From NCBI RefSeq assembly GCF_019285515.1, contig NZ_CP079095.1:2326501-2390500 (forward strand): a stretch of DNA of 64,000 bases, read 5' to 3'. A program made the translations under genes and the position numbers. Positions within the stretch are counted from its first letter, which is position 1. Each line of letters opens with the position of its first letter. Below, piece after piece: positions 1-64,000 of the stretch. The notes beneath the pieces are model-generated. The model was not told the origin of the DNA. It did not search any database and saw nothing but the letters and a program-made list of their open reading frames with translations. This DNA is from Methylococcus sp. Mc7. Lineage in GTDB: Bacteria > Pseudomonadota > Gammaproteobacteria > Methylococcales > Methylococcaceae.

Positions 1-1416
1 GTCGATGCGGTCGCTCAGCAGCAGCACCTCGATGCCCTTCTTGCGGAAGATTTCCAGGTGCGGGCTGTTCTTCGCCGCGCCGAAGCTCTCGGCCGAGACG
101 AAATAGATCTTGTCCTGGCCTTCCTGCATCCGGCCGATGTAGTCGTCCAGGGAAACCGTCTGGTCCTCGCTGTCCGTGTGGGTGGAGCTGAAGCGCAGCA
201 GCTTGGCGAGGCGGTCTTTGTTGGAGAAATCCTCGATGAGACCTTCCTTCAGCACCTGGCCGAATTCCTTCCAGAACTCCTTGTACTTTTCGGGCTCGTT
301 GTTCGCCAGATCTTCCAGGAGGCCCAGCACCTTCTTCACCGCGCCGCCGCGAATCTTCTCCAACTGCTTGTTTTCCTGGAGGATTTCACGCGAGACGTTG
401 AGCGGCAGGGTGTCGGAGTCGATCACGCCGCGGACGAAGCGCAGGTAGCGCGGCATCAGCTTGTCCGAGTCCTCCATGATGAAGACCTTGCGCACGTACA
501 GCTTCACGCCGCGCTTGGAATCGCGGTCCCACAGGTCGAACGGCGCGTGCTTGGGGACGTAAAGCAGCAAGGTATATTCGTTGGTGCCTTCGACCCGGCT
601 GTGGACGCGGGCCAGCGGCTCCAGGAAATCGTGCGAGACGTGCTTGTAGAACTCGTTGTAGGCCTCGTCGGTGATCTCGTCGCGGTTCTTGGCCCACAGC
701 GCGGAGGCGCTGTTGACCGTCTCCCAGACCTCGGCCGGTGCTTCCTCGCCTTCCTTGGGCTCGCCGGCTTCCTGTTTCATCTCGATGGGCAGGGAGATGT
801 GGTCGGAGAATTTGCGGACGATGGAACGGAGCTTCCAGCCGTCCAGGAACTCGTCCTCGCCTTCGCGCAAATGCAGGGTGACTCGGGTGCCGTGCTCGGT
901 CCGCGTCGCGGTTTCCAGGGTGTAACTGCCCTCGCCGGAAGATTCCCAGCGGACGCCTTCCTCGGCCGGGGCGCCGGCCTTACGGGTTTCCAGCACCACT
1001 TTGTCGGCCACGATGAAAGCGGAATAGAAGCCCACGCCGAACTGGCCGATCAACTGGCTGTCCTTGGCTTCGTCCCCGGTCAGCGATTCGAAGAAATGCT
1101 TGGTGCCGGAACGGGCGATGGTGCCGATGTTGTGCTGCACCTCCTCGCGCGTCATGCCGATGCCGTTGTCGCTGACGCTCACGGTGCGGGCCGCCTTGTC
1201 GAATTCGATCCGCACCCGCAGCCGGCTGTCGCCCTCGTACAGCGCATCGTTGCCGAGCGCGCCGAAGCGCAGCTTGTCGGCGGCGTCGGAGGCGTTGGAA
1301 ATCAGCTCGCGCAGGAAAATTTCCTTGTTGCCGTACAGGGAGTGGATCATGAGTTGAAGCAGTTGTTTGACTTCTGCTTCGAAGCCCAAAGTTACGCGGT
1401 TTTCGGCGTCGGCCAT
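1..1416 (-). CDS. htpG: Molecular chaperone HtpG (Hsp90), 3' end outside window
   Basis: Bacterial Hsp90, a cytosolic ATP-driven dimeric chaperone. Reading the minus strand from an ATG at 1416 gives a protein beginning [20 protein letters not shown]. The GHKL ATP-binding motifs follow: [14 protein letters not shown] at about residues 37-50 (E37 and N41 contact ATP and Mg) and [10 protein letters not shown] near residue 85. The frame stays open for 472 codons to the window edge. Family members are about 630 residues, so the C-terminal dimerisation domain lies outside. A Shine-Dalgarno-like AGAAGGAAG sits about 9 bases before the start. No other gene lies within 110 bp upstream, so it is probably monocistronic with its own promoter. 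Confidence 0.96.
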
Positions 1417-1469
1417 GGCGATGTGCTTCCTTCTGCTGAAATTAGGGATAGGAGTCTTTGCGCCACCCG

Positions 1470-1497
1470 AAGTGGAGGCGCCCGATCAGGATTTCAA
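1470..1497 (-). promoter_or_regulatory. Candidate sigma-32 heat-shock promoter of htpG
   Basis: On the minus strand, TTGAAA (1497-1492) is followed after 14 bases by CTCCACTT (1477-1470). This resembles the sigma-32 pattern CTTGAAA, 11-16 bases, CCCCATNT, and lies about 55 bases before the htpG start. The match was made by eye. It fits the heat induction known for htpG, but no expression evidence is available. Confidence 0.5.
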
Positions 1498-1528
1498 TAC
1501 CGCGGGTCGTTCGCCGACTCCGTGTGAC

Positions 1529-2041
1529 TCAGCACCCCGTCCCTTCCAAGTCGTCGAACGGCTCGAATTCCGATCCGCTGGAGGCTTTTCCCGGTGTCCG
1601 GAGATTGTCCGGTTTGGGGTGGGCGTCATCCATCATCTTGGCCAGCCGCTGCAAGGTGGAGAGCATCGACGTCTGTTCCCATTCGCAGAGCTGGTTGAAA
1701 GCGGTCAGAAAATTGGCGTGGAACAGCGAGGGAGTCTGCCTGATTGCCTGGCGTCCGGTGTCCGTGAGCTTGATCACCAGCCGTCTCCGGTCGGTTTCGC
1801 TGCGTTCCCGGCTTATCAGTGCCTTCGCCGTCAGGCGATCCAGAACCGAAGTGATCGTGCCCTGGCTGAGGTTGACTGCCTGGCTGAGCTGATGGCCGGT
1901 CATCGAGCCTTTCTGCTCCAATGCCTTGAGAATGAGGAGCTGAGACCCTGTCAGGCCGGATTTCCGCAGTTGCTTGGATTGCAGGTCCAGGAAGCGGACG
2001 ATGCGTCGCAGTTCATTCAGCATTTTTTCGTGCATTTCCAT
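1529..2041 (-). CDS. MarR-family regulator, EctR/CosR-like
   Basis: A 170-aa winged-helix regulator. The segment at residues 45-100 has the MarR fold signature: LTGSQLLILKALE, then a recognition-helix region SQGTITSVLDRL and the wing SETDRRRLVIKLTDTG. The C-terminal half contains LCEWEQTSMLSTLQRLAKMM, which resembles the EctR/CosR branch that controls compatible-solute (ectoine) genes in methanotrophs and vibrios. It starts 9 bases after the sucrose synthase stop on the same strand, so the two are surely co-transcribed. The likely job is feedback control of this sucrose locus in response to osmotic state. MarR membership is firm; the CosR-like assignment rests on remembered family sequences. 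Confidence 0.85.
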   Translation of the reverse strand: MEMHEKMLNELRRIVRFLDLQSKQLRKSGLTGSQLLILKALEQKGSMTGHQLSQAVNLSQGTITSVLDRLTAKALISRERSETDRRRLVIKLTDTGRQAIRQTPSLFHANFLTAFNQLCEWEQTSMLSTLQRLAKMMDDAHPKPDNLRTPGKASSGSEFEPFDDLEGTGC

Positions 2042-2050
2042 GGCGTGTTC

Positions 2051-4477
2051 TTAGTTTCCAGGCCCGACGGTTTGAGCGAGCGGGCGAAGTTGCAGGCTGT
2101 AGAGCATCTGGAGGTAGCGCTGTGACTCCTCCCGTTCCAGGTCGGTCACGTGACGCCAGAATCCGTATATTCTCGACAGGGTCATCATACGCTCCGCGTA
2201 GTGCTCCCAGGTATAGCGGGCGGCGACACGTTGCAATGCGGCCGCCGAGATCTTGTTCCAGTACTCGGGGTCGTTGCGACTGCGGGTGAAGAAGCGCAGC
2301 ATGCGTCCAGCGGTTTCGCTTCCGTGATTGGGGTCGATATGGAAGCCGGAGATGCCGTCTTCGATGATTTCGGAAGGGCCGCCGAAGCAGGTGGCGAAAC
2401 ACGGTAAACCGGAGGCCATGGCTTCGATGAGGGTGAGTCCGAACGCTTCGAACAAGGCCGGCTGCACGAATGCTCCGCGAGTGTCGGCGACGTACCGGTA
2501 GATCTCTCCGGCAAGCGGCTTGGGCAGCCGCATGCCCAGCCAGCGGACGCATGAATCCAACTGATACCGGTCGAACCGATCATGCATTTTTTCGATCTGT
2601 TCGCGTTCCTCGGTATCCGTGGATAGGGCGGGGTCCACCTGTCCGGAAATGACGACGACGTTGCACAGGTCCCGCAGCTTTTCGGAGTTGCCATACCAAT
2701 CGATGAACCCTCCCGGATTCTTGATGTAATCCATGCGCGACATGGCGAAGATCAGCGGCTTTGCGCGCTCGGCGAGGCTACCACGGGCGTCCGGTCTTGG
2801 CGTGTTTCCGTGGATCAGCGCTTCGATTTCCGGGTGCAGGTGTGTCAGGCGCCTGTCGCTGTCGGAATAGGGGAAATAGACGGCGCTGTCGGCGCCCGGC
2901 GAAACGATGTTGAATTTCGGGTCGTACACGTCGATCCCGCCCACCACGCGCTGGAGACCGGGCATGGTAAAGGCGGCGTAGCTTTCGTACTGGCCGATGC
3001 TTTCCCGGGTGCCGGCGATTTCTTCGTAGGTGCTGGCGATAATGAAGTCGGCGGCGTTCATTGCAATGAGATCGGCGGTGAATTGGCAGGAAAAGTGGTA
3101 CTGCGATTCGTTGTGCTGCCAATAAAGATCGGAATACAGATATTTCGGCTTCTCCAAGGCATGCGCAATGTTGCATTGGGTCACGCCGAGGCGGTGGGAC
3201 AGTAAGGTGGCGACCAGATTGCCGTCGGAATAGTTGCCGACGATCAAATCGGGCGATCCTTCCAGCTCGGCGAGCAGCTCGCGCTCCGCGTCGACGGTGA
3301 ATCGCTCCAGATAAGGCCAGCTCTCGAAGCGCGATATCCAGTGCGGCACGATTTCGCCGGAGGCGCTGCGAAAAGGCACTCTGAGAATGCGGGCGTTGCG
3401 GGTGCCTGAAACCGGTTCCCGCCTTTGATCGCATGTCGTGCCTTCCGCTTGGGGAATCAGGCGGGTGACCACCACGATCTGCGGTTCGATATTCAGGCCT
3501 TGCTCCGCGAGCTGTTTGCGCATCTCGTTTTCCAGCGCCCGCACCTGGTCCAGGATATAAACCACCTGGCCGCCGGTATCGGGCCGGCCGAGGACGTTGG
3601 CCTGGCCGAAAAAACCGTGGGGTGAGATCACGGCGAGGGAGAAAATCATCGGTATGCGGGCGAGGAAGGCTTCCAGCGTCGCCGGGTCCGGGGCCTCGAG
3701 CAGGTCCGTCAGCAGGCGCATGGTGTCGAGTATGCGGTGGGCGTCGCTGCCCCATCCCGCTTCGAAACCCAGGCTGCGCAAGGGGGCGGCCAGGTCCTGC
3801 CAGCCGGTCTCCGGCGGATGCTCGGCCAGGGTCTCCTGCGCCAGGCGCAAGGCCTTGCGCAAAGCCGACACCCGGGAAATCTGGTCATTGAGCATCAACT
3901 GCTGGCCCCGGTAAGAATGGATGCTGAGGAAGTCCACGGTGCGTTCGTTGCCCTTTCCGAGTTCGTCGAACAACTGCCGGGACAAATGGCGGTTGAGGAA
4001 CTCGACCCCCTTCCCGATCGAATGGGGCTCCTTCAGTTTCGGGAAGTCTCTGGAGAACGGCCCGAAATCGATTTCCAGCAGCCATTCGTCTTCCGTGTGC
4101 TGCCCGGAAGCCAGAAATTCCTTGAAGCGCAGGAATTCCCTTATCGATATTTCTTCTGGAACCAGGGTGTCGAGCGCGATCCGGAGATAGCGCCACTGGG
4201 CGACGCCGGTGCGCACCGCGAGATATATCCAGGAGGCGTTGAGCATCGCTTCCTGGCTCAACCGGATCACTTTCCCGAGCGGCGATTGTTTCAGTCCATC
4301 GGGACAGTCTTCCGCGGCGCAGATTTCCGTGAGTACGTCGCACAGGTCGGTTCGCAGCAAGAACCGACGCCCGGATTTGCCCAACTCGTGAAATATCCGA
4401 TGTGCGCAATTGCGGGTAGTGGCGAGATAGTTGTAAAGGGAGTCTAGCCAATCGTCGCTGCGTTTGATCTGAGCCAT
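2051..4477 (-). CDS. sus: Sucrose synthase (GT4)
   Basis: Reversible enzyme: sucrose + NDP = NDP-glucose + fructose. The 808-aa protein matches bacterial sucrose synthases of about 800 residues (for example the Nitrosomonas type) along its whole length. It has a regulatory N-terminal half with WIYLAVRTG and FGPFSRDFPKLKE, then a GT-B domain with SPHGFFGQ, PDTGGQVVYILDQVRALE, HALEKPKYLYSD, YQEIAGT-like TYEEIAGTRE, and the donor-site EAFGLTLIEAMASGLP. A TTG at 4582 would extend the frame but has no ribosome site. The ATG at 4477 is preceded by GAGGTTGACG and gives the normal length, so I chose it. It is divergent from the sucrose-phosphate operon and followed by the MarR gene. In cells it usually breaks sucrose down to supply NDP-glucose. 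Confidence 0.95.
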   Translation of the reverse strand: MAQIKRSDDWLDSLYNYLATTRNCAHRIFHELGKSGRRFLLRTDLCDVLTEICAAEDCPDGLKQSPLGKVIRLSQEAMLNASWIYLAVRTGVAQWRYLRIALDTLVPEEISIREFLRFKEFLASGQHTEDEWLLEIDFGPFSRDFPKLKEPHSIGKGVEFLNRHLSRQLFDELGKGNERTVDFLSIHSYRGQQLMLNDQISRVSALRKALRLAQETLAEHPPETGWQDLAAPLRSLGFEAGWGSDAHRILDTMRLLTDLLEAPDPATLEAFLARIPMIFSLAVISPHGFFGQANVLGRPDTGGQVVYILDQVRALENEMRKQLAEQGLNIEPQIVVVTRLIPQAEGTTCDQRREPVSGTRNARILRVPFRSASGEIVPHWISRFESWPYLERFTVDAERELLAELEGSPDLIVGNYSDGNLVATLLSHRLGVTQCNIAHALEKPKYLYSDLYWQHNESQYHFSCQFTADLIAMNAADFIIASTYEEIAGTRESIGQYESYAAFTMPGLQRVVGGIDVYDPKFNIVSPGADSAVYFPYSDSDRRLTHLHPEIEALIHGNTPRPDARGSLAERAKPLIFAMSRMDYIKNPGGFIDWYGNSEKLRDLCNVVVISGQVDPALSTDTEEREQIEKMHDRFDRYQLDSCVRWLGMRLPKPLAGEIYRYVADTRGAFVQPALFEAFGLTLIEAMASGLPCFATCFGGPSEIIEDGISGFHIDPNHGSETAGRMLRFFTRSRNDPEYWNKISAAALQRVAARYTWEHYAERMMTLSRIYGFWRHVTDLEREESQRYLQMLYSLQLRPLAQTVGPGN

Positions 4478-4594
4478 CGTCAACCTCGCGCTTGGAACCG
4501 TTGCCGGAGCCCTGCCCGAGAGGCCGGTTTGCGGGGTTGGAATCGTCTGCGCCCGCATGGCGGACTTTGACTCCGCGGACAAGGGATTCTATGA

Positions 4595-4606
4595 TTTGAC
4601 GTCAAA
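4595..4606. promoter_or_regulatory. Palindromic operator candidate 1 (TTTGACGTCAAA)
   Basis: Perfect 12-bp inverted repeat 118 bases before the sucrose synthase ATG. It shares its TTTGA...TCAAA arms with a second palindrome 129 bp away in the same control region. MarR-family dimers bind such short palindromes, and a MarR gene is part of this operon. Binding is inferred. Confidence 0.5.
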
Positions 4607-4723
4607 GAGCGATTGTGGTCAATGGTACCGTTGGGAATCTCGTCAAGTTGCCATGCTTATGTTGTTAAACGGATTTGTTATCGAATCATTTCGCATGTTC
4701 TGATCGCATGAATCGCAATTTAT

Positions 4724-4735
4724 TTTGATATCAAA
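4724..4735. promoter_or_regulatory. Palindromic operator candidate 2 (TTTGATATCAAA)
   Basis: Perfect 12-bp inverted repeat about 95 bases before the pyrophosphorylase start codon. It differs from candidate 1 only in the central two bases (AT instead of CG). The pair, one near each divergent gene, looks like a shared operator set. Confidence 0.5.
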
Positions 4736-4829
4736 TATGTTGTCCGCCTGATTCGTCGGGGCTCGGAGCGGTCGCCCAACCTGCGTTGGCGGCTGAAAAA
4801 CGCGATGAAGAGGACGAAGGAGGAGCAGC

Positions 4830-7292
4830 TTGAAAGCAGTCATTCTGGCGGGGGGGCAGGGCAGCCGTCTCAGACCCCTGACCGAAAACATTCCCAAGCC
4901 GATGGTCGCCATCCTGGGTCGTCCTATCATGGAGCACATCGTGCTCCATCTCCGGCGGCACGGATTCACGGAGTTGCTGGCTACCTTGCACTACCGTCCG
5001 CGCCTGATCCGGGACCATTTTGGAGACGGCAGCGAATTCGACGTCAATCTGACCTACACCATCGAGCGCAAACCACTGGGCACCGCGGGATCGGTCAAGC
5101 TTGGCGGAGGTCGGCTCGACGAGACCTTTCTCGTCATTGCCGGGGACGCGTTGACGGATTTCGATCTGGCCGCGTTTTGGCGGTTCCACCGTGAGCGAGG
5201 ATCGAAGGTCACTCTGTATCTCAAGCGGGTTCCCGACCCCAGCGAGTTCGGCATGGTGATCACCGGCGAGGATTCACGGGTACTGCGGTTCCTGGAAAAA
5301 CCCGGCCTGAGCGAGGTGTTCAGCGATACCGTCAACACCGGGATCTACCTCATCGAACCCGACGTTCTGAACGAAATTCCCGACGGTGTTCCCTACGATT
5401 TCGCCAGCGACCTGTTTCCCAAGCTCATCGAACGCGGCGTAGTCCTCCAGGCTTACGTCGGCGACGGCTACTGGTGCGATATCGGGACCCTGGATCAACT
5501 GAGGCAGGCCCACTGGGATTTGCTGGACGGCAAAGTCCATTTGCCGTTGGGCGGAAACCGGGTTCAGGACCAGGTTTGGGTGGGCGAAGGTGGACGCATC
5601 GCGAAGGACGCGACGCTGCTGGCGCCGTGCTGGATCGGCGACAACGTCCACATCCGCACCGGCGCGAAAATCGGCGCCTACACGGTAATCGCGGCAGACG
5701 CGGATATCGACGTTCACGCCAGCCTCAGCCGCACCATCGTCATGAACGGGGCCTTCGTGGGCGAGTCGGCGGATTTGCGTAACTGCATCGTCGGGGACGG
5801 CACCATCCTCGAAGCCGGTTGCGAAGTCGGCGACGGCGCGGTCGTCGGGCAGAATTGCCACCTGGGCCGGAACGTTGTCGTCGCCTCCGGCGTGCTGGTA
5901 TGGCCGGAGAAGTCGGTCGACAGCAATACCACCATCCGTGAAAATCTGATCTGGGAATCGCTGCGGCGGCCTTCGATCTTCGGCTCCCGCGGCATCAGTG
6001 GCCTCGCCAATCTTCACATCACGCCCGAATATGCCACGGTTCTCGGCAAAGCGTTCGGCCACTGGGTCCAGCGGGGAAACCGGGTGGTCGTCGCTCGCGA
6101 CGGGCATCCGTTTTCCCGGTTGCTCAAGCGTGCCCTGATCTGCGGCCTTCTGGCGGTGGGCGTGGACGTCGACGATCTGGAAGAAATCAGCCTGCCGGAA
6201 ACGCGGTTCATCACCTGTTTCGGACGGCGTGTCGGGGGCGGCGTCCATATCCGCATCTCGGACGAACATCCGCGCGTTGCCGTCATCGAGCTTTTCGACG
6301 CCGAGGGTCTGCCGCTTACCCGCGGCGTGCGGCGGAAAATCGAAACCGTCTTCTACCGGGCGGAATTCCCCCGCCTGTCGATCGAAAGCGTAGGCAGCCT
6401 GGCCTATCCCGGGCGGGTCGATGACCGCTACCTGGACCACCTGAGTGCCCACATCGACCGGGAGGCGCTGAAACCTTGGATGGGCCGGGTGCTGCACTGT
6501 TGCGGCGAGGACAATCTTTCCCGAATACTCGCGTCAATCCTCAAGAGCCAGGGGCTGCCGCAATTCCAGGCGGAATACGGGGAATCGGGTCTTCCCGTCG
6601 TGCCGTACGGGCGCCTTGCCGAAATCGCCAAACTCAACCATCAGATCGTGCTGGTCATCGAAGGGTCGGGCGAAAAGTTGAGCCTGGTGGACGAGGTCGG
6701 AAACGTCCTCGATGCCCGTCGGACTCTGGAACTGCTCGCCGCGGCCTTTACGCTGGGGGCGCCGCCTTCCGAGCCGCTTTTCCTGCTGCCCGATCATCCC
6801 GTGTTCCTGAAAGAAATGGCCGAATCGAACGGCCGGCGGGTCATCGTGACGCCCAAGGAAGTGGCCGCGCAAATACAGGCCGTCGTCCAGGGGGCGAAGA
6901 CGCGCGAGGTGTGGATACATTTCGTGCATTTCTACCTGGGCTACGGGGCCGTCGCCGCGGCGTTGCGGTTGCTCGAATTTCTCGGTCGCCGCCAAATGGC
7001 GCTGCACGACTTCGAGCGCGCGGTTTCTCTCAGTCACCGGGGCAGCCTGGTCGTCCCTTGCCCCTGGGACCACATGGGGCGCGTCATGCGGGAATTGGCA
7101 CAGATGCCGGAAGCCCGTTCCGACAGCGTACCGGAAGGAGTCCGGCTGGAGATCGGCGACGACTCGATCTACGTGCTCCCCAGTGCCGACGCGCCGCAGT
7201 TGGAGATCACACTGGAGGCGGCAACCGCGTCCGGACTCGCCAAGCTGGAACAAGAGGAAGTGAACCACCGCATCCGCAGGTTGATCGAGTGA
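4830..7292 (+). CDS. NDP-sugar pyrophosphorylase fused to a degenerate phosphomannomutase-like domain
   Basis: 820 aa. Residues 1-230 are a nucleotidyltransferase with the signature LAGGQGSRLRPLT (6-18), IPKPM and GDALTDF, which transfers NMP to sugar-1-phosphate. Residues about 245-370 form a left-handed beta-helix of hexapeptide repeats (GDNVHIRTGAKIGAYTVI and similar). Residues from about 385 to the end resemble the four-domain phosphomannomutase/phosphoglucomutase fold, but the phosphoserine loop TASHNP is absent; HIRISDEHPR stands in a comparable place. The start is TTG with a strong AAGGAGGAGC before it. The gene overlaps the next by GTGA, so it is the first gene of the sucrose operon. 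It may supply NDP-glucose, but substrate and nucleotide cannot be read from sequence; GDP-mannose is the family alternative. Confidence 0.85.
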   Translation: MKAVILAGGQGSRLRPLTENIPKPMVAILGRPIMEHIVLHLRRHGFTELLATLHYRPRLIRDHFGDGSEFDVNLTYTIERKPLGTAGSVKLGGGRLDETFLVIAGDALTDFDLAAFWRFHRERGSKVTLYLKRVPDPSEFGMVITGEDSRVLRFLEKPGLSEVFSDTVNTGIYLIEPDVLNEIPDGVPYDFASDLFPKLIERGVVLQAYVGDGYWCDIGTLDQLRQAHWDLLDGKVHLPLGGNRVQDQVWVGEGGRIAKDATLLAPCWIGDNVHIRTGAKIGAYTVIAADADIDVHASLSRTIVMNGAFVGESADLRNCIVGDGTILEAGCEVGDGAVVGQNCHLGRNVVVASGVLVWPEKSVDSNTTIRENLIWESLRRPSIFGSRGISGLANLHITPEYATVLGKAFGHWVQRGNRVVVARDGHPFSRLLKRALICGLLAVGVDVDDLEEISLPETRFITCFGRRVGGGVHIRISDEHPRVAVIELFDAEGLPLTRGVRRKIETVFYRAEFPRLSIESVGSLAYPGRVDDRYLDHLSAHIDREALKPWMGRVLHCCGEDNLSRILASILKSQGLPQFQAEYGESGLPVVPYGRLAEIAKLNHQIVLVIEGSGEKLSLVDEVGNVLDARRTLELLAAAFTLGAPPSEPLFLLPDHPVFLKEMAESNGRRVIVTPKEVAAQIQAVVQGAKTREVWIHFVHFYLGYGAVAAALRLLEFLGRRQMALHDFERAVSLSHRGSLVVPCPWDHMGRVMRELAQMPEARSDSVPEGVRLEIGDDSIYVLPSADAPQLEITLEAATASGLAKLEQEEVNHRIRRLIE

Positions 7293-8131
7293 GCCGGAGC
7301 GTCCTTTTCTTGTTCGCTTCCGACCTGGACGGAACGCTGTTCCCGAACACCTCTTTGCGGGCGGCTTCCGGCTGTCTGGAGCGGAGCCGGCACTTGCTGG
7401 ACGCATTGAGCAAGGCGGGCTGTCCGACCTGTTACGTCAGCGGACGCTACCTCGACCTTGCCAGAGAAGGCCTGGCTGACTTCGGCCTTCCGGAGCCGAC
7501 CTGGTGGATCTGTAACGTTGGGACCGAAATTTATGACGCCGCCGGCCGGTTGGACCGGACATGGGAGCGCCGGCTCGGTCCGCCGCTGGACCGCGAAGGC
7601 TTGTGGCGTTCGCTCGCCCCGGTTTCCCGCCTGGCGCCGCAGGAGCCGGCCAAGCAGGGGCCGCATAAATTCAGCTTCTACTATCCGGAAGCCCTGGACG
7701 AGGAACTGCGTGCCGAACTCGTTTCCCGCGTGTCGGAATGCGGCAGCGGCCTGATGCTGGTGACGAGCTTCGAGGAAGCGACAGGGCGTGCGCTGCTCGA
7801 CGTGCTGCCGGATGGGGCCGGCAAGGCGAAAGCCCTGGAGCATGTCGCCGCCTCCTATGGGCTGGCGCCGGGGCGGGTGTTTTTCGCCGGCGATTCCGGA
7901 AACGATCTCGACGTGTTCACTCTGGGCTGTTGCGGCATGCTGGTGGGTAATACGCCAGAGGCCGTCCGGCGGGATGCGCGCAGGCTGCGAGCCCGGAACC
8001 CGGCCGTCCGGATATTCGTCGCGAAGGCCAGTTACGGCGACGGCATCATCGAAGGTTTGAGCCATTACGGACTCCGGTTGCCGGAGTTCCCGAAAGTCGC
8101 GGCAAAGAGCGGGCCGGGGGGGCGTTCGTGA
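7289..8131 (+). CDS. spp: Sucrose-6-phosphate phosphatase-like HAD hydrolase
   Basis: 280 aa, starting at a GTG that overlaps the preceding stop (GTGA). HAD motif I is ASDLDGTLFP near the N-terminus, motif II is YVSGRYL, the cap holds HKFSFYYPEALDEE, and motifs III/IV are GKAKAL and FFAGDSGNDLDVF. This is the Cof-type subclass that contains sucrose-6F-phosphate phosphatase, which removes phosphate from sucrose-6-phosphate in the last step of synthesis. It ends in a GTGA overlap with the glycosyltransferase gene, so the two are translationally coupled. Its place next to the synthase-like gene is the main reason for the specific name; the family alone would allow other sugar phosphates. Confidence 0.85.
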   Translation: MSRSVLFLFASDLDGTLFPNTSLRAASGCLERSRHLLDALSKAGCPTCYVSGRYLDLAREGLADFGLPEPTWWICNVGTEIYDAAGRLDRTWERRLGPPLDREGLWRSLAPVSRLAPQEPAKQGPHKFSFYYPEALDEELRAELVSRVSECGSGLMLVTSFEEATGRALLDVLPDGAGKAKALEHVAASYGLAPGRVFFAGDSGNDLDVFTLGCCGMLVGNTPEAVRRDARRLRARNPAVRIFVAKASYGDGIIEGLSHYGLRLPEFPKVAAKSGPGGRS

Positions 8132-9393
8132 GAATCGCGTTTTTCAGTCCGCACAGCGATCCGCTGGCAGCGCCCGGTCAGCCTGATTCCGGTGGGCAAT
8201 GCACCTACGAACGCGAGGTTGCCCTTCACCTCGCCCGCCTCGGCTACGAGGTGCGTGTCTTTACCCGGCTGTGGGGTTTGGGAGCGCCTCGCGAGCCGAT
8301 CGCGGAATCGGCCACGGTATACCGATATCCGATGGGGCCGGCGGGTTTCCTGCGCAAGGAGGACATGGGGCCGTATCTCCCGCAGTTCACCGCCGCGATG
8401 ATGGCCGACCAGCTAGAGTGGCTGGGTACCGCGGATGTATTCCACGGCCATTACTGGGACGGTGGCGTTTGTGCGGCGGCAGTCGGGTTGTCTCTGGGGA
8501 AGCCAATGGTCTTCACCGCCCATTCGCTCGGCGCGTTGAAGCGGGATCGTCTCCCCGACTCCGATCCGGACGGCGCTGTTTTCCGCTACGCCGTGCGCAT
8601 CGCGGCGGAACGACGGATTCTGGGTGCGGCGGACGCCGCCATCGCCTTGGGTCAGGTGGAGCGGGATGCGCTGGTTCAGCGCTATGCCTGCGATCCGGCA
8701 AAAATTGCGGTCATTCCCGGCGGCGTGGACCTCTCCGCGTTCCGTCGCTGCGACGACAAGGCGCGGTTGCAGCGCCGGCTCGGCTTTGCCACGGATTTCG
8801 TGCTGCTGACCGTGGGTCGCCTGGATCCCCGTAAAGGCTTTCTGGAATTGATGGAGGCGATACCGCGCGTGCTTCGGGAACTCGCGGATGCCGGCAAGTC
8901 CGCGACGTTTCTGATGCCCTTGGGGTCGGAGCCCGCCGCCCCGGAGGAGGCCGCATACCGGGTCCGGCTGGTCGAGCGGGCGAAAGCGCTTGGCATCGAA
9001 CCGGCCATCCACTGGTTTCCCCGTCTTTCCGATGAGGACCTGCGCCAATACTACAGCGCGGCGGACCTTTTCCTCTGCCCTTCGCCTTACGAGCCGTTCG
9101 GCCTGGTGCTGGTCGAAGCCTTCGCGTCCGGGACGCCAGTGGTCGCGACGCCCCACGGCGGACCGTCGGAAATCGTATCGTCGGGGGAGGACGGCTATCT
9201 CGCCGATCCCCGGAGGCTGGCGGAGTTCGCGTCCGCCATCCTAAGGGCGCTGCTCGTGTCCGCTGCGGATCGTCGTCGGATGCAACAGGCGGCTTTCGCC
9301 AAAGCGAAGCGTCTGTATGCGTGGGAATCGGTCGCCGCGCGGATCGCCGAGCGATACAGCAGGCTGGCGTCGGAGGCTGGTCATGCGCCGTGA
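8128..9393 (+). CDS. sps: Sucrose-phosphate synthase-like glycosyltransferase (GT4)
   Basis: 421 aa GT-B glycosyltransferase. The N-terminal half has DSGGQCTYEREVALHLARLG, which matches the acceptor-side PDTGGQ...E motif of sucrose synthases and sucrose-phosphate synthases, plus FHGHYWDGG and FTAHSLGALK. The C-terminal half has TVGRLDPRKGF and the donor site YEPFGLVLVEAFASGTPVVAT. The FTAHSLG segment is typical of sucrose-phosphate synthase, which joins NDP-glucose to fructose-6-phosphate. It lacks the extra N- and C-terminal regions of plant enzymes, as bacterial forms do. GTG start inside the spp stop. Together with spp and sus it gives a complete sucrose synthesis and breakdown set. Confidence 0.87.
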   Translation: MRIAFFSPHSDPLAAPGQPDSGGQCTYEREVALHLARLGYEVRVFTRLWGLGAPREPIAESATVYRYPMGPAGFLRKEDMGPYLPQFTAAMMADQLEWLGTADVFHGHYWDGGVCAAAVGLSLGKPMVFTAHSLGALKRDRLPDSDPDGAVFRYAVRIAAERRILGAADAAIALGQVERDALVQRYACDPAKIAVIPGGVDLSAFRRCDDKARLQRRLGFATDFVLLTVGRLDPRKGFLELMEAIPRVLRELADAGKSATFLMPLGSEPAAPEEAAYRVRLVERAKALGIEPAIHWFPRLSDEDLRQYYSAADLFLCPSPYEPFGLVLVEAFASGTPVVATPHGGPSEIVSSGEDGYLADPRRLAEFASAILRALLVSAADRRRMQQAAFAKAKRLYAWESVAARIAERYSRLASEAGHAP

Positions 9394-9509
9394 AGGTAAA
9401 GCGCGGTCACGTCGCGTGGGCTGGAGAGCCGGGCAGAACAGGAATTCCGCCCGGGGGAATCAGCAATTCCGGTGCAGCCACCCGGCGGCCTTTTTCGCGT
9501 TCGCTAGTA

Positions 9510-11420
9510 TCACGCCGTTTCGCGGATGACGGTTTTGACCTCCTCTCCGCTCACGACCTCCTTTTCCTTGAGCAGGGCGGCCAGCTTGTCCAGCGTGGCG
9601 CGGCGCTGGGTGAGGATTTCGCGCACGCGCTGCAGCCCTTCCTCGATCAGTTTCCGCACCTCGTCGTCGATCAGCCGTGCCGTTTCCTCGCTGAAGTTGC
9701 GTTCCTCGGTACCTTCGATATTGAGATAGGCGAGCTGCTGGCGGCGGCCGTAGGTGAGGGGGCCGAGCACCTTGCTCATCCCGAGGCTGCAGACCATGGT
9801 GCGGGCGATTTCGGAGGCCTTTTCCAGGTCGTTCTGGGCGCCGCTGGAGGATTCGCCGAACACCAGCTCCTCCGCGGTGCGGCCGCCCAGCAGGATGGCG
9901 ATCTGGTCCTTCAGCTCCTGTTCGGTCGACAGGAATTTCTCTTCGACCGGCAACTGCAGGGTGAAGCCCAAGGCCGCCGCGCCGCGGGGAATGATCGAGA
10001 CCTTGTGCACCGGCTCGCCGGTGGGGACGATCTCGGCGACCAGGGCGTGGCCGGATTCGTGGACCGCCACGCGGTGCTTCTCGGCATCGCTGAGCAACCG
10101 GCTTTTCTTCTCGGGACCCGCCAGGATGCGGTCGATGGCGGCCTCGAAGTCCGCCATGCCGACGGCGGTCTTGTCGGCGCGCACGGCGATGATGGCGGCC
10201 TCGTTGGCGGCGTTGGCCAGGTCGGCGCCGACGAAACCCGGTGTGCGCTGGGCGACGACACGCAGATCGACGTCCGCCGCCAGTTTCATCTTCTGGGTGT
10301 GCAGCTCGAGGATCGCGACCCGGTCCTCCAGCCCCGGCTTGTCCACCACGATCTGGCGGTCGAAGCGTCCGGAGCGGAGCAGGGCCTTGTCCAGGATTTC
10401 CGGGCGGTTGGTGGCGGCCATCACGGCGACCCCGACCGAGGGGTCGAAGCCGTCCATCTCGGTCAGCAGTTGGTTGAGGGTCTGCTCGCGCTCGTCGTGG
10501 CCGCCCATCACCATCGGGCCGCCGCGGGAGCGGCCGATGGCGTCCAACTCGTCGATGAATATGATGCAAGGAGCGTTCTGGCGGGCCTGTTCGAACAGGT
10601 CGCGCACGCGGGCGGCGCCGACGCCGACGAACAGCTCGATGAACTCCGAACCGCTGATGTTGAAGAACGGCACCCCGGCTTCGCCAGCGACGGCGCGGGC
10701 CAGCAGGGTCTTGCCGGTGCCGGGCGGGCCGACCAGCAGCACGCCCTTGGGCATGCGTCCGCCCAAGCTCTGGATGCGGGTGGGGTTCTGCAGGAACTCG
10801 ATCGTTTCCCGCAGCTCCTGCTTGGCCTCGTCGGCCCCGGCCACGTCGCCGAAAGTGACCTTGGCGGCGGTGTCGGCCTGGATTTTGGTCTTCTTGCCGA
10901 TGCTCAGGAATCCCCGCCCGCCGGTCATGCGCCGCGCCATCCAGGTCCAGAACAGGGTCAGCAGGGCGATCGGAACGACCCAGTTGAAGATCAGGTTGCT
11001 GAACCAGTTGCTGCCGTAGCGGACCGAGTATTTCACGCCCTTTTTTTCCAGTTCCGCGGCGAGTTCGTGGTTCCACAGCGGCACGGTGATGAAGGCTCTG
11101 GGCGATTCGCCTTCGGCTTCGGGCTTGAGGGTGCCCGAAATGGCCTGTTCGGTGACGACGGCCTCTTCGACCTTGCCTTCGGACACCGCCTTCAGGAATT
11201 CGCTGTAGGGGATTTCCTCGTTGCGCAGGGTCTGGTAGCCGTTCAGCAGGTACAGGGTCGACAGCACCAGCAGCAGGTACAGGATCATGTTGTTGCGGCG
11301 GCGGGTGCCGTCGGGGCCCTCGCCCGAGACGCCGGCTTCGCTTTTCGCCCGCTGCCAGAAATCGTTCAAGGTGTCGAACAGCTTGCGGGTCGGTGTGGAA
11401 TTCTGGGTGTTCTTGGCCAT
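9510..11420 (-). CDS. ftsH: ATP-dependent zinc metalloprotease FtsH
   Basis: Membrane-bound AAA protease, 636 aa, the usual length. Two membrane segments lie at about residues 45-62 and 145-162 around a periplasmic domain. The AAA module has Walker A GPPGTGKT (231-238), Walker B CIIFIDELDA and the second region of homology ATNRPEILDKALLRSGRFDR. The zinc site is HESGH (454-458). It degrades misfolded and short-lived membrane proteins as a hexamer. The ATG at 11420 is preceded by GGAG. The N-terminal cytosolic extension (about 40 residues, polar) is longer than in E. coli FtsH. There is no rrmJ neighbour, so this may be a second FtsH copy in the genome rather than the rrmJ-linked one; that is a guess. 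Confidence 0.97.
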   Translation of the reverse strand: MAKNTQNSTPTRKLFDTLNDFWQRAKSEAGVSGEGPDGTRRRNNMILYLLLVLSTLYLLNGYQTLRNEEIPYSEFLKAVSEGKVEEAVVTEQAISGTLKPEAEGESPRAFITVPLWNHELAAELEKKGVKYSVRYGSNWFSNLIFNWVVPIALLTLFWTWMARRMTGGRGFLSIGKKTKIQADTAAKVTFGDVAGADEAKQELRETIEFLQNPTRIQSLGGRMPKGVLLVGPPGTGKTLLARAVAGEAGVPFFNISGSEFIELFVGVGAARVRDLFEQARQNAPCIIFIDELDAIGRSRGGPMVMGGHDEREQTLNQLLTEMDGFDPSVGVAVMAATNRPEILDKALLRSGRFDRQIVVDKPGLEDRVAILELHTQKMKLAADVDLRVVAQRTPGFVGADLANAANEAAIIAVRADKTAVGMADFEAAIDRILAGPEKKSRLLSDAEKHRVAVHESGHALVAEIVPTGEPVHKVSIIPRGAAALGFTLQLPVEEKFLSTEQELKDQIAILLGGRTAEELVFGESSSGAQNDLEKASEIARTMVCSLGMSKVLGPLTYGRRQQLAYLNIEGTEERNFSEETARLIDDEVRKLIEEGLQRVREILTQRRATLDKLAALLKEKEVVSGEEVKTVIRETA

Positions 11421-11548
11421 GGGAGTCTCCGGTTAAGGCTGCATGACGGCCGGGACGGTCGGTTCCGGTGGGGAGATTCTAGTGCTTGTGGCGCCGGATT
11501 GCTGCAAGGGATGGCCGGCGCCGCCCCGGGCCGCGTCACGCGGGCGGC

Positions 11549-13198
11549 TCAGGTCCTGGTCTCGACGCGGCGTGACAAATCGGCGAAAACGCCCGCGAGA
11601 TTGTGCAGGACTTCCTGGTTGGCATAGCGAACCACTTCCAGACCAAGGGAGTTGAGGAAGCGCGTCCGTTCGCTATCGTATCCGATTTGCCGGGCATGGC
11701 TGTCGCCGTCGATCTCGATGACCAGCTGGAGCTCGGAGCAGTAGAAATCGACGATGTAGCTGCCTATGGGTTTTTGCCGCAGGAACTTGTACCGAGCGAA
11801 CTGGCGGCAGCGCAGCACTTTGTTCCAGAGCAGGGATTCGGCCGGGGTGGGGTTCTTGCGGTTTTCACGGGCCAGGGCGGTGAGGTTCTTGTCGTAGGGG
11901 AGGTAGATGGCCCTCTGGACCCCCCTGCTCCCAACCCCCCTGCCCCCAACCCCCCTGCCCCCCTTATCAGGGGGGTTATCAAGGGGGGGCGGCGAGGACG
12001 CTTCGGTTTTTCCCTCGAAATGGGACTGAGAGGACCGTTGTTCTTCCCCCCTGACAAGGGGGGACCGAGGGGCGGAAACCGTTTGGTGTTCGGTCATCAT
12101 TTGCTGTTCTTCCCCCCTGATAAGGGGGGACTGAGGGGGGTTATCTTTCATCACCTCAACGCAGATGCCTGTCACATCCCCCAGCCCCCGCATCCGCCCG
12201 ATCCGGCCCGCCTGACCATAGCCCTGCGACTCGAACAAGGCCATGACCTCGCCGGCGCTCGCCGGATCGCAGGCGACCAAGAGGCCCCCGCTGGTCTGGG
12301 GATCGCACAGCAGCTTGCGTTGCCATTCGGCCAGGCCGGGGTCCAGCCGGATCGACGCGCCGTAGCTGTCCCAGTTGCGGACGGCGGCGCCGGTGGCGTA
12401 GCCGTCCCGGGCCAGTTCCATGGCGACGTCGATGACGGGAATGTTGCCGAAAACGATCTCCGCGCCGAGTTGCGAGCCCCGGCAGATTTCCAGGAGATGC
12501 CCGAGCAGGCCGAAGCCGGTGACGTCGGTCATGGCATGCACGCCGTCGAGCTCCGCCAGCGCCGTCCCGACGCTGTTCAGGCGGGTGGTGTGTTCGATCA
12601 TCCGGGCATAGCCTGCGGCATCGAGTCGGCCTTTTTTGAGCGCCGCGCTGAGGACGCCTATACCTAAGGGTTTGCCCAGGATCAGCACGTCGCCGGGCCG
12701 GGCCCCGTCGTTGCGCTTGAGCTTGTCCGGATGCACCAGGCCGAGCGCGACCAGCCCGTAGATCGGTTCGGGGGAGTCGATGGAGTGCCCCCCGGCGATG
12801 GGGATTCCCGCCGCTTCGCACACCGCCGCGCCGCCGGCCAGGATCTTCCGCACCGTCTCCACCGGCAGCTTGTCCACCGGCATGCCCACCACGGCCAGGG
12901 CCAGGATCGGTGCGCCGCCCATGGCATAGACGTCGGACAGGGCGTTGGTGGCGGCGATGCGGCCGAAATCGTAAGGATCGTCGACGATCGGCATGAAGAA
13001 GTCGGTGGTGGCGACCACCGCCTGATGGGGCCCGATGCGGTAGACCGCGGCGTCGTCGCTGGTCTCCGCCCCGACCAGCAGGTCGGGAAAGCGGCCCGCC
13101 AGGGGCAGTTCCGCCAGCATCTGCGACAGCACGGCGGGGGCGATCTTGCAGCCGCAGCCGCCGCCGTGGGAGAGCGTGGTCAATCGGACGTCGGTCAT
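11549..13198 (-). CDS. selD: Selenide, water dikinase (SelD) fused in frame to a DUF559 nuclease-like domain
   Basis: 549-aa frame from an ATG at 13198 (GAGGC upstream). Residues 1 to about 350 are SelD, which makes selenophosphate from selenide and ATP: HGGGCGCK at 11-18 with catalytic Cys15 and Lys18 (a cysteine form, not selenocysteine), ATTDFFMPIV, NALSDVYAMGG, GGHSID and DPQTSGGLL. The normal protein ends about here. Residues about 352-423 are encoded by GC-rich palindromic repeats and read as Pro/Gly-rich linker. Residues about 430-549 are a DUF559 domain (PD-(D/E)XK, Vsr-like) with NPTPAESLLWNKVL, VDFYCSELQLVIEIDGDSH and RTRFLNSLGLEVVRY. No stop separates the two parts. Whether one long protein is made, or the DUF559 part starts separately, is open. 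Confidence 0.9.
   Translation of the reverse strand: MTDVRLTTLSHGGGCGCKIAPAVLSQMLAELPLAGRFPDLLVGAETSDDAAVYRIGPHQAVVATTDFFMPIVDDPYDFGRIAATNALSDVYAMGGAPILALAVVGMPVDKLPVETVRKILAGGAAVCEAAGIPIAGGHSIDSPEPIYGLVALGLVHPDKLKRNDGARPGDVLILGKPLGIGVLSAALKKGRLDAAGYARMIEHTTRLNSVGTALAELDGVHAMTDVTGFGLLGHLLEICRGSQLGAEIVFGNIPVIDVAMELARDGYATGAAVRNWDSYGASIRLDPGLAEWQRKLLCDPQTSGGLLVACDPASAGEVMALFESQGYGQAGRIGRMRGLGDVTGICVEVMKDNPPQSPLIRGEEQQMMTEHQTVSAPRSPLVRGEEQRSSQSHFEGKTEASSPPPLDNPPDKGGRGVGGRGVGSRGVQRAIYLPYDKNLTALARENRKNPTPAESLLWNKVLRCRQFARYKFLRQKPIGSYIVDFYCSELQLVIEIDGDSHARQIGYDSERTRFLNSLGLEVVRYANQEVLHNLAGVFADLSRRVETRT
11931..12144. repeat. GC-rich palindromic repeat cluster inside the selD-DUF559 frame
   Basis: Three related blocks built on CCCCCCTGATAAGGGGGG-like palindromes: 11931-11988 (with CCCCCCTGCCCCCAA tandem units leading into it), 12043-12072 and 12109-12144. 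The last two share TTCTTCCCCCCTGAYAAGGG followed by GGACYGAGGGG. They encode Pro-Leu-Ile-Arg-Gly-Glu and Pro-Asp-Lys-Gly-Gly type peptides. Such repeats commonly accompany DUF559 genes in cyanobacteria and proteobacteria. Confidence 0.85.
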
Positions 13199-13386
13199 CG
13201 GTGGTGCCTCACATGAAATTCCGGGTATGCAGATGGGCCAGGCGCCTGGCCAGCGTATGCATTTTCGCTTCGGCCCGCTTCTTCGGCCGTCGCTGGTCTG
13301 TACTTGCGCGTTTTGGCTGCCGTCTTTCAACACGCAGTATTTTTTCAATATCTCCCGGTGAAAGCTCTCCGGCAGGCGTGTTACTC

Positions 13387-13845
13387 ATGAAATATAGGCA
13401 TATCGAAGGCGCACAGGTATCCGCGGAGTTTTCCGAAGAAGAAGGGCTGCTTTACCGTTATTGGCTGGATATCGTCATGCCGGATAACGCGGGGATGGGA
13501 ATAACGGCATGCGTGATCATGCAGAATCCGAGCTATGCCAGCCGGGAGATAGCGGACAGGTCCGTGCGATTCATGGAGGAGACGGTATTCAGGAGAAACC
13601 TGCCGGAGTTTGAAGGGGTCAATCGCCTGATCGTGGTCAACTTGTTTGCCAACGTCCAGACTCAGGATTTCAAGGGAAAGGCTCACGATATCGGTTCGAG
13701 GAACGATGCGGCCATCGAGGCGGCTCTCAGGGCGTCGGAGATCGTCATCATCGGCTGGGGCATTTCCAAGAAGTTTTCCGAGCGTAAGGCCTACACTTAC
13801 CCAAAGGGGTTTCCTCATAGTGCTGCATCATCTGGACAAAGATGA
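13387..13845 (+). CDS. DUF1643 family protein, C-terminus probably truncated
   Basis: 152 aa from an ATG at 13387. Family features seen: VIMQNPSYASREIADRSV near residue 45, then FEGVNRLIVVNLFANVQT, DIGSRNDAAIEAAL and IVIIGWGI. DUF1643 is an uncharacterised family often found near restriction genes. From about residue 140 the reading runs into sequence that codes on the other strand for the type III restriction subunit, and the tail (PKGFPHSAASSGQR) does not look like the family. The two genes are therefore joined tail to tail at about 13,810-13,822, probably by a deletion. The weak ribosome site makes the exact start less certain. Confidence 0.75.
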   Translation: MKYRHIEGAQVSAEFSEEEGLLYRYWLDIVMPDNAGMGITACVIMQNPSYASREIADRSVRFMEETVFRRNLPEFEGVNRLIVVNLFANVQTQDFKGKAHDIGSRNDAAIEAALRASEIVIIGWGISKKFSERKAYTYPKGFPHSAASSGQR

Positions 13846-15967
13846 ACTCGGCGAGCTGGCGACCGTTGCGCAGCAACACGCTTTCCACCTCCGTATCGGA
13901 TGCCAGATAGGCGCGCAGGCGTGTCACAAGCTGCCCGGCAAGCTTGTACAGCAGATCGGCGTGGGCGTCGTAGTCGATCTCGTTGCGTTCGATGAGGTAG
14001 CGAACGAGATAATCCTCGAAGCGATCCTCACGCGGGTCATCCACGGTTTTGGCCAGATAACTGCGTGCTTCCGTGCGCAAGGTCTGGATCACCAACTCGT
14101 CCTCGATGGGATGGACATTGATGGTGTTCAGGTCCTTCAGGTCGAAGCCGGTAAATCGGAACGTCACTTGGCGCTTCGGAATCACCACAATCTGTGGAAT
14201 CGAGAGGGTACGTTCCGCCACGGTCTGGGCGACGGCCTCGACGATCTCATCGACGCGTGGCGCTTCGATGAAGCCTTCCAGTCCCCCCTGGACCGGCTGG
14301 ATCAGCGCTTTTACCTCCTGGGCAATCTGACGCTGAACTTCGGGTTGGCGTAATTCTTCGACGTTGCCCAGTTTGCGGTCGAAGCGGCGAATCACCTCGA
14401 AAGTCACTTCCGCCGTGCGGCTTTCCTCCTTCGACTTGAAGGCATAGGCGGGAGCCGGTTCCGCGACGCCCAAGACGGACGGACCGACACCGGTAATCAG
14501 CATTTCGGCCACGGAAGGCGCAGTAACCAACGTGGCACCGGCTGGCGATACATCGCCGCCCTCGCCGATCTCCAGCCGTTTCATGACGATGGAGCCCGGT
14601 TCCTTGGCCCGTTTAATGATCTCGTCGAAGCGGTCGTGGGCAATGACGGTCAAGCGGTCGACGGCGGCGAACTCGTCATCGTCGCCGCGCGAAACGCGCT
14701 CGCCATAGGGCAGGCGCAGCCCCCGGCCCAGCGTCTGCTCGGTCAGGATGTCCGACGCCGATGCCCGTAGCGGCACGATGGTGTAAAGGTTCGTCACGTC
14801 CCAGCCTTCCTTGAGCTTGTTGACGTGGATGACGATCTCCGTGCGGTTGTCCCGCTCCAGGGAAACCAGGCGTTCCGTGGCCTCTTCGGTCTCTTCGCCG
14901 CGCAGCGCGGAATGCACTTCGGCGACCTTATCCTTGAAACGGCCTTTGAAAAAGGCCTCCGACTCGATGTGGGTGCGCAGCCGTCTGGCGTGCTCAGTGT
15001 CTTGGGCCACCACCAGAATGAAGGGATGCACCTTGGGGCGGCCGGACACGCGGTGATACCGGTCCAGTTCGACAGCCACGTGGTCGTGGTAATGCACAGC
15101 GTCTTCCAGCTTGATTTGCTCCAAGCGCTCTTCGGAAACAGACTTCGGGTCAAAATCCTTGCGCGTGGCCACGGCCGGTTCTTTCACGAAACCGTCCACC
15201 ATGGCCTGGCCCAGGTCGTAGCGGTAAATGACGTTGCGGAAGTCGGTGGAGCGGGTGCCGACGGTTTTGGGGGTGGCGGTCAGTTCCAGGCCCAGAATGG
15301 GGTTCAGGCCGTCGATGGCTTTGGCGCCGGCGCTGGCGCGGTAGCGGTGCGCCTCGTCCATGATGAGAACCAGGTCATCGAGCTTGGCCAGGTATTCGTA
15401 GTAGCTCTCACCGATGGTTTCCTGCAGGCGCCGCATCCTGGCGCCTTCTTTCTTGTTGATCTTGTCGATGTTGAAGATGTTGATGTGGACGTCGGAACCG
15501 AACAAGTCGGTGGAGCGGCCGTCGTCGAAGCGCGTGCCGCGCCCGCTGTCGTAGTTTTCGCCGGTGATGATGAGCGGCGGATGTTGGGCGAATTCGGCAA
15601 TCCCCTTCAACACGTACTTGGGGTGTTCCGGGGTGAAATCGCCGATCAGCTTGCGGTAAATGGTGGTGTTGGGTGCCAACACGAAGAAATGCCGGCTCTT
15701 GCCGGTCAGGCAGAGGTAGGCAATGAATGCGCCCATGAGACGCGTCTTGCCCACACCGGTCGCCAGGGCGAAGCAAAGCGACGGGAAGTCTCGCTCGAAG
15801 TCCTCCACGTCGGGGTACAGCGCCTGAATTTCGGCCAACGTCGCAGCCGAATCCCCGTTCAGGTCGACCCGGCTCAGTAACTCCGCGAGGATTTCCAGAG
15901 AAGCGGCCTGCGGCGGACGCAGGGAAAGACGTTGAACGATGGCCCTCAGCGCGCGGTCGGTCATCAT
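13748..15967 (-). CDS. res: Type III restriction enzyme Res subunit, lacking its C-terminal endonuclease region
   Basis: 739 aa with superfamily 2 helicase motifs: Walker A ATGVGKT (69-75), DEAH box MDEAHRYR (204-207), GLELTATPK, and EQTLGRGLRLPYG as motif VI. The helicase drives translocation for type III restriction with Mod. Homology stops at FIFVQMMQHYEE near residue 718; complete Res proteins are about 900-1,000 residues and continue with a segment that includes the PD-(D/E)XK nuclease. The last 20 residues are out-of-family sequence that overlaps the DUF1643 gene on the other strand. The start overlaps the PIN gene by ATGA. Cleavage activity is probably lost. Confidence 0.9.
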   Translation of the reverse strand: MMTDRALRAIVQRLSLRPPQAASLEILAELLSRVDLNGDSAATLAEIQALYPDVEDFERDFPSLCFALATGVGKTRLMGAFIAYLCLTGKSRHFFVLAPNTTIYRKLIGDFTPEHPKYVLKGIAEFAQHPPLIITGENYDSGRGTRFDDGRSTDLFGSDVHINIFNIDKINKKEGARMRRLQETIGESYYEYLAKLDDLVLIMDEAHRYRASAGAKAIDGLNPILGLELTATPKTVGTRSTDFRNVIYRYDLGQAMVDGFVKEPAVATRKDFDPKSVSEERLEQIKLEDAVHYHDHVAVELDRYHRVSGRPKVHPFILVVAQDTEHARRLRTHIESEAFFKGRFKDKVAEVHSALRGEETEEATERLVSLERDNRTEIVIHVNKLKEGWDVTNLYTIVPLRASASDILTEQTLGRGLRLPYGERVSRGDDDEFAAVDRLTVIAHDRFDEIIKRAKEPGSIVMKRLEIGEGGDVSPAGATLVTAPSVAEMLITGVGPSVLGVAEPAPAYAFKSKEESRTAEVTFEVIRRFDRKLGNVEELRQPEVQRQIAQEVKALIQPVQGGLEGFIEAPRVDEIVEAVAQTVAERTLSIPQIVVIPKRQVTFRFTGFDLKDLNTINVHPIEDELVIQTLRTEARSYLAKTVDDPREDRFEDYLVRYLIERNEIDYDAHADLLYKLAGQLVTRLRAYLASDTEVESVLLRNGRQLAEFIFVQMMQHYEETPLGKCRPYARKTSWKCPSR

Positions 15968-16341
15968 GGCTCCCGAGACTTGACGAGCAAGCCCTGTCTG
16001 TTCAGTTCCGTCACCCGGTCGAAACCGCTATCGTTGCTGAGCAACACGGCACCGTGCAGCAAAGCCGAAGCGGCGATCATGGCGTCCGGCAGCTTCAGGC
16101 GGCAGGCGCGCCGAACCGCTATGGTTCTTTCGCGCACCGACATATCCAATTCAACTCGTTCCATCGGCGCCAGCAAACGCCGGATCGATGCCTCCTCAAG
16201 GGGAGACATATTGGGATAGGAAAACAGCTCGATTTCCGTGATGACCGAAAACAGGTATCGGCCGCGCGGCAACGGCTGCTCCAGCCGGTCTTGCAGGAAA
16301 TACAGCGCCGCATTGGTATCCAGCAGGAATTTCATGGCCAT
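15964..16341 (-). CDS. PIN-domain protein, VapC-like toxin
   Basis: 125 aa. The PIN signature is clear: N-terminal MKFLLDTNAALYFL with the first acidic residue, a middle glutamate in SVITEIELF, and C-terminal KLPDAMIAASALL then LLSNDSGFDRV with the remaining aspartates. PIN toxins are RNA endonucleases held in check by a partner antitoxin. It overlaps the upstream small gene by 10 bases and the downstream res start by ATGA. ATG codons at 16341 and 16335 are both possible starts. Located between mod and res, it may serve as an addiction or back-up module for the restriction system. Confidence 0.87.
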   Translation of the reverse strand: MAMKFLLDTNAALYFLQDRLEQPLPRGRYLFSVITEIELFSYPNMSPLEEASIRRLLAPMERVELDMSVRERTIAVRRACRLKLPDAMIAASALLHGAVLLSNDSGFDRVTELNRQGLLVKSREP

Positions 16342-16556
16342 TCTTCGCGCAAGCGGCGCTGATAGTCCAAAGGCTCCTCGGGCCAGGAAATGCTGCCGAT
16401 CAATTCCTTGAGCTGTTCGCTGGGAGAAATCTCCAATGTTTCTCCCTCGTCCACGACCAGCACGAATTCGTGCTTTCCTGGCTTTATTTCCCTAGGCAAC
16501 TGGACATGCAAAGTGCGATCTTCCGGCACTTCATATTCTATTTTCAATGACAACAT
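16332..16556 (-). CDS. Probable antitoxin partner of the PIN protein
   Basis: 74 aa beginning MLSLKIEYEVPEDRTLHV, with GGAGGA seven bases before the ATG at 16556. The pattern of an N-terminal beta strand with VPEDR and LPREIKPGKHEFVLVV, then an acidic, proline-containing tail ending in REEWP, is typical of small proteins encoded just before PIN toxins. It has no obvious DNA-binding motif. The role rests on its size, its position and the 10-bp overlap with the PIN gene. Confidence 0.7.
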   Translation of the reverse strand: MLSLKIEYEVPEDRTLHVQLPREIKPGKHEFVLVVDEGETLEISPSEQLKELIGSISWPEEPLDYQRRLREEWP

Positions 16557-16584
16557 CGCTAGTCCTCCGATCAATACTTTTTTC

Positions 16585-16812
16585 TCACGCCGCAGCCGCC
16601 GGCGATTTCTTCGGCGTGGCATGAAAACGGAAATCCGTAAGATTCACCGGCCGGGGGCGCTTCGACAAATGCAGTACCTCGATGCCGACCACTTGGTTCG
16701 AAGCGTCATAGTCCACGATGATGCCGGGCGCCACTTCCTCCGACTCCACCACGGGGACATCCACCAACTGCAAATGAAGCGCGTCGGCTTCCTCGTCTAT
16801 ATGCAAGTTCAT
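16585..16812 (-). CDS. DUF2283 family small protein
   Basis: 75 aa beginning MNLHIDEEADALHLQL, followed by EVAPGIIVDYDASNQVVGIEV, the DUF2283 signature (a beta-sheet protein, often found with DUF4258 partners and suspected to be an antitoxin). Its ATG overlaps the stop of the broken DUF4258 frame just upstream, the arrangement expected for a two-gene toxin-antitoxin pair. The C-terminus (KKSPAAAA) is a short low-complexity tail. Function is unknown. Confidence 0.8.
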   Translation of the reverse strand: MNLHIDEEADALHLQLVDVPVVESEEVAPGIIVDYDASNQVVGIEVLHLSKRPRPVNLTDFRFHATPKKSPAAAA

Positions 16813-17056
16813 AGCTGGTTCCTCATGCCCCGATCGAAATACGCCGTCACAATGCGCGGGGGCGTGCGCGCCGTGTTCACGATCACCCGTAAGACCCTCC
16901 GTATTCGTCGATCCGTACCAAACGGCGTTGCAGCGCCGCATCCATCCGGTCCGCTTCCACTCGTTGCGGCTGGAGCAAGACGCGCTCCAGCCATTCCGTT
17001 TGGATGGCGCGCTTGCTCAGGCTTTCACGGGCGTGTTCGGTCAATTCGTAGTTCAT
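16809..17056 (-). pseudogene. DUF4258 family gene with a frameshift
   Basis: From an ATG at 17056 (overlapping the mod stop as ATGA) the frame reads MNYELTEHARESLSKRAI and continues to RRLVRIDEYGGSYG before a stop at about 16883. The rest of the family sequence, RVLRVIVNTARTPPRIVTAY ending in RGMRNQL, is in another frame to 16809. The switch falls at a GGAGGG run near 16,893-16,898. The protein is therefore either inactivated, made by ribosomal slippage, or split by a sequencing error. Members of this family are RelE-like suspected toxins paired with DUF2283, which follows directly. Confidence 0.7.
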
Positions 17057-18711
17057 TCTCCCTCTGCAAACAAATCGGCCTGGGGCAAAGGCGGAGTTGC
17101 CGTCTGGTTGCCAGTTTCGACGGCCGCCGCCATCGGCAAATTGGCCACGTTCAAGCTGTAATCGTCCTTGCCCCATTCGCAGCGGCGCAGTACCGCATGG
17201 GGGATTTTCCGCACCGTCAGGTTGGCGAAAGCGTCCGGATTGGCGTTGAACGCCTTGCAGCACGCCAACAGGCTGCGATCCTCGCCGACTTCTTCCGAGA
17301 TCGCGCGAAGCTGGTCGTGGGTCAGGCTTTGGGTGGTGACGTAGATGAAATCCCGCTCCGACGAACGGCCGTGCAGCCAATAATGCCGCTCGCTGGGCGC
17401 GTAGGTGAAGCCCATCAGCTTGCACACCGCCTCCGCCAGCATGGCGGCGTTGTAGCTTTGCGCGATGACCCAATTGCCCCAGCGGTCCTTTTCCAGCAGG
17501 GATGGCGCCAGGCGGTAATAGCGGAAGCCGCCGCCGCCTTTCCAGTCCACAGCCTGGGTGATGCCGCCAGAGTCTTCGCCGTCGATGACCTTTTTCAGAC
17601 GCGGGATGATGTGGGTGTGGCAGTGCTCGCCCAGCTCCACCATGATCCAGCGTCGGCCCATCTTGTGGGCGACGGCGCCGGTGGTGCCGGAACCGGCGAA
17701 GGAGTCGAGGACGAGGTCACCGGGGTTGGTAGAAATGTGCAGCGCAAGTTTCACCAGTTCCTCTGGTTTCGGCGTGGCGAAAGGTTCAATCTCTGGAAGC
17801 AGCCTGCGAAGGTGATCACGCTTAGCTGATTGATTCGAGCCCGCTTCCTCTGCCGGCCACCATGTTCGAGAAACGACACCATCTTGAACTTCGGATAGGT
17901 AACGCTTTATAAGCGGCATCCCATCACCATTAGCGCCGAAATATACTCGCCCTTCTTTCCGAGCATTTTCGAAGTTTTCCTTCGAAAAGCGCCAATAGTT
18001 GCCCTTCGGTGGAGTGACAACTCGGCCGGACGGTAACGTAATCGGATAGAGCAGTGATTCACCGCCGCTCTTAGCCGTGCCGTTGTCCCCCTGTAGCCAC
18101 GGACCACGCGGATCGTTGTCCGGATTTCTGTAACGAGCTTTTTGAGCATCAGTTCTCGGCAAAGGATTTCGAATTTTTCGCCACAGCTCTCGGTTTTTGA
18201 CGAAGAGCAGTACATGGTCATGTGCGCTCGAAATATCTGTGTCATTCCGGCGACCTTTGTCCTTCTCCCATGCAAAGGTTGCTACAAAACTCGGCCTCCC
18301 AAACACCTCATCGCAAAGCACCTTCAGGTAGTGCGCTTCGTTGTCGTCAATCGTGATCCACAACGAACCATCCTCCGCCAACAGCCGCCGGATAATCTCC
18401 AGCCGGTCGCGCATCAAGGACAGCCAGATGGAATGCTCCAGCCCGTCGTCGTAATGGACAAACGCGCTGCCGGTGTTGTACGGCGGGTCGATGAATACGC
18501 ACTTCACCTTGCCGGCAAATTCCGCCTCCAGCGCCTTCAACGCCAGCAGGTTGTCGCCGAAGATCAGCCGGTTGTCGAAGATGTCGTTGTCCGTCACCCG
18601 CTGGGCGGCGTGATAGGACTTGTCCGGGTCTTCGATGAGAATACGTGGCTCCAGACGTGGCCTTTCGTATTTGCCGATCCAGGTGAGTTCGAGTTTTTGT
18701 TTATTACTCAT
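17053..18711 (-). CDS. mod: Type III restriction-modification DNA methyltransferase (Mod)
   Basis: 552-aa adenine-N6 methyltransferase of the beta arrangement: catalytic motif DPPYNTG (75-81) precedes the SAM-binding motif DSFAGSGTTGA (about 336-346). WSYxxMRDR-type sequence LSLMRDRLEIIRRLLAEDGS follows DPPY as in other Mod subunits. Mod modifies one strand of an asymmetric site and gives specificity to Res. It starts at ATG 18711 (GGAG 11 bases upstream), 14 bases after the subtilase gene. Although Res is truncated, Mod looks whole and could work as an orphan methyltransferase. The target site cannot be read from the sequence. Confidence 0.95.
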   Translation of the reverse strand: MSNKQKLELTWIGKYERPRLEPRILIEDPDKSYHAAQRVTDNDIFDNRLIFGDNLLALKALEAEFAGKVKCVFIDPPYNTGSAFVHYDDGLEHSIWLSLMRDRLEIIRRLLAEDGSLWITIDDNEAHYLKVLCDEVFGRPSFVATFAWEKDKGRRNDTDISSAHDHVLLFVKNRELWRKIRNPLPRTDAQKARYRNPDNDPRGPWLQGDNGTAKSGGESLLYPITLPSGRVVTPPKGNYWRFSKENFENARKEGRVYFGANGDGMPLIKRYLSEVQDGVVSRTWWPAEEAGSNQSAKRDHLRRLLPEIEPFATPKPEELVKLALHISTNPGDLVLDSFAGSGTTGAVAHKMGRRWIMVELGEHCHTHIIPRLKKVIDGEDSGGITQAVDWKGGGGFRYYRLAPSLLEKDRWGNWVIAQSYNAAMLAEAVCKLMGFTYAPSERHYWLHGRSSERDFIYVTTQSLTHDQLRAISEEVGEDRSLLACCKAFNANPDAFANLTVRKIPHAVLRRCEWGKDDYSLNVANLPMAAAVETGNQTATPPLPQADLFAEGE

Positions 18712-18725
18712 GCTCAAGCGGCTCC

Positions 18726-21059
18726 TTACACCCGTGCACGCGCACGGGCCTGGGCGCGTGCGTCAAGTTGGGCGCGAACTTCCGCGTACAGATTTGCCTG
18801 CGCGTTTTCCCGGTCGGCCAACACCGCCACCAGCGAGTAGGGCTCTTCGCCATCGGCCACTGTTCCCCAAGGCGTGTCCTGGCGCGTGACAACGGCGAAT
18901 AGCTTGTCGCCGTTGCGGGGCGGCAGCTTGAATCCCCAGCGCGAAACTTGCAGCGTGCCGGCCTTTCTATCCTTGTTCGACAACCAGCGATTCAGGTTGA
19001 TTTCTCCCATGCCTTCCTCGCGATTTTTCTTGAAGGCATTCTCCACTTCGTCCAGATCGCAGGCCTTGACGAGCGTGTACCACAACTTGCTCATGCGGTA
19101 ATCAAGGCGGGTCGTACGGATGTCCGGGCTATAGGCGAGCACGATGGTGATTTCTCGTTGGCGTTTTCCAGCCGACCAGAAACTGGGCGGTATCGGCAGT
19201 TCGTAGAAGTGGCATTTGTCGTTGGCGATCCTGTCTTCGGCAAGCACCGTAACGGCTTGATCGACGGAGCGGTACAAAGCTTCGTCGTCTATGCGCCCAT
19301 AACCGACCAGCTGTAGCAGCCGCTTCTTTCCTGCCGCATCGTCGGCGGAATTGAGCAACTCGACGCATGCTCGGGGCCAGCGTGAATGGGCGGCCAACAG
19401 CGCCCGCAACAGATTGGCCGAGGCATCGGGCATTTCGTTTAGCAGGCGGGCGGCGCGATGCGCGACTTGCGGCGCCGCATAGCTGGTGCCGATGTCTTCG
19501 GCAAAGGGGCGGCCATTGGCAAAGCCGCCGCAGGTCGAGACGATGCCCAACCCCGTATGGCGCGTTCTGCCGCCGCTACGCATCAGCGCCAGGTTACCGG
19601 CATATTCGACCACATCGGGTTTGACGGCGCCGCCGACCGAAAATCCGCTTCGCCCCAGGGGGAAAGGCTGGCCTTCCCGTGCGAGAGGCGAATCTTCAAT
19701 AGTTTGCGGATTGCGCTGAGCATCGCGCGTGGCGGTATGCCGGGCAAGTCCGCCGACCGCCAGGGCGTTCAATGCCGGCGCGGGGTCGAGCAGACGCGCG
19801 TGGTCTGCGAATAAATAATCGGGGTAACGGTTGCGGGCGTCGTCGGGCAATTCGTCGAGGCACAGGTTGCCCGTCGGTACGACAAAAAGCACACCTAGTT
19901 CGCGTGTCAGGCGGTCCAGCGTGTAGGCCAGACCACGCACGTGCCTGCCGTCGTAAACCTTGTTGTAATCGCCGTAGCTGAGGTTGAAAACGCGACAGCC
20001 ATATTGAGCCTGCAAGTCCCTGACGGCTTCTTCGACTGCCTTCTCGACAAATTCCGTTTGATCGTTGCCGTCATCCTCAAACACCTTGCCGGAGAACAAG
20101 CGCAATTGCGGAATAAACCGCCTTTGCCGTAGGCATTCCTGAACATCGCCATACAGCGCCAGGCCGGAAACGAAGGTACCGTGCCAATGCGGTGGGTTAT
20201 CGTGGGGCTGGCGGGCGGGTTCGAGATAGCCTTGCGCATCTGCGACCGCGCTTGCCAAGAGGGGGTGGCCGCTGGCAAGGCCCGCATCGAGTACGGCGAT
20301 GGCGGGTGCGTTCTCCGGCGGCTGCGGCGGCGAGGGAAGTTGGTCGATATCCGTAACCAGCACTCCGACGGCAACCCCGGCGCGCGGCGGCAAATCGACC
20401 CTGCGCACATCCCGATGCTTGAGCAACACCGACTCCGCCTGCTCCCTCGTGCAGCGCACTCGCACCATGACGAGGGAAGGCTGATTCAGGTCATCAAGCC
20501 TTTCGATGCCTAGTTTTTGCAAGCTGGCAAGAAATGCCTTGAGCAAGGCGTTGCGCTGATCGGCCCGCTCGAGCGGCCAGAGTTCCACATCCAAGACAAA
20601 ACGCTCCGCCTCCGGAAATCCATGTTGCCGAAGCGCAGCGCCTTTACGATCTTCCGCCGTCCAGTGGTCGAACCCTTCCAGGGCGTAGAGAAGTTCCGCG
20701 CGGGTGGCCTTGCCATCGTGCGCCAAACTGGCAAGCCGGCATTCAAATTCCGCCATCCCTGCTTGGTCTGCAAAGGCAAGGACAACGGATTTGTCTTCCT
20801 GGCTGACCAGCTCGACACCAGGGATAAGATTCAGCTCGGGAGCCGTCGCGCCATCGCGTAGCTGCACCTTGAGCAGGATGCGACCATCGTAGCCTGTCAG
20901 TTCATCGGCGGCAGGCTGTTTTGCTGCCTCAAATGTTCGCCGCAAGCCAGCGCCAAAAGTTTTTGGATTCTCTGGCTTGAGGCTCGATGGAAAGCCTCGT
21001 TGTTTATGGCGGTCTGTCAGTGGCGCTTCACGACTGAACTTCAGATGCTCATAGACCAT
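18726..21059 (-). CDS. Subtilisin-like serine protease, IetS-like
   Basis: 777 aa with an intact S8 catalytic set: Asp258 in AIAVLDAGL, His293 in HWHGTFVSGLA, oxyanion Asn398 in VVPTGN and Ser526 in EDIGTSYAAPQVA. There is no signal peptide, so it acts in the cytosol. About 250 residues precede the protease domain and about 200 follow it. It is encoded 42 bases after an AAA ATPase gene, the two-gene layout of the IetAS antiphage system described by Gao and colleagues in 2020. The very C-terminus is an Ala-Arg repeat. In the system the ATPase is thought to control the protease. The protease call is certain; assignment to IetAS rests on architecture. Confidence 0.9.
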   Translation of the reverse strand: MVYEHLKFSREAPLTDRHKQRGFPSSLKPENPKTFGAGLRRTFEAAKQPAADELTGYDGRILLKVQLRDGATAPELNLIPGVELVSQEDKSVVLAFADQAGMAEFECRLASLAHDGKATRAELLYALEGFDHWTAEDRKGAALRQHGFPEAERFVLDVELWPLERADQRNALLKAFLASLQKLGIERLDDLNQPSLVMVRVRCTREQAESVLLKHRDVRRVDLPPRAGVAVGVLVTDIDQLPSPPQPPENAPAIAVLDAGLASGHPLLASAVADAQGYLEPARQPHDNPPHWHGTFVSGLALYGDVQECLRQRRFIPQLRLFSGKVFEDDGNDQTEFVEKAVEEAVRDLQAQYGCRVFNLSYGDYNKVYDGRHVRGLAYTLDRLTRELGVLFVVPTGNLCLDELPDDARNRYPDYLFADHARLLDPAPALNALAVGGLARHTATRDAQRNPQTIEDSPLAREGQPFPLGRSGFSVGGAVKPDVVEYAGNLALMRSGGRTRHTGLGIVSTCGGFANGRPFAEDIGTSYAAPQVAHRAARLLNEMPDASANLLRALLAAHSRWPRACVELLNSADDAAGKKRLLQLVGYGRIDDEALYRSVDQAVTVLAEDRIANDKCHFYELPIPPSFWSAGKRQREITIVLAYSPDIRTTRLDYRMSKLWYTLVKACDLDEVENAFKKNREEGMGEINLNRWLSNKDRKAGTLQVSRWGFKLPPRNGDKLFAVVTRQDTPWGTVADGEEPYSLVAVLADRENAQANLYAEVRAQLDARAQARARARV

Positions 21060-21101
21060 TGTTGATGTTCCTTGTTTTTCCTTGCGCTTCCCCAGACACG
21101 C

Positions 21102-22088
21102 TTAATGCTTGGGCTGATATTCGCGCTTCAACGCTTCCTCAAGATGGCCGCGTTGCAAAAACTCCCGCCTCGACAGAATCATCTGTTTCACCGCTCTGCG
21201 TAAAACGCGCTCTATGTCGGCATGGGACATGCCCTTGAACAGGTTCGCAATCTCATGGGCATCCGTCTCAAATTCACGGCGTATACCGGACAGTTTCAGC
21301 GCCAGCAGACGCTTGATTTGTTCCAGGTTGGGAAGCTCGAAGCGCAGGGTTTCATCGAATCTGCGCCAGACCGCTTGGTCCAGCAAGGACTCGTAGTTGG
21401 TGGTGGCAATCAGCAGGCTTTCCCCTCGATAGCCATCGAGCATTTGCAGGACGGCATTCACCGAGCGCTTGAGTTCGCCATGATCCGCTGCATCACCACG
21501 GTCCTTGGCCAAAGCGTCGAATTCATCGAACAAGGCAACCACCGGATTTTGCGACACGTAGTCGAAGACCTTGCGCAGATTGCCCGCCGTCTCGCCAAGG
21601 AAGGATGAAATCACCGAATCGAGCCGAATAATCACCAGAGGCAACGATAGGCTATGGGCAATGACTTCGGCCGCCAAAGTTTTGCCGCAGCCCGAAGGCC
21701 CACAAAACAGAAGTTTTTGGGCCGGCTGCAAACCATAGGAGCGCAGCACATCCGCCCTGTTATGTTCATGCACTATTTCAGAAAGAATAGTCTGCGTGGC
21801 ATCCGAAAGGACAATGTCCTTTTCTTCCCGGATCACCGCTCGCTCTTCAAGCAAAGCCAAACCATTATCTTTGTTGGCGGGAAAGCTGGCCAATCCATGC
21901 AGCTTCCGAACGTTGCTTTGGGTCGCTGTCCGGTCGCCGTAAAGCAACCGCTCCAGATCATTGGCCAGCAAATGATGATTCTTTTCGCGCTCTTCCTTGA
22001 TGACCGCCTCGGAAGCGGCGCGAAATCCGGCTTCGTCGCCAAGCGCCCCCGACCTGATCAGTTGTCTCAATAGTTGTCCGCTGGCCAT
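21102..22088 (-). CDS. AAA ATPase, IetA-like
   Basis: 328 aa. Walker A is GPSGCGKT (130-137), Walker B is VVALFDEFDA (183-192), sensor 1 is LLIATTNYESLLD and the arginine finger region is VWRRFDETLRF. The N-terminal 90 residues are helical and charged. It is an ATPase of the FtsH/Cdc48-like AAA group without protease domain. The ATG at 22088 with GAGGAAAAAATC upstream is the start; an upstream extension to 22268 has no support. It comes directly before the subtilase gene and fits as the regulatory half of an IetAS-like two-protein defence system. Confidence 0.9.
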   Translation of the reverse strand: MASGQLLRQLIRSGALGDEAGFRAASEAVIKEEREKNHHLLANDLERLLYGDRTATQSNVRKLHGLASFPANKDNGLALLEERAVIREEKDIVLSDATQTILSEIVHEHNRADVLRSYGLQPAQKLLFCGPSGCGKTLAAEVIAHSLSLPLVIIRLDSVISSFLGETAGNLRKVFDYVSQNPVVALFDEFDALAKDRGDAADHGELKRSVNAVLQMLDGYRGESLLIATTNYESLLDQAVWRRFDETLRFELPNLEQIKRLLALKLSGIRREFETDAHEIANLFKGMSHADIERVLRRAVKQMILSRREFLQRGHLEEALKREYQPKH

Positions 22089-22183
22089 GATTTTTTCCTC
22101 TTTCTTCAATTCCGTCCGGTCGAAATTATTGCAGTTCCCATTCCAATGAGAACAGCATTCGCTCCTCCAACCGGCAAACATCC

Positions 22184-23899
22184 TCAGCTCAATTGGGCAA
22201 TGCGCCAAATGGCAGTGGCCTGATTCGCCATCCAGTTCTGCCGGGTGGCTATGTGTTCCGGCGTCCAATCGGCATGGTCATTCGCCAATTTTTGCGTTAT
22301 CGCGAAGCCGCTTTGGCGATAGGTTTCCCGTTTGTCGGCATAAACGGCCGTGCCGATGTTCCGGTTGGTGCCGGTTTGCAGCAAGGTCATATTGCCAAGC
22401 CGATAGGTCATCGCTTCGGCGTCGTCGTTGCTGAATCCGCCCCAGCCATCGGGTGCGTTCTGCGGCAAGACATGCTCGATATTGAATGCATCGCTGGTAA
22501 AGCTGTAGTCCTGATTAGACAAACGTTTCTCCAGTGCGCACAGGATAAAACGCACCACCCGGTTGTTGCGGGCGTCGGTGGTGCGGATGACTTTGTCGGC
22601 GAAGGCGGAGCGGAACGCCGCATCGTCCGGGTAAACACCTCGCATGGCCGACAGCGCGGCGCCAAGCTGGGTGATTTCCTTTGTTGCGATTCGTTCCGCC
22701 ACGGCGTTGTAGGTACGCTCTTGCTCAGCCGTGCTGTAGGCGCCGATGACGTTAAATCGCATCGAAATGACCACCGTGGATCGCAGTAGCCCGGTGAAGT
22801 CCGCCGCATCGAACTGCCGCTTTGCGGCCAGAAGCAGCGGAAAAGGCTGCCGCACCCGGAAGGTTTTCAGGACGCCCGCCAGTTGCTTGTCGTCCTGCGC
22901 CCAGTCCGAGGCTTCGGGCGAAGACAGGGCCAGATAGGTGTCGAGGTCTTCTTCCATATCGCGCAGCAACTGAAAAACTGCTTCGCGTGTGTTGATCCGC
23001 GCTCGTATCGTCTTGAACAGGTCGGCCTGTCGCGCAAAGGCGCGACGGCTGTTCCAGTGCACGCGCAGGAAGTCCGGAAAATTTTCCGATTGCAGGCGTC
23101 CGACGATGTTTTCCCAACGATCCTCCAGATTGCGCAATTCGTGATCCGTCTCGCCGCCTCGGTCGAGTACAGAGAACAGGTAGTTTTTCAACAGGTCGGT
23201 GGCGGAGAGCCTCACGCCCCGCGCGTTCAGCGTCTCAAATACCTTGTAGGCATTGAGTTCATCGGTCACGGTGATGACCGTGAAAAATAGGCGATCGCTG
23301 ATATCCTCGGTCAGTTGCGCCAGCCGCTTGCCTTCGTCACCGCTGCTGGCCTTCAGATAAGCCGCCACCTGCCTGTCGAACCAGTCGAAGGCTTTGCGCA
23401 GCAGGTGTTCGGACGCATGGAACCCGCCTTGCGGAAGATGTCCGAGCGGCACCAGATAATTCTGGAAGTAATTGTTGTTGTTGCGGTTGAGCGTGAGTTT
23501 TGGTCGGGCGACGAGCGTAACCGGGTCGAGGTAACCTACGTACGTCTGCCGTATCTGATTCAGGCGTTGCCTGTTCGCATCGGCGTCATTGCCGGCGTCG
23601 ATGAGTCGCTGGATATTCTTGAGCACTGCCAGGACGATGATGCTGATCGTTGTCAGCCGCTGTTGCCCGTCGATGACGTCAAAGGTCTTGTCGTCGGCAG
23701 ACTGCAATACCAGATACCCTATGTAGTGCGCAGGTTCGCCATTTGCCTTCAAGGTATCGAGAATATCCATCCACAGGTCTTCCCATTCCTCGCTAGTCCA
23801 ACTGTAGTCGCGTTGAAAACGGGGGATACGGTACGTCAAACCGTTGCCGATCAACTTGCGGAATGTGTTGTTCTCTGTCTTGAAATTGGTTGCGGCCAT
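22184..23899 (-). CDS. DUF262/DUF1524 protein, GmrSD-like type IV restriction candidate
   Basis: 571 aa. The N-terminal DUF262 domain shows IPRFQRDYSW and the diagnostic DGQQRLTT (77-84), a ParB-like nucleotide-binding motif. FETLNARGVRLSATDLLKNY lies near residue 230. The C-terminal DUF1524 domain carries the His-Me finger nuclease segment FNIEHVLPQN and then YRLGNMTLL. GmrSD-type enzymes use nucleotide hydrolysis to cut modified (for example glucosylated) phage DNA. It is the first gene of the minus-strand run, 95 bases before the AAA ATPase. Both domains look complete. Confidence 0.88.
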   Translation of the reverse strand: MAATNFKTENNTFRKLIGNGLTYRIPRFQRDYSWTSEEWEDLWMDILDTLKANGEPAHYIGYLVLQSADDKTFDVIDGQQRLTTISIIVLAVLKNIQRLIDAGNDADANRQRLNQIRQTYVGYLDPVTLVARPKLTLNRNNNNYFQNYLVPLGHLPQGGFHASEHLLRKAFDWFDRQVAAYLKASSGDEGKRLAQLTEDISDRLFFTVITVTDELNAYKVFETLNARGVRLSATDLLKNYLFSVLDRGGETDHELRNLEDRWENIVGRLQSENFPDFLRVHWNSRRAFARQADLFKTIRARINTREAVFQLLRDMEEDLDTYLALSSPEASDWAQDDKQLAGVLKTFRVRQPFPLLLAAKRQFDAADFTGLLRSTVVISMRFNVIGAYSTAEQERTYNAVAERIATKEITQLGAALSAMRGVYPDDAAFRSAFADKVIRTTDARNNRVVRFILCALEKRLSNQDYSFTSDAFNIEHVLPQNAPDGWGGFSNDDAEAMTYRLGNMTLLQTGTNRNIGTAVYADKRETYRQSGFAITQKLANDHADWTPEHIATRQNWMANQATAIWRIAQLS

Positions 23900-23964
23900 G
23901 TGGATTCCCCAATCTGTCTATTTCAGCGTCCATTCAATGGTGAACAAAAATACGCTCTTCAACC

Positions 23965-24063
23965 GTAACCGTTCATACCACCGCTTTTTGCCGGGAACGC
24001 GACCACCCAGGCCGCTTTATCAGCAGGCGGGACGCCCGCGTTCCCAGGGAACCGAGCGGTTAC
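23965..24063 (-). repeat. Short dispersed repeat with terminal inverted repeats, copy A
   Basis: 99-bp element bounded by GTAACCGTTC and GAGCGGTTAC, a 10-bp inverted repeat with one mismatch. A second copy lies in the opposite orientation at 60482-60585, with near-identical sequence over the half that contains GGCGGGACGCCCGCG. It has no coding capacity of its own. The size and ends are those of a MITE- or REP-like element. Confidence 0.7.
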
Positions 24064-24133
24064 CTGGGGAAACCCAGGGAGCAAAAGCAAGTCACTTATG
24101 GGCTGGCTTCATGGAACGCGACGGGAGGTCAGT

Positions 24134-24229
24134 TGGCGGAAGAGAATGGGAGTCGAACCCACCTGAGGCCGTCTCACGGCCTCATCCGGTTTTGAAGACC
24201 GGCCGCCCCACCGGGGACGCTGCTCTTCC
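24134..24229 (-). tRNA. selC: tRNA-Sec (anticodon UCA)
   Basis: 96 nt including an encoded CCA. On the minus strand it starts GGAAGAGCAGCG, has the anticodon loop GGTCTTCAAAACC (anticodon TCA), a long variable arm GAGGCCGTGAGACGGCCTC and the T arm GTGGGTTCGACTCCCAT, and ends CTCTTCCGCCA. The extended acceptor stem and long variable arm are the marks of tRNA-Sec; the eighth acceptor pair reads as a C-U mismatch. It follows selA and selB on the same strand. Its 3' end faces the defence island. Confidence 0.96.
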
Positions 24230-24273
24230 GAAGTTGGGCGGATTCTATCGAAAAACCCGCGGGCTGCGGCGTT

Positions 24274-26178
24274 CTAGAACTCCAAGGTTTCGTTGCGCAG
24301 GCGGTGGCTGTCCTTGATGCGGCGGGTGAGGCCGATGCGGTCGAAGAATTCCAGGATGTGGATGGCGAGCTTGCGGCCGGTGCCGATACGGTTGCGGAAT
24401 TCGGCGGCCAGCACGGCGCCGTCCGGGCTGTCGCCGGCGGTCTGCCGGACGATGGCGGCGAGCCGGGCGACGGCGGTCCGGTCGAAGTAGTGGTCGTGGG
24501 CGATGCGGTACACCTGCCCGAGCCGGGCGGCGCGCATCAGCAGCCGGCGCACCGCGGTTTCGTCGAGGTTCTCGGCGCGGGCGATGTCGCGCACCCGGGG
24601 CGGCTGGAACGGCTCGGCGGTCAGGAGCGGCGCGAGACGGTTCCACAGGGCTTCGTCCTCCGGGGCGAGGCTGAGTTCATGGCCGGGCAGGTGCCACCAG
24701 GAGCCGTCGCGGCGGCACTGTCCATCGGCCAGCAGTTCGGCCAGGAGTGCGCCGAACGCGTGGCGTTCCATCCGGGGTGCGGTGCGCAGGCGCAACTGCT
24801 CGGTGTTGAGGCCCAGCGAATCGGGCACGTTTTGATGTTCCTGCTGCAGCGCGGCGATGACGCCGGTGCTGAGCTCAGCCCAATGCGCCGGGGCAAAGGC
24901 GAGGGGGCTGGCGCCGTCGATTTTCTTCAGCTCCAGGCTGGCGCAGAGCCTGTCGGTCTCGGCTTCGGTCAGGTTGGCGTTGGCGGCGAATTCGCCGAGA
25001 TCGACGCCGTTCGGCGCGCTGTCCAGGAGGGCCCTGAGCCGGGTTTCGGGAAGGTCCTGTTCCCAGGCGGCCAGGATGGCGCGGCGCTGCGGCGAGCGGC
25101 GGCCCCGGGCCGGGGGCTGGGTGTCGAGCACCGTGCCGCCGGCCAGGGTCCGCTGGGCGGAGCCATCGCGCAGGATGCAGCGGTCGCCCCAGGCCGCGCA
25201 GGTGGGCTGGTCCAGCACCAGTTGTGCCCAGGCGCCCGCGCCCGGCTCCAGCGTGTCCGCTTCGAGCAGGGCGACATGCCCGGCGGACCGGAACGCGCCG
25301 AGGTGGACGTGCAGCGGCGTCCAGTGGCGCAGCGGCTTGGCTTCGCTGCCCAGCAACCGGAGCCGGACGTCCAGCCGCCGCGTCGGCCGGTGCAGGGCCG
25401 GCGCCAGCACCCAGTCGCCGCGCTGCACCTCCTGTTTTTCCACGCCGGCCAAATTGAGGGCGCAGCGCTGGCCGGTCTGGCCGGATTCCGCGGGGCGGTT
25501 CTGGGCGTGGATGCCGCGGATGCGGACTTTCAGGCCGGACGGGGCGAGGAGCAGATGATCGCCGGAGCGGACCGTGCCGGAAAACACGGTGCCGGTCACC
25601 ACCGTGCCGATGCCGGCCACCGTGAAGCTGCGGTCCACCGCCAGGCGGAAGCCGCCGCCGGGGACGCGGGCGTCGAGCCGGGCTGCCGCCAGTTCCAGAT
25701 GGGCGCGGAGTTCGGCCACGCCGGCGCCCGTGTGGGCCGATACCTCGAACACCGGGCAGCCGGCGAGGCGGGTGCCGGTCAGCGAGGCTTCGATTGCGCC
25801 ACGGGCTGCGGCGATCCGGCCGGCATCGACGAGATCGGTCTTGGTCAGGGCCACGGCGCCTTGCTCGATGCCGAGCAGGTCGATGATCTGCAGGTGTTCC
25901 ACGGTCTGGGGCATGGGGCCGTCGTCGGCCGCCACCACCAACAGGGCGAAGTCGATGCCGGTGGCGCCCGCCAGCATGTTGTGGATGAATTTCTCGTGGC
26001 CGGGCACGTCGACGAAGCCGAGGATTTCGCCGCTGGTCAGAGGGGTGTAGGCATAGCCCAGGTCGATGGTGATGCCGCGGGATTTTTCTTCCGCCAGGCG
26101 GTCCGCGTCCACGCCGGTGAGCTGCTTCACCAGGGCGGTCTTGCCGTGGTCGATATGGCCCGCGGTGCCGACGATCAT
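24274..26178 (-). CDS. selB: Selenocysteine-specific elongation factor SelB
   Basis: 634 aa. The EF-Tu-like half has G1 GHIDHGKT (7-14), [11 protein letters not shown]3 VDVPGHEKF and G4 TKTDLVD. The C-terminal half (from about 370) consists of winged-helix repeats that bind the SECIS hairpin of selenoprotein mRNAs. It carries Sec-tRNA to UGA codons. The start overlaps the selA stop by ATGA, so the genes are coupled, and tRNA-Sec follows 45 bases after the end. A SECIS-dependent target is not present in this window. Confidence 0.97.
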
Positions 26179-27572
26179 CGCTGGAATTCCAGCAAGGGCA
26201 ATTGGCCGAGGAAGGCGGCCTCGTCCTCCAGGCAGCGCAGGTCGAAGCGCAGGGCGCCGTCTTCCAGCCGTCCGACGACGGGGAGGGGCAGGTCGCGGAA
26301 GGCTTGCGCCAGCCGGTCGAGGGCGCGGCCGCCACCCCGCTGGAGGCGGATGGCGAGACAGGCGCTGGGGAGGCGGTCGACCGGGAGCGAACCGCTGCCG
26401 ATCTGGCTGCGGCAGGCTTCGACCGAAACCACGGCGCGCGCTCCCAGCGAGGCTTGCACGGCGGGCAGGAGGCGTTGCGCCAGCGCACGGATCTCGGTTT
26501 CCGTCCGCGTCAGTAGCCGCAGAGTCGGCAGCCTTTCCGCCAGCAATTCGGGGCTGCGGTAAAGCCGCAGGGTCGCATCGAGGGCGGCGAGTGTCATCTT
26601 GTCCACTCGCAGCGCGCGCTTGAGCGGATTGCGCTTGATCCTGGCGATCAGCGCCTTGCGCCCGACCAGGATGCCGGCCTGGGGGCCGCCCAGCAGCTTG
26701 TCCCCGCTGAAGCTGACCAGGTCGGCGCCGTTCTTCAGCGCGTCCTGCGGGGTCGGCTCCTTCGGCAGGCCGTAGGCGCCGAGATCGATCAGGGTGCCGC
26801 TGCCCAAGTCTTCGACGAAGGGCAGGCCGTGGGCGTGGGCCAGCTCGGCGAGTTCGGCTTCCGGCACCGAGGCGGTGAAGCCTTCGATGGCGTAATTGCT
26901 GCGGTGGACCTTCATGATCAGGGCGGTGCGCGGATTCAGGCTTTCCGCGTAGTCCTTGCGGTGGGTGCGGTTGGTGGTGCCGACTTCGCGCAGCCGGGCG
27001 CCGGCGCGGGCCATGATGTCGGGGATGCGGAAGGCGCCGCCGATCTCGATCAGTTCGCCGCGCGAGACGATGACTTCCTTGCGCAGGCCCAGGGTGTTCA
27101 GCAGCAGGAACACGGCGGCGGCATTGTTGTTGACCACCGTCGCGGCCTCGGCCCCGGTCAGTTCGCGGATCAGGCCGTCGATGTGGTCGTCGCGGTCGCC
27201 CCGGCGGGCGGCGTCGAGGTCGTATTCCAGGTTGCTCGGCCGGGCCAGCACCGCCAGCACGGCCTCCACCGCCTCCTCCGCCAGCAGCGCCCGTCCGAGG
27301 TTGGTATGGAGCACCGTGCCGGTGAGGTTGAACAGCGGCCGCAGGCTAGGGCTGAACTGGGCCTGCAGGCGGGTCCGGCAGGCCACGGCGATCCGGCCTG
27401 GGTCGACCGGAGTTTCCGGCTGAGTCTTCAATGCCTCGCGCAGCGATTCCAGTTCGGCGCGGAGCGCGGAGACCACGGCGGTGTGGCCGTAACGCCGTTT
27501 CAACTCGGCAATATCCGCCTGGTTCAGGAGCCAGTCGACCGAGGGCAGACGGGCATGTGCGGACGAAGGCAT
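26175..27572 (-). CDS. selA: L-seryl-tRNA(Sec) selenium transferase SelA
   Basis: 465 aa, as in E. coli (463). It is a PLP enzyme that changes Ser-tRNA(Sec) into Sec-tRNA(Sec) using selenophosphate. Seen: [10 protein letters not shown] at the N-terminus, the [15 protein letters not shown] region, [28 protein letters not shown] and the PLP-lysine segment [22 protein letters not shown] at 27638 would add 22 residues; the ATG at 27572 gives the family length and is preferred, although neither has a good ribosome site. Coupled to selB by ATGA overlap. Confidence 0.96.
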
Positions 27573-27654
27573 GGCGTCGGTGGTGTTTGGGGGGAAGTCG
27601 GGAACCAGGAGCGGTCGAAGAGCTGAAGCGCGATCCAATGGTGCGCTACCGGCA

Positions 27655-27912
27655 TTATCGGTAGATTTCCCGCCGGTTGCCGATTTTCAATACAAGTACC
27701 AGCAGCTTTTCATCCTCGATGGTGACTACCGCCCGGTAGCTCCCGACGCGCAGCCGGTAAAGATCGAGCTCCGATTCCAGCTTGAAGATACCATGGCGAC
27801 GCGGGTTTTCCGCCAAGGTCTCCAGCGCGGCGATGAGCCGGGACCGGGCCTGCCGGGGCAGTTCGTCCAACGTTTTCTTGGCGGAAGGCTTCAGAACTAC
27901 CTCATAGGCCAT
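27655..27912 (-). CDS. RelE/ParE-family toxin
   Basis: 85 aa. The family pattern is plain: [17 protein letters not shown] at the start, the LAENPRRHG turn and the C-terminal [16 protein letters not shown] then [12 protein letters not shown], with the basic and tyrosine residues that contact mRNA and the ribosome in RelE. It overlaps the antitoxin gene by 11 bases. It lies between fdhE and selA on the same strand, so it interrupts a functional selenium and formate dehydrogenase group. Confidence 0.92.
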
Positions 27913-28150
27913 ATTCGGCCTTCACCGCGCCTAGGGAGATGCCCCCCTTTTCTTGCATGGCATGCTCGGCGTCGCGAACGTCCTCGGCGTCTTCGAGTCC
28001 CAGCACGATCAACCGGCGTATGGCATCCGAGCGGGACACGCTGACGTGCAGTTCGGATTCCAATTGACGGGCATAGTGGTCTACACGCTGCAGAAGTTCG
28101 GGAGGGAGCCGGATTGCGGAAGGGATCTTGTGGGGAGCGGAGGTTGGCAT
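27902..28150 (-). CDS. Ribbon-helix-helix antitoxin
   Basis: 82 aa. The N-terminal half has a beta strand SAIRLPPELLQRVDHYARQL and SVSRSDAIRRLIVLGLE, the ribbon-helix-helix DNA-binding pattern. The C-terminal part ([18 protein letters not shown]) resembles the toxin-binding end of RelB/ParD-type antitoxins. It comes first in the pair, overlaps the RelE-like gene by 11 bases and probably represses its own promoter. Confidence 0.88.
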   Translation of the reverse strand: MPTSAPHKIPSAIRLPPELLQRVDHYARQLESELHVSVSRSDAIRRLIVLGLEDAEDVRDAEHAMQEKGGISLGAVKAEYGL

Positions 28151-28228
28151 GGCGGTTTCCGACAGAAGGGAACAGAGGTTGTAGTCTATCGTAATACGTC
28201 GGTTATGTTCGGCTGGTTCCTTGCTTCA

Positions 28229-29080
28229 TCAGCCGCCCGGCACCAGCAGCGGATTGATCCCCAGCCGCCGATAACCCTCCTCGGCCATGAGCAGGTCCAG
28301 GGCCAGGCTGGCGATGTCGTCGGCGAAGGGATCGATGGCGGCGTCCTTGTCGCGATCCATGATTTTCACGTAGGTCCTGCAGGCGCCGCAGCCTTCCGCC
28401 TTCACGGCTTCGCCCAGCCCCTCGATGGCGAAGTAGGCCACGTCCTTGCTGGAGCCGCAGTCGATGCACTGGATGCGCGGCCGGTGCCATTCGCACCCGC
28501 ACAGGCTGCAGACCAGGTAGCGCAGGCCGTGGACCGCCCCGCCCGTTTGCAGGAGGGCGGCGACCGGCAGGGCGTCGCAGACCGGGCAGGCGGAGCCGGT
28601 CCGCGCGGGGCCGATCCGTTCTCTTGCCAGGCGCGAGGCAAACGAAGTCATGTGTACCTGCAGGGCCGCGGCCACGAGGGGGGCGATCCCGGCATCGATG
28701 CGGTCGAAATCGCCGGCCAGCAGGCGGCCGCCCCAGGTGGCCAGCTCCTCGTCCGCCGCTTGCCGGGTGCGGTCCAGCAATGAGGCGAGCCCGGGCTCCC
28801 CCGGCTTCAGCCGGTCGGCGATCGACCGTAACGTTGCCCGCCATCCAGGATTTTCCGGCAGCCTGGATATATCCGGCGGAAGCGCGGCGGCTGCATCGTC
28901 CCAAAGGCCGGCCTGGATTTCGGCGAGGTCGGCCATGAGGTTCAGGTAGCCGGCCAGCGAGGACCGGGACTGGGCCAGTTGGCGGAAGCGGGCCGCGCGA
29001 TGGCGGAACGGCCCGTCGGTGGGAGGGAGGCGGACGGCGGGGATTTCGCTGCCGCTGCCGGCGAAAGGGTTGCTTTCCAT
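28229..29080 (-). CDS. fdhE: Formate dehydrogenase accessory protein FdhE
   Basis: 283 aa. Four cysteine pairs typical of FdhE form rubredoxin-like iron sites: CPVC near residue 165, CSLCGCEWHRPRIQC and CIDCGSS near 193-212, and CGACRTY near 232, followed by KIMDRDKDAAIDPFADDIAS. FdhE is needed for maturation of selenium- and molybdenum-containing respiratory formate dehydrogenase. Placement upstream of selA, selB and selC fits, because the main known client contains selenocysteine. No fdh structural gene is in the window. Confidence 0.93.
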   Translation of the reverse strand: MESNPFAGSGSEIPAVRLPPTDGPFRHRAARFRQLAQSRSSLAGYLNLMADLAEIQAGLWDDAAAALPPDISRLPENPGWRATLRSIADRLKPGEPGLASLLDRTRQAADEELATWGGRLLAGDFDRIDAGIAPLVAAALQVHMTSFASRLARERIGPARTGSACPVCDALPVAALLQTGGAVHGLRYLVCSLCGCEWHRPRIQCIDCGSSKDVAYFAIEGLGEAVKAEGCGACRTYVKIMDRDKDAAIDPFADDIASLALDLLMAEEGYRRLGINPLLVPGG

Positions 29081-29149
29081 GGAATAGGAGGTATGCGGGC
29101 GATTCGAAACGCCGTCAGATGATTGCCGGAAATCGTCCGGCCGGCCCGG

Positions 29150-31570
29150 TCAATGTTTCTCCCCGCCCGCCTCTTCGCCGCTCTTCTGCAGGCTGCGCTG
29201 CACCGCGGCGAAGGCCTTGAGCCGTTCTTCCACCTTCCGGTTCAGCGATCCGTCCGGAAACACGCCGGCTTCGTCGCGCCGGCCCACGGGGACGCCGGTG
29301 AGGAGTTCCAGCGCCTCGTCGACCCCGGATACGGCATAGACGTGGAATTTGCCTTCGGCGGCGGCCTGCACCACGTCCTGCCGCAGCATCAGGTGCACGA
29401 CGTTGGCCGCCGGGATGATCACGCCGTGGTCGCCGGTCAGGCCGCGCGCCGCGCAGATGTCGAAGAAACCTTCGATCTTCTCGTTCACGCCGCCGATGGG
29501 CTGCACCCGGCCATGCTGGTCGACCGAGCCGGTGATGGCCAGATTCTGCCGGATCGGCACTTCGGCGATCGAGGACAGCACCGCGCACAGCTCGGCGAGG
29601 GAGGCGCTGTCGCCGTCCACGCCGCCGTAGGACTGTTCGAAAACCAGGCTGGCGGCGACCGAGAAGCCCTGGGCGCCGGAATAGCGCGAGGCCAGGAAGT
29701 TGCCGAGGATCAGCACGCCCTTGCTGTGCAGGGCGCCGCCGAGCTCGGTTTCCTTCTCGATGTCGAGGATGCGGCCGCTGCCGGGGCGGGTGGTGGCCGT
29801 GATCCGCGAGGGCTGGCCGAAGGCGAAGTCGTTGAGTTGAAACACGGAGAGACCGTTGATCTGGCCCGCCACCGCGCCCTCGGTGTCGACGAATATCAGC
29901 CCCCGCCGTATCGCCTCCTGCACCCGGCCGCGGATGCGGTCGGAGCGGTAGATCTGGCGGTCGATGGCGTGTTCGATGTCGCCCGCGGAGATGAGACCGC
30001 GTCCGTCGCTGCCCGCATAGAAATCGGCCTCCCTCATCAGGTCGGCCAGGCTGCGCAGATGCGCGCTCAGTTTCTCGCTGTCGCCGGTCCGCCGGGAGGC
30101 ATGCTCGACGATGCGGGCCACCGCCTCGCGGTGCAGCGGCCGCAGTTTCTCGCGGCGGGCGAGCGTGGCGACCATCCGCGCGTACAGCTCCATCGAGTCC
30201 GCATCGCGCGGCAGGGTATCCTCGAAATCCGCGGCGATCTTGAAGAACTCGCGGAATTCCGGGTCGTAGATGTCCAGCAGGAAATAGAGCAGGCGCTCGC
30301 CGAACAGGATGACCTTGAGATCCAGCGGGATCGGCTCGGGTTCCAGGCTGGTCGTGCTGATGAGGCTGAGGCTGCGCTCCAGCGACTCGATGCGGATCTC
30401 GCCGGCATGGAGGGCGCGCTTCAGCGTCTCCCAGGCGAACGGCTGGGTCAGCAGCTTGCGCGCATCGAGCAGGAGATAGCCGCCGTTGGCCTTGTGCAGC
30501 GCTCCGGCGCGGATCATGGTGAAATCGGTCACCAGCGATCCCATGTGGGCCTGGTGTTCGATCCGGCCGATCAGGTTGCCGTGGGTCGGCAGCTCTTCCT
30601 GGACGACGGGCGCCGCGGTGTGTTCGCTGTGATCGACCACCAGGTTGATGCGGTAGCGCTGGGCCGGCGCCTTCTGCGGCCCTTCGAACAGGCTGATGAC
30701 CCCTTCGGATTTGGGGAGGAACGATTCGGTGTGTTCGATGATGTCGGCCTGGGCCAGATTCAGGTAGTCGATCACGCCAGGCAGGCTGGCGTAGCGTGCC
30801 TTGAGGTCGGCGAACTGATGCGACACCGTGAATTCGGCGATCTCGCGGTTGAGCGCCTTGAGCTTGCCGCGCGCCTCCTTGCGCCAGGCGGGGAACTGGC
30901 GGAGGACTTTCTGCAGTTGCTGCTGCAGATCGGCGACGGTGGACTCGATGGTTTGGCGTTCCTGGTCCGACAGGTTCTGGAACTGTTCCGGACTGATGAT
31001 CTCGTCTTCCTCGCGCAGCATCGGCGCGAAGGCGAAACCGGTCGGGGTCTCGATCAGGGCGATGCGGCTCCGCAAGGCCTCCGCCCTCAGCCGATTGACC
31101 GCCTCGGCCTCCCGCTCGCGCGCCTGCTGCTCGATCTTTTCGGCGCGGCTGCGGTATTCCTCGCCTTCGAATGCCGCCGGGAGGGCGGAAATCAGATCCT
31201 CGACCACCACTTCCATGTCGTGCGCCAGATGCCTCCCCCAGCCGGCCGGCAGGCGAAGCGCCTTGGGCTGGGCGGGACTGGCGAAATTGTTGACGTAGCA
31301 CCAATCGCTCGGCGGCGGCTGGCTGGCGGCGATGCGTTCCGCAAGTTCACGCGCGGCGGTCAGTTTGCCGCTGCCGGGCGGCCCCAGCACGAACACGTTG
31401 AACCCCTTCTGGGCGACTTTGAGGCCCAGTTGGATCGCTTCCAGGGCGCGGGGCTGGCCGATGATGACGTCGGTGTCCGCCAGTTCGGCGGTCGTTTCGA
31501 ACCAGAATCGGGCAGGATCGCAGGAGGTATGGAGACGGTCGGGGGGGAGCGCAGCGGGATGGCCGTTCAT
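29150..31570 (-). CDS. Lon-like ATP-dependent protease (LonB/AAA_32 type)
   Basis: 806 aa from an ATG at 31570 (AAGGAATC upstream); the open frame continues far upstream without support. The N-terminal part has Walker A-like LGPPGSGKLTAARELAE (the usual final Thr/Ser position reads Leu-Thr) and a long coiled region rich in Glu, Arg and Gln (about 120-250). The middle has ALHKANGGYLLLDARKLL and FGERLLYFLLDIYDPEF as in this subfamily. The C-terminal Lon protease domain carries the catalytic Ser in YGGVDGDSASLAELCAVLS and the Lys in IGGVNEKIEGFFD. It is a cytosolic unfolded-protein protease distinct from classical Lon; divergent from rdgC. Confidence 0.92.
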   Translation of the reverse strand: MNGHPAALPPDRLHTSCDPARFWFETTAELADTDVIIGQPRALEAIQLGLKVAQKGFNVFVLGPPGSGKLTAARELAERIAASQPPPSDWCYVNNFASPAQPKALRLPAGWGRHLAHDMEVVVEDLISALPAAFEGEEYRSRAEKIEQQAREREAEAVNRLRAEALRSRIALIETPTGFAFAPMLREEDEIISPEQFQNLSDQERQTIESTVADLQQQLQKVLRQFPAWRKEARGKLKALNREIAEFTVSHQFADLKARYASLPGVIDYLNLAQADIIEHTESFLPKSEGVISLFEGPQKAPAQRYRINLVVDHSEHTAAPVVQEELPTHGNLIGRIEHQAHMGSLVTDFTMIRAGALHKANGGYLLLDARKLLTQPFAWETLKRALHAGEIRIESLERSLSLISTTSLEPEPIPLDLKVILFGERLLYFLLDIYDPEFREFFKIAADFEDTLPRDADSMELYARMVATLARREKLRPLHREAVARIVEHASRRTGDSEKLSAHLRSLADLMREADFYAGSDGRGLISAGDIEHAIDRQIYRSDRIRGRVQEAIRRGLIFVDTEGAVAGQINGLSVFQLNDFAFGQPSRITATTRPGSGRILDIEKETELGGALHSKGVLILGNFLASRYSGAQGFSVAASLVFEQSYGGVDGDSASLAELCAVLSSIAEVPIRQNLAITGSVDQHGRVQPIGGVNEKIEGFFDICAARGLTGDHGVIIPAANVVHLMLRQDVVQAAAEGKFHVYAVSGVDEALELLTGVPVGRRDEAGVFPDGSLNRKVEERLKAFAAVQRSLQKSGEEAGGEKH

Positions 31571-31699
31571 GATTCCTTGTCGTGGACGAACTGCGGGGGG
31601 TCCATGATCCGTCAAACGGGGGGCGGCTGCAATCGGGCGCGGCGTCCGTGACAGCCGGTCCGATTGCGCCGATAATCCAACACTTTTTGACCGATTGCC

Positions 31700-32635
31700 A
31701 TGTGGTTCAAGAACCTCGTCCTCTACCGATTCACCGAAGCCTTCACCCATACCGCGGAACAGCTGGAAGAAGCCCTGGAGGGCCGCCGTTTCGCGCCCTG
31801 CGGCAGCATGGAGCTGGCCACCGCCGGCTGGCATCCGCCGCTGCGCCGTGACGATCTGCCGCTGGTGCATGCCGCCAACGGCTACCTGATGGTCTCCCTG
31901 CTCAAGGAAGAAAAAATCCTTCCGGCCTCGGTGGTGAACGAGGCGCTGGAAGAGCGGGCCGAGGAAATCGAGGCGCGGCGCGGGACCCCGGTCGGCCGCA
32001 AGGAGCGCCGTGACCTGCGCGATGAGGTGTTCAACAGCCTCTTGCCCCGCGCCTTCAGCCATACACGCCGGACCTATGCCTATGTGGATCCGCGCGGCGG
32101 CTGGCTGGCGGTGGACAGTGCCAGCGCCAAGAAGGCGGAGGAACTGGTCGGTTTGCTGCGGCAGACCCTCGGCTCCCTGCCGGTGGCGCCGGTCGCGACC
32201 CAGGACCGTCCGCCGGCGGTGATGACCGCCTGGCTGCTGGAGCAGGACCTGCCTTCGGACGTCGTCATCGAGGACGAGTGCGAGCTGCGCTCGCCGGACG
32301 AGGAGGGCGGCATCGTCCGCTGCCGCCGCCAGGACCTGTCGGCGCCGGAAATCCGCAACCACATCGATGCCGGCAAGGAAGTCGTGCGCCTGGCGGTGAC
32401 CTGGAACGACCGCCTGAGCTTCACCCTGGACGATGCGCTGGGAATCAAGAAACTGCGGTTCCTGGACGTGATCCAGGAACAGGCGGCGGAAATCGATGCG
32501 GCCGACGAAATGGAGCGTTTCGATGCGGACTTTGCCATCATGACGCTGGAGCTGTCACAATTTCTGGCGCGGCTCGTCGAACTCTTCGGCGGCGATGCCG
32601 TCCAAGGACAAGCGTTGGCGGACAAATCAAGCTGA
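31700..32635 (+). CDS. rdgC: Recombination-associated protein RdgC
   Basis: 311 aa. It begins MWFKNLVLYRFTEAF as in E. coli RdgC and keeps FAPCGSMELATAGWHPPL, LLKEEKILPASVVNE, FSHTRRTYAYVDPR and LPSDVVIEDECELRSPDE. RdgC forms a ring around duplex DNA and limits RecA loading; it is restricted to beta- and gammaproteobacteria, which supports the taxonomic guess. The L,D-transpeptidase gene follows after 9 bases, so the two may share a transcript. Confidence 0.96.
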   Translation: MWFKNLVLYRFTEAFTHTAEQLEEALEGRRFAPCGSMELATAGWHPPLRRDDLPLVHAANGYLMVSLLKEEKILPASVVNEALEERAEEIEARRGTPVGRKERRDLRDEVFNSLLPRAFSHTRRTYAYVDPRGGWLAVDSASAKKAEELVGLLRQTLGSLPVAPVATQDRPPAVMTAWLLEQDLPSDVVIEDECELRSPDEEGGIVRCRRQDLSAPEIRNHIDAGKEVVRLAVTWNDRLSFTLDDALGIKKLRFLDVIQEQAAEIDAADEMERFDADFAIMTLELSQFLARLVELFGGDAVQGQALADKSS

Positions 32636-32644
32636 GAAGAGTTC

Positions 32645-33796
32645 ATGAGTGCGAATCGGATGACCTTGTTGGCGCGGCAATGCGCCGCGATTACCCTGGG
32701 CGGCCTGTTGTCTTCCGCGGTTTGCGCCGAGGTGCTACCGCTGCCGGCCGACGGTTCGGACCTGGTCGGCCAGACCAAGTACGTTCCGGCGCGGCAGGAA
32801 GACACTTTGATCGACATTGCCAGGGAGTACAGCGTGGGCCAGGACGAGATCGTGATGGCCAATCCCAAGGTCGATCGCTGGCTGCCGGGTGCGGGCACCC
32901 AGGTCACGGTGCCGCGGCAGTTCATCCTGCCCAATGCGCCGCGCAACGGCATCGTCGTCAACATCCCCGAGATGCGCTTGTATTTCTATCCCAGCGCGGG
33001 CAAGGGCGCCAAGCCGACCACGGTCGTGACCTATCCCATCAGCATCGGCCGGATGGACTGGCGCTCCCCGCTGGGCGTGACCAAGGTGGTGGCCAAGGTG
33101 AAGGACCCCGTGTGGCGTCCGCCCGCCTCGATCAAGGCCGAGCATGCCAAAAACGGTGAAATCCTGCCCGATGTCGTCCCGGCCGGCCCCAACAACCCCT
33201 TAGGCCAGTTCGCCATGCGCCTGGGCGTGCCCGGCTATCTCATCCACGGGACCGATCAGGACAAGTCGTACGGCATCGGCATGCGGGTGACCCACGGCTG
33301 CATCCGCATGTACCCGGAAGATGTCGCCAGGCTGTTTCCCGAAGTCGCCGTCGGCACCCCGGTCAATCTGGTGAACCAGCCGGTCAAGCTGGGCTGGAAG
33401 GGCGATACGCTCTACATCGAAGTGAGCGAATCGCTGGACGAGGACCGGCTGAGCCCCGCCGACCTCATGGCCAAAGCGGTGAGCCTGATCCAGAAGGAAA
33501 CCGCCACCCGCCCCGTCACCATCGACGAGGCGGCGTTGAGGAAGGCGGTCGAGGAACCCACCGGCATTCCCACCGTCATCAGCCTGTCCGGCGCCGCGCC
33601 GCTCGAGGCCTCAGCCCCTTATTCGCCGGCCGGCGACGTGGAGCCGCGGAGCGGCGAAATCGGGTATGCTCCGCGGGCCGCGATGGAGGAGCCGTCCGCG
33701 CCGCGCTACGAAACCCGGATCGAAGCGCCGAGGGTGAGCGACCCCGCCACCTCTTATGGAACCGAGGAGCGCCCGTCGACCGAGAGCCTGTTCTGA
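32645..33796 (+). CDS. L,D-transpeptidase (YkuD domain) with LysM-like segment
   Basis: 383 aa. A signal peptide (about residues 1-28, ending AVCAEV) sends it to the periplasm. A LysM-like peptidoglycan-binding stretch follows (DTLIDIAREYSVGQDEIVMA). The YkuD domain has IHGTDQDKSYGIGMRVTHGC with catalytic His and Cys in THGCIRMYPEDV. It crosslinks peptidoglycan or attaches proteins to it, as ErfK/YbiS do. The last 120 residues are proline-, glutamate- and serine-rich and probably disordered. A rho-independent terminator lies 25 bases past the stop. Confidence 0.94.
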   Translation: MSANRMTLLARQCAAITLGGLLSSAVCAEVLPLPADGSDLVGQTKYVPARQEDTLIDIAREYSVGQDEIVMANPKVDRWLPGAGTQVTVPRQFILPNAPRNGIVVNIPEMRLYFYPSAGKGAKPTTVVTYPISIGRMDWRSPLGVTKVVAKVKDPVWRPPASIKAEHAKNGEILPDVVPAGPNNPLGQFAMRLGVPGYLIHGTDQDKSYGIGMRVTHGCIRMYPEDVARLFPEVAVGTPVNLVNQPVKLGWKGDTLYIEVSESLDEDRLSPADLMAKAVSLIQKETATRPVTIDEAALRKAVEEPTGIPTVISLSGAAPLEASAPYSPAGDVEPRSGEIGYAPRAAMEEPSAPRYETRIEAPRVSDPATSYGTEERPSTESLF

Positions 33797-33820
33797 ACGG
33801 TTTCCTTCAGCGGGTACAGG

Positions 33821-33848
33821 AAAGGGCCGTTGGCAGACGGCCCTTTTT
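33821..33848. terminator. Rho-independent terminator between convergent genes
   Basis: Stem GGGCCGT / ACGGCCC with the loop TGGCAG, preceded by AAA and followed by TTTTT. It ends the rdgC-L,D-transpeptidase unit; the A run on the other side could let it work for yggX as well. Confidence 0.85.
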
Positions 33849-33874
33849 CGATTCCCGAAGTGCCGCGTAGACCG

Positions 33875-34147
33875 TCAGGACTTGGGCGGCACGTAGCCTT
33901 CCGGTGTGGCGGCGCCTTCGCCGAACAGGAATTTCTCCCGCTCCTGCTCCAGGAACCTGCGGGCGTTGGCTTCGAACGGAGTCAGGCGGTGTTCGTTGAT
34001 CAGCATGGTCTGCAGCTTGAGCCAGTCCTGCCAGGCCTCTTTGGACACGTGCTCGAAGATGCGCTGGCCCTGGGGGCCGGGAAACGGCGGAGCGTCCAGC
34101 CCTTCGGCTTCGATGCCCAGTTTCGCGCAAATGATCTGTCTTGCCAT
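33875..34147 (-). CDS. yggX: Fe(2+)-trafficking / oxidative damage protection protein YggX
   Basis: 90 aa from an ATG at 34147 with CGGAGAA upstream. It matches the family throughout: [10 protein letters not shown] with the conserved Cys7, [38 protein letters not shown] and [11 protein letters not shown]. The protein protects iron-sulfur clusters against oxidation. It lies 14 bases after mutY, the conserved gammaproteobacterial pairing, and MutY itself carries an iron-sulfur cluster. It is convergent with the L,D-transpeptidase gene across a terminator. Confidence 0.97.
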
Positions 34148-34161
34148 GGTGTTCTCCGGGT

Positions 34162-35214
34162 TCAGATGAGTCGTTCGAGTTCGTTCAGCAGTTGACGGAC
34201 CGGCGTCGGGACGCCGAACCCGATCTCGGCGCCGGCGGGGTGCCAAAGGCCTGGCGTCGTTTCTTCGACGCCGGTGTGGCGCGCATCGCAATGCACGACG
34301 ACCGGCGTGTAGTCCAGATGAAAATGACTGAAAGTATGACGGCGCGGCGGCAAGGGCTCAATCCGGCGGGAGTGAATGCTGTGTAGCGCACACCAGGCGG
34401 CGATCTGCTCCAGTCCGTCGAATTCCGGAAATGCCCATAGACCCGCCCAGACTCCGGCGGGGGGGCGCTTTTGCAGCCGTACCCGCCTAGCCGGATCGAC
34501 CATCAGCAGCATGAAGGTCGAGCGCACCGGGGTCGGCCCGGCACGGCGAGGCGCCGGCAGTTCGGTCTGCCGGCCTTCCCGCCGGGCGATGCAGGTTCGG
34601 GCCAGCGGGCAGGCTTCGCAGGCCGGCGAGCGGCGCGTGCACACCGTCGCGCCCAGGTCCATCATCGCCTGGTTGTAGTCCGCGCACCGCTTCGAAGGCG
34701 TCAGCTCCTCACTCAGCCGCCACAATTCCTTTTCCACTTTCGATTCTCCCGGCCAGCCTTCGACGCCGTGGTGGCGCGCCAGCACCCGGCGGACGTTGCC
34801 GTCGAGGATCGCCGCCCGGCGTTCGAATCCCAGGCTCAGGATCGCGCCCGCCGTGGAACGGCCGATGCCGGGCAGAGCGGCCAGTCCGGCGAGATCGGCG
34901 GGCAGTTCGCCGGCGTGACGCTCGGCGACGATACGGGCGGCGCGGTGGAGGTTGCGGGCGCGGCTGTAGTACCCCAGGCCGGACCACAGCGCCAGCACTT
35001 CGTCGACGTCCGCGGCGGCCAGGTCCGCAAGACCGGGGAACTGCCGCATGAACCGCTCGAAATAGCCGATGACCGTGGCGACCTGGGTCTGCTGCAGCAT
35101 GACTTCGGATATCCACACCCGATAGGGGGTGCGGGGCCGCTGCCAGGGCAGGTCGTGGCGTCCGTGCGGATCGAACCAGTCGAGCACGGCCTGCTGAAAG
35201 CTGGAGAGCGGCAT
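34162..35214 (-). CDS. mutY: A/G-specific adenine glycosylase MutY
   Basis: 350 aa. Catalytic Glu in [20 protein letters not shown], helix-hairpin-helix [17 protein letters not shown], catalytic Asp in [15 protein letters not shown], and the 4Fe-4S ligands in [17 protein letters not shown]. The C-terminal NUDIX-like domain recognises 8-oxoguanine ([19 protein letters not shown]). It removes adenine opposite 8-oxoG. A GTG at 35223 is also possible; the ATG at 35214 aligns with E. coli MutY. Transcribed with yggX. Confidence 0.97.
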
Positions 35215-35315
35215 GGAGGTCACGAATCGTTACAGGGGGCGGTGTTTGCTTTAGAATGCCGGCCCTACATGACGTGTTTCAAGCCCGTTCCCCACTTATC
35301 GCAAGACCATCCGGT

Positions 35316-35444
35316 ATGAGCAAGAATCATCCCGCACTCTGGCTGGCCGTGGCGCTGACTTTGCTGTTGGGCGCCTGCGGGCAGAAAGGTCCGCTGTATC
35401 TCCCCGACCGGGAACCGGCGCGGACCGAAGAGCAGAAATCCTGA
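35316..35444 (+). CDS. lptM: LPS translocon maturation lipoprotein LptM (YifL)
   Basis: 42 aa: a short signal peptide with lipobox LLGAC, then the family tag GQKGPLYLPD. LptM helps disulfide maturation of LptD at the outer membrane. Its place just before lysA and dapF is conserved in gammaproteobacteria. The gene ends 7 bases before lysA. Confidence 0.93.
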   Translation: MSKNHPALWLAVALTLLLGACGQKGPLYLPDREPARTEEQKS

Positions 35445-35451
35445 AGGTTCC

Positions 35452-36702
35452 ATGGATCATTTCAATTATCGCGGCGGCCTCCTCCACGCGGAGGACGTGC
35501 CGCTGTCCGCCATTGCCGAGCGCCATGGCACGCCCTGCTACATCTACTCCCGCGCCACGCTGGAGCGGCACTGGCATGCCTTCGACGGTGCGTTGGGAAG
35601 CTGCCCGCATCTGGTCTGCTATGCCGTCAAGGCCAACTCCAACATCGCCATCCTGAATCTCCTGGCGCGGTTGGGGTCGGGCTTCGACATCGTATCGGCG
35701 GGCGAACTGGAACGGGTGTTGGCGGCGGGCGGCGATCCTTCCAGGGTCGTGTTTTCCGGGGTCGGGAAGCGTGAGGACGAGTTGGCGCGCGCCCTGGACG
35801 CCGGTATCCGCTGCTTCAACGTCGAGGTGGCCGAAGAGCTCGACCGGCTCGACCGGCTGGCTGGCGAACGCGGCGTCAAGGCGCCGGTATCGCTGCGGGT
35901 GAATCCGGACGTCGACGCCGGCACCCACCCCTACATCTCGACCGGCCTGCGCGAGAACAAGTTCGGCATCGAAGTCGAAGAGGCGCTCACGCAGTACCGC
36001 CGCGCGGCGCGGATGCCCAACCTGGAAGTCGTCGGCATCGACTGCCATATCGGCTCGCAACTGACCAGTTCCATGCCGTTCATCGACGCACTGGACCGGG
36101 TGCTGGCGCTCGTCGCTCAGTTGCGCAGCGAAGGCGTCGCGATCCGCCACCTGGACCTGGGCGGTGGCCTCGGTATCCGCTACCGCGACGAGGATCCGCC
36201 GCATCCGACGGAATACGCCGAGCAGCTTTTCGCCCGGCTCGGCCGCCACGATTTCGAAATCCTGATTGAGCCGGGCCGCGCGATCGCCGGCAACGCAGGT
36301 CTGTTGCTGACCCGGGTGGAGTATCTCAAAGCCAACCAGACCAAGCGCTTCGCGATCGTCGACGCGGCGATGAACGATCTGCTGCGCCCGGCGCTGTACG
36401 GTGCCTGGCAGGAGATCGTTCCGGTCGCGCCGCGCCCGGATGATGCGGAGTCGCACACCTACGATATCGTGGGACCGGTTTGTGAGACCGGCGATTTCCT
36501 GGGCAAGTCGCGCGATCTGGCGCTGGCCCCGGGCGACCTGCTGGCCGTGCGCTCCGCCGGAGCCTACGGTTTCAGCATGAGTTCGAATTACAACTCCAGG
36601 CCGCGTCCGGCCGAGGTCCTGGTGGATGGCGGTACGGTGCACCTGATCCGTGAACGGGAGACCATTGCCCAGCTGTTCGCCGGCGAGCGGCTGTTGCCGT
36701 AG
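35452..36702 (+). CDS. lysA: Diaminopimelate decarboxylase
   Basis: 416 aa, usual length. It is a PLP enzyme for the last step of lysine synthesis. The PLP lysine is in YAVKANSN, then GSGFDIVSAGELERVL, IGSQLTSSMPF, the glycine loop LDLGGGLGIRY, IEPGRAIAGNAG and the partner-subunit CETGDFLGKSRDL. Second gene of the lptM-lysA-dapF-DUF484-xerC operon, with gaps of only a few bases. Confidence 0.98.
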   Translation: MDHFNYRGGLLHAEDVPLSAIAERHGTPCYIYSRATLERHWHAFDGALGSCPHLVCYAVKANSNIAILNLLARLGSGFDIVSAGELERVLAAGGDPSRVVFSGVGKREDELARALDAGIRCFNVEVAEELDRLDRLAGERGVKAPVSLRVNPDVDAGTHPYISTGLRENKFGIEVEEALTQYRRAARMPNLEVVGIDCHIGSQLTSSMPFIDALDRVLALVAQLRSEGVAIRHLDLGGGLGIRYRDEDPPHPTEYAEQLFARLGRHDFEILIEPGRAIAGNAGLLLTRVEYLKANQTKRFAIVDAAMNDLLRPALYGAWQEIVPVAPRPDDAESHTYDIVGPVCETGDFLGKSRDLALAPGDLLAVRSAGAYGFSMSSNYNSRPRPAEVLVDGGTVHLIRERETIAQLFAGERLLP

Positions 36703-36710
36703 GGGTCGCC

Positions 36711-37538
36711 ATGCTGCGTTTCACCAAGATGCAGGGGCTGGGCAACGATTTCGTCGTGATCGATGCCATTCGTCAGACAGTGAACCTGGAGGCGGCGGGA
36801 TTGCGCCGGCTGGCCGACCGGCATTACGGTATAGGCTGCGACCAGATTCTGCTGGTGGAGCCGCCGACATCGGACGAGGTGGATTTCCGCTACCGGATTT
36901 TCAATGCCGACGGTGGCGAGGTCGCGCAATGCGGCAACGGCGCGCGCTGTTTCGCCCGCTTCGTCCGCGAGAAGGGACTCATCGACCGCGACGAAATCCG
37001 GGTGGAAACCGCTTCCGGCCGCATGGTGCTGCGGCTGGAGGCGGGCGGTGAAGTCCGGGTGGAGATGGGCGTGCCGCGCCATGCGCCGGCCGAGGTGCCG
37101 CTGTTGGCGGACGAGGAGCGGCCGGGCTACACGGCCAGTGTCGAGGGGGTGGACTGGGTGTTCGGCGCCGTATCCATGGGCAATCCCCATGCGGTGATCA
37201 CGGTGCCCGATGTCGACGAGGCGCCGGTGGCGCGAGTCGGCGCCGCGCTGGAGCGGCACGAGCTGTTTCCCGAACGCGCCAACATCGGTTTCATGCAGGT
37301 CCTGGACCCGCATCATGCGCGCCTCCGGGTCCACGAACGGGGGACGGGGGAAACCTTGGCCTGTGGCAGCGGCGCCTGCGCCGCAGCGGTGGTAGGCATA
37401 CTGCAGGGGACGCTGCAGGATCCCGTGCGCATCGATCTGCCGGGCGGCACCTTGCGGATCGGCTGGCAGGGGCGGGGTACGCCGGTCTACATGAGCGGCC
37501 CGGCGGTTACCGTGTTCGAGGGGAAGATAGAAGCATGA
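36711..37538 (+). CDS. dapF: Diaminopimelate epimerase
   Basis: 275 aa. It interconverts LL- and meso-diaminopimelate for lysine and peptidoglycan. The two catalytic cysteines are in AQCGNGARCFARF and ACGSGACAAAVVG. The start MLRFTKMQGLGNDFVVIDA is typical. It overlaps the DUF484 gene by ATGA. Confidence 0.98.
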   Translation: MLRFTKMQGLGNDFVVIDAIRQTVNLEAAGLRRLADRHYGIGCDQILLVEPPTSDEVDFRYRIFNADGGEVAQCGNGARCFARFVREKGLIDRDEIRVETASGRMVLRLEAGGEVRVEMGVPRHAPAEVPLLADEERPGYTASVEGVDWVFGAVSMGNPHAVITVPDVDEAPVARVGAALERHELFPERANIGFMQVLDPHHARLRVHERGTGETLACGSGACAAAVVGILQGTLQDPVRIDLPGGTLRIGWQGRGTPVYMSGPAVTVFEGKIEA

Positions 37539-38239
37539 ATTTCGGCAAGGCCAGGCGCGCGGACAACGAGGAGCTGTCGGCCTCCCAGGTGGCGGACTAC
37601 CTGTGGAAGCACCCCGACTTTTTCCACGATCAGCTCGATCTGCTGGAAGCCATGCATGTGCCCCATCCCTGCGGTGAGGCGGTTTCGCTGGTGGCGCGCC
37701 AGATCGAGCTGCTGCGCGGCCAGAATCGGAAGCAGCAGGGGCAATTGAACGACATACTCAAGATCGCCCGAGAGAACGACGCGCTGTTCGTCCGCTTTCA
37801 CCGGCTCACGCTGAGTCTGCTCGATGCCGCTTCGGTGGATGACATGCTGGCGGGGCTGAAATGGAGCCTGCACGAGGGGTTCCAGGCCGACTTCGTTTCC
37901 GTCCGGGTGTTTCGCACCGTCTCGCATCCCGCGGTAGGCGACCTGCACGTGATGCCGGAGCCGGCCGTGAGTATCCTGCTGGAACCCCTCTTGGCCTCCT
38001 GTGAACCGGTCTGCGGTTCGCCGCCCGAACCGTTGTTGGAGTTCCTTTTCGGCGCCGATGCTCCCGAGGTGGCGTCCTGCGCCCTGGTGCCGCTTTGCCA
38101 TGCCGGGATCAAGGGGCTGTTGGCGATAGGCAGCCTGGACACAGGCCGGTTCAGCCCGGACATGGGCAATCTGTTCCTGGTGCAGATGGGCGAAATCGTT
38201 GCCGCCCGCCTCGTCGCTCTGATCGACCGCGAGCGCTGA
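37535..38239 (+). CDS. DUF484 family protein
   Basis: 234 aa. It begins with a short conserved segment, SASQVADYLWKHPDFF, and LLEAMHVPHPCGEAVSLV, then a helical linker (QIELLRGQNRKQQGQL) and a GAF-like domain with LLAIGSLDTGRFSPDMG near the C-terminus. The family is found almost always between dapF and xerC in gammaproteobacteria; its function is not established. Translationally coupled to dapF, and 7 bases before xerC. Confidence 0.93.
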   Translation: MNFGKARRADNEELSASQVADYLWKHPDFFHDQLDLLEAMHVPHPCGEAVSLVARQIELLRGQNRKQQGQLNDILKIARENDALFVRFHRLTLSLLDAASVDDMLAGLKWSLHEGFQADFVSVRVFRTVSHPAVGDLHVMPEPAVSILLEPLLASCEPVCGSPPEPLLEFLFGADAPEVASCALVPLCHAGIKGLLAIGSLDTGRFSPDMGNLFLVQMGEIVAARLVALIDRER

Positions 38240-38246
38240 AAGCTCC

Positions 38247-39161
38247 GTGGAGCCGGAGTCCCTCGAGCAGCTCGACGACTACCTGGGCCGGCTGGCACGG
38301 CGGGGCTCCAGACACACGCATGCGGCCTACCGGCGGGACCTCCGCGCCTTCCAGGCGTACTGCGAGTCGGTGAATGTCGCTCGCTGGGCGGACGTCGACG
38401 GCGCCAGGATCAGGGCCTACGTCGGCACCAGGCATCATGAAGACGAATTGTCGGCCCGAAGTCTTCAGCGCGGCCTTTCCGCCATTCGCGGATTTTTCGA
38501 CGATCTGCTGAAAAAACGGATATTGGAAGCCAACCCCGCGCGTGGCGTGCGTCCGCCCAAGACCGGGCGCAGGCTGCCGCGCCTGCTCGACGTGGACGCG
38601 ATCGCCGGGCTGCTCGATGCGCCCGCCGACGACGGGCTGGAGACCCGCGACCGGGCGATGTGGGAGCTGTTTTATTCCTCCGGCCTGCGCCTGAGCGAGC
38701 TGGTAGGGCTGGATGTCGTCGACGTCGATTTCGCCGCCGGTAGCGTGTTCGTCCGGAAGGGCAAGGGCGGCAAGGCGCGCTACGTCCCGGTCGGCGCCAA
38801 GGCGCTCGAGGCCATCGGAGCATGGCTGGAGGTTCGCCGTCCGCGGACCGGCGCGGTGCGGCCGGCGCTGTTTCTCAGCCGGCAGGGCAGGCGCATCGCG
38901 CCGCGCACCGTCGAAATGCGGCTGGAACGCTGGCGCGGCAAGCTGAAGCTGTCCGAAAGGGTCCATCCCCACATGCTGCGGCATTCCTTCGCCAGCCACA
39001 TGCTGGAAGCCAGCAGCGATCTCCGGGCCGTGCAGGAACTGCTCGGCCATGCCACGCTGGCCACGACCCAGATCTATACGCACGTCGACTTTCAGAGGCT
39101 GGCCGCCGTCTACGACCAGGCCCACCCCCGTGCGCGGCGCGACCGCTCCCGGAAAGCCTGA
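38247..39161 (+). CDS. xerC: Tyrosine recombinase XerC
   Basis: 304 aa. The N-terminal SAM-like domain has HTHAAYRRDLRAFQAYC. The catalytic domain has the Arg in LFYSSGLRLSELVGLD, Lys in GKGGKARYVPVG, His-x-x-Arg in HPHMLRHSFASHML, a second His in LLGHATLATTQ and the Tyr nucleophile in IYTHVDFQRL. It resolves chromosome dimers at dif together with XerD. GTG start at 38247. Its fixed place after dapF-DUF484 marks it as the housekeeping gene, not a phage integrase. Confidence 0.97.
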   Translation: MEPESLEQLDDYLGRLARRGSRHTHAAYRRDLRAFQAYCESVNVARWADVDGARIRAYVGTRHHEDELSARSLQRGLSAIRGFFDDLLKKRILEANPARGVRPPKTGRRLPRLLDVDAIAGLLDAPADDGLETRDRAMWELFYSSGLRLSELVGLDVVDVDFAAGSVFVRKGKGGKARYVPVGAKALEAIGAWLEVRRPRTGAVRPALFLSRQGRRIAPRTVEMRLERWRGKLKLSERVHPHMLRHSFASHMLEASSDLRAVQELLGHATLATTQIYTHVDFQRLAAVYDQAHPRARRDRSRKA

Positions 39162-39227
39162 GCCTCCCCGGGGTTTTTTGGATATAATCCCATCTTCCCG
39201 CGACGGGCAACCCCTACAGGATTCCTC

Positions 39228-40259
39228 ATGGCTGCGTCACCCAAACGTCCTGGTCTGCTGAAGTCTTTCTTCGGCGCCGTCCTACGCGCGTACCATCCGC
39301 GCACCATGCGCGAGAAGGGCCTGCTCTGGACCGTGACGATGCTGACCATCCTGACGCTGGGGATTTTCCTGGCGGTCGCGGAGTATTGGGGCGAAGAACC
39401 GGAAGAATTCGACGTGCTCGCTTCCGCCATCCAGGACGCCGGCGTCAAGAATTCCCGTGAGCTGCCGCTGGGCTACACCTATGCGACGACGCTGATCGAC
39501 ATCGGCGAAACCCTGCTCTACAAGCCGGGCGGATTCCTGGTCAACGACATGTTCCCGCCGGGCGTCTTCGAGGACAACATGCCGATGTGGGAGTACGGAG
39601 CGCTGACCGCGCTGCGCGATGCCACCTCGGCCCTGCGCAACCACATCGCCCGAGCCCAGTCGCAATCCAAGGAGGATCCCGACCTGGCCCAGGCGGAACC
39701 GTTCTTCTACTTCGACCATACCTCCTGGCAGTTGCCCTCGTCCGAATCGGAATACCAGAAAGGCATCGAGGCCATGATGCGCTACCGTGCCCGGCTGATG
39801 AAGCGCGAGGCCAGCTTCTTCTCCCGCGCCGACAATCTGCGGCAGTACCTGGAAATCCTTGAAAAGCGCCTGGGCAGCCTGTCCAACCGCCTGAGCGCGA
39901 GCGCGGGCGACATGAGCCAGACGAGCGCGGACGAAAAAAGGGGGGCGGTCACCAAGACCTCCTGGTGGAACGTCGACGACATCTTCTTCGAAGCCCGCGG
40001 CTACAGCTGGGCGGCGATCCACATCCTCAAGGCCATCGAATTCGATTTCCGTGACATCCTCGGCAACAAGACCGCGCTGGTCTCGCTGCAGTCGATCATC
40101 CACGAACTGGAAGACGGCCAGGCGCCGTTCCTGAGCCCGATCATCCTGAACGGCGACGGCTTCGGCATCTTCGCCAATTATTCGCTGACCCTCGCCAATT
40201 ACATCGCCCGCGCCAACGCGGCGACGATCGATCTGCGCAACCTGCTCCAGCAAGGCTGA
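39228..40259 (+). CDS. DUF2333 family membrane protein
   Basis: 343 aa. One membrane helix at about residues 33-52 (LLWTVTMLTILTLGIFLAVA) near the N-terminus, the rest probably periplasmic. Family features include GYTYATTLIDIGETLLYKPG, GGFLVNDMFPPG and SWWNVDDIFFEARGYSWA. The family is confined to proteobacteria and uncharacterised. A TATAAT box at 39183-39188 lies 40 bases upstream but has no clear -35. The DUF4389 gene follows after 23 bases, perhaps in the same transcript. Confidence 0.92.
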   Translation: MAASPKRPGLLKSFFGAVLRAYHPRTMREKGLLWTVTMLTILTLGIFLAVAEYWGEEPEEFDVLASAIQDAGVKNSRELPLGYTYATTLIDIGETLLYKPGGFLVNDMFPPGVFEDNMPMWEYGALTALRDATSALRNHIARAQSQSKEDPDLAQAEPFFYFDHTSWQLPSSESEYQKGIEAMMRYRARLMKREASFFSRADNLRQYLEILEKRLGSLSNRLSASAGDMSQTSADEKRGAVTKTSWWNVDDIFFEARGYSWAAIHILKAIEFDFRDILGNKTALVSLQSIIHELEDGQAPFLSPIILNGDGFGIFANYSLTLANYIARANAATIDLRNLLQQG

Positions 40260-40282
40260 TTCGATGCAGCTAAGGGGGACTC

Positions 40283-40576
40283 ATGTCTGACGAGACTTTC
40301 GAACGTCCTGCGATAACCGGGATCGGCCGCCGGCTGGTCTTCATGGTGTTTTTCATGGTGGTGCTGGGCGCTGTCCGATTCGTGTTCTGGGCCATCGTCG
40401 CCTTCCAGTTCCTGAGCCATCTTTTCACCGGCGGCGTGAATCCCAACGCCGTCACGAGCGGCGCCAGGCTGGCCGAATACATCTACCGCATCATGCTGTT
40501 CCTGACCTACGAGACCGAGGCCATGCCGTTCCCCTTCGGAGAACGGGCGGACCGGCCTTCCGGCCGGGACCGCTGA
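40283..40576 (+). CDS. DUF4389 family small membrane protein
   Basis: 97 aa. Two hydrophobic helices: LVFMVFFMVVLGAVRFVFWA with the following residues (about 18-45), and a weaker one around YRIMLFLTYETEAMPFPFGE, which is the family's conserved C-terminal motif. Function unknown. Good AGGGGGAC ribosome site. It converges on darP with a single base between the stops. Confidence 0.88.
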   Translation: MSDETFERPAITGIGRRLVFMVFFMVVLGAVRFVFWAIVAFQFLSHLFTGGVNPNAVTSGARLAEYIYRIMLFLTYETEAMPFPFGERADRPSGRDR

Positions 40577-40577
40577 C

Positions 40578-41123
40578 TCATTCGGAGAGTTCGGCGGCGT
40601 CCGCCAGCAGCCTGCGTATTTCCTGGAACAGTTGACGGGCGTGGCGCGGCGGCTTGGCCTGGTCCCGCTCCTCGCGGGCTCCGCGGACCAGCTTCCGGAG
40701 CAACTGGCGGTCCGCGCCGGGGAACTCCCCCATCAGCGCATTGACGGCTTCGTCGCCCTCGGCGATGAGCCGGTCGCGCCATCGTTCGATGCAGTGTTGC
40801 CGCCTGGCAGCCGTCGCGCTGTCGCTTTTGATGTCGTCGAGGGCGCCGCGGATCGGGTCGGCGTCGATCTGGCGCAGCAGCTTGCCGATGTACTTGATCT
40901 GCCGTTTCAGCGCCCCGTGAGCGCTGATGGTCCTCCCCAGGCGCACGGCCTCCGCGACCGGTTCGGGCAGCGTCAGCCGGTCCAGGCTTTCCCGCGGCAG
41001 CAGGACCAGTTCCCGGCCGAGTTCCAGCAGCTCCGCGCTCTCGCGCTTCATTTTCGCGTGGCTGCGGCGGCCGTAGCTTTCTTCCTCCGCCGCGTCGTCC
41101 AGGTCGTCGAATTCGTCTTGCAT
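40578..41123 (-). CDS. darP: Ribosome biogenesis factor DarP (YjgA, DUF615)
   Basis: 181 aa from an ATG at 41123; an upstream reading through the repeat region has no support. Seen: an acidic start (DEFDDLDDAAEEE), then RESAELLELGRELVLLPRE, AVRLGRTISAHGALKRQIKY, IGKLLRQIDADPI and QLLRKLVRGAREERDQAKPP. E. coli DarP acts in late 50S assembly. The gene is downstream of a 64-bp tandem repeat. Confidence 0.94.
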   Translation of the reverse strand: MQDEFDDLDDAAEEESYGRRSHAKMKRESAELLELGRELVLLPRESLDRLTLPEPVAEAVRLGRTISAHGALKRQIKYIGKLLRQIDADPIRGALDDIKSDSATAARRQHCIERWRDRLIAEGDEAVNALMGEFPGADRQLLRKLVRGAREERDQAKPPRHARQLFQEIRRLLADAAELSE

Positions 41124-41157
41124 TGAAGTCTTCTCGTAAGCTCGATTGGGGGAGGCA

Positions 41158-41180
41158 CCAAACGTCAGGATGGACGTTTG
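41158..41180. repeat. Short inverted repeat upstream of darP
   Basis: CCAAACGTC and GACGTTTGG arms are separated by five bases (AGGAT). It lies about 35-57 bases before the darP start and just before the 64-bp repeat array. It could be a transcript hairpin or a protein site; nothing more can be said. Confidence 0.5.
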
Positions 41181-41206
41181 GCACGCTCGGAGGGCGCCCG
41201 ACGGGT

Positions 41207-41357
41207 GCCGGGCAAGGATTGCCCGGCATGACCCATCCGCCGGGAGCGGATGGGCACCTGCCCGCAGGGTGCCGGGCAAGGATTGCCCGGCATGACCCAT
41301 CCGCCGGGAGCGGATGGGCACCTGCCCGCAGGGTGCCGGGCAAGGATTGCCCGGCAT
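41207..41357. repeat. 64-bp tandem repeat, about 2.3 copies, made of two alternating palindromes
   Basis: GCCGGGCAAGGATTGCCCGG begins at 41207, 41271 and 41335, exactly 64 bases apart. Between copies lies a second palindrome with arms CCCATCCGC and GCGGATGGG around CGGGA. The unit copies look identical. Two different hairpins in alternation resemble REP/BIME-type intergenic repeats. It fills most of the space between darP and mtfA. Confidence 0.9.
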
Positions 41358-41362
41358 GAATC

Positions 41363-42151
41363 CTACCCCATGACGGGGGCATGCGTGCACTGCCGCGGGT
41401 CCGTCCGGTAGAAACGGCACATCTGGGCGTAGACCTCGGGGTATTCGTTCTCCACCAAGGCGGGCTGTTCGAAGAAATATTCGCTCAACACCGCGAAGAA
41501 TTCCGAGGGCGATTCGCCGGCGTAAGGGTCGATGACGGTGTGTTCGCCCCGGTCCAGCCGGGCATTGAAATCTTCGAACGCGCCGGTGAAGTCCTTCGAC
41601 CACGCCGATGCCCTCATGCCCCGGTGCAGCGGGGGGAAACCGTCGCACGGGCCGTTCAGCATGTCCAGCTTGTGGGCCATTTCGTGAATGACGACGTTGT
41701 AGCCGTCGCCCCGTCCCGAAGCTTCCACGTCGGCCCAGGACAGGATGACGGGACCCAGTTCCCAGGCTTCGCCACCGATGGTTTCCTCCCATTCGTGCAT
41801 GACGCCGATGTCGTCCATGGCTTCCCGTGGCCGCACGAATTCCGTGGGAAACACCAGAACGGTGTGCCAGCCGGCGTACCAGTCGAGATCGAGATGGAGT
41901 ACGGGGAGGCAGGCCAGCGCGGCGATGCGGATCTTCATGGCCTCGGTCAGAGCCAGATTGCCGGAGGATTCGAAGACCTTTTCGTGGAGGAACAGGGTCG
42001 CCAGGCGCCGGAGGTTTTCACGCTCCGCTTCGGGCAAGCGGGCAAGCAGCGGGACGCCGCCGATGGCGGCGCGGAACGCTGCCGGGGTGATCGGACAGCT
42101 ACCGAGGATCCGGCGGCGGCGCAGGTTCCGAAAGAATTTGAAGATCGGCAA
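41363..42151 (-). CDS. mtfA: MtfA-like zinc-dependent peptidase
   Basis: 262 aa, TTG start with AGGAC upstream. The zinc site is IHEMAHKLDMLNG (HExxH) with a downstream glutamate in YAGESPSEFFAVLSEYFFE. LPVLHLDLDWYAGWHTVLVF and VMHEWEETIGGEAWELGPVI are family motifs. E. coli MtfA binds the repressor Mlc and has aminopeptidase activity; no Mlc gene is seen here, so the local role is unknown. It diverges from the radical SAM gene. Confidence 0.92.
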   Translation of the reverse strand: MPIFKFFRNLRRRRILGSCPITPAAFRAAIGGVPLLARLPEAERENLRRLATLFLHEKVFESSGNLALTEAMKIRIAALACLPVLHLDLDWYAGWHTVLVFPTEFVRPREAMDDIGVMHEWEETIGGEAWELGPVILSWADVEASGRGDGYNVVIHEMAHKLDMLNGPCDGFPPLHRGMRASAWSKDFTGAFEDFNARLDRGEHTVIDPYAGESPSEFFAVLSEYFFEQPALVENEYPEVYAQMCRFYRTDPRQCTHAPVMG

Positions 42152-42241
42152 GGTCTGTCCTATCGCTGTGTCATCCGCGCGGAGCCGCCGCTTCCGCCTG
42201 TATTAAAATGTCGACTCAGCAAGTCAGGAATCTCCAAAGCC

Positions 42242-43756
42242 GTGTCGGCCATCGTCTTGTCCACCCTCAACGCGCGTTTCATCCACTCATCCCTCGGCTT
42301 ACGCTATCTTCTGGCCAACCTGGGCGAGCTGCGGGCCGAGACGACGCTGGCCGAATTCATCATCACCGACCGTCTCGCGGAGGTCGCCGAGAAACTGCTG
42401 GCGCTGAATCCGCGCATCCTGGGGCTGGGCGTCTACATCTGGAACGTGGAAGAGACCACCCGGCTGGTCGCTCTGCTCAAGGCCGTGAGGCCGGAGCTGG
42501 TCGTCGTGCTCGGCGGCCCGGAGGTCAGCCATGAATGGGAGGACCAGCCGATCGTCCGGCTGGCGGATTATATCGTCGGCGGCCCCGGCGAGCTGGTGTT
42601 TCCCCGCCTGTGCCGGGACATCCTGGACGGCACGCCGCCCACCGGCCGCTTCATCCGTGCCGAGCCCCCGGATCTGCGTGAATTGGAGTTGCCCTATGCT
42701 TGTTACGACGAGCGCGATATCGCCCACCGGCTGATCTACGTCGAAGCCTCGCGCGGCTGCCCGTTCAAGTGCGAATTCTGCCTGTCGGCGCTGGACCGCA
42801 CGGCCTGGCCGTTCGAGCCGGAGCGTTTCCTCGCCGCCATGGACGGGCTGTACCGGCGCGGTGCGCGGCATTTCAAGTTCGTCGACCGGACCTTCAATCT
42901 GAATATCGGCACGGGCCTGCGCATCCTCGAATTCTTCCTGGACAAGGCGGACCCGGCCTTGTTCCTGCATTTCGAGGTGATTCCGGACCATCTGCCGGAT
43001 CGCCTGAAGGAGGCGCTGGCGAGGTTCGCGCCCGGAGCCCTGCAGCTCGAAATCGGCGTGCAGAGCTTCGATCCGGAGGTGCAGGCGCGCATCAGCCGCC
43101 GCCAGGACAATGCCGCGACCGAGGCCAATCTGCGCTGGCTGCGCCGGCACACCCACGCTCATCTGCACGTCGATCTGATCGCCGGCCTGCCGGGCGAGAC
43201 GCTGGAGGGGTTCGCGCGCGGCTTCGACCGCCTGATCGCCCTCGACCCGCATGAAATCCAGGTCGGCATCCTGAAGCGCCTGCGCGGCGCGCCGATCGAC
43301 CGCCACACCCGATCCTGCGGCATGCGCTACAACCCCTATCCCCCTTACAACGTGGTCCGGACCGACGTCCTGGATTTCGCGGCTCTGCAGCGCCTGAACC
43401 GGTTCGCCCGTTACTGGGACCTGGTGGGCAACTCCGGACGCTTCAAGCGGGTCCGTCCGGTCCTGCTGGGGGAGCGTCCCTTCGCCCGATTCCAGGCTTT
43501 TTCCGATTGGCTGTATGCCCGCACGGGCAAGACCCACGAGATCGCGCTCGACCGTTTGTACGATTTCGTCTTCGAATTTCTCACTGGCGAATGCGCGGAG
43601 GATGAGGACAGCGTCCGGTGGGCGGTGGCGGCCGATTACACGTCGAGCGGCACCAAGCGCAGCCCCCGCTGCCTGCTCGATGGCCGGACGGCCGAATCAC
43701 CGCGCAGGGTCGAAAACGCAGGCAGCCGGCGTCAGATGCGCCATGGCCGTGACTGA
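42242..43756 (+). CDS. B12-binding-domain radical SAM protein (DUF4080 type)
   Basis: 504 aa from a GTG at 42242. Residues 1-150 form a cobalamin-binding-like Rossmann domain (ILGLGVYIWNVEETTRLVALL, VVVLGGPEVSHEWE). The radical SAM core has the 4Fe-4S motif CPFKCEFCLSAL and SRGCP. Later segments are LEIGVQSFDPEVQARISRRQ and HVDLIAGLPGETLEGF. The C-terminal DUF4080 region has GMRYNPYPPYNVV and RFARYWDLVGNSGRF. The substrate is unknown. An upstream extension of the frame to 41381 lies opposite mtfA and is not coding. Confidence 0.92.
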   Translation: MSAIVLSTLNARFIHSSLGLRYLLANLGELRAETTLAEFIITDRLAEVAEKLLALNPRILGLGVYIWNVEETTRLVALLKAVRPELVVVLGGPEVSHEWEDQPIVRLADYIVGGPGELVFPRLCRDILDGTPPTGRFIRAEPPDLRELELPYACYDERDIAHRLIYVEASRGCPFKCEFCLSALDRTAWPFEPERFLAAMDGLYRRGARHFKFVDRTFNLNIGTGLRILEFFLDKADPALFLHFEVIPDHLPDRLKEALARFAPGALQLEIGVQSFDPEVQARISRRQDNAATEANLRWLRRHTHAHLHVDLIAGLPGETLEGFARGFDRLIALDPHEIQVGILKRLRGAPIDRHTRSCGMRYNPYPPYNVVRTDVLDFAALQRLNRFARYWDLVGNSGRFKRVRPVLLGERPFARFQAFSDWLYARTGKTHEIALDRLYDFVFEFLTGECAEDEDSVRWAVAADYTSSGTKRSPRCLLDGRTAESPRRVENAGSRRQMRHGRD

Positions 43757-43836
43757 AGGAACTCCGGGGCGGATGCGCGGTCGTTCTCTCGTAGCGTGCG
43801 CGCAATGAAGCGTCTCTCCCATGAAAGAATCGTCCA

Positions 43837-44430
43837 ATGACTACCGATGACAAAGAACTGTTCCAGCGTGAGATGGAAGGCGTGACGCCGCTCAAGCCCA
43901 CGGACCAGGCGCCCTTGCGCCCCAGGGAGGCGCCGACGCCGGGCCAGCTCTACCGCCGTTCGGCGGCGCAGCGGGCTCTGGGCCGCGACGCCAATTTCCT
44001 GACCACCGATTTCGTCGAATTCGTCGACCGCGAAGCGGTATTGAGCTTCCGCCGCCAGGGCATCCAGCACGCGGTGTTCCGCAAGCTGGAGCAGGGCGCC
44101 TATGAGGTCGAGGCCGTGCTCGACCTGCATCTCCTGAGCGTGGAGGAGGCACGCACGGCGGTGTTCGAGTTCATCCGCGATTGCATGAAGCACGACGTGC
44201 GCACGGTGCTGATCAATCATGGCAAGGGGGGGCGGGAGGCGGGCAAGCCGACCTACCTCAAGAGCTACGTGGCCCGCTGGCTGCCCCAGTTCGACGAAGT
44301 GCTCGCCTTCCACAGCGCCCAGCGCTGGCACGGCGGCACCGGCGCCGTGTACGTCATGCTGCGGAAGAGCGAGAAGCAAAAGCAGATCACCCGCCAGAAG
44401 TTGGGCCTGACCTCGATCAAGCCGCGATGA
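43837..44430 (+). CDS. Smr-domain protein (SmrA/YdaL-like nuclease)
   Basis: 197 aa. The N-terminal half is charged and proline-rich. The Smr domain covers about residues 95-180: VLDLHLLSVEEARTAVFEFI, RTVLINHGKG (the conserved HGKG) and GGTGAVYVMLRKSEK. Smr domains nick or cleave RNA or DNA; the stand-alone proteobacterial forms are still poorly defined. It overlaps the kinase gene by ATGA. Confidence 0.92.
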   Translation: MTTDDKELFQREMEGVTPLKPTDQAPLRPREAPTPGQLYRRSAAQRALGRDANFLTTDFVEFVDREAVLSFRRQGIQHAVFRKLEQGAYEVEAVLDLHLLSVEEARTAVFEFIRDCMKHDVRTVLINHGKGGREAGKPTYLKSYVARWLPQFDEVLAFHSAQRWHGGTGAVYVMLRKSEKQKQITRQKLGLTSIKPR

Positions 44431-45617
44431 GCGCCGATCCGGAATCCATCGGGGCGCGCTTCCTGCCGGAAGGCGAGGGCTTCCGTGTCGAGCCCCTGGG
44501 CGACGGCCTCATCAACCAGACCTGGCTGGTGTCTCCCGCCGCCTCAGCCCGTTTCGTGCTGCAGCGCATCAACGCCCGCGTGTTTGCGCATCCGGGGCGG
44601 ATCGCCGCCAATCTGCGCCGGATCCAGGTCCATGTTCACGGCGGCGATTCGGACTTCGCCGAACACTGGCCGGACCTGATCGCGCCGCGCGAGGGCGGCG
44701 ATGCGCTCGTCGATGCCGAAGGCGGCCACTGGCGGGCGCTACGCTACATCGAAGGCAGCCGAGTCCTGGAGCGGATCGCGACGGAGCGCCAAGCCTTGGA
44801 GGTCGGCCGGGTGCTGGGGGCCTTCCATGCCGCGCTGGCCGAAGTCGACAGCGCCTCGCTGGACGATCCGCTCCCGGATTTCCACATTGCGCCGGGGTAT
44901 CTCGCCCATCTGGATGCCATCCGGACATCTGCCGGGCTGGGCGATCCCGCGGTCCGCCGGGCCTTGGATTTCGTCGATGCGCGCCGGGAGTTCGTGCCGG
45001 TGCTGGAGCGGGCCAAGGCCGCCGGCCGTTTGCGTCCCCGAGTCATCCATGGCGACCCCAAGCTGGCCAACATCCTGTTCGACCGGGAAGGCGAGCGTGC
45101 CCTGACGCTCATCGATCTCGACACGGTCAAGCCGGGCCTGGTGCATTACGACATCGGCGACTGCCTGCGCTCCTGCTGCAACCGCTCCGGCGAATCCCCC
45201 GAAGACCCTGGCGCGACGCGCTTCGACCTGGCGCTGTGCGAGGCCATACTGCGAGGGTATCTCTCGGCGGCGGGACACATGCTGACGGCGGAGGACCGCG
45301 AGCACCTCTACGACGCCATCCGCCTGATCCCGCTCGAGCTCGGCATCCGTTTCCTGGCCGATCATCTGGCCGGCGACGTGTACTTCCGCACAGAAAGCCG
45401 CGGCCAGAATCTCCACCGGGCGCGGGTACAATTCCGGTTGGTGGAATGCATCGAAGAGGACGAAGCGGCGATACGGCGGATCGTGGCGGCGTCATTGCCT
45501 TCGATGGAAACCGACTACTTGCTGTCGACGCCGGCCAATGCCGCGGCCTTGGCGCGGGCGGTTGGGCAGGATCGGGCGGGACAGGCCGCACAGCGCGAAC
45601 CGATCGACGACGGCTGA
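44427..45617 (+). CDS. Aminoglycoside-phosphotransferase-fold kinase
   Basis: 396 aa. The N-lobe has LGDGLINQTWLV and FVLQRINARVF (the P-loop-like turn and ATP-binding strand). The catalytic loop is VIHGDPKLANILFD and the metal site LIDLDTVKPGLVHYDIGD. This pattern resembles N-acetylhexosamine 1-kinase and homoserine-kinase-like members of the family, so a small sugar or alcohol is the likely substrate. It is not an antibiotic-resistance enzyme on this evidence. Coupled to the Smr gene by ATGA. Confidence 0.85.
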   Translation: MSADPESIGARFLPEGEGFRVEPLGDGLINQTWLVSPAASARFVLQRINARVFAHPGRIAANLRRIQVHVHGGDSDFAEHWPDLIAPREGGDALVDAEGGHWRALRYIEGSRVLERIATERQALEVGRVLGAFHAALAEVDSASLDDPLPDFHIAPGYLAHLDAIRTSAGLGDPAVRRALDFVDARREFVPVLERAKAAGRLRPRVIHGDPKLANILFDREGERALTLIDLDTVKPGLVHYDIGDCLRSCCNRSGESPEDPGATRFDLALCEAILRGYLSAAGHMLTAEDREHLYDAIRLIPLELGIRFLADHLAGDVYFRTESRGQNLHRARVQFRLVECIEEDEAAIRRIVAASLPSMETDYLLSTPANAAALARAVGQDRAGQAAQREPIDDG

Positions 45618-45641
45618 TTGCGCGCCGTGCCCCTATAGCCA

Positions 45642-46676
45642 TCACTGCCCGGCTTTCAGCCTCTCCCAGTATTCGGTGTAGAGCCCGATCGCCTCACCCA
45701 GGTCGACCTGGTACTCCCCACGTCCGATCACGCTTGCCGGCGGGTAGATCACCGGATCGTTCCTGATTTCGGGCGGCAGGATCGCGACCGCGGCGGCATT
45801 CGGGGTGGCGTAGCCTACGGTCTCGCTTATCAGCCGGGCCACTTCCGGCCGCAGCAGGTAATCGATGAGCGCGTGCGCCTCTTCCGGGTTTTCGGCGTTC
45901 TCGAGGATCGCCAGGTTGTCCATCCACAGCAGAGGCCCTTCCGCGGCCTGGACGAAGCGGACGGCGGGGGCTTCCCGCGCGGCCAGGCAGGCGACGCCGT
46001 TCCAGATCATCCCCGCGTCCACTTCGCCGGTGATGAACAGGATCTGAGGCGCGTCGGAGCTGAACAGGCGCACGTTGGGCATCAGTTCGCGCAGCTTGCG
46101 GTAGGCCGCTTCGATGTGGGCGGGATCGGTCGAATTGACCGGCAGCCCCAGTACCAGCATGGCCATGTGGAATACCTCCCGCATGTCGTTGGGCAGCAGC
46201 AGGGCATGGCGGAACTGCGGCTGCCAGAGGTCGGCCCAGGCGTGCAGACTGGCGGGGGCTATCCGTTCGGCGTTGACCGCGATACCGGTCGTCCCCCACA
46301 GATAGGGCACGCTGTAACGGTTGCCGGGATCGAACGGCAGGTCGAGGTGGTGCGGATCGAGATTGCCGAAATGGGGCAGCCGCGAGCGGTCAAGCGGGCG
46401 CAGCAAGCCCTGTTTGCGCATCCGGTCGATCATGTAGGTGGACGGCACCACCAGGTCGTAGCCGCCGCCGTCGAGCAGCTTGACCTTGGCATACATCGCT
46501 TCGTTGCTGTCGTAGGTGGCGTAGTGCACCTGGACGCCGGTTTCGCGGGTGAAGCTCTCCAGCACCGCCGGCGGCAGATAATCCGACCAGTTGAAGAAGC
46601 GCAGCTCGCGCTGCCCCGCCGCGAGCGGCGCGAGGAATGCCGCGAGCGCGAATGCGGCCAGCCGGCGTCGGATCAT
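45642..46676 (-). CDS. potD: Polyamine ABC transporter substrate-binding protein PotD
   Basis: 344 aa. A signal peptide (about 1-21) is followed by LRFFNWSDYLPPAVLESF, the usual PotD/PotF start of the mature protein. Also seen are YDLVVPSTYMIDRMRKQGLL, YLWGTTGIAVN and MIWNGVACLAARE. It binds spermidine or putrescine in the periplasm. The ATG overlaps the potC stop (ATGA). It is the last gene of the operon. Confidence 0.93.
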   Translation of the reverse strand: MIRRRLAAFALAAFLAPLAAGQRELRFFNWSDYLPPAVLESFTRETGVQVHYATYDSNEAMYAKVKLLDGGGYDLVVPSTYMIDRMRKQGLLRPLDRSRLPHFGNLDPHHLDLPFDPGNRYSVPYLWGTTGIAVNAERIAPASLHAWADLWQPQFRHALLLPNDMREVFHMAMLVLGLPVNSTDPAHIEAAYRKLRELMPNVRLFSSDAPQILFITGEVDAGMIWNGVACLAAREAPAVRFVQAAEGPLLWMDNLAILENAENPEEAHALIDYLLRPEVARLISETVGYATPNAAAVAILPPEIRNDPVIYPPASVIGRGEYQVDLGEAIGLYTEYWERLKAGQ

Positions 46677-47485
46677 TCGCGGTCCTTCCGCAGCAGCCAC
46701 TGGGCGAGTACCACGAAGCTCAGCGAGACTGCGAACAGCAGCGAGGCGAGGGCGTTCACTTCCGGCTTCACGCCGAGCCGGACCATGGAATAGATGCGCA
46801 GCGGCAGGACTTCGAAATCGGGTCCGGTGACGAAGAAGCTGACCACGGCGTCGTCCAGCGACAGGGTGAAGCTCATCAGCCAGCCCGCGGCGATGGCCGG
46901 CAACGCCAGCGGCAACACGATACGGCGGACGGCGGTCCATTCCCCGGCGCCCAGATCGCGCGCCGCTTCGACCAGGGCGTTGTCGAATCCCTGTAGCCGC
47001 GCATGCACGGTGAGAGTGACGAAAGGCAGGCAGAAGCCGGTGTGCGCCAGCCACAGCGTGAACAGGCCCAACTCCAGCCGCAAGCCGAGGAACAGGACCA
47101 GCAGCGACACCGCCATGACGATGTCCGGCGACATCAGGGTGACGAACAGCAGACCCATCAGGAATGGCCTGCCGCGGAACCGGTAGCGGTGCAGCCCTAC
47201 CGCGCCCAAGCTGCCGATCATCGTGGCCAGGGTCGCCGACAGCGCCGCCACCACCAGCGAATTGCGGGCCGCCGCCAGGATTTCGGCATCGTTCGCCAGG
47301 CTTGTGTACCTGTCCAGGGTAAAGCCCTGCCAGCCGATGCCGTATCTCGAGGCGTTGAACGATCCCAGGATCAGCACAGCCAAAGGCAGATAAAGGAAGG
47401 CGTAGATCAATATGCCGTGCAGCCGGCCGAGCGGAATCGCCGCTACAATGCCCTTCCCCGGCTCAAAGCGGGCGGACTTTCTCAT
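46673..47485 (-). CDS. potC: Polyamine ABC transporter permease PotC
   Basis: 270 aa with six hydrophobic helices. The EAA loop that docks to the ATPase is VEAARDLGAGEWTAVRRIVL. The ATG at 47485 follows a TTG at 47491; either could start. Its 5' end is only 23 bases from the start of the opposite-strand GFA gene, so unlike a normal potB-potC junction it needs transcription through, or a promoter inside, that gene. Confidence 0.93.
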   Translation of the reverse strand: MRKSARFEPGKGIVAAIPLGRLHGILIYAFLYLPLAVLILGSFNASRYGIGWQGFTLDRYTSLANDAEILAAARNSLVVAALSATLATMIGSLGAVGLHRYRFRGRPFLMGLLFVTLMSPDIVMAVSLLVLFLGLRLELGLFTLWLAHTGFCLPFVTLTVHARLQGFDNALVEAARDLGAGEWTAVRRIVLPLALPAIAAGWLMSFTLSLDDAVVSFFVTGPDFEVLPLRIYSMVRLGVKPEVNALASLLFAVSLSFVVLAQWLLRKDRE

Positions 47486-47508
47486 TCTCAAGACTCATCG
47501 TCCTTCAC

Positions 47509-47904
47509 ATGACCGAATATGTCGTTCATCGCGGCGGCTGCCACTGCGGCGCGGTCGCCTTCGAAGTCACTGCCTGGCGCGACCTCGTGGTGCAGGAATG
47601 CAATTGCTCCATCTGCGGCATGACCGGATTCCAGCACCTGATCGTTCCGGCATCCCGATTCAAACTCCTGCGCGGCGAAGACGCCCTGGTGTCCTACAGC
47701 TTCAACACCGGCGTGGCCCGGCATTTGTTCTGCGGGCATTGCGGCATCAAATCGTTCTACGTTCCCCGCTCCAATCCGGACGGCTACAGCGTCAACGTGC
47801 GTTGCCTGGACCCTTCCACCGTGGGCCGGCTGACGGTCGAGCCGTTCGACGGCCGCAACTGGGAGGCGAGCGCGGCTGCGCTGGCGCATCTGTCGCGGGA
47901 CTAG
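47509..47904 (+). CDS. GFA-family (DUF636/CENP-V) zinc protein
   Basis: 131 aa. The zinc cysteines are in GGCHCGAVAFEV, ECNCSICGMTGF and LFCGHCGIKSFYVPR. Related proteins include the glutathione-dependent formaldehyde-activating protein Gfa of Paracoccus, which is suggestive in a one-carbon organism but not proof, because most family members are uncharacterised. It lies on the plus strand between potB and potC, overlapping the potB stop by 4 bases. Confidence 0.92.
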   Translation: MTEYVVHRGGCHCGAVAFEVTAWRDLVVQECNCSICGMTGFQHLIVPASRFKLLRGEDALVSYSFNTGVARHLFCGHCGIKSFYVPRSNPDGYSVNVRCLDPSTVGRLTVEPFDGRNWEASAAALAHLSRD

Positions 47905-48752
47905 CCATCCGGAGCGATGCGGTTCGCCGCCCGCGCATAGAGCGCCAGGAAAGCCAGCAGCAGGGTGATCAGCACCAGGCTGGCGGCGGCGCCGAAGGGC
48001 CAGTCCTGGGCTTCCAGGAATTGGTCCTTGAGCAGGTTGCCGACCAGCAGATGGCGCGAACCGCCCAGCACGTCGCCCACGTAGAACAAGCCCAGCGCCG
48101 GCAGGAACACCAGCAGGCAGCCGGCGACGATGCCGGGCAGGGTCAGCGGCAGGACCACGTGCCGGAACCGCCGGAACGGGCCGGCGCCGAGGTCCTGGGC
48201 GGCTTCCAGCAGGCGGGAATCGAGCTTTTCCAGGCTGCCGTACAGCGGCAGGATCATGAACGGCAGCAGCACGTAGACCAGGCCGATGATCTCGGCGGTC
48301 TGCGTGTAGAGCAGTCGCACCGGCTGATCGATCAGCCCCGCGGCCAGCAGCAGGTGGTTCACCGCTCCCTTGGCCGCGAGCAGGCCGCGGATGGCGTAGA
48401 TGCGCACCAGCGAGTTGGTCCAGAAAGGGACGATCACCAGGGTCAGCAGCAGCGGGCGCAGCCGCCGCCGGGCGCGGGCCAGGCCATAGGCGAAGGGATA
48501 GCCCAGCAGCAGGCAGAGCAAGGTGGCGATCAGCGCCGTCGCGAAGGATTCGGCGAAGACGTGCAGGTAGATCGGGTCGGTCAGCCGGCGGTAGTTGTCG
48601 AGCGTCGCGGGCCAGCCGGCGAAGCCCGCCCGATCCCGGCTGAGGAGGCTCAGCCCCGCCACCAGCAGGTTGGGCGCCAGCACGAACAGCAGCAGCCAGC
48701 CGGAAAGGAGGCCGACGGCCGCTGTCTTGAGCGCTTCAGGCTTCGGCGTCAT
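47901..48752 (-). CDS. potB: Polyamine ABC transporter permease PotB
   Basis: 283 aa with about six membrane helices. The EAA loop is LLEAAQDLGAGPFRRFRHVV and the typical IRIYA...GLL segment reads VRIYAIRGLLAAKGAVNHLL. It pairs with PotC to form the channel. It overlaps the potA end by 17 bases, so potA and potB are coupled. Confidence 0.93.
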   Translation of the reverse strand: MTPKPEALKTAAVGLLSGWLLLFVLAPNLLVAGLSLLSRDRAGFAGWPATLDNYRRLTDPIYLHVFAESFATALIATLLCLLLGYPFAYGLARARRRLRPLLLTLVIVPFWTNSLVRIYAIRGLLAAKGAVNHLLLAAGLIDQPVRLLYTQTAEIIGLVYVLLPFMILPLYGSLEKLDSRLLEAAQDLGAGPFRRFRHVVLPLTLPGIVAGCLLVFLPALGLFYVGDVLGGSRHLLVGNLLKDQFLEAQDWPFGAAASLVLITLLLAFLALYARAANRIAPDG

Positions 48753-49833
48753 GGGCGAGCACGATTTCCCAGCCGGGCGTCCAGCTGACGCGGACCCGCT
48801 GGCCCGGCGGATGGTCCAGCGCCGGCGCGTCCTCGCGGAAGAATTCGCTGGCCTTGATCCGCGGCCCGGCGTCCAGGGCGATCAGGGTGTCCAGGGTCAC
48901 GCCGCGGTAGGTGCGTTCCAGCACCCGCCCGGCAAGGCCGCCGTCGCCGTTGGCGCCGTCGTGCACGTGCAGATCCTCCGGCCGCAGCAGCAGGGCGACC
49001 TTCTCGCCGATGCCGAAATGCCGGCCGCTCTGCACGGCAAGCGGCGTACCCGCCAGATCGACGGTGAGGGTGTCCGGACCCGTTACAGCCGTGACGGTCG
49101 CTTCCAGCACGTTGCTCTCGCCGGCGAACTGCGCCACGAACAGGTTCGCCGGACGCTCGTAGATGTCGCGGGGCGCTCCCAGTTGCTCGATACGCCCGTC
49201 GCGCATGACGGCGATGCGGTCCGAGATCGACAGGGCCTCCTCCCGGTCGTGGGTCACGAAGACGAAGGTGATGCCGGTCTGCCGTTGCAGTTCCTTGAGC
49301 TCCATCTGCATCTCCCGACGCAGCCGGTAGTCCAGGGCGCTTAGGCATTCGTCCAGCAGCAGCACCCGCGGGCGGTTGACCAGGGCGCGGGCCAGCGCCA
49401 CCCGCTGCTGCTGGCCGCCGGACAGTTGCAGCGGCCGGCGTCCGCCGAGCCCTTCCATACGCACCATGCGCAACGCCGATTCGGTCCTTTCCCGGATTTC
49501 CGCGCCGCCGAGCTTCCGCATCCTCAGGCCGAAGGCGACATTCTCGAACACGCTGAGGTGGGGAAACAGGGCATAGCTCTGGAATACCGTATTCACGTCG
49601 CGCGCTTCCGGCGGCACGCCGGCGAGCGTTCGGCCGTCCAGGAGGATTTCGCCCGAATCCGGAGTTTCGAAGCCCGCCAGCAGGCGCAGCACGGTGGTCT
49701 TGCCGCAGCCCGACGGGCCGAGCAGGCTGAGCAGCTCGCCTTCCCTCGGCTCGAGATCGAAGTCGCGGAGCGCGCAATGGGTGCCGTAGTGCTTGGAAAC
49801 GGAGTGGAAACTGGCGATGGACGGTTTCGTCAT
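48736..49833 (-). CDS. potA: Polyamine ABC transporter ATPase PotA
   Basis: 365 aa. Walker A GPSGCGKTT, Q-loop VFQSYALFPHLSVFENVAFG, signature LSGGQQQRVALARAL, Walker B RVLLLDECLSALD (the usual Glu-Pro reads Glu-Cys) and the H-loop VTHDREEAL. A C-terminal TOBE domain follows (LLLRPEDLHVHD). It starts at ATG 49833 with only a weak ribosome site. First gene of potABCD. Confidence 0.94.
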   Translation of the reverse strand: MTKPSIASFHSVSKHYGTHCALRDFDLEPREGELLSLLGPSGCGKTTVLRLLAGFETPDSGEILLDGRTLAGVPPEARDVNTVFQSYALFPHLSVFENVAFGLRMRKLGGAEIRERTESALRMVRMEGLGGRRPLQLSGGQQQRVALARALVNRPRVLLLDECLSALDYRLRREMQMELKELQRQTGITFVFVTHDREEALSISDRIAVMRDGRIEQLGAPRDIYERPANLFVAQFAGESNVLEATVTAVTGPDTLTVDLAGTPLAVQSGRHFGIGEKVALLLRPEDLHVHDGANGDGGLAGRVLERTYRGVTLDTLIALDAGPRIKASEFFREDAPALDHPPGQRVRVSWTPGWEIVLAHDAEA

Positions 49834-49983
49834 GGCCGCTATTGTCCGATTTTCCGGGACGCTCCGGAACCTCGGCCCGCGAGAAGCGCACATCCGCAGG
49901 GAGGGCTGTCATAATAAGGCGTTTGACCGGACCTTATACTTTTCCCACCCGGCTTGCCGCGGTGGTGCCGAAACGTGAAACTC

Positions 49984-50646
49984 ATGAGCCACTCCTTCAC
50001 CCCGCCGTTCTCCCGCCTTCCCGAGAGCCTGCCGATTTTTCCGCTGCCCGGAGCAGTGGTGATGCCCGGCTGCCAGCTGCCCCTCAACATCTTCGAACCC
50101 CGCTACCTCAACATGGTGTTCGATGCACTGGGGGCGGACCGGATGATCGGCATGGTGCAGCCCGACCCTTCCGCGATGGACGAGGACGCGGCGGCGGTGT
50201 GCCGGACGGGTACCGCCGGACGTATCACTTCCTTCAGCGAGACTCAGGACGGCCGCCTGATCATCGTGCTCACCGGCATATGCCGTTTCGACGTCGGCGA
50301 GGAACTGGCGGTCACGCGGGGCTACCGGCGGGTGGTGGCCCGCTGGGAGCGTTTTTCCGCCGACTACGAAACCGACGAGGGCGAATGCGAAGAATGCCAC
50401 CGCCTTTATTCGTTGCTCAGGGCTTACTTCGCCCGCAAGTCGATGGAGGTCGACGACCTGCTGTTGGAGAAAATGCCGGCCACGTCCTTGGTCAACCTCA
50501 TGATCGGCCAACTGCCTTTCGAAACGGCCGAGAGGCAGGCGCTGGTGGAGGCGGTGTCCATCGGGGACCGGCTGGACCACCTGGCGCAGCTGCTCGAGTT
50601 CAAGCTTGCGGAGCCACAGGCGCAGGGCTCCGTGAGACGCCACTGA
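49984..50646 (+). CDS. Lon N-terminal (LON substrate-binding) domain protein
   Basis: 220 aa. It starts after the ATG with LPIFPLPGAVVMPGCQLPLN and then IFEPRYLNMVFDAL, the LON substrate-binding domain without ATPase or protease parts. GTAGRITSFSETQDGRLIIV and GICRFDV follow. The C-terminal helices (LVNLMIGQLPFETAERQALV) are as in other stand-alone members. Function is not established; a role in substrate delivery or regulation is only a guess. Confidence 0.92.
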   Translation: MSHSFTPPFSRLPESLPIFPLPGAVVMPGCQLPLNIFEPRYLNMVFDALGADRMIGMVQPDPSAMDEDAAAVCRTGTAGRITSFSETQDGRLIIVLTGICRFDVGEELAVTRGYRRVVARWERFSADYETDEGECEECHRLYSLLRAYFARKSMEVDDLLLEKMPATSLVNLMIGQLPFETAERQALVEAVSIGDRLDHLAQLLEFKLAEPQAQGSVRRH

Positions 50647-50734
50647 TGGTGCCGCCGGCACCGAACGCGGAGGCACTTGTGCGGTCCGCCGGTGTCGGGC
50701 AAGATCGGCGTCGGCGCGCAGCGAGGAGATTCGA

Positions 50735-51865
50735 ATGGAGTTGGACGGAAAACGGGTTTCGGGAGGGAACGTGACGGGTCCTTCTCCCTCCGCTGCCGGT
50801 CCGGCCTCGCCCGAGTTCGAGAGCGGCGACCCTGCGGCGGCCTTCAAGGCGTGGGTGGCGAAAGCCGAAGCCGGGGACGCCGGGGCGCAGCGGCGCCTCG
50901 GCCTGTGTTTCCGGGATGGCGTCGGCACGGACAGGGACATTCACCAGGCGATCGCCTGGTACCGGCGTTCCGCCGCGCAAGGCGAGCCGGCGGCGGCGCT
51001 CGAACTGGGGCTCATTCTCGAGGCCGGCCTCGGATTCCCCCCCGACCATGGCGAGGCGGGAAAGTGGTACCGTGTGGCGCTGGACCAGTGGCGGGACCGC
51101 GCGGAAGGCGGTGATGCCGTGGCGCAGCTCGTCCTCGGCCTCTGCCATGAGGCGGGAGCAGGCGTCGCGGCCGGCTACCGGGAGGCTCTGAAATGGTACG
51201 GCCGTTCGGCGGAACGAGGTTGTGCCCACGCCCAGTGGGCGTTGGGGCGCTTGTACGAGGACGGTCTGGGCGTCGTCCGCGATTATGCCGAAGCGGTTCG
51301 TTGCTATCGGGCCGGCGCATTCCAGGGACATGCCCGCGCCTGTTTCAACCTGGGCCTGATGGCCGAATTGGGGCTGGGCATGGCGCGCGACACGGAAGGC
51401 TCCCTGCGCTGGTACGGCAAGGCCCTGGAAGCCTGGCGGCGGCAGGCGGAGTACGGCGACCCCGCCGCCCAGGCGGCGCTCGCGGCCATGTACGAAGCCG
51501 GCCATGGCGTGGCCAAGGACTACGCCGAGGCGGCCCGCTGGTACCGGCGGGCCGCGGGGTTGGGCAATCCGCTGGCCCAGTTCGAACTCGGGCGGTTGTG
51601 CATGGAAGGCCTGGGTGTGGAGCGCAACGACGCCGAAGCGGTAGACTGGTTCCGGCTTGCGGCCGAGCGCGTCCATGCGGACGCGCAGTTCCATCTGGGT
51701 CTGATGTACGAGCAGGGCCGCGGCGTGACGCGCAATTTCGAAGAGGCGTTCCGCTGGTATGACATGGCGGCGGATGAAGGGCCGGCCAGACGCTGGGACG
51801 CGTTCCACCGTATCGCCCCCTCGGCGGGCGAGATGCCGGAGGGAAGCGGCTTTGGCGCGTGGTAG
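50735..51865 (+). CDS. Sel1-repeat protein
   Basis: 376 aa with about seven tandem Sel1-like (TPR-related) repeats of 36-44 residues from residue 35 on. Each has the AQxxLGxxYExGxGVxxDxxEAxxWYRxAA pattern: for example AQRRLGLCFRDGVGTDRD, AQFELGRLCMEGLGVERN and AQFHLGLMYEQGRGVTRN. No signal peptide or catalytic domain was seen. Such proteins are scaffolds for protein contacts. Good GAGGAG site before the ATG. Confidence 0.92.
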   Translation: MELDGKRVSGGNVTGPSPSAAGPASPEFESGDPAAAFKAWVAKAEAGDAGAQRRLGLCFRDGVGTDRDIHQAIAWYRRSAAQGEPAAALELGLILEAGLGFPPDHGEAGKWYRVALDQWRDRAEGGDAVAQLVLGLCHEAGAGVAAGYREALKWYGRSAERGCAHAQWALGRLYEDGLGVVRDYAEAVRCYRAGAFQGHARACFNLGLMAELGLGMARDTEGSLRWYGKALEAWRRQAEYGDPAAQAALAAMYEAGHGVAKDYAEAARWYRRAAGLGNPLAQFELGRLCMEGLGVERNDAEAVDWFRLAAERVHADAQFHLGLMYEQGRGVTRNFEEAFRWYDMAADEGPARRWDAFHRIAPSAGEMPEGSGFGAW

Positions 51866-52002
51866 CCGCCTGAAGTCCGTGGGATTTTTGAACGCTCGAA
51901 GTCACGCATCGTCAGACGGATGCACGAATACCGAACGGTGTCCCGGCGGACTGCCGGGACTCGATTCCCGAACATTGGCAACATAGCGGAGAGGGGTGAA
52001 CA

Positions 52003-53994
52003 ATGAGCAAGGAACGGGAACCATCCGTGAACCGGCATTTCGCGGTGCCTTTGATTGCAGTCGCCGGACTGTCGGCCGTGTTGGCCGGCGAAGCCCAGGC
52101 GGGCACGTTCCGGCACGCCGCCAGACCCATTCCGGGGCAGTACATCGTGATCTTCCGGAGTGAAGCCGCGAGCGCTTCGGGCCTCGATGGCCTGCTGAGC
52201 CGGCTGGGCCGGATATACAACGCCGCGCCGGCGGACGTCTGGCGGCACGCCGTCAAGGGGTTTCTGGCAAGGATGTCGCCGGTGGAGGCCGCGGCACTGG
52301 CGAACGATCCCTCCGTCGCCCTGGTGGAGGAGGACGGCATCATTTCGATCCACGCCACCCAGTCCGGCGCAACCTGGGGGCTGGACCGGATCGACCAGGC
52401 CGGTCCCCCGCTGAATGGCACCTACACGTACAACACCACGGGTCAGGGCGTCACGGCCTACGTGATCGACACCGGCATCCGGACCAGCCATTCGCAGTTC
52501 GGCGGCCGGGCCAGCGAGGGTTATACGGCGATCAACGACGGTTGGGGCGCCCGCGACTGCGACGGCCACGGCACGCATGTCGCGGGAACCATCGGCGGCT
52601 CGACTCACGGCGTCGCCAAGGACGTCAAACTGGTTTCGGTACGGGTCCTCGATTGCAATGGTTCGGGAACCACGTCCGGAGCGATCGCCGGAGTGAACTG
52701 GGTCACCGCCAACCGGCAGCTTCCCGCCGTCGCCAACATGAGCCTGGGCGGAGGCGCCTCGCAGGCGCTCGACACCGCGGTGCAGAATTCGATCGATGCG
52801 GGCGTGACCTATGCGGTCGCCGCCGGCAATTCCAACAGGAATGCCTGCAACGAGTCGCCCGGCCGCACCGCTGCCGCCTTGACCGTGGGGGCCACCACTT
52901 CTTCCGACGCCCGCGCGAGCTACTCCAACTACGGAACCTGCCTGGATATTTTCGCGCCGGGCAGCAGCATCACTTCCGCGAGCAACGCAGGCGACAACGC
53001 AACCCAGGTCATGAGCGGCACGTCGATGGCGACGCCGCATGTCGCCGGGGCTGCCGCCTTGTATCTCTCCGCCTTCCCGGGCGCGACGCCGGCACAGGTC
53101 GCATCGGCATTGACCTCCGACGCGACTCTCAACAAGGTCGGCGGGGCGGGCACGGGGTCTCCCAATCGCCTGCTGTACACGGGTTTCATCGCGGCGCCCG
53201 CCGTCGACACGACGCCGCCGCAGGTGACGCTCACGGCGCCGGCCGCGTCGGCCACTTTGACCGGGGCGGTGAATCTTGCCGCCAACGCCGCGGACGAGAA
53301 CGGAGGAAGCGGCATTTCCAAGGTCGAATTCCGCGTCGATGGCAATGTCGTGGGGACCGACGCATCGTCACCGTACGGCGTAAGCTGGGACTCCGCGTCG
53401 GTTGAGGACGGCTCCCATGTCTTCGACGCGATCGCCACCGACAATGCCGGGAATTCGGCCGTCTCGAATTCGGTCAGCGCCGACACGGCGAACAGCGGCG
53501 AACCTTCGCCCGCATGTTCCACGACCGTGCAGCTCCTGGCGAATCCCGGATTCGAAAGCGGTACGGCGGCATGGACCGCGTCCGCGGGGGTCATAGACGA
53601 TTCCAGTTCGGCACCGGCGCACAGCGGAAACTGGAAGGCGTGGCTGAACGGCTATGGCACGACGCATACCGACGACCTGTATCAGCAGGTCACGGTGCCG
53701 GTCGACGCCTGCACCGCGAACTTCAGTTTCTGGCTGCGGATCGCTACCAGCGAATTCACCAGCGCGCCGGCGCGCGACACGCTGACGGTGACGGTGCGCA
53801 ATACCGCCGGCACCGTGTTGCAGACCCTGGCGACCTATTCGAACAGGAACCGCTCCTCGGGATACGTGCAAAGGAGCTTCGATCTTTCCGAGTACAAGGG
53901 ACAAACCATCCGCCTCCAATTCCGGGGCGTCGAGAATTCGTCCCGGGCCACCAGCTTCCTCGTCGATGACGTGGAGCTGGCGGTGACGCAATAG
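52003..53994 (+). CDS. Secreted subtilase (proteinase K-like) with I9 propeptide and C-terminal beta domains
   Basis: 663 aa. Signal peptide (about 1-33), then an inhibitor-I9 propeptide ([17 protein letters not shown] to [11 protein letters not shown]). The S8 domain has the Asp in [19 protein letters not shown], His in [15 protein letters not shown], Asn in [15 protein letters not shown] and Ser in [18 protein letters not shown]. After [12 protein letters not shown] comes an Ig-like Big domain ([19 protein letters not shown]), and then a jelly-roll carbohydrate-binding-like end ([14 protein letters not shown] to [10 protein letters not shown]). It is an exported protease. A PrcB-like gene follows 55 bases on. 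Confidence 0.95.
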
Positions 53995-54049
53995 CGTTTC
54001 TTGAATCGGGGAGGGGCGCTGTCGGCCCCTTCCCCACATGAGGCTGCCG

Positions 54050-54526
54050 ATGAAACGTTCGTTTGTGTGGCAGGGAATGGTGTTGGCGGCGGCCATGGCC
54101 GCGTCGCCCGGTTCCGGTGCGGGCCCCATTCCTTTCACGGTGCTGGCGCAGGGCTCTCAAAGCGGTATCGAGGACGAGCGGACCGTGGTGCTTCTCGATG
54201 AAGCAGCGTTCCGGTCGCTGTGGGCCTCGCATGGCGCGGGTTCCGTTCCCGCTCCCTCACCGCCGCAAGTGGATTTTTCCGGCGAGATGGTGATCGCCGC
54301 ATTCGCCGGTGCCAAGAACAGCGGAGGCTACCGTCTCGGCATTGCCGGCATTGAAGAGAAGGACCGGCGCATCCAAGTGAGCCTTGTACTCGACCGGCCG
54401 GGAGCGGGTTGCATGACGGCGCAGGTTCTGACCCAGCCGTATGTCTGGGCGAAAATCCGGCGTAGCGCCCTGCCGGTGGAATTCCGGACGTCCACCGTCG
54501 ACATGTCGTGCGCGAAGGGTGAATAA
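54050..54526 (+). CDS. PrcB C-terminal-domain protein, exported
   Basis: 158 aa, signal peptide about 1-24 (ending SGAG). The body has FRSLWASHGAGSVPAPSPPQ, VDFSGEMVIAAFAGAKNSGG and YRLGIAGIEEKDRRIQVS, as in PrcB-type proteins. In Treponema denticola PrcB is part of the dentilisin complex and interacts with a subtilisin-like protease. Here the gene follows a subtilase on the same strand, so a similar partnership is likely. The ATG at 54050 has GAGGCTG upstream; one at 54038 is less likely. Confidence 0.82.
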   Translation: MKRSFVWQGMVLAAAMAASPGSGAGPIPFTVLAQGSQSGIEDERTVVLLDEAAFRSLWASHGAGSVPAPSPPQVDFSGEMVIAAFAGAKNSGGYRLGIAGIEEKDRRIQVSLVLDRPGAGCMTAQVLTQPYVWAKIRRSALPVEFRTSTVDMSCAKGE

Positions 54527-54543
54527 ACCGTCTTCACGATCGC

Positions 54544-55122
54544 TCACTCGTTCCTGATTCCCAGGTTTTCCCGCAACATGGCGATGAAGAGATCGCCCTG
54601 CTCGCGGGCGTCGTCGAGGGCGACATGAGTGTGCGGATTGGGTGAAGACCAGCGCTTGGGCAGATAATTTTTACTCGACCGTCCGAAGGTCTGGCGGCGC
54701 ATTCCCATGGCATACGATCGGACGTCGATACCGTGTTCCGAAAAAGGCCGGCGTCCGGTGAAGCGGATCAGATACCAGTAGATCCACATGAAATCCCAGG
54801 TTGCGGGCCAGGCGAGAAATATCGGCTTGCCCGGCAGTCCTTCCAGCCAGTCGGCAAAGGCGTTCATGGCTTCCGCCGGCGGCCGCGTGTTCCGGCGGTG
54901 GGCGTTCCATGCGTCCGGGAACTGCCGCCACCATTCCGTCATGGCCGGATGCGGGGTCGCCTCGGGGAGGGGTTCCAGGTTGACAGTGAATTCACCAAGA
55001 GGGCTGCCCTGGGCGCCATAGGCCACGGCGCCGATGCTGAGCATCGAGTGAGGGCCGGGTATCGGGCCGTCCGCTTCGATGTCCACGCTGACATAAATCT
55101 CCTCCGGTTTGATCTTGGTCAT
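54544..55122 (-). CDS. DEDD-type 3'-5' exonuclease (RNase T / DnaQ superfamily)
   Basis: 192 aa. Exo I is YVSVDIEADGPIPGPHSM (Asp and Glu), a middle Asp is in LAWPATWDFMWIYWYL, and Exo III is HTHVALDDAREQGDLF. The ATG at 55122 has GGAG upstream. It is a stand-alone exonuclease and could trim RNA or DNA; the substrate is unknown. It converges on the PrcB-like gene. Confidence 0.88.
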   Translation of the reverse strand: MTKIKPEEIYVSVDIEADGPIPGPHSMLSIGAVAYGAQGSPLGEFTVNLEPLPEATPHPAMTEWWRQFPDAWNAHRRNTRPPAEAMNAFADWLEGLPGKPIFLAWPATWDFMWIYWYLIRFTGRRPFSEHGIDVRSYAMGMRRQTFGRSSKNYLPKRWSSPNPHTHVALDDAREQGDLFIAMLRENLGIRNE

Positions 55123-55359
55123 ATGCTTGCTCCTGAACGATAGTCACTATCCACAAATCCGGGTGGTTCCGTCAAACATGGGAAAATGTCAGGTCCATTC
55201 CTTCCTTGCGTTGCCCAGACTGTTACGTTAAAGTTCTGCGGATTTTATGCCGTGAGTAAATTCCCATAGAAAACTGGGGGTAATGACCGAATGATGCCTG
55301 AACCGGACGCAGAGCCGGGGTGTCGTGCGGGCGTTTGATGCGGGTAGCGGGCCGGTTCC

Positions 55360-55839
55360 ATGATTGAGTCCGAGCGGGATCCACAGACTGGCGGCAAGCG
55401 AATCGTCCTGAAGCCCAATGCGTCGCTGACGCGATGGCAGGCGCGTTTGCTGCTGGGCGGGTTCGCCCTGGTGCTGGCTTCCATCGGATCGGCGTTCGCG
55501 TTCATCGGCTGCTGGTTCGTCCTGCCGTTTGCCGGCGCCGAATGGCTGGTATTGGCTTACTGTTTCAGTCTGGCTTTCAGGCAGTCGGCGGTGCGCGAAG
55601 TGATCACGGTGACGGACGCGGATGTCATGCTGGAGCGCGGAATCCGCGGTCCGGAGCAGACTTACCGGTTCCGCCGCGCCTGGCTCGGCGTCAGCCTGGA
55701 CGGGCCGGCGGCAGCGGGGCATCCCAGCCGGCTGTGCCTGAAGCGCCATGGCAGGAAGATAGAGATCGGTCGTTTCCTGGTGGAATCGGAGCGCGAGGCG
55801 CTGTACCGGGAATTGAAAAAAGAATTAATGAATGGCTAG
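55360..55839 (+). CDS. DUF2244 family membrane protein
   Basis: 159 aa. PNASLTRWQARLLLGGFALV begins the first of two helices, separated by a short loop (about 25-70). REVITVTDADVMLERG and FRRAWLGVSLDGPA follow. The family is often encoded beside cytochrome oxidase genes in alpha- and gammaproteobacteria and is unstudied. It precedes coxB by 48 bases. Confidence 0.9.
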   Translation: MIESERDPQTGGKRIVLKPNASLTRWQARLLLGGFALVLASIGSAFAFIGCWFVLPFAGAEWLVLAYCFSLAFRQSAVREVITVTDADVMLERGIRGPEQTYRFRRAWLGVSLDGPAAAGHPSRLCLKRHGRKIEIGRFLVESEREALYRELKKELMNG

Positions 55840-55887
55840 TGGTTCGATCCGCAAGATATTGACCTGAGATACCGAGGAGAGGGCTCC

Positions 55888-57009
55888 GTGAAAAAACTTA
55901 AGCTACTGATCACCGGGCTGGGGATCGCAACGTTCGGGGAGGCGAATGCCGACTATGCGTTGAATCTCTCGCCGGGCGTCACCCAGTTGAGCCGGGATAT
56001 CTATGACCTTCATATGTATATCCTGTGGATCTGCGTGGCGATCGGTGTGGGCGTATACGGCATGATGGTCTATTCCATCATGCACCATCGCAAGTCGAAG
56101 GGCGTGGTGCCCGCCCATTTCCACGAGAACACCAAACTGGAAGTCATCTGGACCATCATCCCCTTCGTCATCCTGCTGGCCATGGCGATTCCGGCCACCA
56201 AGGTGATGATCGAGGCTTACGACACGAGCGCCTCCGACATGACCGTCAAGGTCACCGGCTACCAATGGAAGTGGCGCTATACCTACCTCGACAACGGCAT
56301 CGACTTCTTCAGCACGCTGGATGCGAAGAGTAACGAGGCGCGCCAGTTGGGTGTCCGGTCCAACCCCGAGGCGGTGCCGAACTATCTGCTGGAAGTCGAC
56401 AAGCCGCTGGTGATCCCTGCCGGCAAGAAGGTCCGCTTCCTGTTCACCGCCGCCGACGTGATCCATTCCTGGTGGGTGCCGAAGTTCGGCTGGAAGAAGG
56501 ATGCCATCCCCGGTTATGTGACCGACGCGTGGACCAAGGTCGAGCAGCCGGGAATCTATCGCGGCCAGTGCGCCGAGCTGTGTGGCCGCGACCACGGCTT
56601 CATGCCGATCGTCGTCGACGTCAAGAGCGAAGCCGATTACAACAAATGGGTGGAAGCACAGAAGGCTCAGGCGCAAAAGGCCGTCACCGACGCCGCCAAG
56701 ACCTACTCGATGGCGGAGCTGATGGCCAAGGGCGAAGAGGTCTACAACGCGAGCTGCGCGGGCTGCCACATGGCCAACGGCGAAGGCATGCAGGGCATGT
56801 TCCCGGCCATCAAGGGCAGTGCGGTGGCCACAGGCGATTTGAATACCCATCTCGATGTGGTCGTCAAAGGCAAGGGCCAGATGATGCCCGCCTTCGGCGA
56901 CTCCCTGAGCCCCGTGGAAATCGCCGCCGTCGTGACCTACCAGCGCAACGGCTTCGGCAACAACAAGGGCGATCTGGTTCAACCGTCGGATGTTTCCGCG
57001 CGGAACTGA
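55888..57009 (+). CDS. coxB: Cytochrome c oxidase subunit II with fused cytochrome c domain
   Basis: 373 aa, GTG start with GAGGAGAGGG before it. Signal-like N-terminus, two membrane helices (about 45-65 and 87-107), then the CuA domain: VIHSWWVPKFGWKKDAIPGY and the ligand loop GQCAELCGRDHGFMPI. The last 90 residues are a class I cytochrome c with CAGCH and a distal Met in QMMPAFGDSL, so this is a caa3-like subunit II. It accepts electrons from cytochrome c at the periplasmic face. First structural gene of the operon. Confidence 0.97.
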   Translation: MKKLKLLITGLGIATFGEANADYALNLSPGVTQLSRDIYDLHMYILWICVAIGVGVYGMMVYSIMHHRKSKGVVPAHFHENTKLEVIWTIIPFVILLAMAIPATKVMIEAYDTSASDMTVKVTGYQWKWRYTYLDNGIDFFSTLDAKSNEARQLGVRSNPEAVPNYLLEVDKPLVIPAGKKVRFLFTAADVIHSWWVPKFGWKKDAIPGYVTDAWTKVEQPGIYRGQCAELCGRDHGFMPIVVDVKSEADYNKWVEAQKAQAQKAVTDAAKTYSMAELMAKGEEVYNASCAGCHMANGEGMQGMFPAIKGSAVATGDLNTHLDVVVKGKGQMMPAFGDSLSPVEIAAVVTYQRNGFGNNKGDLVQPSDVSARN

Positions 57010-57041
57010 TTTTTCAACGCTTTCGATGAGGTCATAGAGCC

Positions 57042-58667
57042 ATGACAGAGGCAACTCACGAAGAACACGCCATCCATGACGAGCATATCGCCCACGGCCA
57101 TCACGATGAACACGATCATCACGGTCCGGCCAAAGGCTTCATGCGCTGGGTGTTCACGACCAACCACAAGGACATCGGCACTCTTTACCTGGTGACCGCG
57201 CTGATCATGTTCATGGTCGGCGGCGCCATGGCGCTGGTGATCCGGGCCGAGCTGTTCGAACCGGGCATGCAGTACGTCGACCCGAACTTCTTCAACCAGA
57301 TGACCACGCTGCACGCCCTGATCATGGTGTTCGGCGCTGTCATGCCGGCGTTCGTCGGTTTCGCCAACTGGATGATCCCGATGATGATCGGCGCGCCGGA
57401 CATGGCCCTGCCGCGCATGAACAACTGGAGCTTCTGGATCCTGCCGTTCGCCTTCGTAATGCTGGCCAGCACCTTGTTCATGGATGGCGGAGCCCCGGCT
57501 GCGGGCTGGACGCTGTATCCGCCGCTGGTGCTGCAGGGCGGCGCGCACCTGCCGTTCGCCATCTTCACGGTCCATCTTCTGGGCATGTCGTCGATCATGG
57601 GCGCGATCAACATCATCGTGACCGTGTTCAACATGCGCGCTCCCGGCATGACCCTGATGAAGCTGCCGCTGTTCGTGTGGACCTGGGTCATCACCGCCTT
57701 CCTGCTGATCACCGTTATGCCGGTGTTCGCGGGCGCCGTGACCATGCTGCTCACCGACAAGTTCTTCGGCACCAGCTTCTTCAATGCGGCCGGCGGCGGC
57801 GATCCGGTGCTGTACCAGCACTTGTTCTGGTTCTTCGGCCATCCGGAAGTCTACATCATGATCCTGCCGTCCTTCGGCGTGATCTCGACCATCATCCCGA
57901 CCTTCGCGCGCAAGCCGCTGTTCGGCTATTCCTCGATGGTATACGCGACCGCTTCGATCGGCTTCCTGTCCTTCATCGTGTGGGCGCATCATCAGTACAC
58001 CGTGGGCATGCCGCTGGCGGGCGAGCTCTACTTCACCTATGCCACCATGCTGATCGCCGTGCCGACCGGCGTGAAGGTGTTCAACTGGGTCGCCACGATG
58101 TGGAAGGGCGCAATGACCTTCGAAACGCCGATGTTGTTCGCCATCGCGTTCGTGGTTCTGTTCACCATGGGCGGTTTCACCGGCCTGATGATGTCGATTT
58201 CGCCGGCCGACCTGCAGTATCACGACACCTATTTCATCGTGGCGCACTTCCACTACGTGCTGGTGCCGGGCGCGGTGTTCGCGCTGTTCGCGGGAACCTA
58301 CTACTGGCTGCCGAAGTGGACCGGCCATATGTATGACGAAAAGCTCGGCAAGCTGCATTTCTGGCTGTCGACCGTCTCGGTCAACGTCCTGTTCTTCCCG
58401 CAGCATTTCCTGGGACTGGCCGGCATGCCGCGCCGTATCCCGGACTACGCCGTACAGTTCGCCGAGTTCAACGCGATGTCGAGCGTGGGAGCCTTCATCT
58501 TCGGCTTCGCCCAGTTGATCTTCGTGTGGGTCGTCATCAAGGCGATCCGCGGCGGTGAGAAAGCGACGGACGAGGTCTGGGAAGGCGCGAGCGAGCACGG
58601 TCTGGAATGGACCCTGCCTTCGCCGCCGCCATACCACACCTGGACCACCGCGCCGGACATCAAATAA
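57042..58667 (+). CDS. coxA: Cytochrome c oxidase subunit I
   Basis: 541 aa, twelve helices. Heme and copper ligands: His in [20 protein letters not shown], the CuB cross-link [13 protein letters not shown], the His pair in [10 protein letters not shown], and [15 protein letters not shown]-channel-type residues are in [13 protein letters not shown] onward. The first 28 residues hold ten histidines ([20 protein letters not shown]), an unusual extension before the conserved [12 protein letters not shown]. It is the oxygen-reducing, proton-pumping core subunit. Confidence 0.98.
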
Positions 58668-58680
58668 CCGGTACGTGACT

Positions 58681-58704
58681 CGGGCCCGCCTTTTGGCGGG
58701 TCCG
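58681..58704. other. GC-rich hairpin between coxA and the small cox gene
   Basis: CGGGCCCGCC and GGCGGGTCCG can form a 10-bp stem around TTTT. No T run follows, so it is not a standard terminator; it could stabilise the coxA transcript end or attenuate the downstream genes. Confidence 0.5.
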
Positions 58705-58718
58705 CTACGGCAAGGCCC

Positions 58719-58829
58719 ATGGACTTACGCAAGAAGAATCTGATCCTGACGGGAGTCATCGTCGTCATCGTGATCGGGCTGTATCTCTTCTCCATTTATA
58801 AAGTGATTTCATCGTCTTCGCCGTCGTGA
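58719..58829 (+). CDS. 36-aa single-helix membrane peptide in the cox operon
   Basis: MDLRKKNLILTG, then VIVVIVIGLYLFSIY as a single membrane helix, then a serine-rich tail. Its stop overlaps the ctaG start as GTGA, which shows it is really translated. Small peptides are annotated at this place in other proteobacterial cox operons as oxidase assembly or subunit peptides. The specific role is unknown. Confidence 0.78.
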   Translation: MDLRKKNLILTGVIVVIVIGLYLFSIYKVISSSSPS

Positions 58830-59374
58830 ACCATCAGGATACCGAGAGCAAGAAACACGGGCGCCTCGTCTGGAGCATCGTCTTCGTCGCACTGGCGATG
58901 TTCGGTTTCGGATTTGCCCTGGCCCCTTTTTATAGCCTGTTCTGCGAAATCACCGGCCTGAATGGAAAAGTGCGCACCGAAGCGGTCGAGGAGGTTGCCT
59001 ACGACGTCGATGCTTCGCGCGAGATTACGATCGAATTCATCACCGAGCTGAACGAACGTATGCCGTTGGCCTTCAGTGTGGAGACGCCCAAGATGAAGAT
59101 TCATCCCGGGCAGTATTACACCGTCAAATTTTATGGCGAGAACCTGACGGACAGACCCATGGTGGGGCGTGCCATACCGAGCATCACGCCCGGTACCGCG
59201 ACGGCGTACCTGAAAAAGACCGAGTGCTTCTGTTTTTCGGAACAGAAGTTTGAACCGCACCAGCGCCGGGAGATGCCGGTCCGTTTCGTGATCGATCCGG
59301 GTCTGCCCAAGGACGTCAAGGAAATGGCGCTTTCGTACACCTTTTTCGATATTTCCAATACTCAGAAAGACTAA
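58826..59374 (+). CDS. ctaG: Cytochrome c oxidase assembly protein CtaG (Cox11)
   Basis: 182 aa. One N-terminal helix (about 15-37) ends with APFYSLFCEITGLNGK, the family motif. The periplasmic domain carries the copper-binding KKTECFCFSEQ (Cys-Phe-Cys). MPVRFVIDPGLPKDV and LSYTFFDI close the domain. It delivers copper to CuB of CoxA. GTG start inside the previous stop. Confidence 0.96.
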   Translation: MNHQDTESKKHGRLVWSIVFVALAMFGFGFALAPFYSLFCEITGLNGKVRTEAVEEVAYDVDASREITIEFITELNERMPLAFSVETPKMKIHPGQYYTVKFYGENLTDRPMVGRAIPSITPGTATAYLKKTECFCFSEQKFEPHQRREMPVRFVIDPGLPKDVKEMALSYTFFDISNTQKD

Positions 59375-59410
59375 AGTTGTACCTTCTTCGAAATTCATCA
59401 GGGGATTTAC

Positions 59411-60277
59411 ATGGCGACTAGCGCAGCTTCCTACTACATTCCGCACAAGGCGACCTGGCCTATCGTCGGTTCCATCGGCTTGACCAGCCTGCTGGCGGGT
59501 TTTGCGAACTACCTGAACGGCCTTTCCATCGGGCCGACCATGATGATTCTCGGCGCCGGCATTCTCGTGACCATGCTGGTGGGCTGGTTCGGTACGGTGA
59601 TCCACGAAAGCGTCGCCGGAATCTACAGCGACCAGGTCGACCATTCCTTCCGCTGGGGGATGATCTGGTTCATCACCTCGGAAGTGTTCTTCTTCTCCGC
59701 CTTTTTCGGCGCGCTGTATTACGCCCGTATCTACGCGCTGCCCTGGCTCGGCGGCGAGGGCGAGCTGGGCTTGACCAACGAAATCCTCTGGAAGGGATTC
59801 GATGCGGTTTGGCCGACCAACGGTCCGGGCAAGGTGGGCGGCGAATTCGAGCCGATGGCGGCCTGGGGCATTCCCGCGCTCAACACCCTGATCCTTCTCT
59901 CCAGCGGCGGCACCGTCACCTGGGCGCACTGGGGCTTGCTGGCCGACAACCGCGGCCAGCTCATCAAGGGGCTGATCGCCACCGTGGCGCTGGGTTTCCT
60001 CTTCGTCATCCTGCAGGCTTTCGAATATCACGAAGCCTACACCGAAATGGGCTTGACCCTCGGCTCCGGGATTTACGGCTCTACGTTCTTCATGCTGACC
60101 GGTTTCCACGGTCTGCACGTCACGATCGGTGCGATCATCCTGACGGTCGTGCTGTTCCGCAGCATCCGCGGCCACTTCAGTGCGGAGCACCATTTCGCTT
60201 TCGAAGCCGCGGCGTGGTATTGGCACTTCGTCGACGTCGTCTGGCTCGGACTGTTCATCTTCGTGTACTGGCTCTGA
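59411..60277 (+). CDS. coxC: Cytochrome c oxidase subunit III
   Basis: 288 aa with seven helices. Family segments: RWGMIWFITSEVFFFSAFFG, LLSSGGTVTWAHWGLL, LQAFEYHEAYTEMGLTLGSG and GFHGLHVTIGAIILTVVLFR; it ends AAWYWHFVDVVWLGLFIFVY. It stabilises the oxidase and proton uptake. GGGGA site before the ATG. A strong terminator follows 14 bases on, closing the operon. Confidence 0.97.
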   Translation: MATSAASYYIPHKATWPIVGSIGLTSLLAGFANYLNGLSIGPTMMILGAGILVTMLVGWFGTVIHESVAGIYSDQVDHSFRWGMIWFITSEVFFFSAFFGALYYARIYALPWLGGEGELGLTNEILWKGFDAVWPTNGPGKVGGEFEPMAAWGIPALNTLILLSSGGTVTWAHWGLLADNRGQLIKGLIATVALGFLFVILQAFEYHEAYTEMGLTLGSGIYGSTFFMLTGFHGLHVTIGAIILTVVLFRSIRGHFSAEHHFAFEAAAWYWHFVDVVWLGLFIFVYWL

Positions 60278-60291
60278 CACGAGCCGGTCCC

Positions 60292-60322
60292 AAAAAAACG
60301 CTGCTTCGGCAGCGTTTTTTTT
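60292..60322 (+). terminator. Rho-independent terminator of the cox operon
   Basis: CGCTGC-TTCG-GCAGCG stem-loop with A7 before and T8 after. The TTCG tetraloop and symmetric A/T tracts allow termination from both directions. Confidence 0.93.
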
Positions 60323-60769
60323 GAGCGGGGGTATGTGAGTGGCCTGCTATCTTTGGGGGCGCCGTGGTTCAGCGTAAACGGCTGATGACGCGGGAACATG
60401 CTTCGGGGAACGGGATTTGTTGTGCGCCCCTCCTCCTGATGTGGCCTGACCGAGTGTGTTGCCATCGTGAACGGGTCTTCCGTAACCGTTCGGTTCCCTG
60501 GGAGCGCGGGCGTCCCGCCCGCTGAAAAAGCGGCCAAGACGGCCGCGATCCCAGCAACAAAGAAGCGGGAGGCATGAACGGTTGCGGTTTTCCAAGCCGG
60601 ACTCGATCGCTCAGCTTCTTCACAAAATCTTCATATATGCGGTGGTACATCGCATTGCTATAATTTAACTATATAAAATATAAATAGATTGACATTATTG
60701 TTATAGGGGCTGAGTCTTAACCCCCGGGGGGACGCGTAGCTCATGATGAGCAAAAAAATTCGGCTTGGT
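60323..60769. other. Non-coding stretch between cox operon and lasso cluster
   Basis: About 450 bases. The left part is GC-rich and holds repeat copy B (60482-60585). From about 60640 the sequence turns AT-rich (runs such as AACTATATAAAATATAAATA). Only short, repeat-derived readings exist here (60369-60650 minus), and a 14-codon ORF starting ATGATGAGC near 60742 overlaps the promoter candidate. I see no gene. Confidence 0.7.
60482..60585 (+). repeat. Short dispersed repeat with terminal inverted repeats, copy B
   Basis: 104-bp element from GTAACCGTTC to GAACGGTTGC, inverted relative to copy A at 23965-24063. The two share nearly identical sequence over the half with GGCGGGACGCCCGCG and more diverged sequence elsewhere. 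It lies about 280 bp before the lasso cluster. Confidence 0.7.
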
Positions 60770-60798
60770 TTGACAGGGAGCGATGCTTAGACTACAAA
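60770..60798 (+). promoter_or_regulatory. Candidate sigma-70 promoter of the lasso cluster
   Basis: TTGACA (60770-60775), a 17-base spacer and TACAAA (60793-60798). The -35 is perfect and the -10 matches at four of six positions. Transcription would start near 60805, about 60 bases before the first ATG of the cluster. Confidence 0.55.
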
Positions 60799-60864
60799 TA
60801 GAAGTTAGACATCCTTAGGTTGTCGCGTTCGAGGGGATTTGGTACGTCAGGTGGGAGCTTCAAG

Positions 60865-61299
60865 ATGCGCGGTGCAAGGGGCGTGCGGCGATTCCTATCT
60901 CTATCAGCGATAGATCGCAGGCTTTTTTTTCAGGCGCTGTTTCTTATATTGTTGTTCCGCGTAGCGCTGGTTGTGGTTCCTTTTCAGCGGTTGTGGAAAT
61001 ACCTGGGCGGGATGAAATCAGTTGGAACTCGTGATATGCAGCAGCGCATTGTGATTCAGCCCGAAAAAACAGGAACAGCGCTCGCTCGGGCTAGTCGATA
61101 TGTTCCAGGGACTACCTGCCTGATGCAGGCTTTAGCGGGGATTTTGATGTTGAGCCGGCAAGGATATATTGCCGAACTCTGCATTGGAGTGGCAAAACCA
61201 AATGGCGAATTTGGTGCTCATGCTTGGGTAGAGTGCGGCGGTCGCCCAGTAGTCGGTACTAAAGCGGATTTCACTACGTTACATGTATTGAAACGATAA
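60865..61299 (+). CDS. Lasso peptide biosynthesis B2 protein (leader peptidase)
   Basis: 144 aa from an ATG at 60865 (GTGGGAG upstream); a TTG at 60820 would add 15 residues. The transglutaminase-like cysteine protease fold of B2 proteins is seen: Cys85 in GTTCLMQALAGILML, His119 in GEFGAHAWVECGGRPV and Asp135 in GTKADF. B2 removes the leader from a lasso precursor. It lacks a PqqD-like recognition domain, which must be a separate B1 protein; none is visible in the window. First gene of the cluster, 10 bases before the cyclase. Confidence 0.92.
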   Translation: MRGARGVRRFLSLSAIDRRLFFQALFLILLFRVALVVVPFQRLWKYLGGMKSVGTRDMQQRIVIQPEKTGTALARASRYVPGTTCLMQALAGILMLSRQGYIAELCIGVAKPNGEFGAHAWVECGGRPVVGTKADFTTLHVLKR

Positions 61300-61309
61300 G
61301 GATGGTCTG

Positions 61310-63172
61310 ATGAGCGGAATTATAGGGATTTGTTATCAGGATGGTCGCTCGGTCGACCGCACTGAGCTGGAGCGCATAACCGATTCCATCGCTCACCGTG
61401 GCCCGGATGGCTCCGGCATCTGGCTGGATGGCTCCGTCGGTCTCGGGCATCGGATGCTCTGGACTACTCCCGAGTCGCTGAAGGAACAACTGCCTCTCGT
61501 CAGTTCGAGTGGCAATTTCGTGATAACCGCGGATGCTAGAATCGACAACCGCGACGATCTCGCCCGCCAGCTCGATCTTCCCCTATCTGTAGATATCCCT
61601 GACAGTGCGTTGATCCTGGCAGCCTACGAGGCTTGGGGCGAAAACTGTCCGACGAAACTCGTCGGAGATTTCTCGTTCGCTATCTGGGACAAGAGAAAAC
61701 GCACAATCTTCGCAGCCCGAGACCGACTTGGCATTAAGCCGTTCTATTACCATCATCGGGAAGGGCGAGTATTCGTCTTCGCGTCCGAGATTTTCCCGCT
61801 GTTTAAGGCTGCCGGTCTGGAAAAGCTGCCCAACCGGGACGCCATACGAGAAGTCGTTACGAAATTCGCGACAGCTTTCGATAGAACCCTGTTCGAGGGG
61901 ATCAAACGCTTACCTCCGGCCTGCAACCTAGTACTTTGCAATGGACGCTTGGTTGTGCGCCGGTACTGGGAGCCTGTGCCCGCCCAAGGCAGTCGAAAGC
62001 CCGACCTGGCTAGGCACGTCGAGGAGTTCCGCCATCTTTTCGGTGAAGCCGTCAGGGCGCAATCGCGTAGTGCCTTTCCGATTGGTTGCCTACTCGGTGG
62101 AGGGCTGGATTCTTCCTCGGTCCTTTGTATGGCTGCCCGCCTCATCCCGGATAAGGCACGGCTGACCAGCTATTCTATGATCTTCGACCGGTTCCCCTGC
62201 GATGAGCGTAAATTCATCGAACAGACGGCCCGGGAAGCTGGCGTGGAGCGGATCTTCACGGTGGCGGATGCGAATCCTGTCGAGGGTTGGGGTGGCCTTA
62301 AAGCCTGCTACGGCTTACACCGGGACTGGCCGATCCAGGGTATGCCCATGAGAGCCCTCTGGCCCTTGCTGGACGAGGCCAAGAGCCGCGGGGTGAGGGT
62401 GATGCTGACTGGTGTCGGCGGCGACTCCGTGATCCAGGGGAGTCCCTATTATCTGGCCGACCTGCTGACATCGGGTCGTTGGAGCGCCTTGGCCGGTGAA
62501 TTGATACAGTATCGTTTTTCGCCAAATATACTCTGGTACTGGATGATGGAGCCCGTATTGCCAGAATGGCTTTGCAGGCTCGGCAGGCGGATAAAGGAAT
62601 TTATACGGCCTCATAGCGATGCGTCGTTGTTGTTGGGAAATGAGGCGCTAGGAGTTGGGCAGGAACACCCCTATCTAGTGCGCGCCCGTTTTGAGAGCGC
62701 CAGCGCTTGGCAAGAGGCGAGTTTCATCGCTAATCCGGGAAGCAGTATGGCTCTAGACGGTGAGTGGGATGGGTTAGGCCATCGCGGCACGTTGGAGTTT
62801 CGCCATCCTTTCTATGATGCCAGACTGATGGACTTTCTTATGTCGGTTCCATCCGAGGAAAAAAGACGGCAAGGAACTACCAAATATATTCTCCGCGAAG
62901 CGATGAAAACCGTATTACCAGAAAGTATACGACTGCGCAAAGGTAAGGCGGAGTTCTCACCTGTCTTCGCATCGATACTCGATTCTATAAAATTCGATCC
63001 GGGCTCTTTCACGCTCACCCGGGTTGGGATTGTGGAAGCAAACAGGGTGGCAAGCGTTATCGAACATCGAACAGTCCAGCCCACTCCCATGAGTTCGCTT
63101 GTTTTGTGGCAACTGGCTGCCCTGGAAATTTGGTATAGCACTTACTTCAAACCAATAGGAGATCAAACATGA
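61310..63172 (+). CDS. Lasso-type cyclase (asparagine synthetase homologue)
   Basis: 620 aa. The N-terminal Ntn glutaminase-like domain starts MSGIIGICYQDG: position 2 is Ser instead of the catalytic Cys, so glutamine hydrolysis is not expected. HRGPDGSGIWLDG and RDRLGIKPFYYH remain. The synthetase domain has the ATP loop LLGGGLDSSSVLCMAARL (about 261-278) and TGVGGDSVIQGS; it ends with RHPFYDARLMDFLMSVP and LRKGKAEFSP. Lasso cyclases use this domain to activate an Asp/Glu side chain for ring closure. The stop overlaps the precursor start by ATGA. Confidence 0.93.
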   Translation: MSGIIGICYQDGRSVDRTELERITDSIAHRGPDGSGIWLDGSVGLGHRMLWTTPESLKEQLPLVSSSGNFVITADARIDNRDDLARQLDLPLSVDIPDSALILAAYEAWGENCPTKLVGDFSFAIWDKRKRTIFAARDRLGIKPFYYHHREGRVFVFASEIFPLFKAAGLEKLPNRDAIREVVTKFATAFDRTLFEGIKRLPPACNLVLCNGRLVVRRYWEPVPAQGSRKPDLARHVEEFRHLFGEAVRAQSRSAFPIGCLLGGGLDSSSVLCMAARLIPDKARLTSYSMIFDRFPCDERKFIEQTAREAGVERIFTVADANPVEGWGGLKACYGLHRDWPIQGMPMRALWPLLDEAKSRGVRVMLTGVGGDSVIQGSPYYLADLLTSGRWSALAGELIQYRFSPNILWYWMMEPVLPEWLCRLGRRIKEFIRPHSDASLLLGNEALGVGQEHPYLVRARFESASAWQEASFIANPGSSMALDGEWDGLGHRGTLEFRHPFYDARLMDFLMSVPSEEKRRQGTTKYILREAMKTVLPESIRLRKGKAEFSPVFASILDSIKFDPGSFTLTRVGIVEANRVASVIEHRTVQPTPMSSLVLWQLAALEIWYSTYFKPIGDQT

Positions 63173-63342
63173 ACGTATCTGAACAGCAAGATATTCGGCT
63201 TATCAACGAAGAGCCAAAAAAACTTTACACGGCACCAGTACTGAGCGAATACGGAAATATGACTACCTTGACACAAGGTAGCTTAGTTTTGTCCGTTGTA
63301 ACACCGCTGACTGCCACTTTAGCCGATGTGGCGGGGGGGTAG
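63169..63342 (+). CDS. Lasso-family precursor peptide with an atypical core
   Basis: 57 aa. The leader has the lasso recognition pattern YxxPxLxxYGxxxxLT: Lys17-Lys18-Leu19-Tyr20, Pro23, Leu25, Tyr28, Gly29, Leu34, with Thr35 at the normal -2 site. Cleavage after Gln36 gives a 21-residue core from Gly37 to Gly57, GSLVLSVVTP followed by LTATLADVAGG. Core positions 7-9 are Val, Val, Thr, so the acidic residue needed for the usual Gly1 to Asp/Glu isopeptide ring is missing; the only acid is Asp53 (core 17). It is coupled to the cyclase by ATGA and followed 10 bases later by the kinase-like gene. Confidence 0.85.
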   Translation: MNVSEQQDIRLINEEPKKLYTAPVLSEYGNMTTLTQGSLVLSVVTPLTATLADVAGG

Positions 63343-63352
63343 TCTATCGTCC

Positions 63353-64000
63353 ATGCGCTTCTCTGCCTATGGGACTTTCATTGAGTCAGAAATTCCGTTG
63401 ACCGGTTTGCCGCCTCCTTCTGGCAAGCCGGTCAGCGCAGTAAAGTTTAAATCGGGATGCCCTCACCATACGTTGGCGGATCAGAAACGCATAATAGAAT
63501 CGCCTAAAGGATGGGTAAATATTGTGTGTGCGGGGGGGGGAAGTCCTGTATTTCGCATTGACGAAGTGGGAGAGTTTCATCTCTGTCCTGAGGAATCAGC
63601 GATTTGCTGTCGCCTCATGCCGGGAACTTCCATGGAGAGAGTGCGCTATTGGCTGATGCATTACGTGCTTCCTGTCTATCTCTTGCTGGATCCCCGATTC
63701 GATTTTCTTCATGGTTCGGCAGTGGATATTGATGGCGGAGGCGTGGCGTTTCTGGCCGATGCCATGGGTGGAAAATCTACGCTTGCTAATTTCTTCGTCC
63801 AGCAAGGGCACGGCCTATTGACCGACGATCATCTGGGTATTTTTCGAAGGGACGTATTCCTGGCAATTCCCAGCGTCCCTTTTGTCCGTCCGTACCGGGA
63901 GTTCGAGGATCTTGGGAACCCGGTCGAGCGATTCGCTTCCCAGCCTTTGCCGCTACGGGCTATCTATCTGCTTGAGCTGTCCGATGGACCAGCGCGGGTA
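63353..64000 (+). CDS. HPr-kinase-like protein of the RiPP cluster, cut by window end
   Basis: 216 codons to the window edge, no stop. FDFLHGSAVDIDGGGVAFLA leads into a P-loop DAMGGKSTLANFF (about 136-148), then GHGLLTDDHLGIF, the pattern of HPr-kinase/phosphorylase-like proteins found in lasso clusters such as that of paeninodin, where the kinase phosphorylates the C-terminal Ser of the precursor. The N-terminal 100 residues are the variable part of these proteins. The P-loop reads AMGGKST in place of the more common SGAGKST. The core of the adjacent precursor does not end in Ser, so its substrate is unclear. Confidence 0.82.
   Translation, partial: MRFSAYGTFIESEIPLTGLPPPSGKPVSAVKFKSGCPHHTLADQKRIIESPKGWVNIVCAGGGSPVFRIDEVGEFHLCPEESAICCRLMPGTSMERVRYWLMHYVLPVYLLLDPRFDFLHGSAVDIDGGGVAFLADAMGGKSTLANFFVQQGHGLLTDDHLGIFRRDVFLAIPSVPFVRPYREFEDLGNPVERFASQPLPLRAIYLLELSDGPARV

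Follow-up and report, generated by a model that had tools for sequence, protein, structure and literature searches.

Biosynthetic clusters for phosphorylated lasso peptides of the Paeninodin/Bsf type combine a YxxPxL leader, a discrete RRE, a B2 peptidase, an AsnB-like C protein, an HprK-like kinase, an NTP_transf_5 protein and an ABC exporter. Work on the kinase BsfK shows that phosphorylation need not occur at a C-terminal Ser (PMC10368454). Lasso-type machinery is also used for the linear polyphosphorylated peptides (LPPs) of Bacillota, whose product is proposed to be linear (PMC13381572); these pathways comprise a lasso-like leader motif, an RRE, an HprK-like kinase, an NTP transferase and an MsbA-like exporter and are described without a macrolactam cyclase and with an archaeal-type signal peptidase. 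Epipeptides (YydF/EpeX with YydG/EpeE) depend on a radical SAM enzyme and have Val/Leu-rich cores. Finally, the MS-271 cluster is described as giving a lasso peptide with a D-Trp made by the peptide epimerase MslH (PMC9266682), an enzyme presented as metal-dependent in PMC10406935.

The cluster studied here begins near the end of the window, i.e. the whole 64,000-nucleotide stretch of the Methylococcus sp. Mc7 genome that was analysed (contig NZ_CP079095.1, positions 2,326,501 to 2,390,500), and runs on beyond it in this 4.0 Mb, single-contig genome. The genes follow in the order B2, C, A, HprK-like kinase, radical SAM/SPASM, PqqD-type RRE, NTP_transf_5, ABC exporter and a second NTP_transf_5, with the radical SAM gene and everything after it lying past the window's end (Table 1). 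All components listed above for the Paeninodin/Bsf-type clusters are shared by Mc7, which differs from them in having no ring acid at core positions 7-9, a first PP-loop Ser replaced by Gly, a radical SAM gene and no C-terminal Ser. The leader motif, RRE, kinase, NTP transferase and MsbA-like exporter are likewise common to Mc7 and the LPPs; however, Mc7 carries a gene for an altered C (61310-63172), and B2 is the expected protease. The radical SAM enzyme is related to EpeE over most of its length and the core is Val/Leu-rich, with Ile in the homologue from M. capsulatus Texas, as in epipeptides, but the leader is of lasso type and RRE and B2 are present. MS-271, in contrast, is a true lasso whose epimerase is not a radical SAM enzyme. 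From a reading of the translations, the cluster lies between cox genes and putative sulfate adenylyltransferase subunit genes. An 81-nt direct repeat, 90% identical, occurs on both cluster flanks (window 60481-60561 and L002:11385-11465).

Table 1. Features of the Mc7 cluster. Plain positions refer to the window, those with the prefix L002 to the stretch in which the cluster continues.
Feature	Position	Strand	Evidence and remarks
B2, transglutaminase-like leader peptidase	60820..61299	+	NF033537 2e-28, PF13471 9.5e-26; true start maybe at a downstream codon
C, lasso-type AsnB-like cyclase, 620 aa, altered PP-loop GGGLDSS	61310..63172	+	NF033535 486.4 bits, below cutoff 525
Precursor ORF (A), 57 aa, MNVSEQQDIRLINEEPKKLYTAPVLSEYGNMTTLTQGSLVLSVVTPLTATLADVAGG	63169-63342	+	translation
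Leader part of precursor, residues 1-36	63169..63276	+	YxxPxL at -17 to -12, Thr at -2
Core with stop codon, GSLVLSVVTPLTATLADVAGG; Asp17 the sole acid, none at 7-9	63277..63342	+	sequence; Texas homologue
HprK-like peptide kinase	63353..64000, on to L002:5726	+	PF07475 2.6e-05, 24.3 bits, below gathering score 33.3
Radical SAM enzyme	L002:5644 or 5719-6747		beyond window; best NCBIfam model TIGR04078
PqqD/RRE	L002:6753-7028		beyond window; PF05402 1.3e-16
NTP_transf_5, first	L002:7093-7968		beyond window
ABC exporter, MsbA-like	L002:7972-9849		beyond window
NTP_transf_5, second	L002:9942-11216		beyond window

Both proteins that process a lasso leader, the RRE (B1) and the B2 peptidase, are encoded, and Cys100 and His134 of B2 are identical in 48/48 other aligned B2s. 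Judged by their sequences, B2, RRE, kinase and exporter look intact. The kinase keeps H129, K150, D167 and D168. Two glycines of the usual GxxGxGKS P-loop differ in the Mc7 enzyme and similarly in that of G031, a genome of the same family; the first glycine is absent in several other kinases. In kinases of this cluster type (L096:2017-2904; window 63353-64000), the two glycines are replaced by Ala and Met/Phe. For BsfK, nearly wild-type activity of the G166A and G168A variants and poor solubility of G163A are reported (PMC10368454). Action of the kinase at a C-terminal Ser was ruled out, as the Mc7, Texas and G031 cores have none. An alternative kinase start at 63326 overlaps the 3' end of the precursor gene, and a G7 run at the precursor end (63333-63339) overlaps an upstream start in the kinase frame. 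A G9 run is found within the Mc7 kinase gene (63532-63540), one of 13 G tracts of at least nine on either strand of the 4.0 Mb genome. The Texas C frame breaks in a G11 run inside the PP-loop (L013:8786), and the Texas kinase frame breaks at a G8 run (L013:10472). The G runs are suggestive only: phase variation is possible, as are draft errors in Texas.

The 57-residue ORF following C is a real precursor. Its start codon and the stop of C share the sequence ATGA, bearing out the coupling to a cyclase gene noted in a preliminary description of the sequence. Cleavage after Gln36 places Tyr20, Pro23 and Leu25 at -17, -14 and -12 and Thr35 at -2, which matches the lasso leader spacing of YxxPxL at -17 to -12 given in PMC10368454; the fit of these four residues and of Gly29 to the lasso leader, as claimed previously, was confirmed by translation and spacing. 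The leader is matched by two NCBIfam models, NF033528 (4.1e-05, 23.5 bits, under its cutoff of 33) and, weakly, NF033521 (0.011, 15.8 bits, under its cutoff of 19). The Texas homologue, found with 69% identity and an E-value of 3.7e-19, itself weakly matches one of the two (0.0076). These leader matches, together with the conservation in M. capsulatus Texas, argue that the ORF is more than a chance reading frame. The core has Val, Val and Thr at positions 7-9 and Asp17 as its sole acid, again as the preliminary description stated. The Texas core, GALALSVITPLTATLVDI, is identical to that of Mc7 at 13 of 18 aligned residues, and in both the first acid is at 17. Texas shares the gene order of Mc7 over the part of its contig that was examined.

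A search for B2 covered 369 genomes of the class, 301 of the order and 398 of the phylum, Mc7 being counted in each. Matches were obtained in 14, 17 and 48 genomes, respectively, those above the family cutoff numbering 14, 16 and 45. Outside the Mc7 genome these define 92 distinct places, of which 90 were taken (the two omitted fall below the family cutoff); with L002, L013 and L096 added and the duplicate L015 removed, 92 loci were examined. A cyclase homologue is present in 41/92 loci, although some of those counted may be other AsnB-like enzymes. Eight of the 41 (L014, L019, L036, L040, L061, L067, L087 and L090) have no recognisable precursor and stand outside the counts, while precursor candidates, chosen by eye, were obtained from 31 loci besides the two Methylococcus loci. 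Besides those of Methylococcus, 15 cyclase-associated precursors have a YxxPx[LI]xxxG leader (12 distinct cores), and every one of them has Asp or Glu at position 8 or 9 at a fixed spacing, with Thr at -2 in 14 and Val in one; this group was defined after the sequences had been seen. In the remaining 16 loci, mostly with WxxP leaders, an acid falls at 7-9 in 15 when three spacings are allowed, the exception being L068, with the acid at 10-12 in its three precursors. The first acid of both Methylococcus precursors is at 17 at the fixed spacing and at 17-19 if three spacings are allowed. The missing ring acid is shared with Texas and sets both precursors apart from 15/15 others with the same type of leader.

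Some loci of the survey have unusual make-ups of their own. The three L068 precursors are in tandem (L068:13279-13959), with Lys/Arg-rich cores and a C-terminal Gly-Ser, beside a cyclase with SGGIDSS; the product perhaps has a larger ring. Two genomes from another family of the order encode lasso-type leaders on Gly/Pro-rich cores (GRTSIPAG...; L020:17112-17285 and L023:15948-16142), near RRE, kinase, B2 and ABC genes; these cores have no acid at 7-9, and no cyclase homologue was present in the stretch examined. In genomes G040 and G054, leaders of the lasso type are accompanied by genes for RRE, B2, kinase and ABC, with no cyclase homologue in the stretch examined.

In the AsnB/PP-ATPase family, the SGGxDS loop binds ATP/pyrophosphate. 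The first position of this loop in Mc7 C is Gly263 (codon at 62096). Among 39 other homologues the corresponding residue is Ser in 38 and Thr in one, whereas it is Gly in Mc7 and Texas. A comparison of the 14 columns that are at least 90% conserved in these homologues reveals that Mc7 C deviates at a single one, the first PP-loop Ser, and Texas C at two, both in the PP-loop: the first Ser, and the second Ser (39/39 elsewhere), which is replaced by Ala. Deviation as such is not rare, with at least one of the 14 columns affected in 11/39 other homologues, but all 39 have Ser or Thr at both PP-loop Ser positions. At the 80% level (31 columns), Mc7 deviates at four (122, 263, 494 and 508), Texas at three and G031 at two. 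The loop reads GGGLDSS in Mc7, GGGLDAA in Texas and SGGLDSS in G031; the intact SGGxDS-type loop of an ATP-dependent lasso cyclase is therefore missing from both Methylococcus proteins. A 2026 review states that crystal structures of lasso cyclases are lacking (PMC13352647). One lost Ser does not prove that C is inactive.

The G031 core, GTGLVLLDILIQGSLTVSVTTLG, has Asp8. Its contig carries C, A, kinase, radical SAM, RRE, a weak nucleotidyltransferase-like gene (1.2e-05) and ABC, while B2 lies on a different contig together with the beginning of a C gene. G031 thus keeps both the ring acid and the SGGLDSS loop. As read from these alignments, the change in the cyclase parallels the loss of the ring acid in Methylococcus, which is a new observation. 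With ring acid and ATP-loop Ser both gone in one lineage and the Ser kept by the acid-bearing relative, a product other than a lasso is the most straightforward explanation. We therefore favour, with a probability of roughly 0.5, the view that Methylococcus has a RiPP pathway derived from lasso biosynthesis but no longer yielding a canonical lasso, with a product that is probably linear and possibly epimerised or phosphorylated. The LPPs, for which linearity is proposed, set a precedent for such use of lasso-type machinery. Mc7 and Texas have a common ancestry, so that acid and Ser may have been lost together only once, and G031 with its Asp8 is a single example. Of the interpretations offered in the preliminary description, those of the leader, the absent ring acid and the cyclase link stand. 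Its option of a linear or differently modified RiPP is strengthened by the lost first PP-loop Ser and by the YydG/EpeE-like radical SAM gene beyond the window. Threading through a ring closed at Asp17 fared worse: only one residue follows Asp17 in Texas and four in Mc7, so such a lasso is very unlikely and was ruled out as a candidate.

An unthreaded macrocycle, closed by a C that is active despite its PP-loop change, is an unlikely but credible alternative. Asp17 and the block TPLTATLxD are common to Mc7 and Texas, and C is under purifying selection; the ring could span 17 residues via Asp17, run head to tail or comprise the 7 residues LTATLxD. The last would need cleavage after Thr45-Pro46, which puts Thr45 at -2, but such an alternative site breaks the leader spacing; the same conflict weighs on the earlier suggestion that the cleavage site is elsewhere, possible as this is. 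Head-to-tail closure is disfavoured by the different C-terminal lengths of the Mc7 and Texas cores. Against all three forms, the first PP-loop Ser is gone in both Methylococcus cyclases, and the second in Texas.

Selection was assessed by Nei-Gojobori comparison of Mc7 with Texas, in which dS reaches roughly 1 or higher in five cases, so that those ratios are approximate. The dN/dS values were 0.29 for B2, 0.15 and 0.21 for the 5' and 3' parts of C, 0.21 for A, 0.15 and 0.20 for the kinase, 0.09 for the radical SAM gene, 0.16 for the RRE, 0.32 for the first NTP_transf_5 and 0.15 for ABC, compared with 0.15 and 0.03 for cox controls. All are below 1, that of C included, which speaks as much against simple decay as against a C with no function. 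Purifying selection implies that C does something, and this counts against our favoured reading of a non-lasso product; if Gly263 is older than the species split, C has been kept without that Ser. The values also bear on the rather improbable view that the cluster is decaying, ring acid and cyclase loop having been lost as the pathway is no longer selected. Consistent with decay, Texas has broken frames in its C and kinase genes, both at G runs, and the radical SAM gene occurs in only 3/38 family genomes, which suggests that the cluster is rarely kept. However, homopolymer breaks in a draft genome may be sequencing errors, the Mc7 window genes are open, the core is conserved and dN/dS remains at 0.09-0.32 over the cluster genes compared and at 0.21 for the precursor, albeit with some dS values close to saturation.

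The radical SAM enzyme has the YydG epimerase model TIGR04078 as its best NCBIfam match, at 75.9 bits and hence far under the cutoff of 300. Residues 8-299 of 342 align to the EpeE/YydG structures 8ai1-8ai6 (best E-value 4.5e-13, PDB 8ai6), and its SPASM-type Cys residues are conserved. Cys223 was located on the aligned structure chain by presuming the native length of the enzyme, and the residue aligned with it is Cys in Mc7, Texas, G031 and two distant relatives. Cys223 is the proposed H-atom donor (PMC8326336). As a proof of epimerase activity this residue was dropped, since the CC motif also occurs in the Allochromatium and Halocatena relatives, among whose annotated neighbours no lasso gene was found. 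Where 8ai1 has Asp and 8ai6 has Ala, the aligned residue of the Mc7 enzyme is Thr, which counts against an epimerase. Similar enzymes were found in plasmid records at 24-28% identity (best 10 of 11 records), and as those in the two records examined adjoin quite different genes, epimerase activity is only putative. The gene was detected in 3/301 order genomes (E-value up to 1e-20), at 1e-30 in the family genomes, and in 2/369 class genomes (1e-15), the second match being only 26% identical; among the 92 survey loci it is confined to three, Mc7, Texas and G031.

Presence in all three clusters and the conserved SPASM-type Cys residues would also suit a radical SAM enzyme that closes a ring in place of C, for example by a C-C or ether cross-link replacing the macrolactam. 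We regard this as improbable: the nearest relative of known function that was found is an epimerase, the core is devoid of Cys, Trp, Tyr and Phe, the usual cross-link partners, and G031 pairs the enzyme with a normal Asp8. Searches for a second precursor used the Mc7 precursor itself, NF033521 and an alignment (A1) of 13 of the 17 YxxPx[LI]xxxG precursors, Mc7 and Texas included, in which two rows begin slightly off the true start and the near-copies L086, L101, L102 and L103 are left out. Other matches were weak, at 12.3 bits in the Mc7 genome (NF033521) and 12.6 and 12.0 in genomes G004 and G003 (alignment A1). Lasso clusters can carry several precursors, but a canonical lasso pathway with its true precursor elsewhere in the genome is highly improbable and largely refuted by these searches, which gave no convincing second precursor in the Mc7 genome with any of the three queries, no leader-motif ORF in the 10 kb downstream, and a single B2 match in the Mc7 genome. 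The refutation set out in the preliminary description, a second and canonical precursor just past the window, was not obtained.

Returning to the favoured lasso-derived pathway, the PqqD/RRE protein would bind the lasso-type leader, and B2 would remove it to release a core beginning at Gly37, as motif, spacing and intact B2 residues suggest. With the acid absent from the ring position and the first PP-loop Ser lost, no N-terminal macrolactam would be formed, and C would persist as a core-binding or scaffold protein, or be on its way to being lost. The product would probably be linear and of about 21 residues. The YydG/EpeE-like radical SAM enzyme may introduce D-residues at Val, Leu or Ile, the HprK-like kinase may phosphorylate internal Ser/Thr, the NTP_transf_5 proteins may add further decoration, and the MsbA-like ABC transporter would export the product. 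A fully specified form of this pathway, in which leader, RRE and peptidase serve a linear peptide with D-residues and the cyclase is a retained pseudo-enzyme acting as scaffold or core chaperone, is more tentative and, taken as a whole, doubtful.

If true, this would be a natural case of an enzyme and its substrate giving up a reaction together, with a close relative keeping both features. The cluster also combines lasso genes with one for a radical SAM enzyme resembling epimerases. Neither a Methylococcus lasso cluster nor a lasso cluster with a YydG-type enzyme appeared in the titles or abstracts of the best literature matches among open-licence papers. For genome mining, the lesson is that a cyclase gene by itself is not a sufficient sign of a lasso. 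Comparison of the Methylococcus C with that of G031 offers a way to probe the role of the PP-loop Ser in lasso cyclases.
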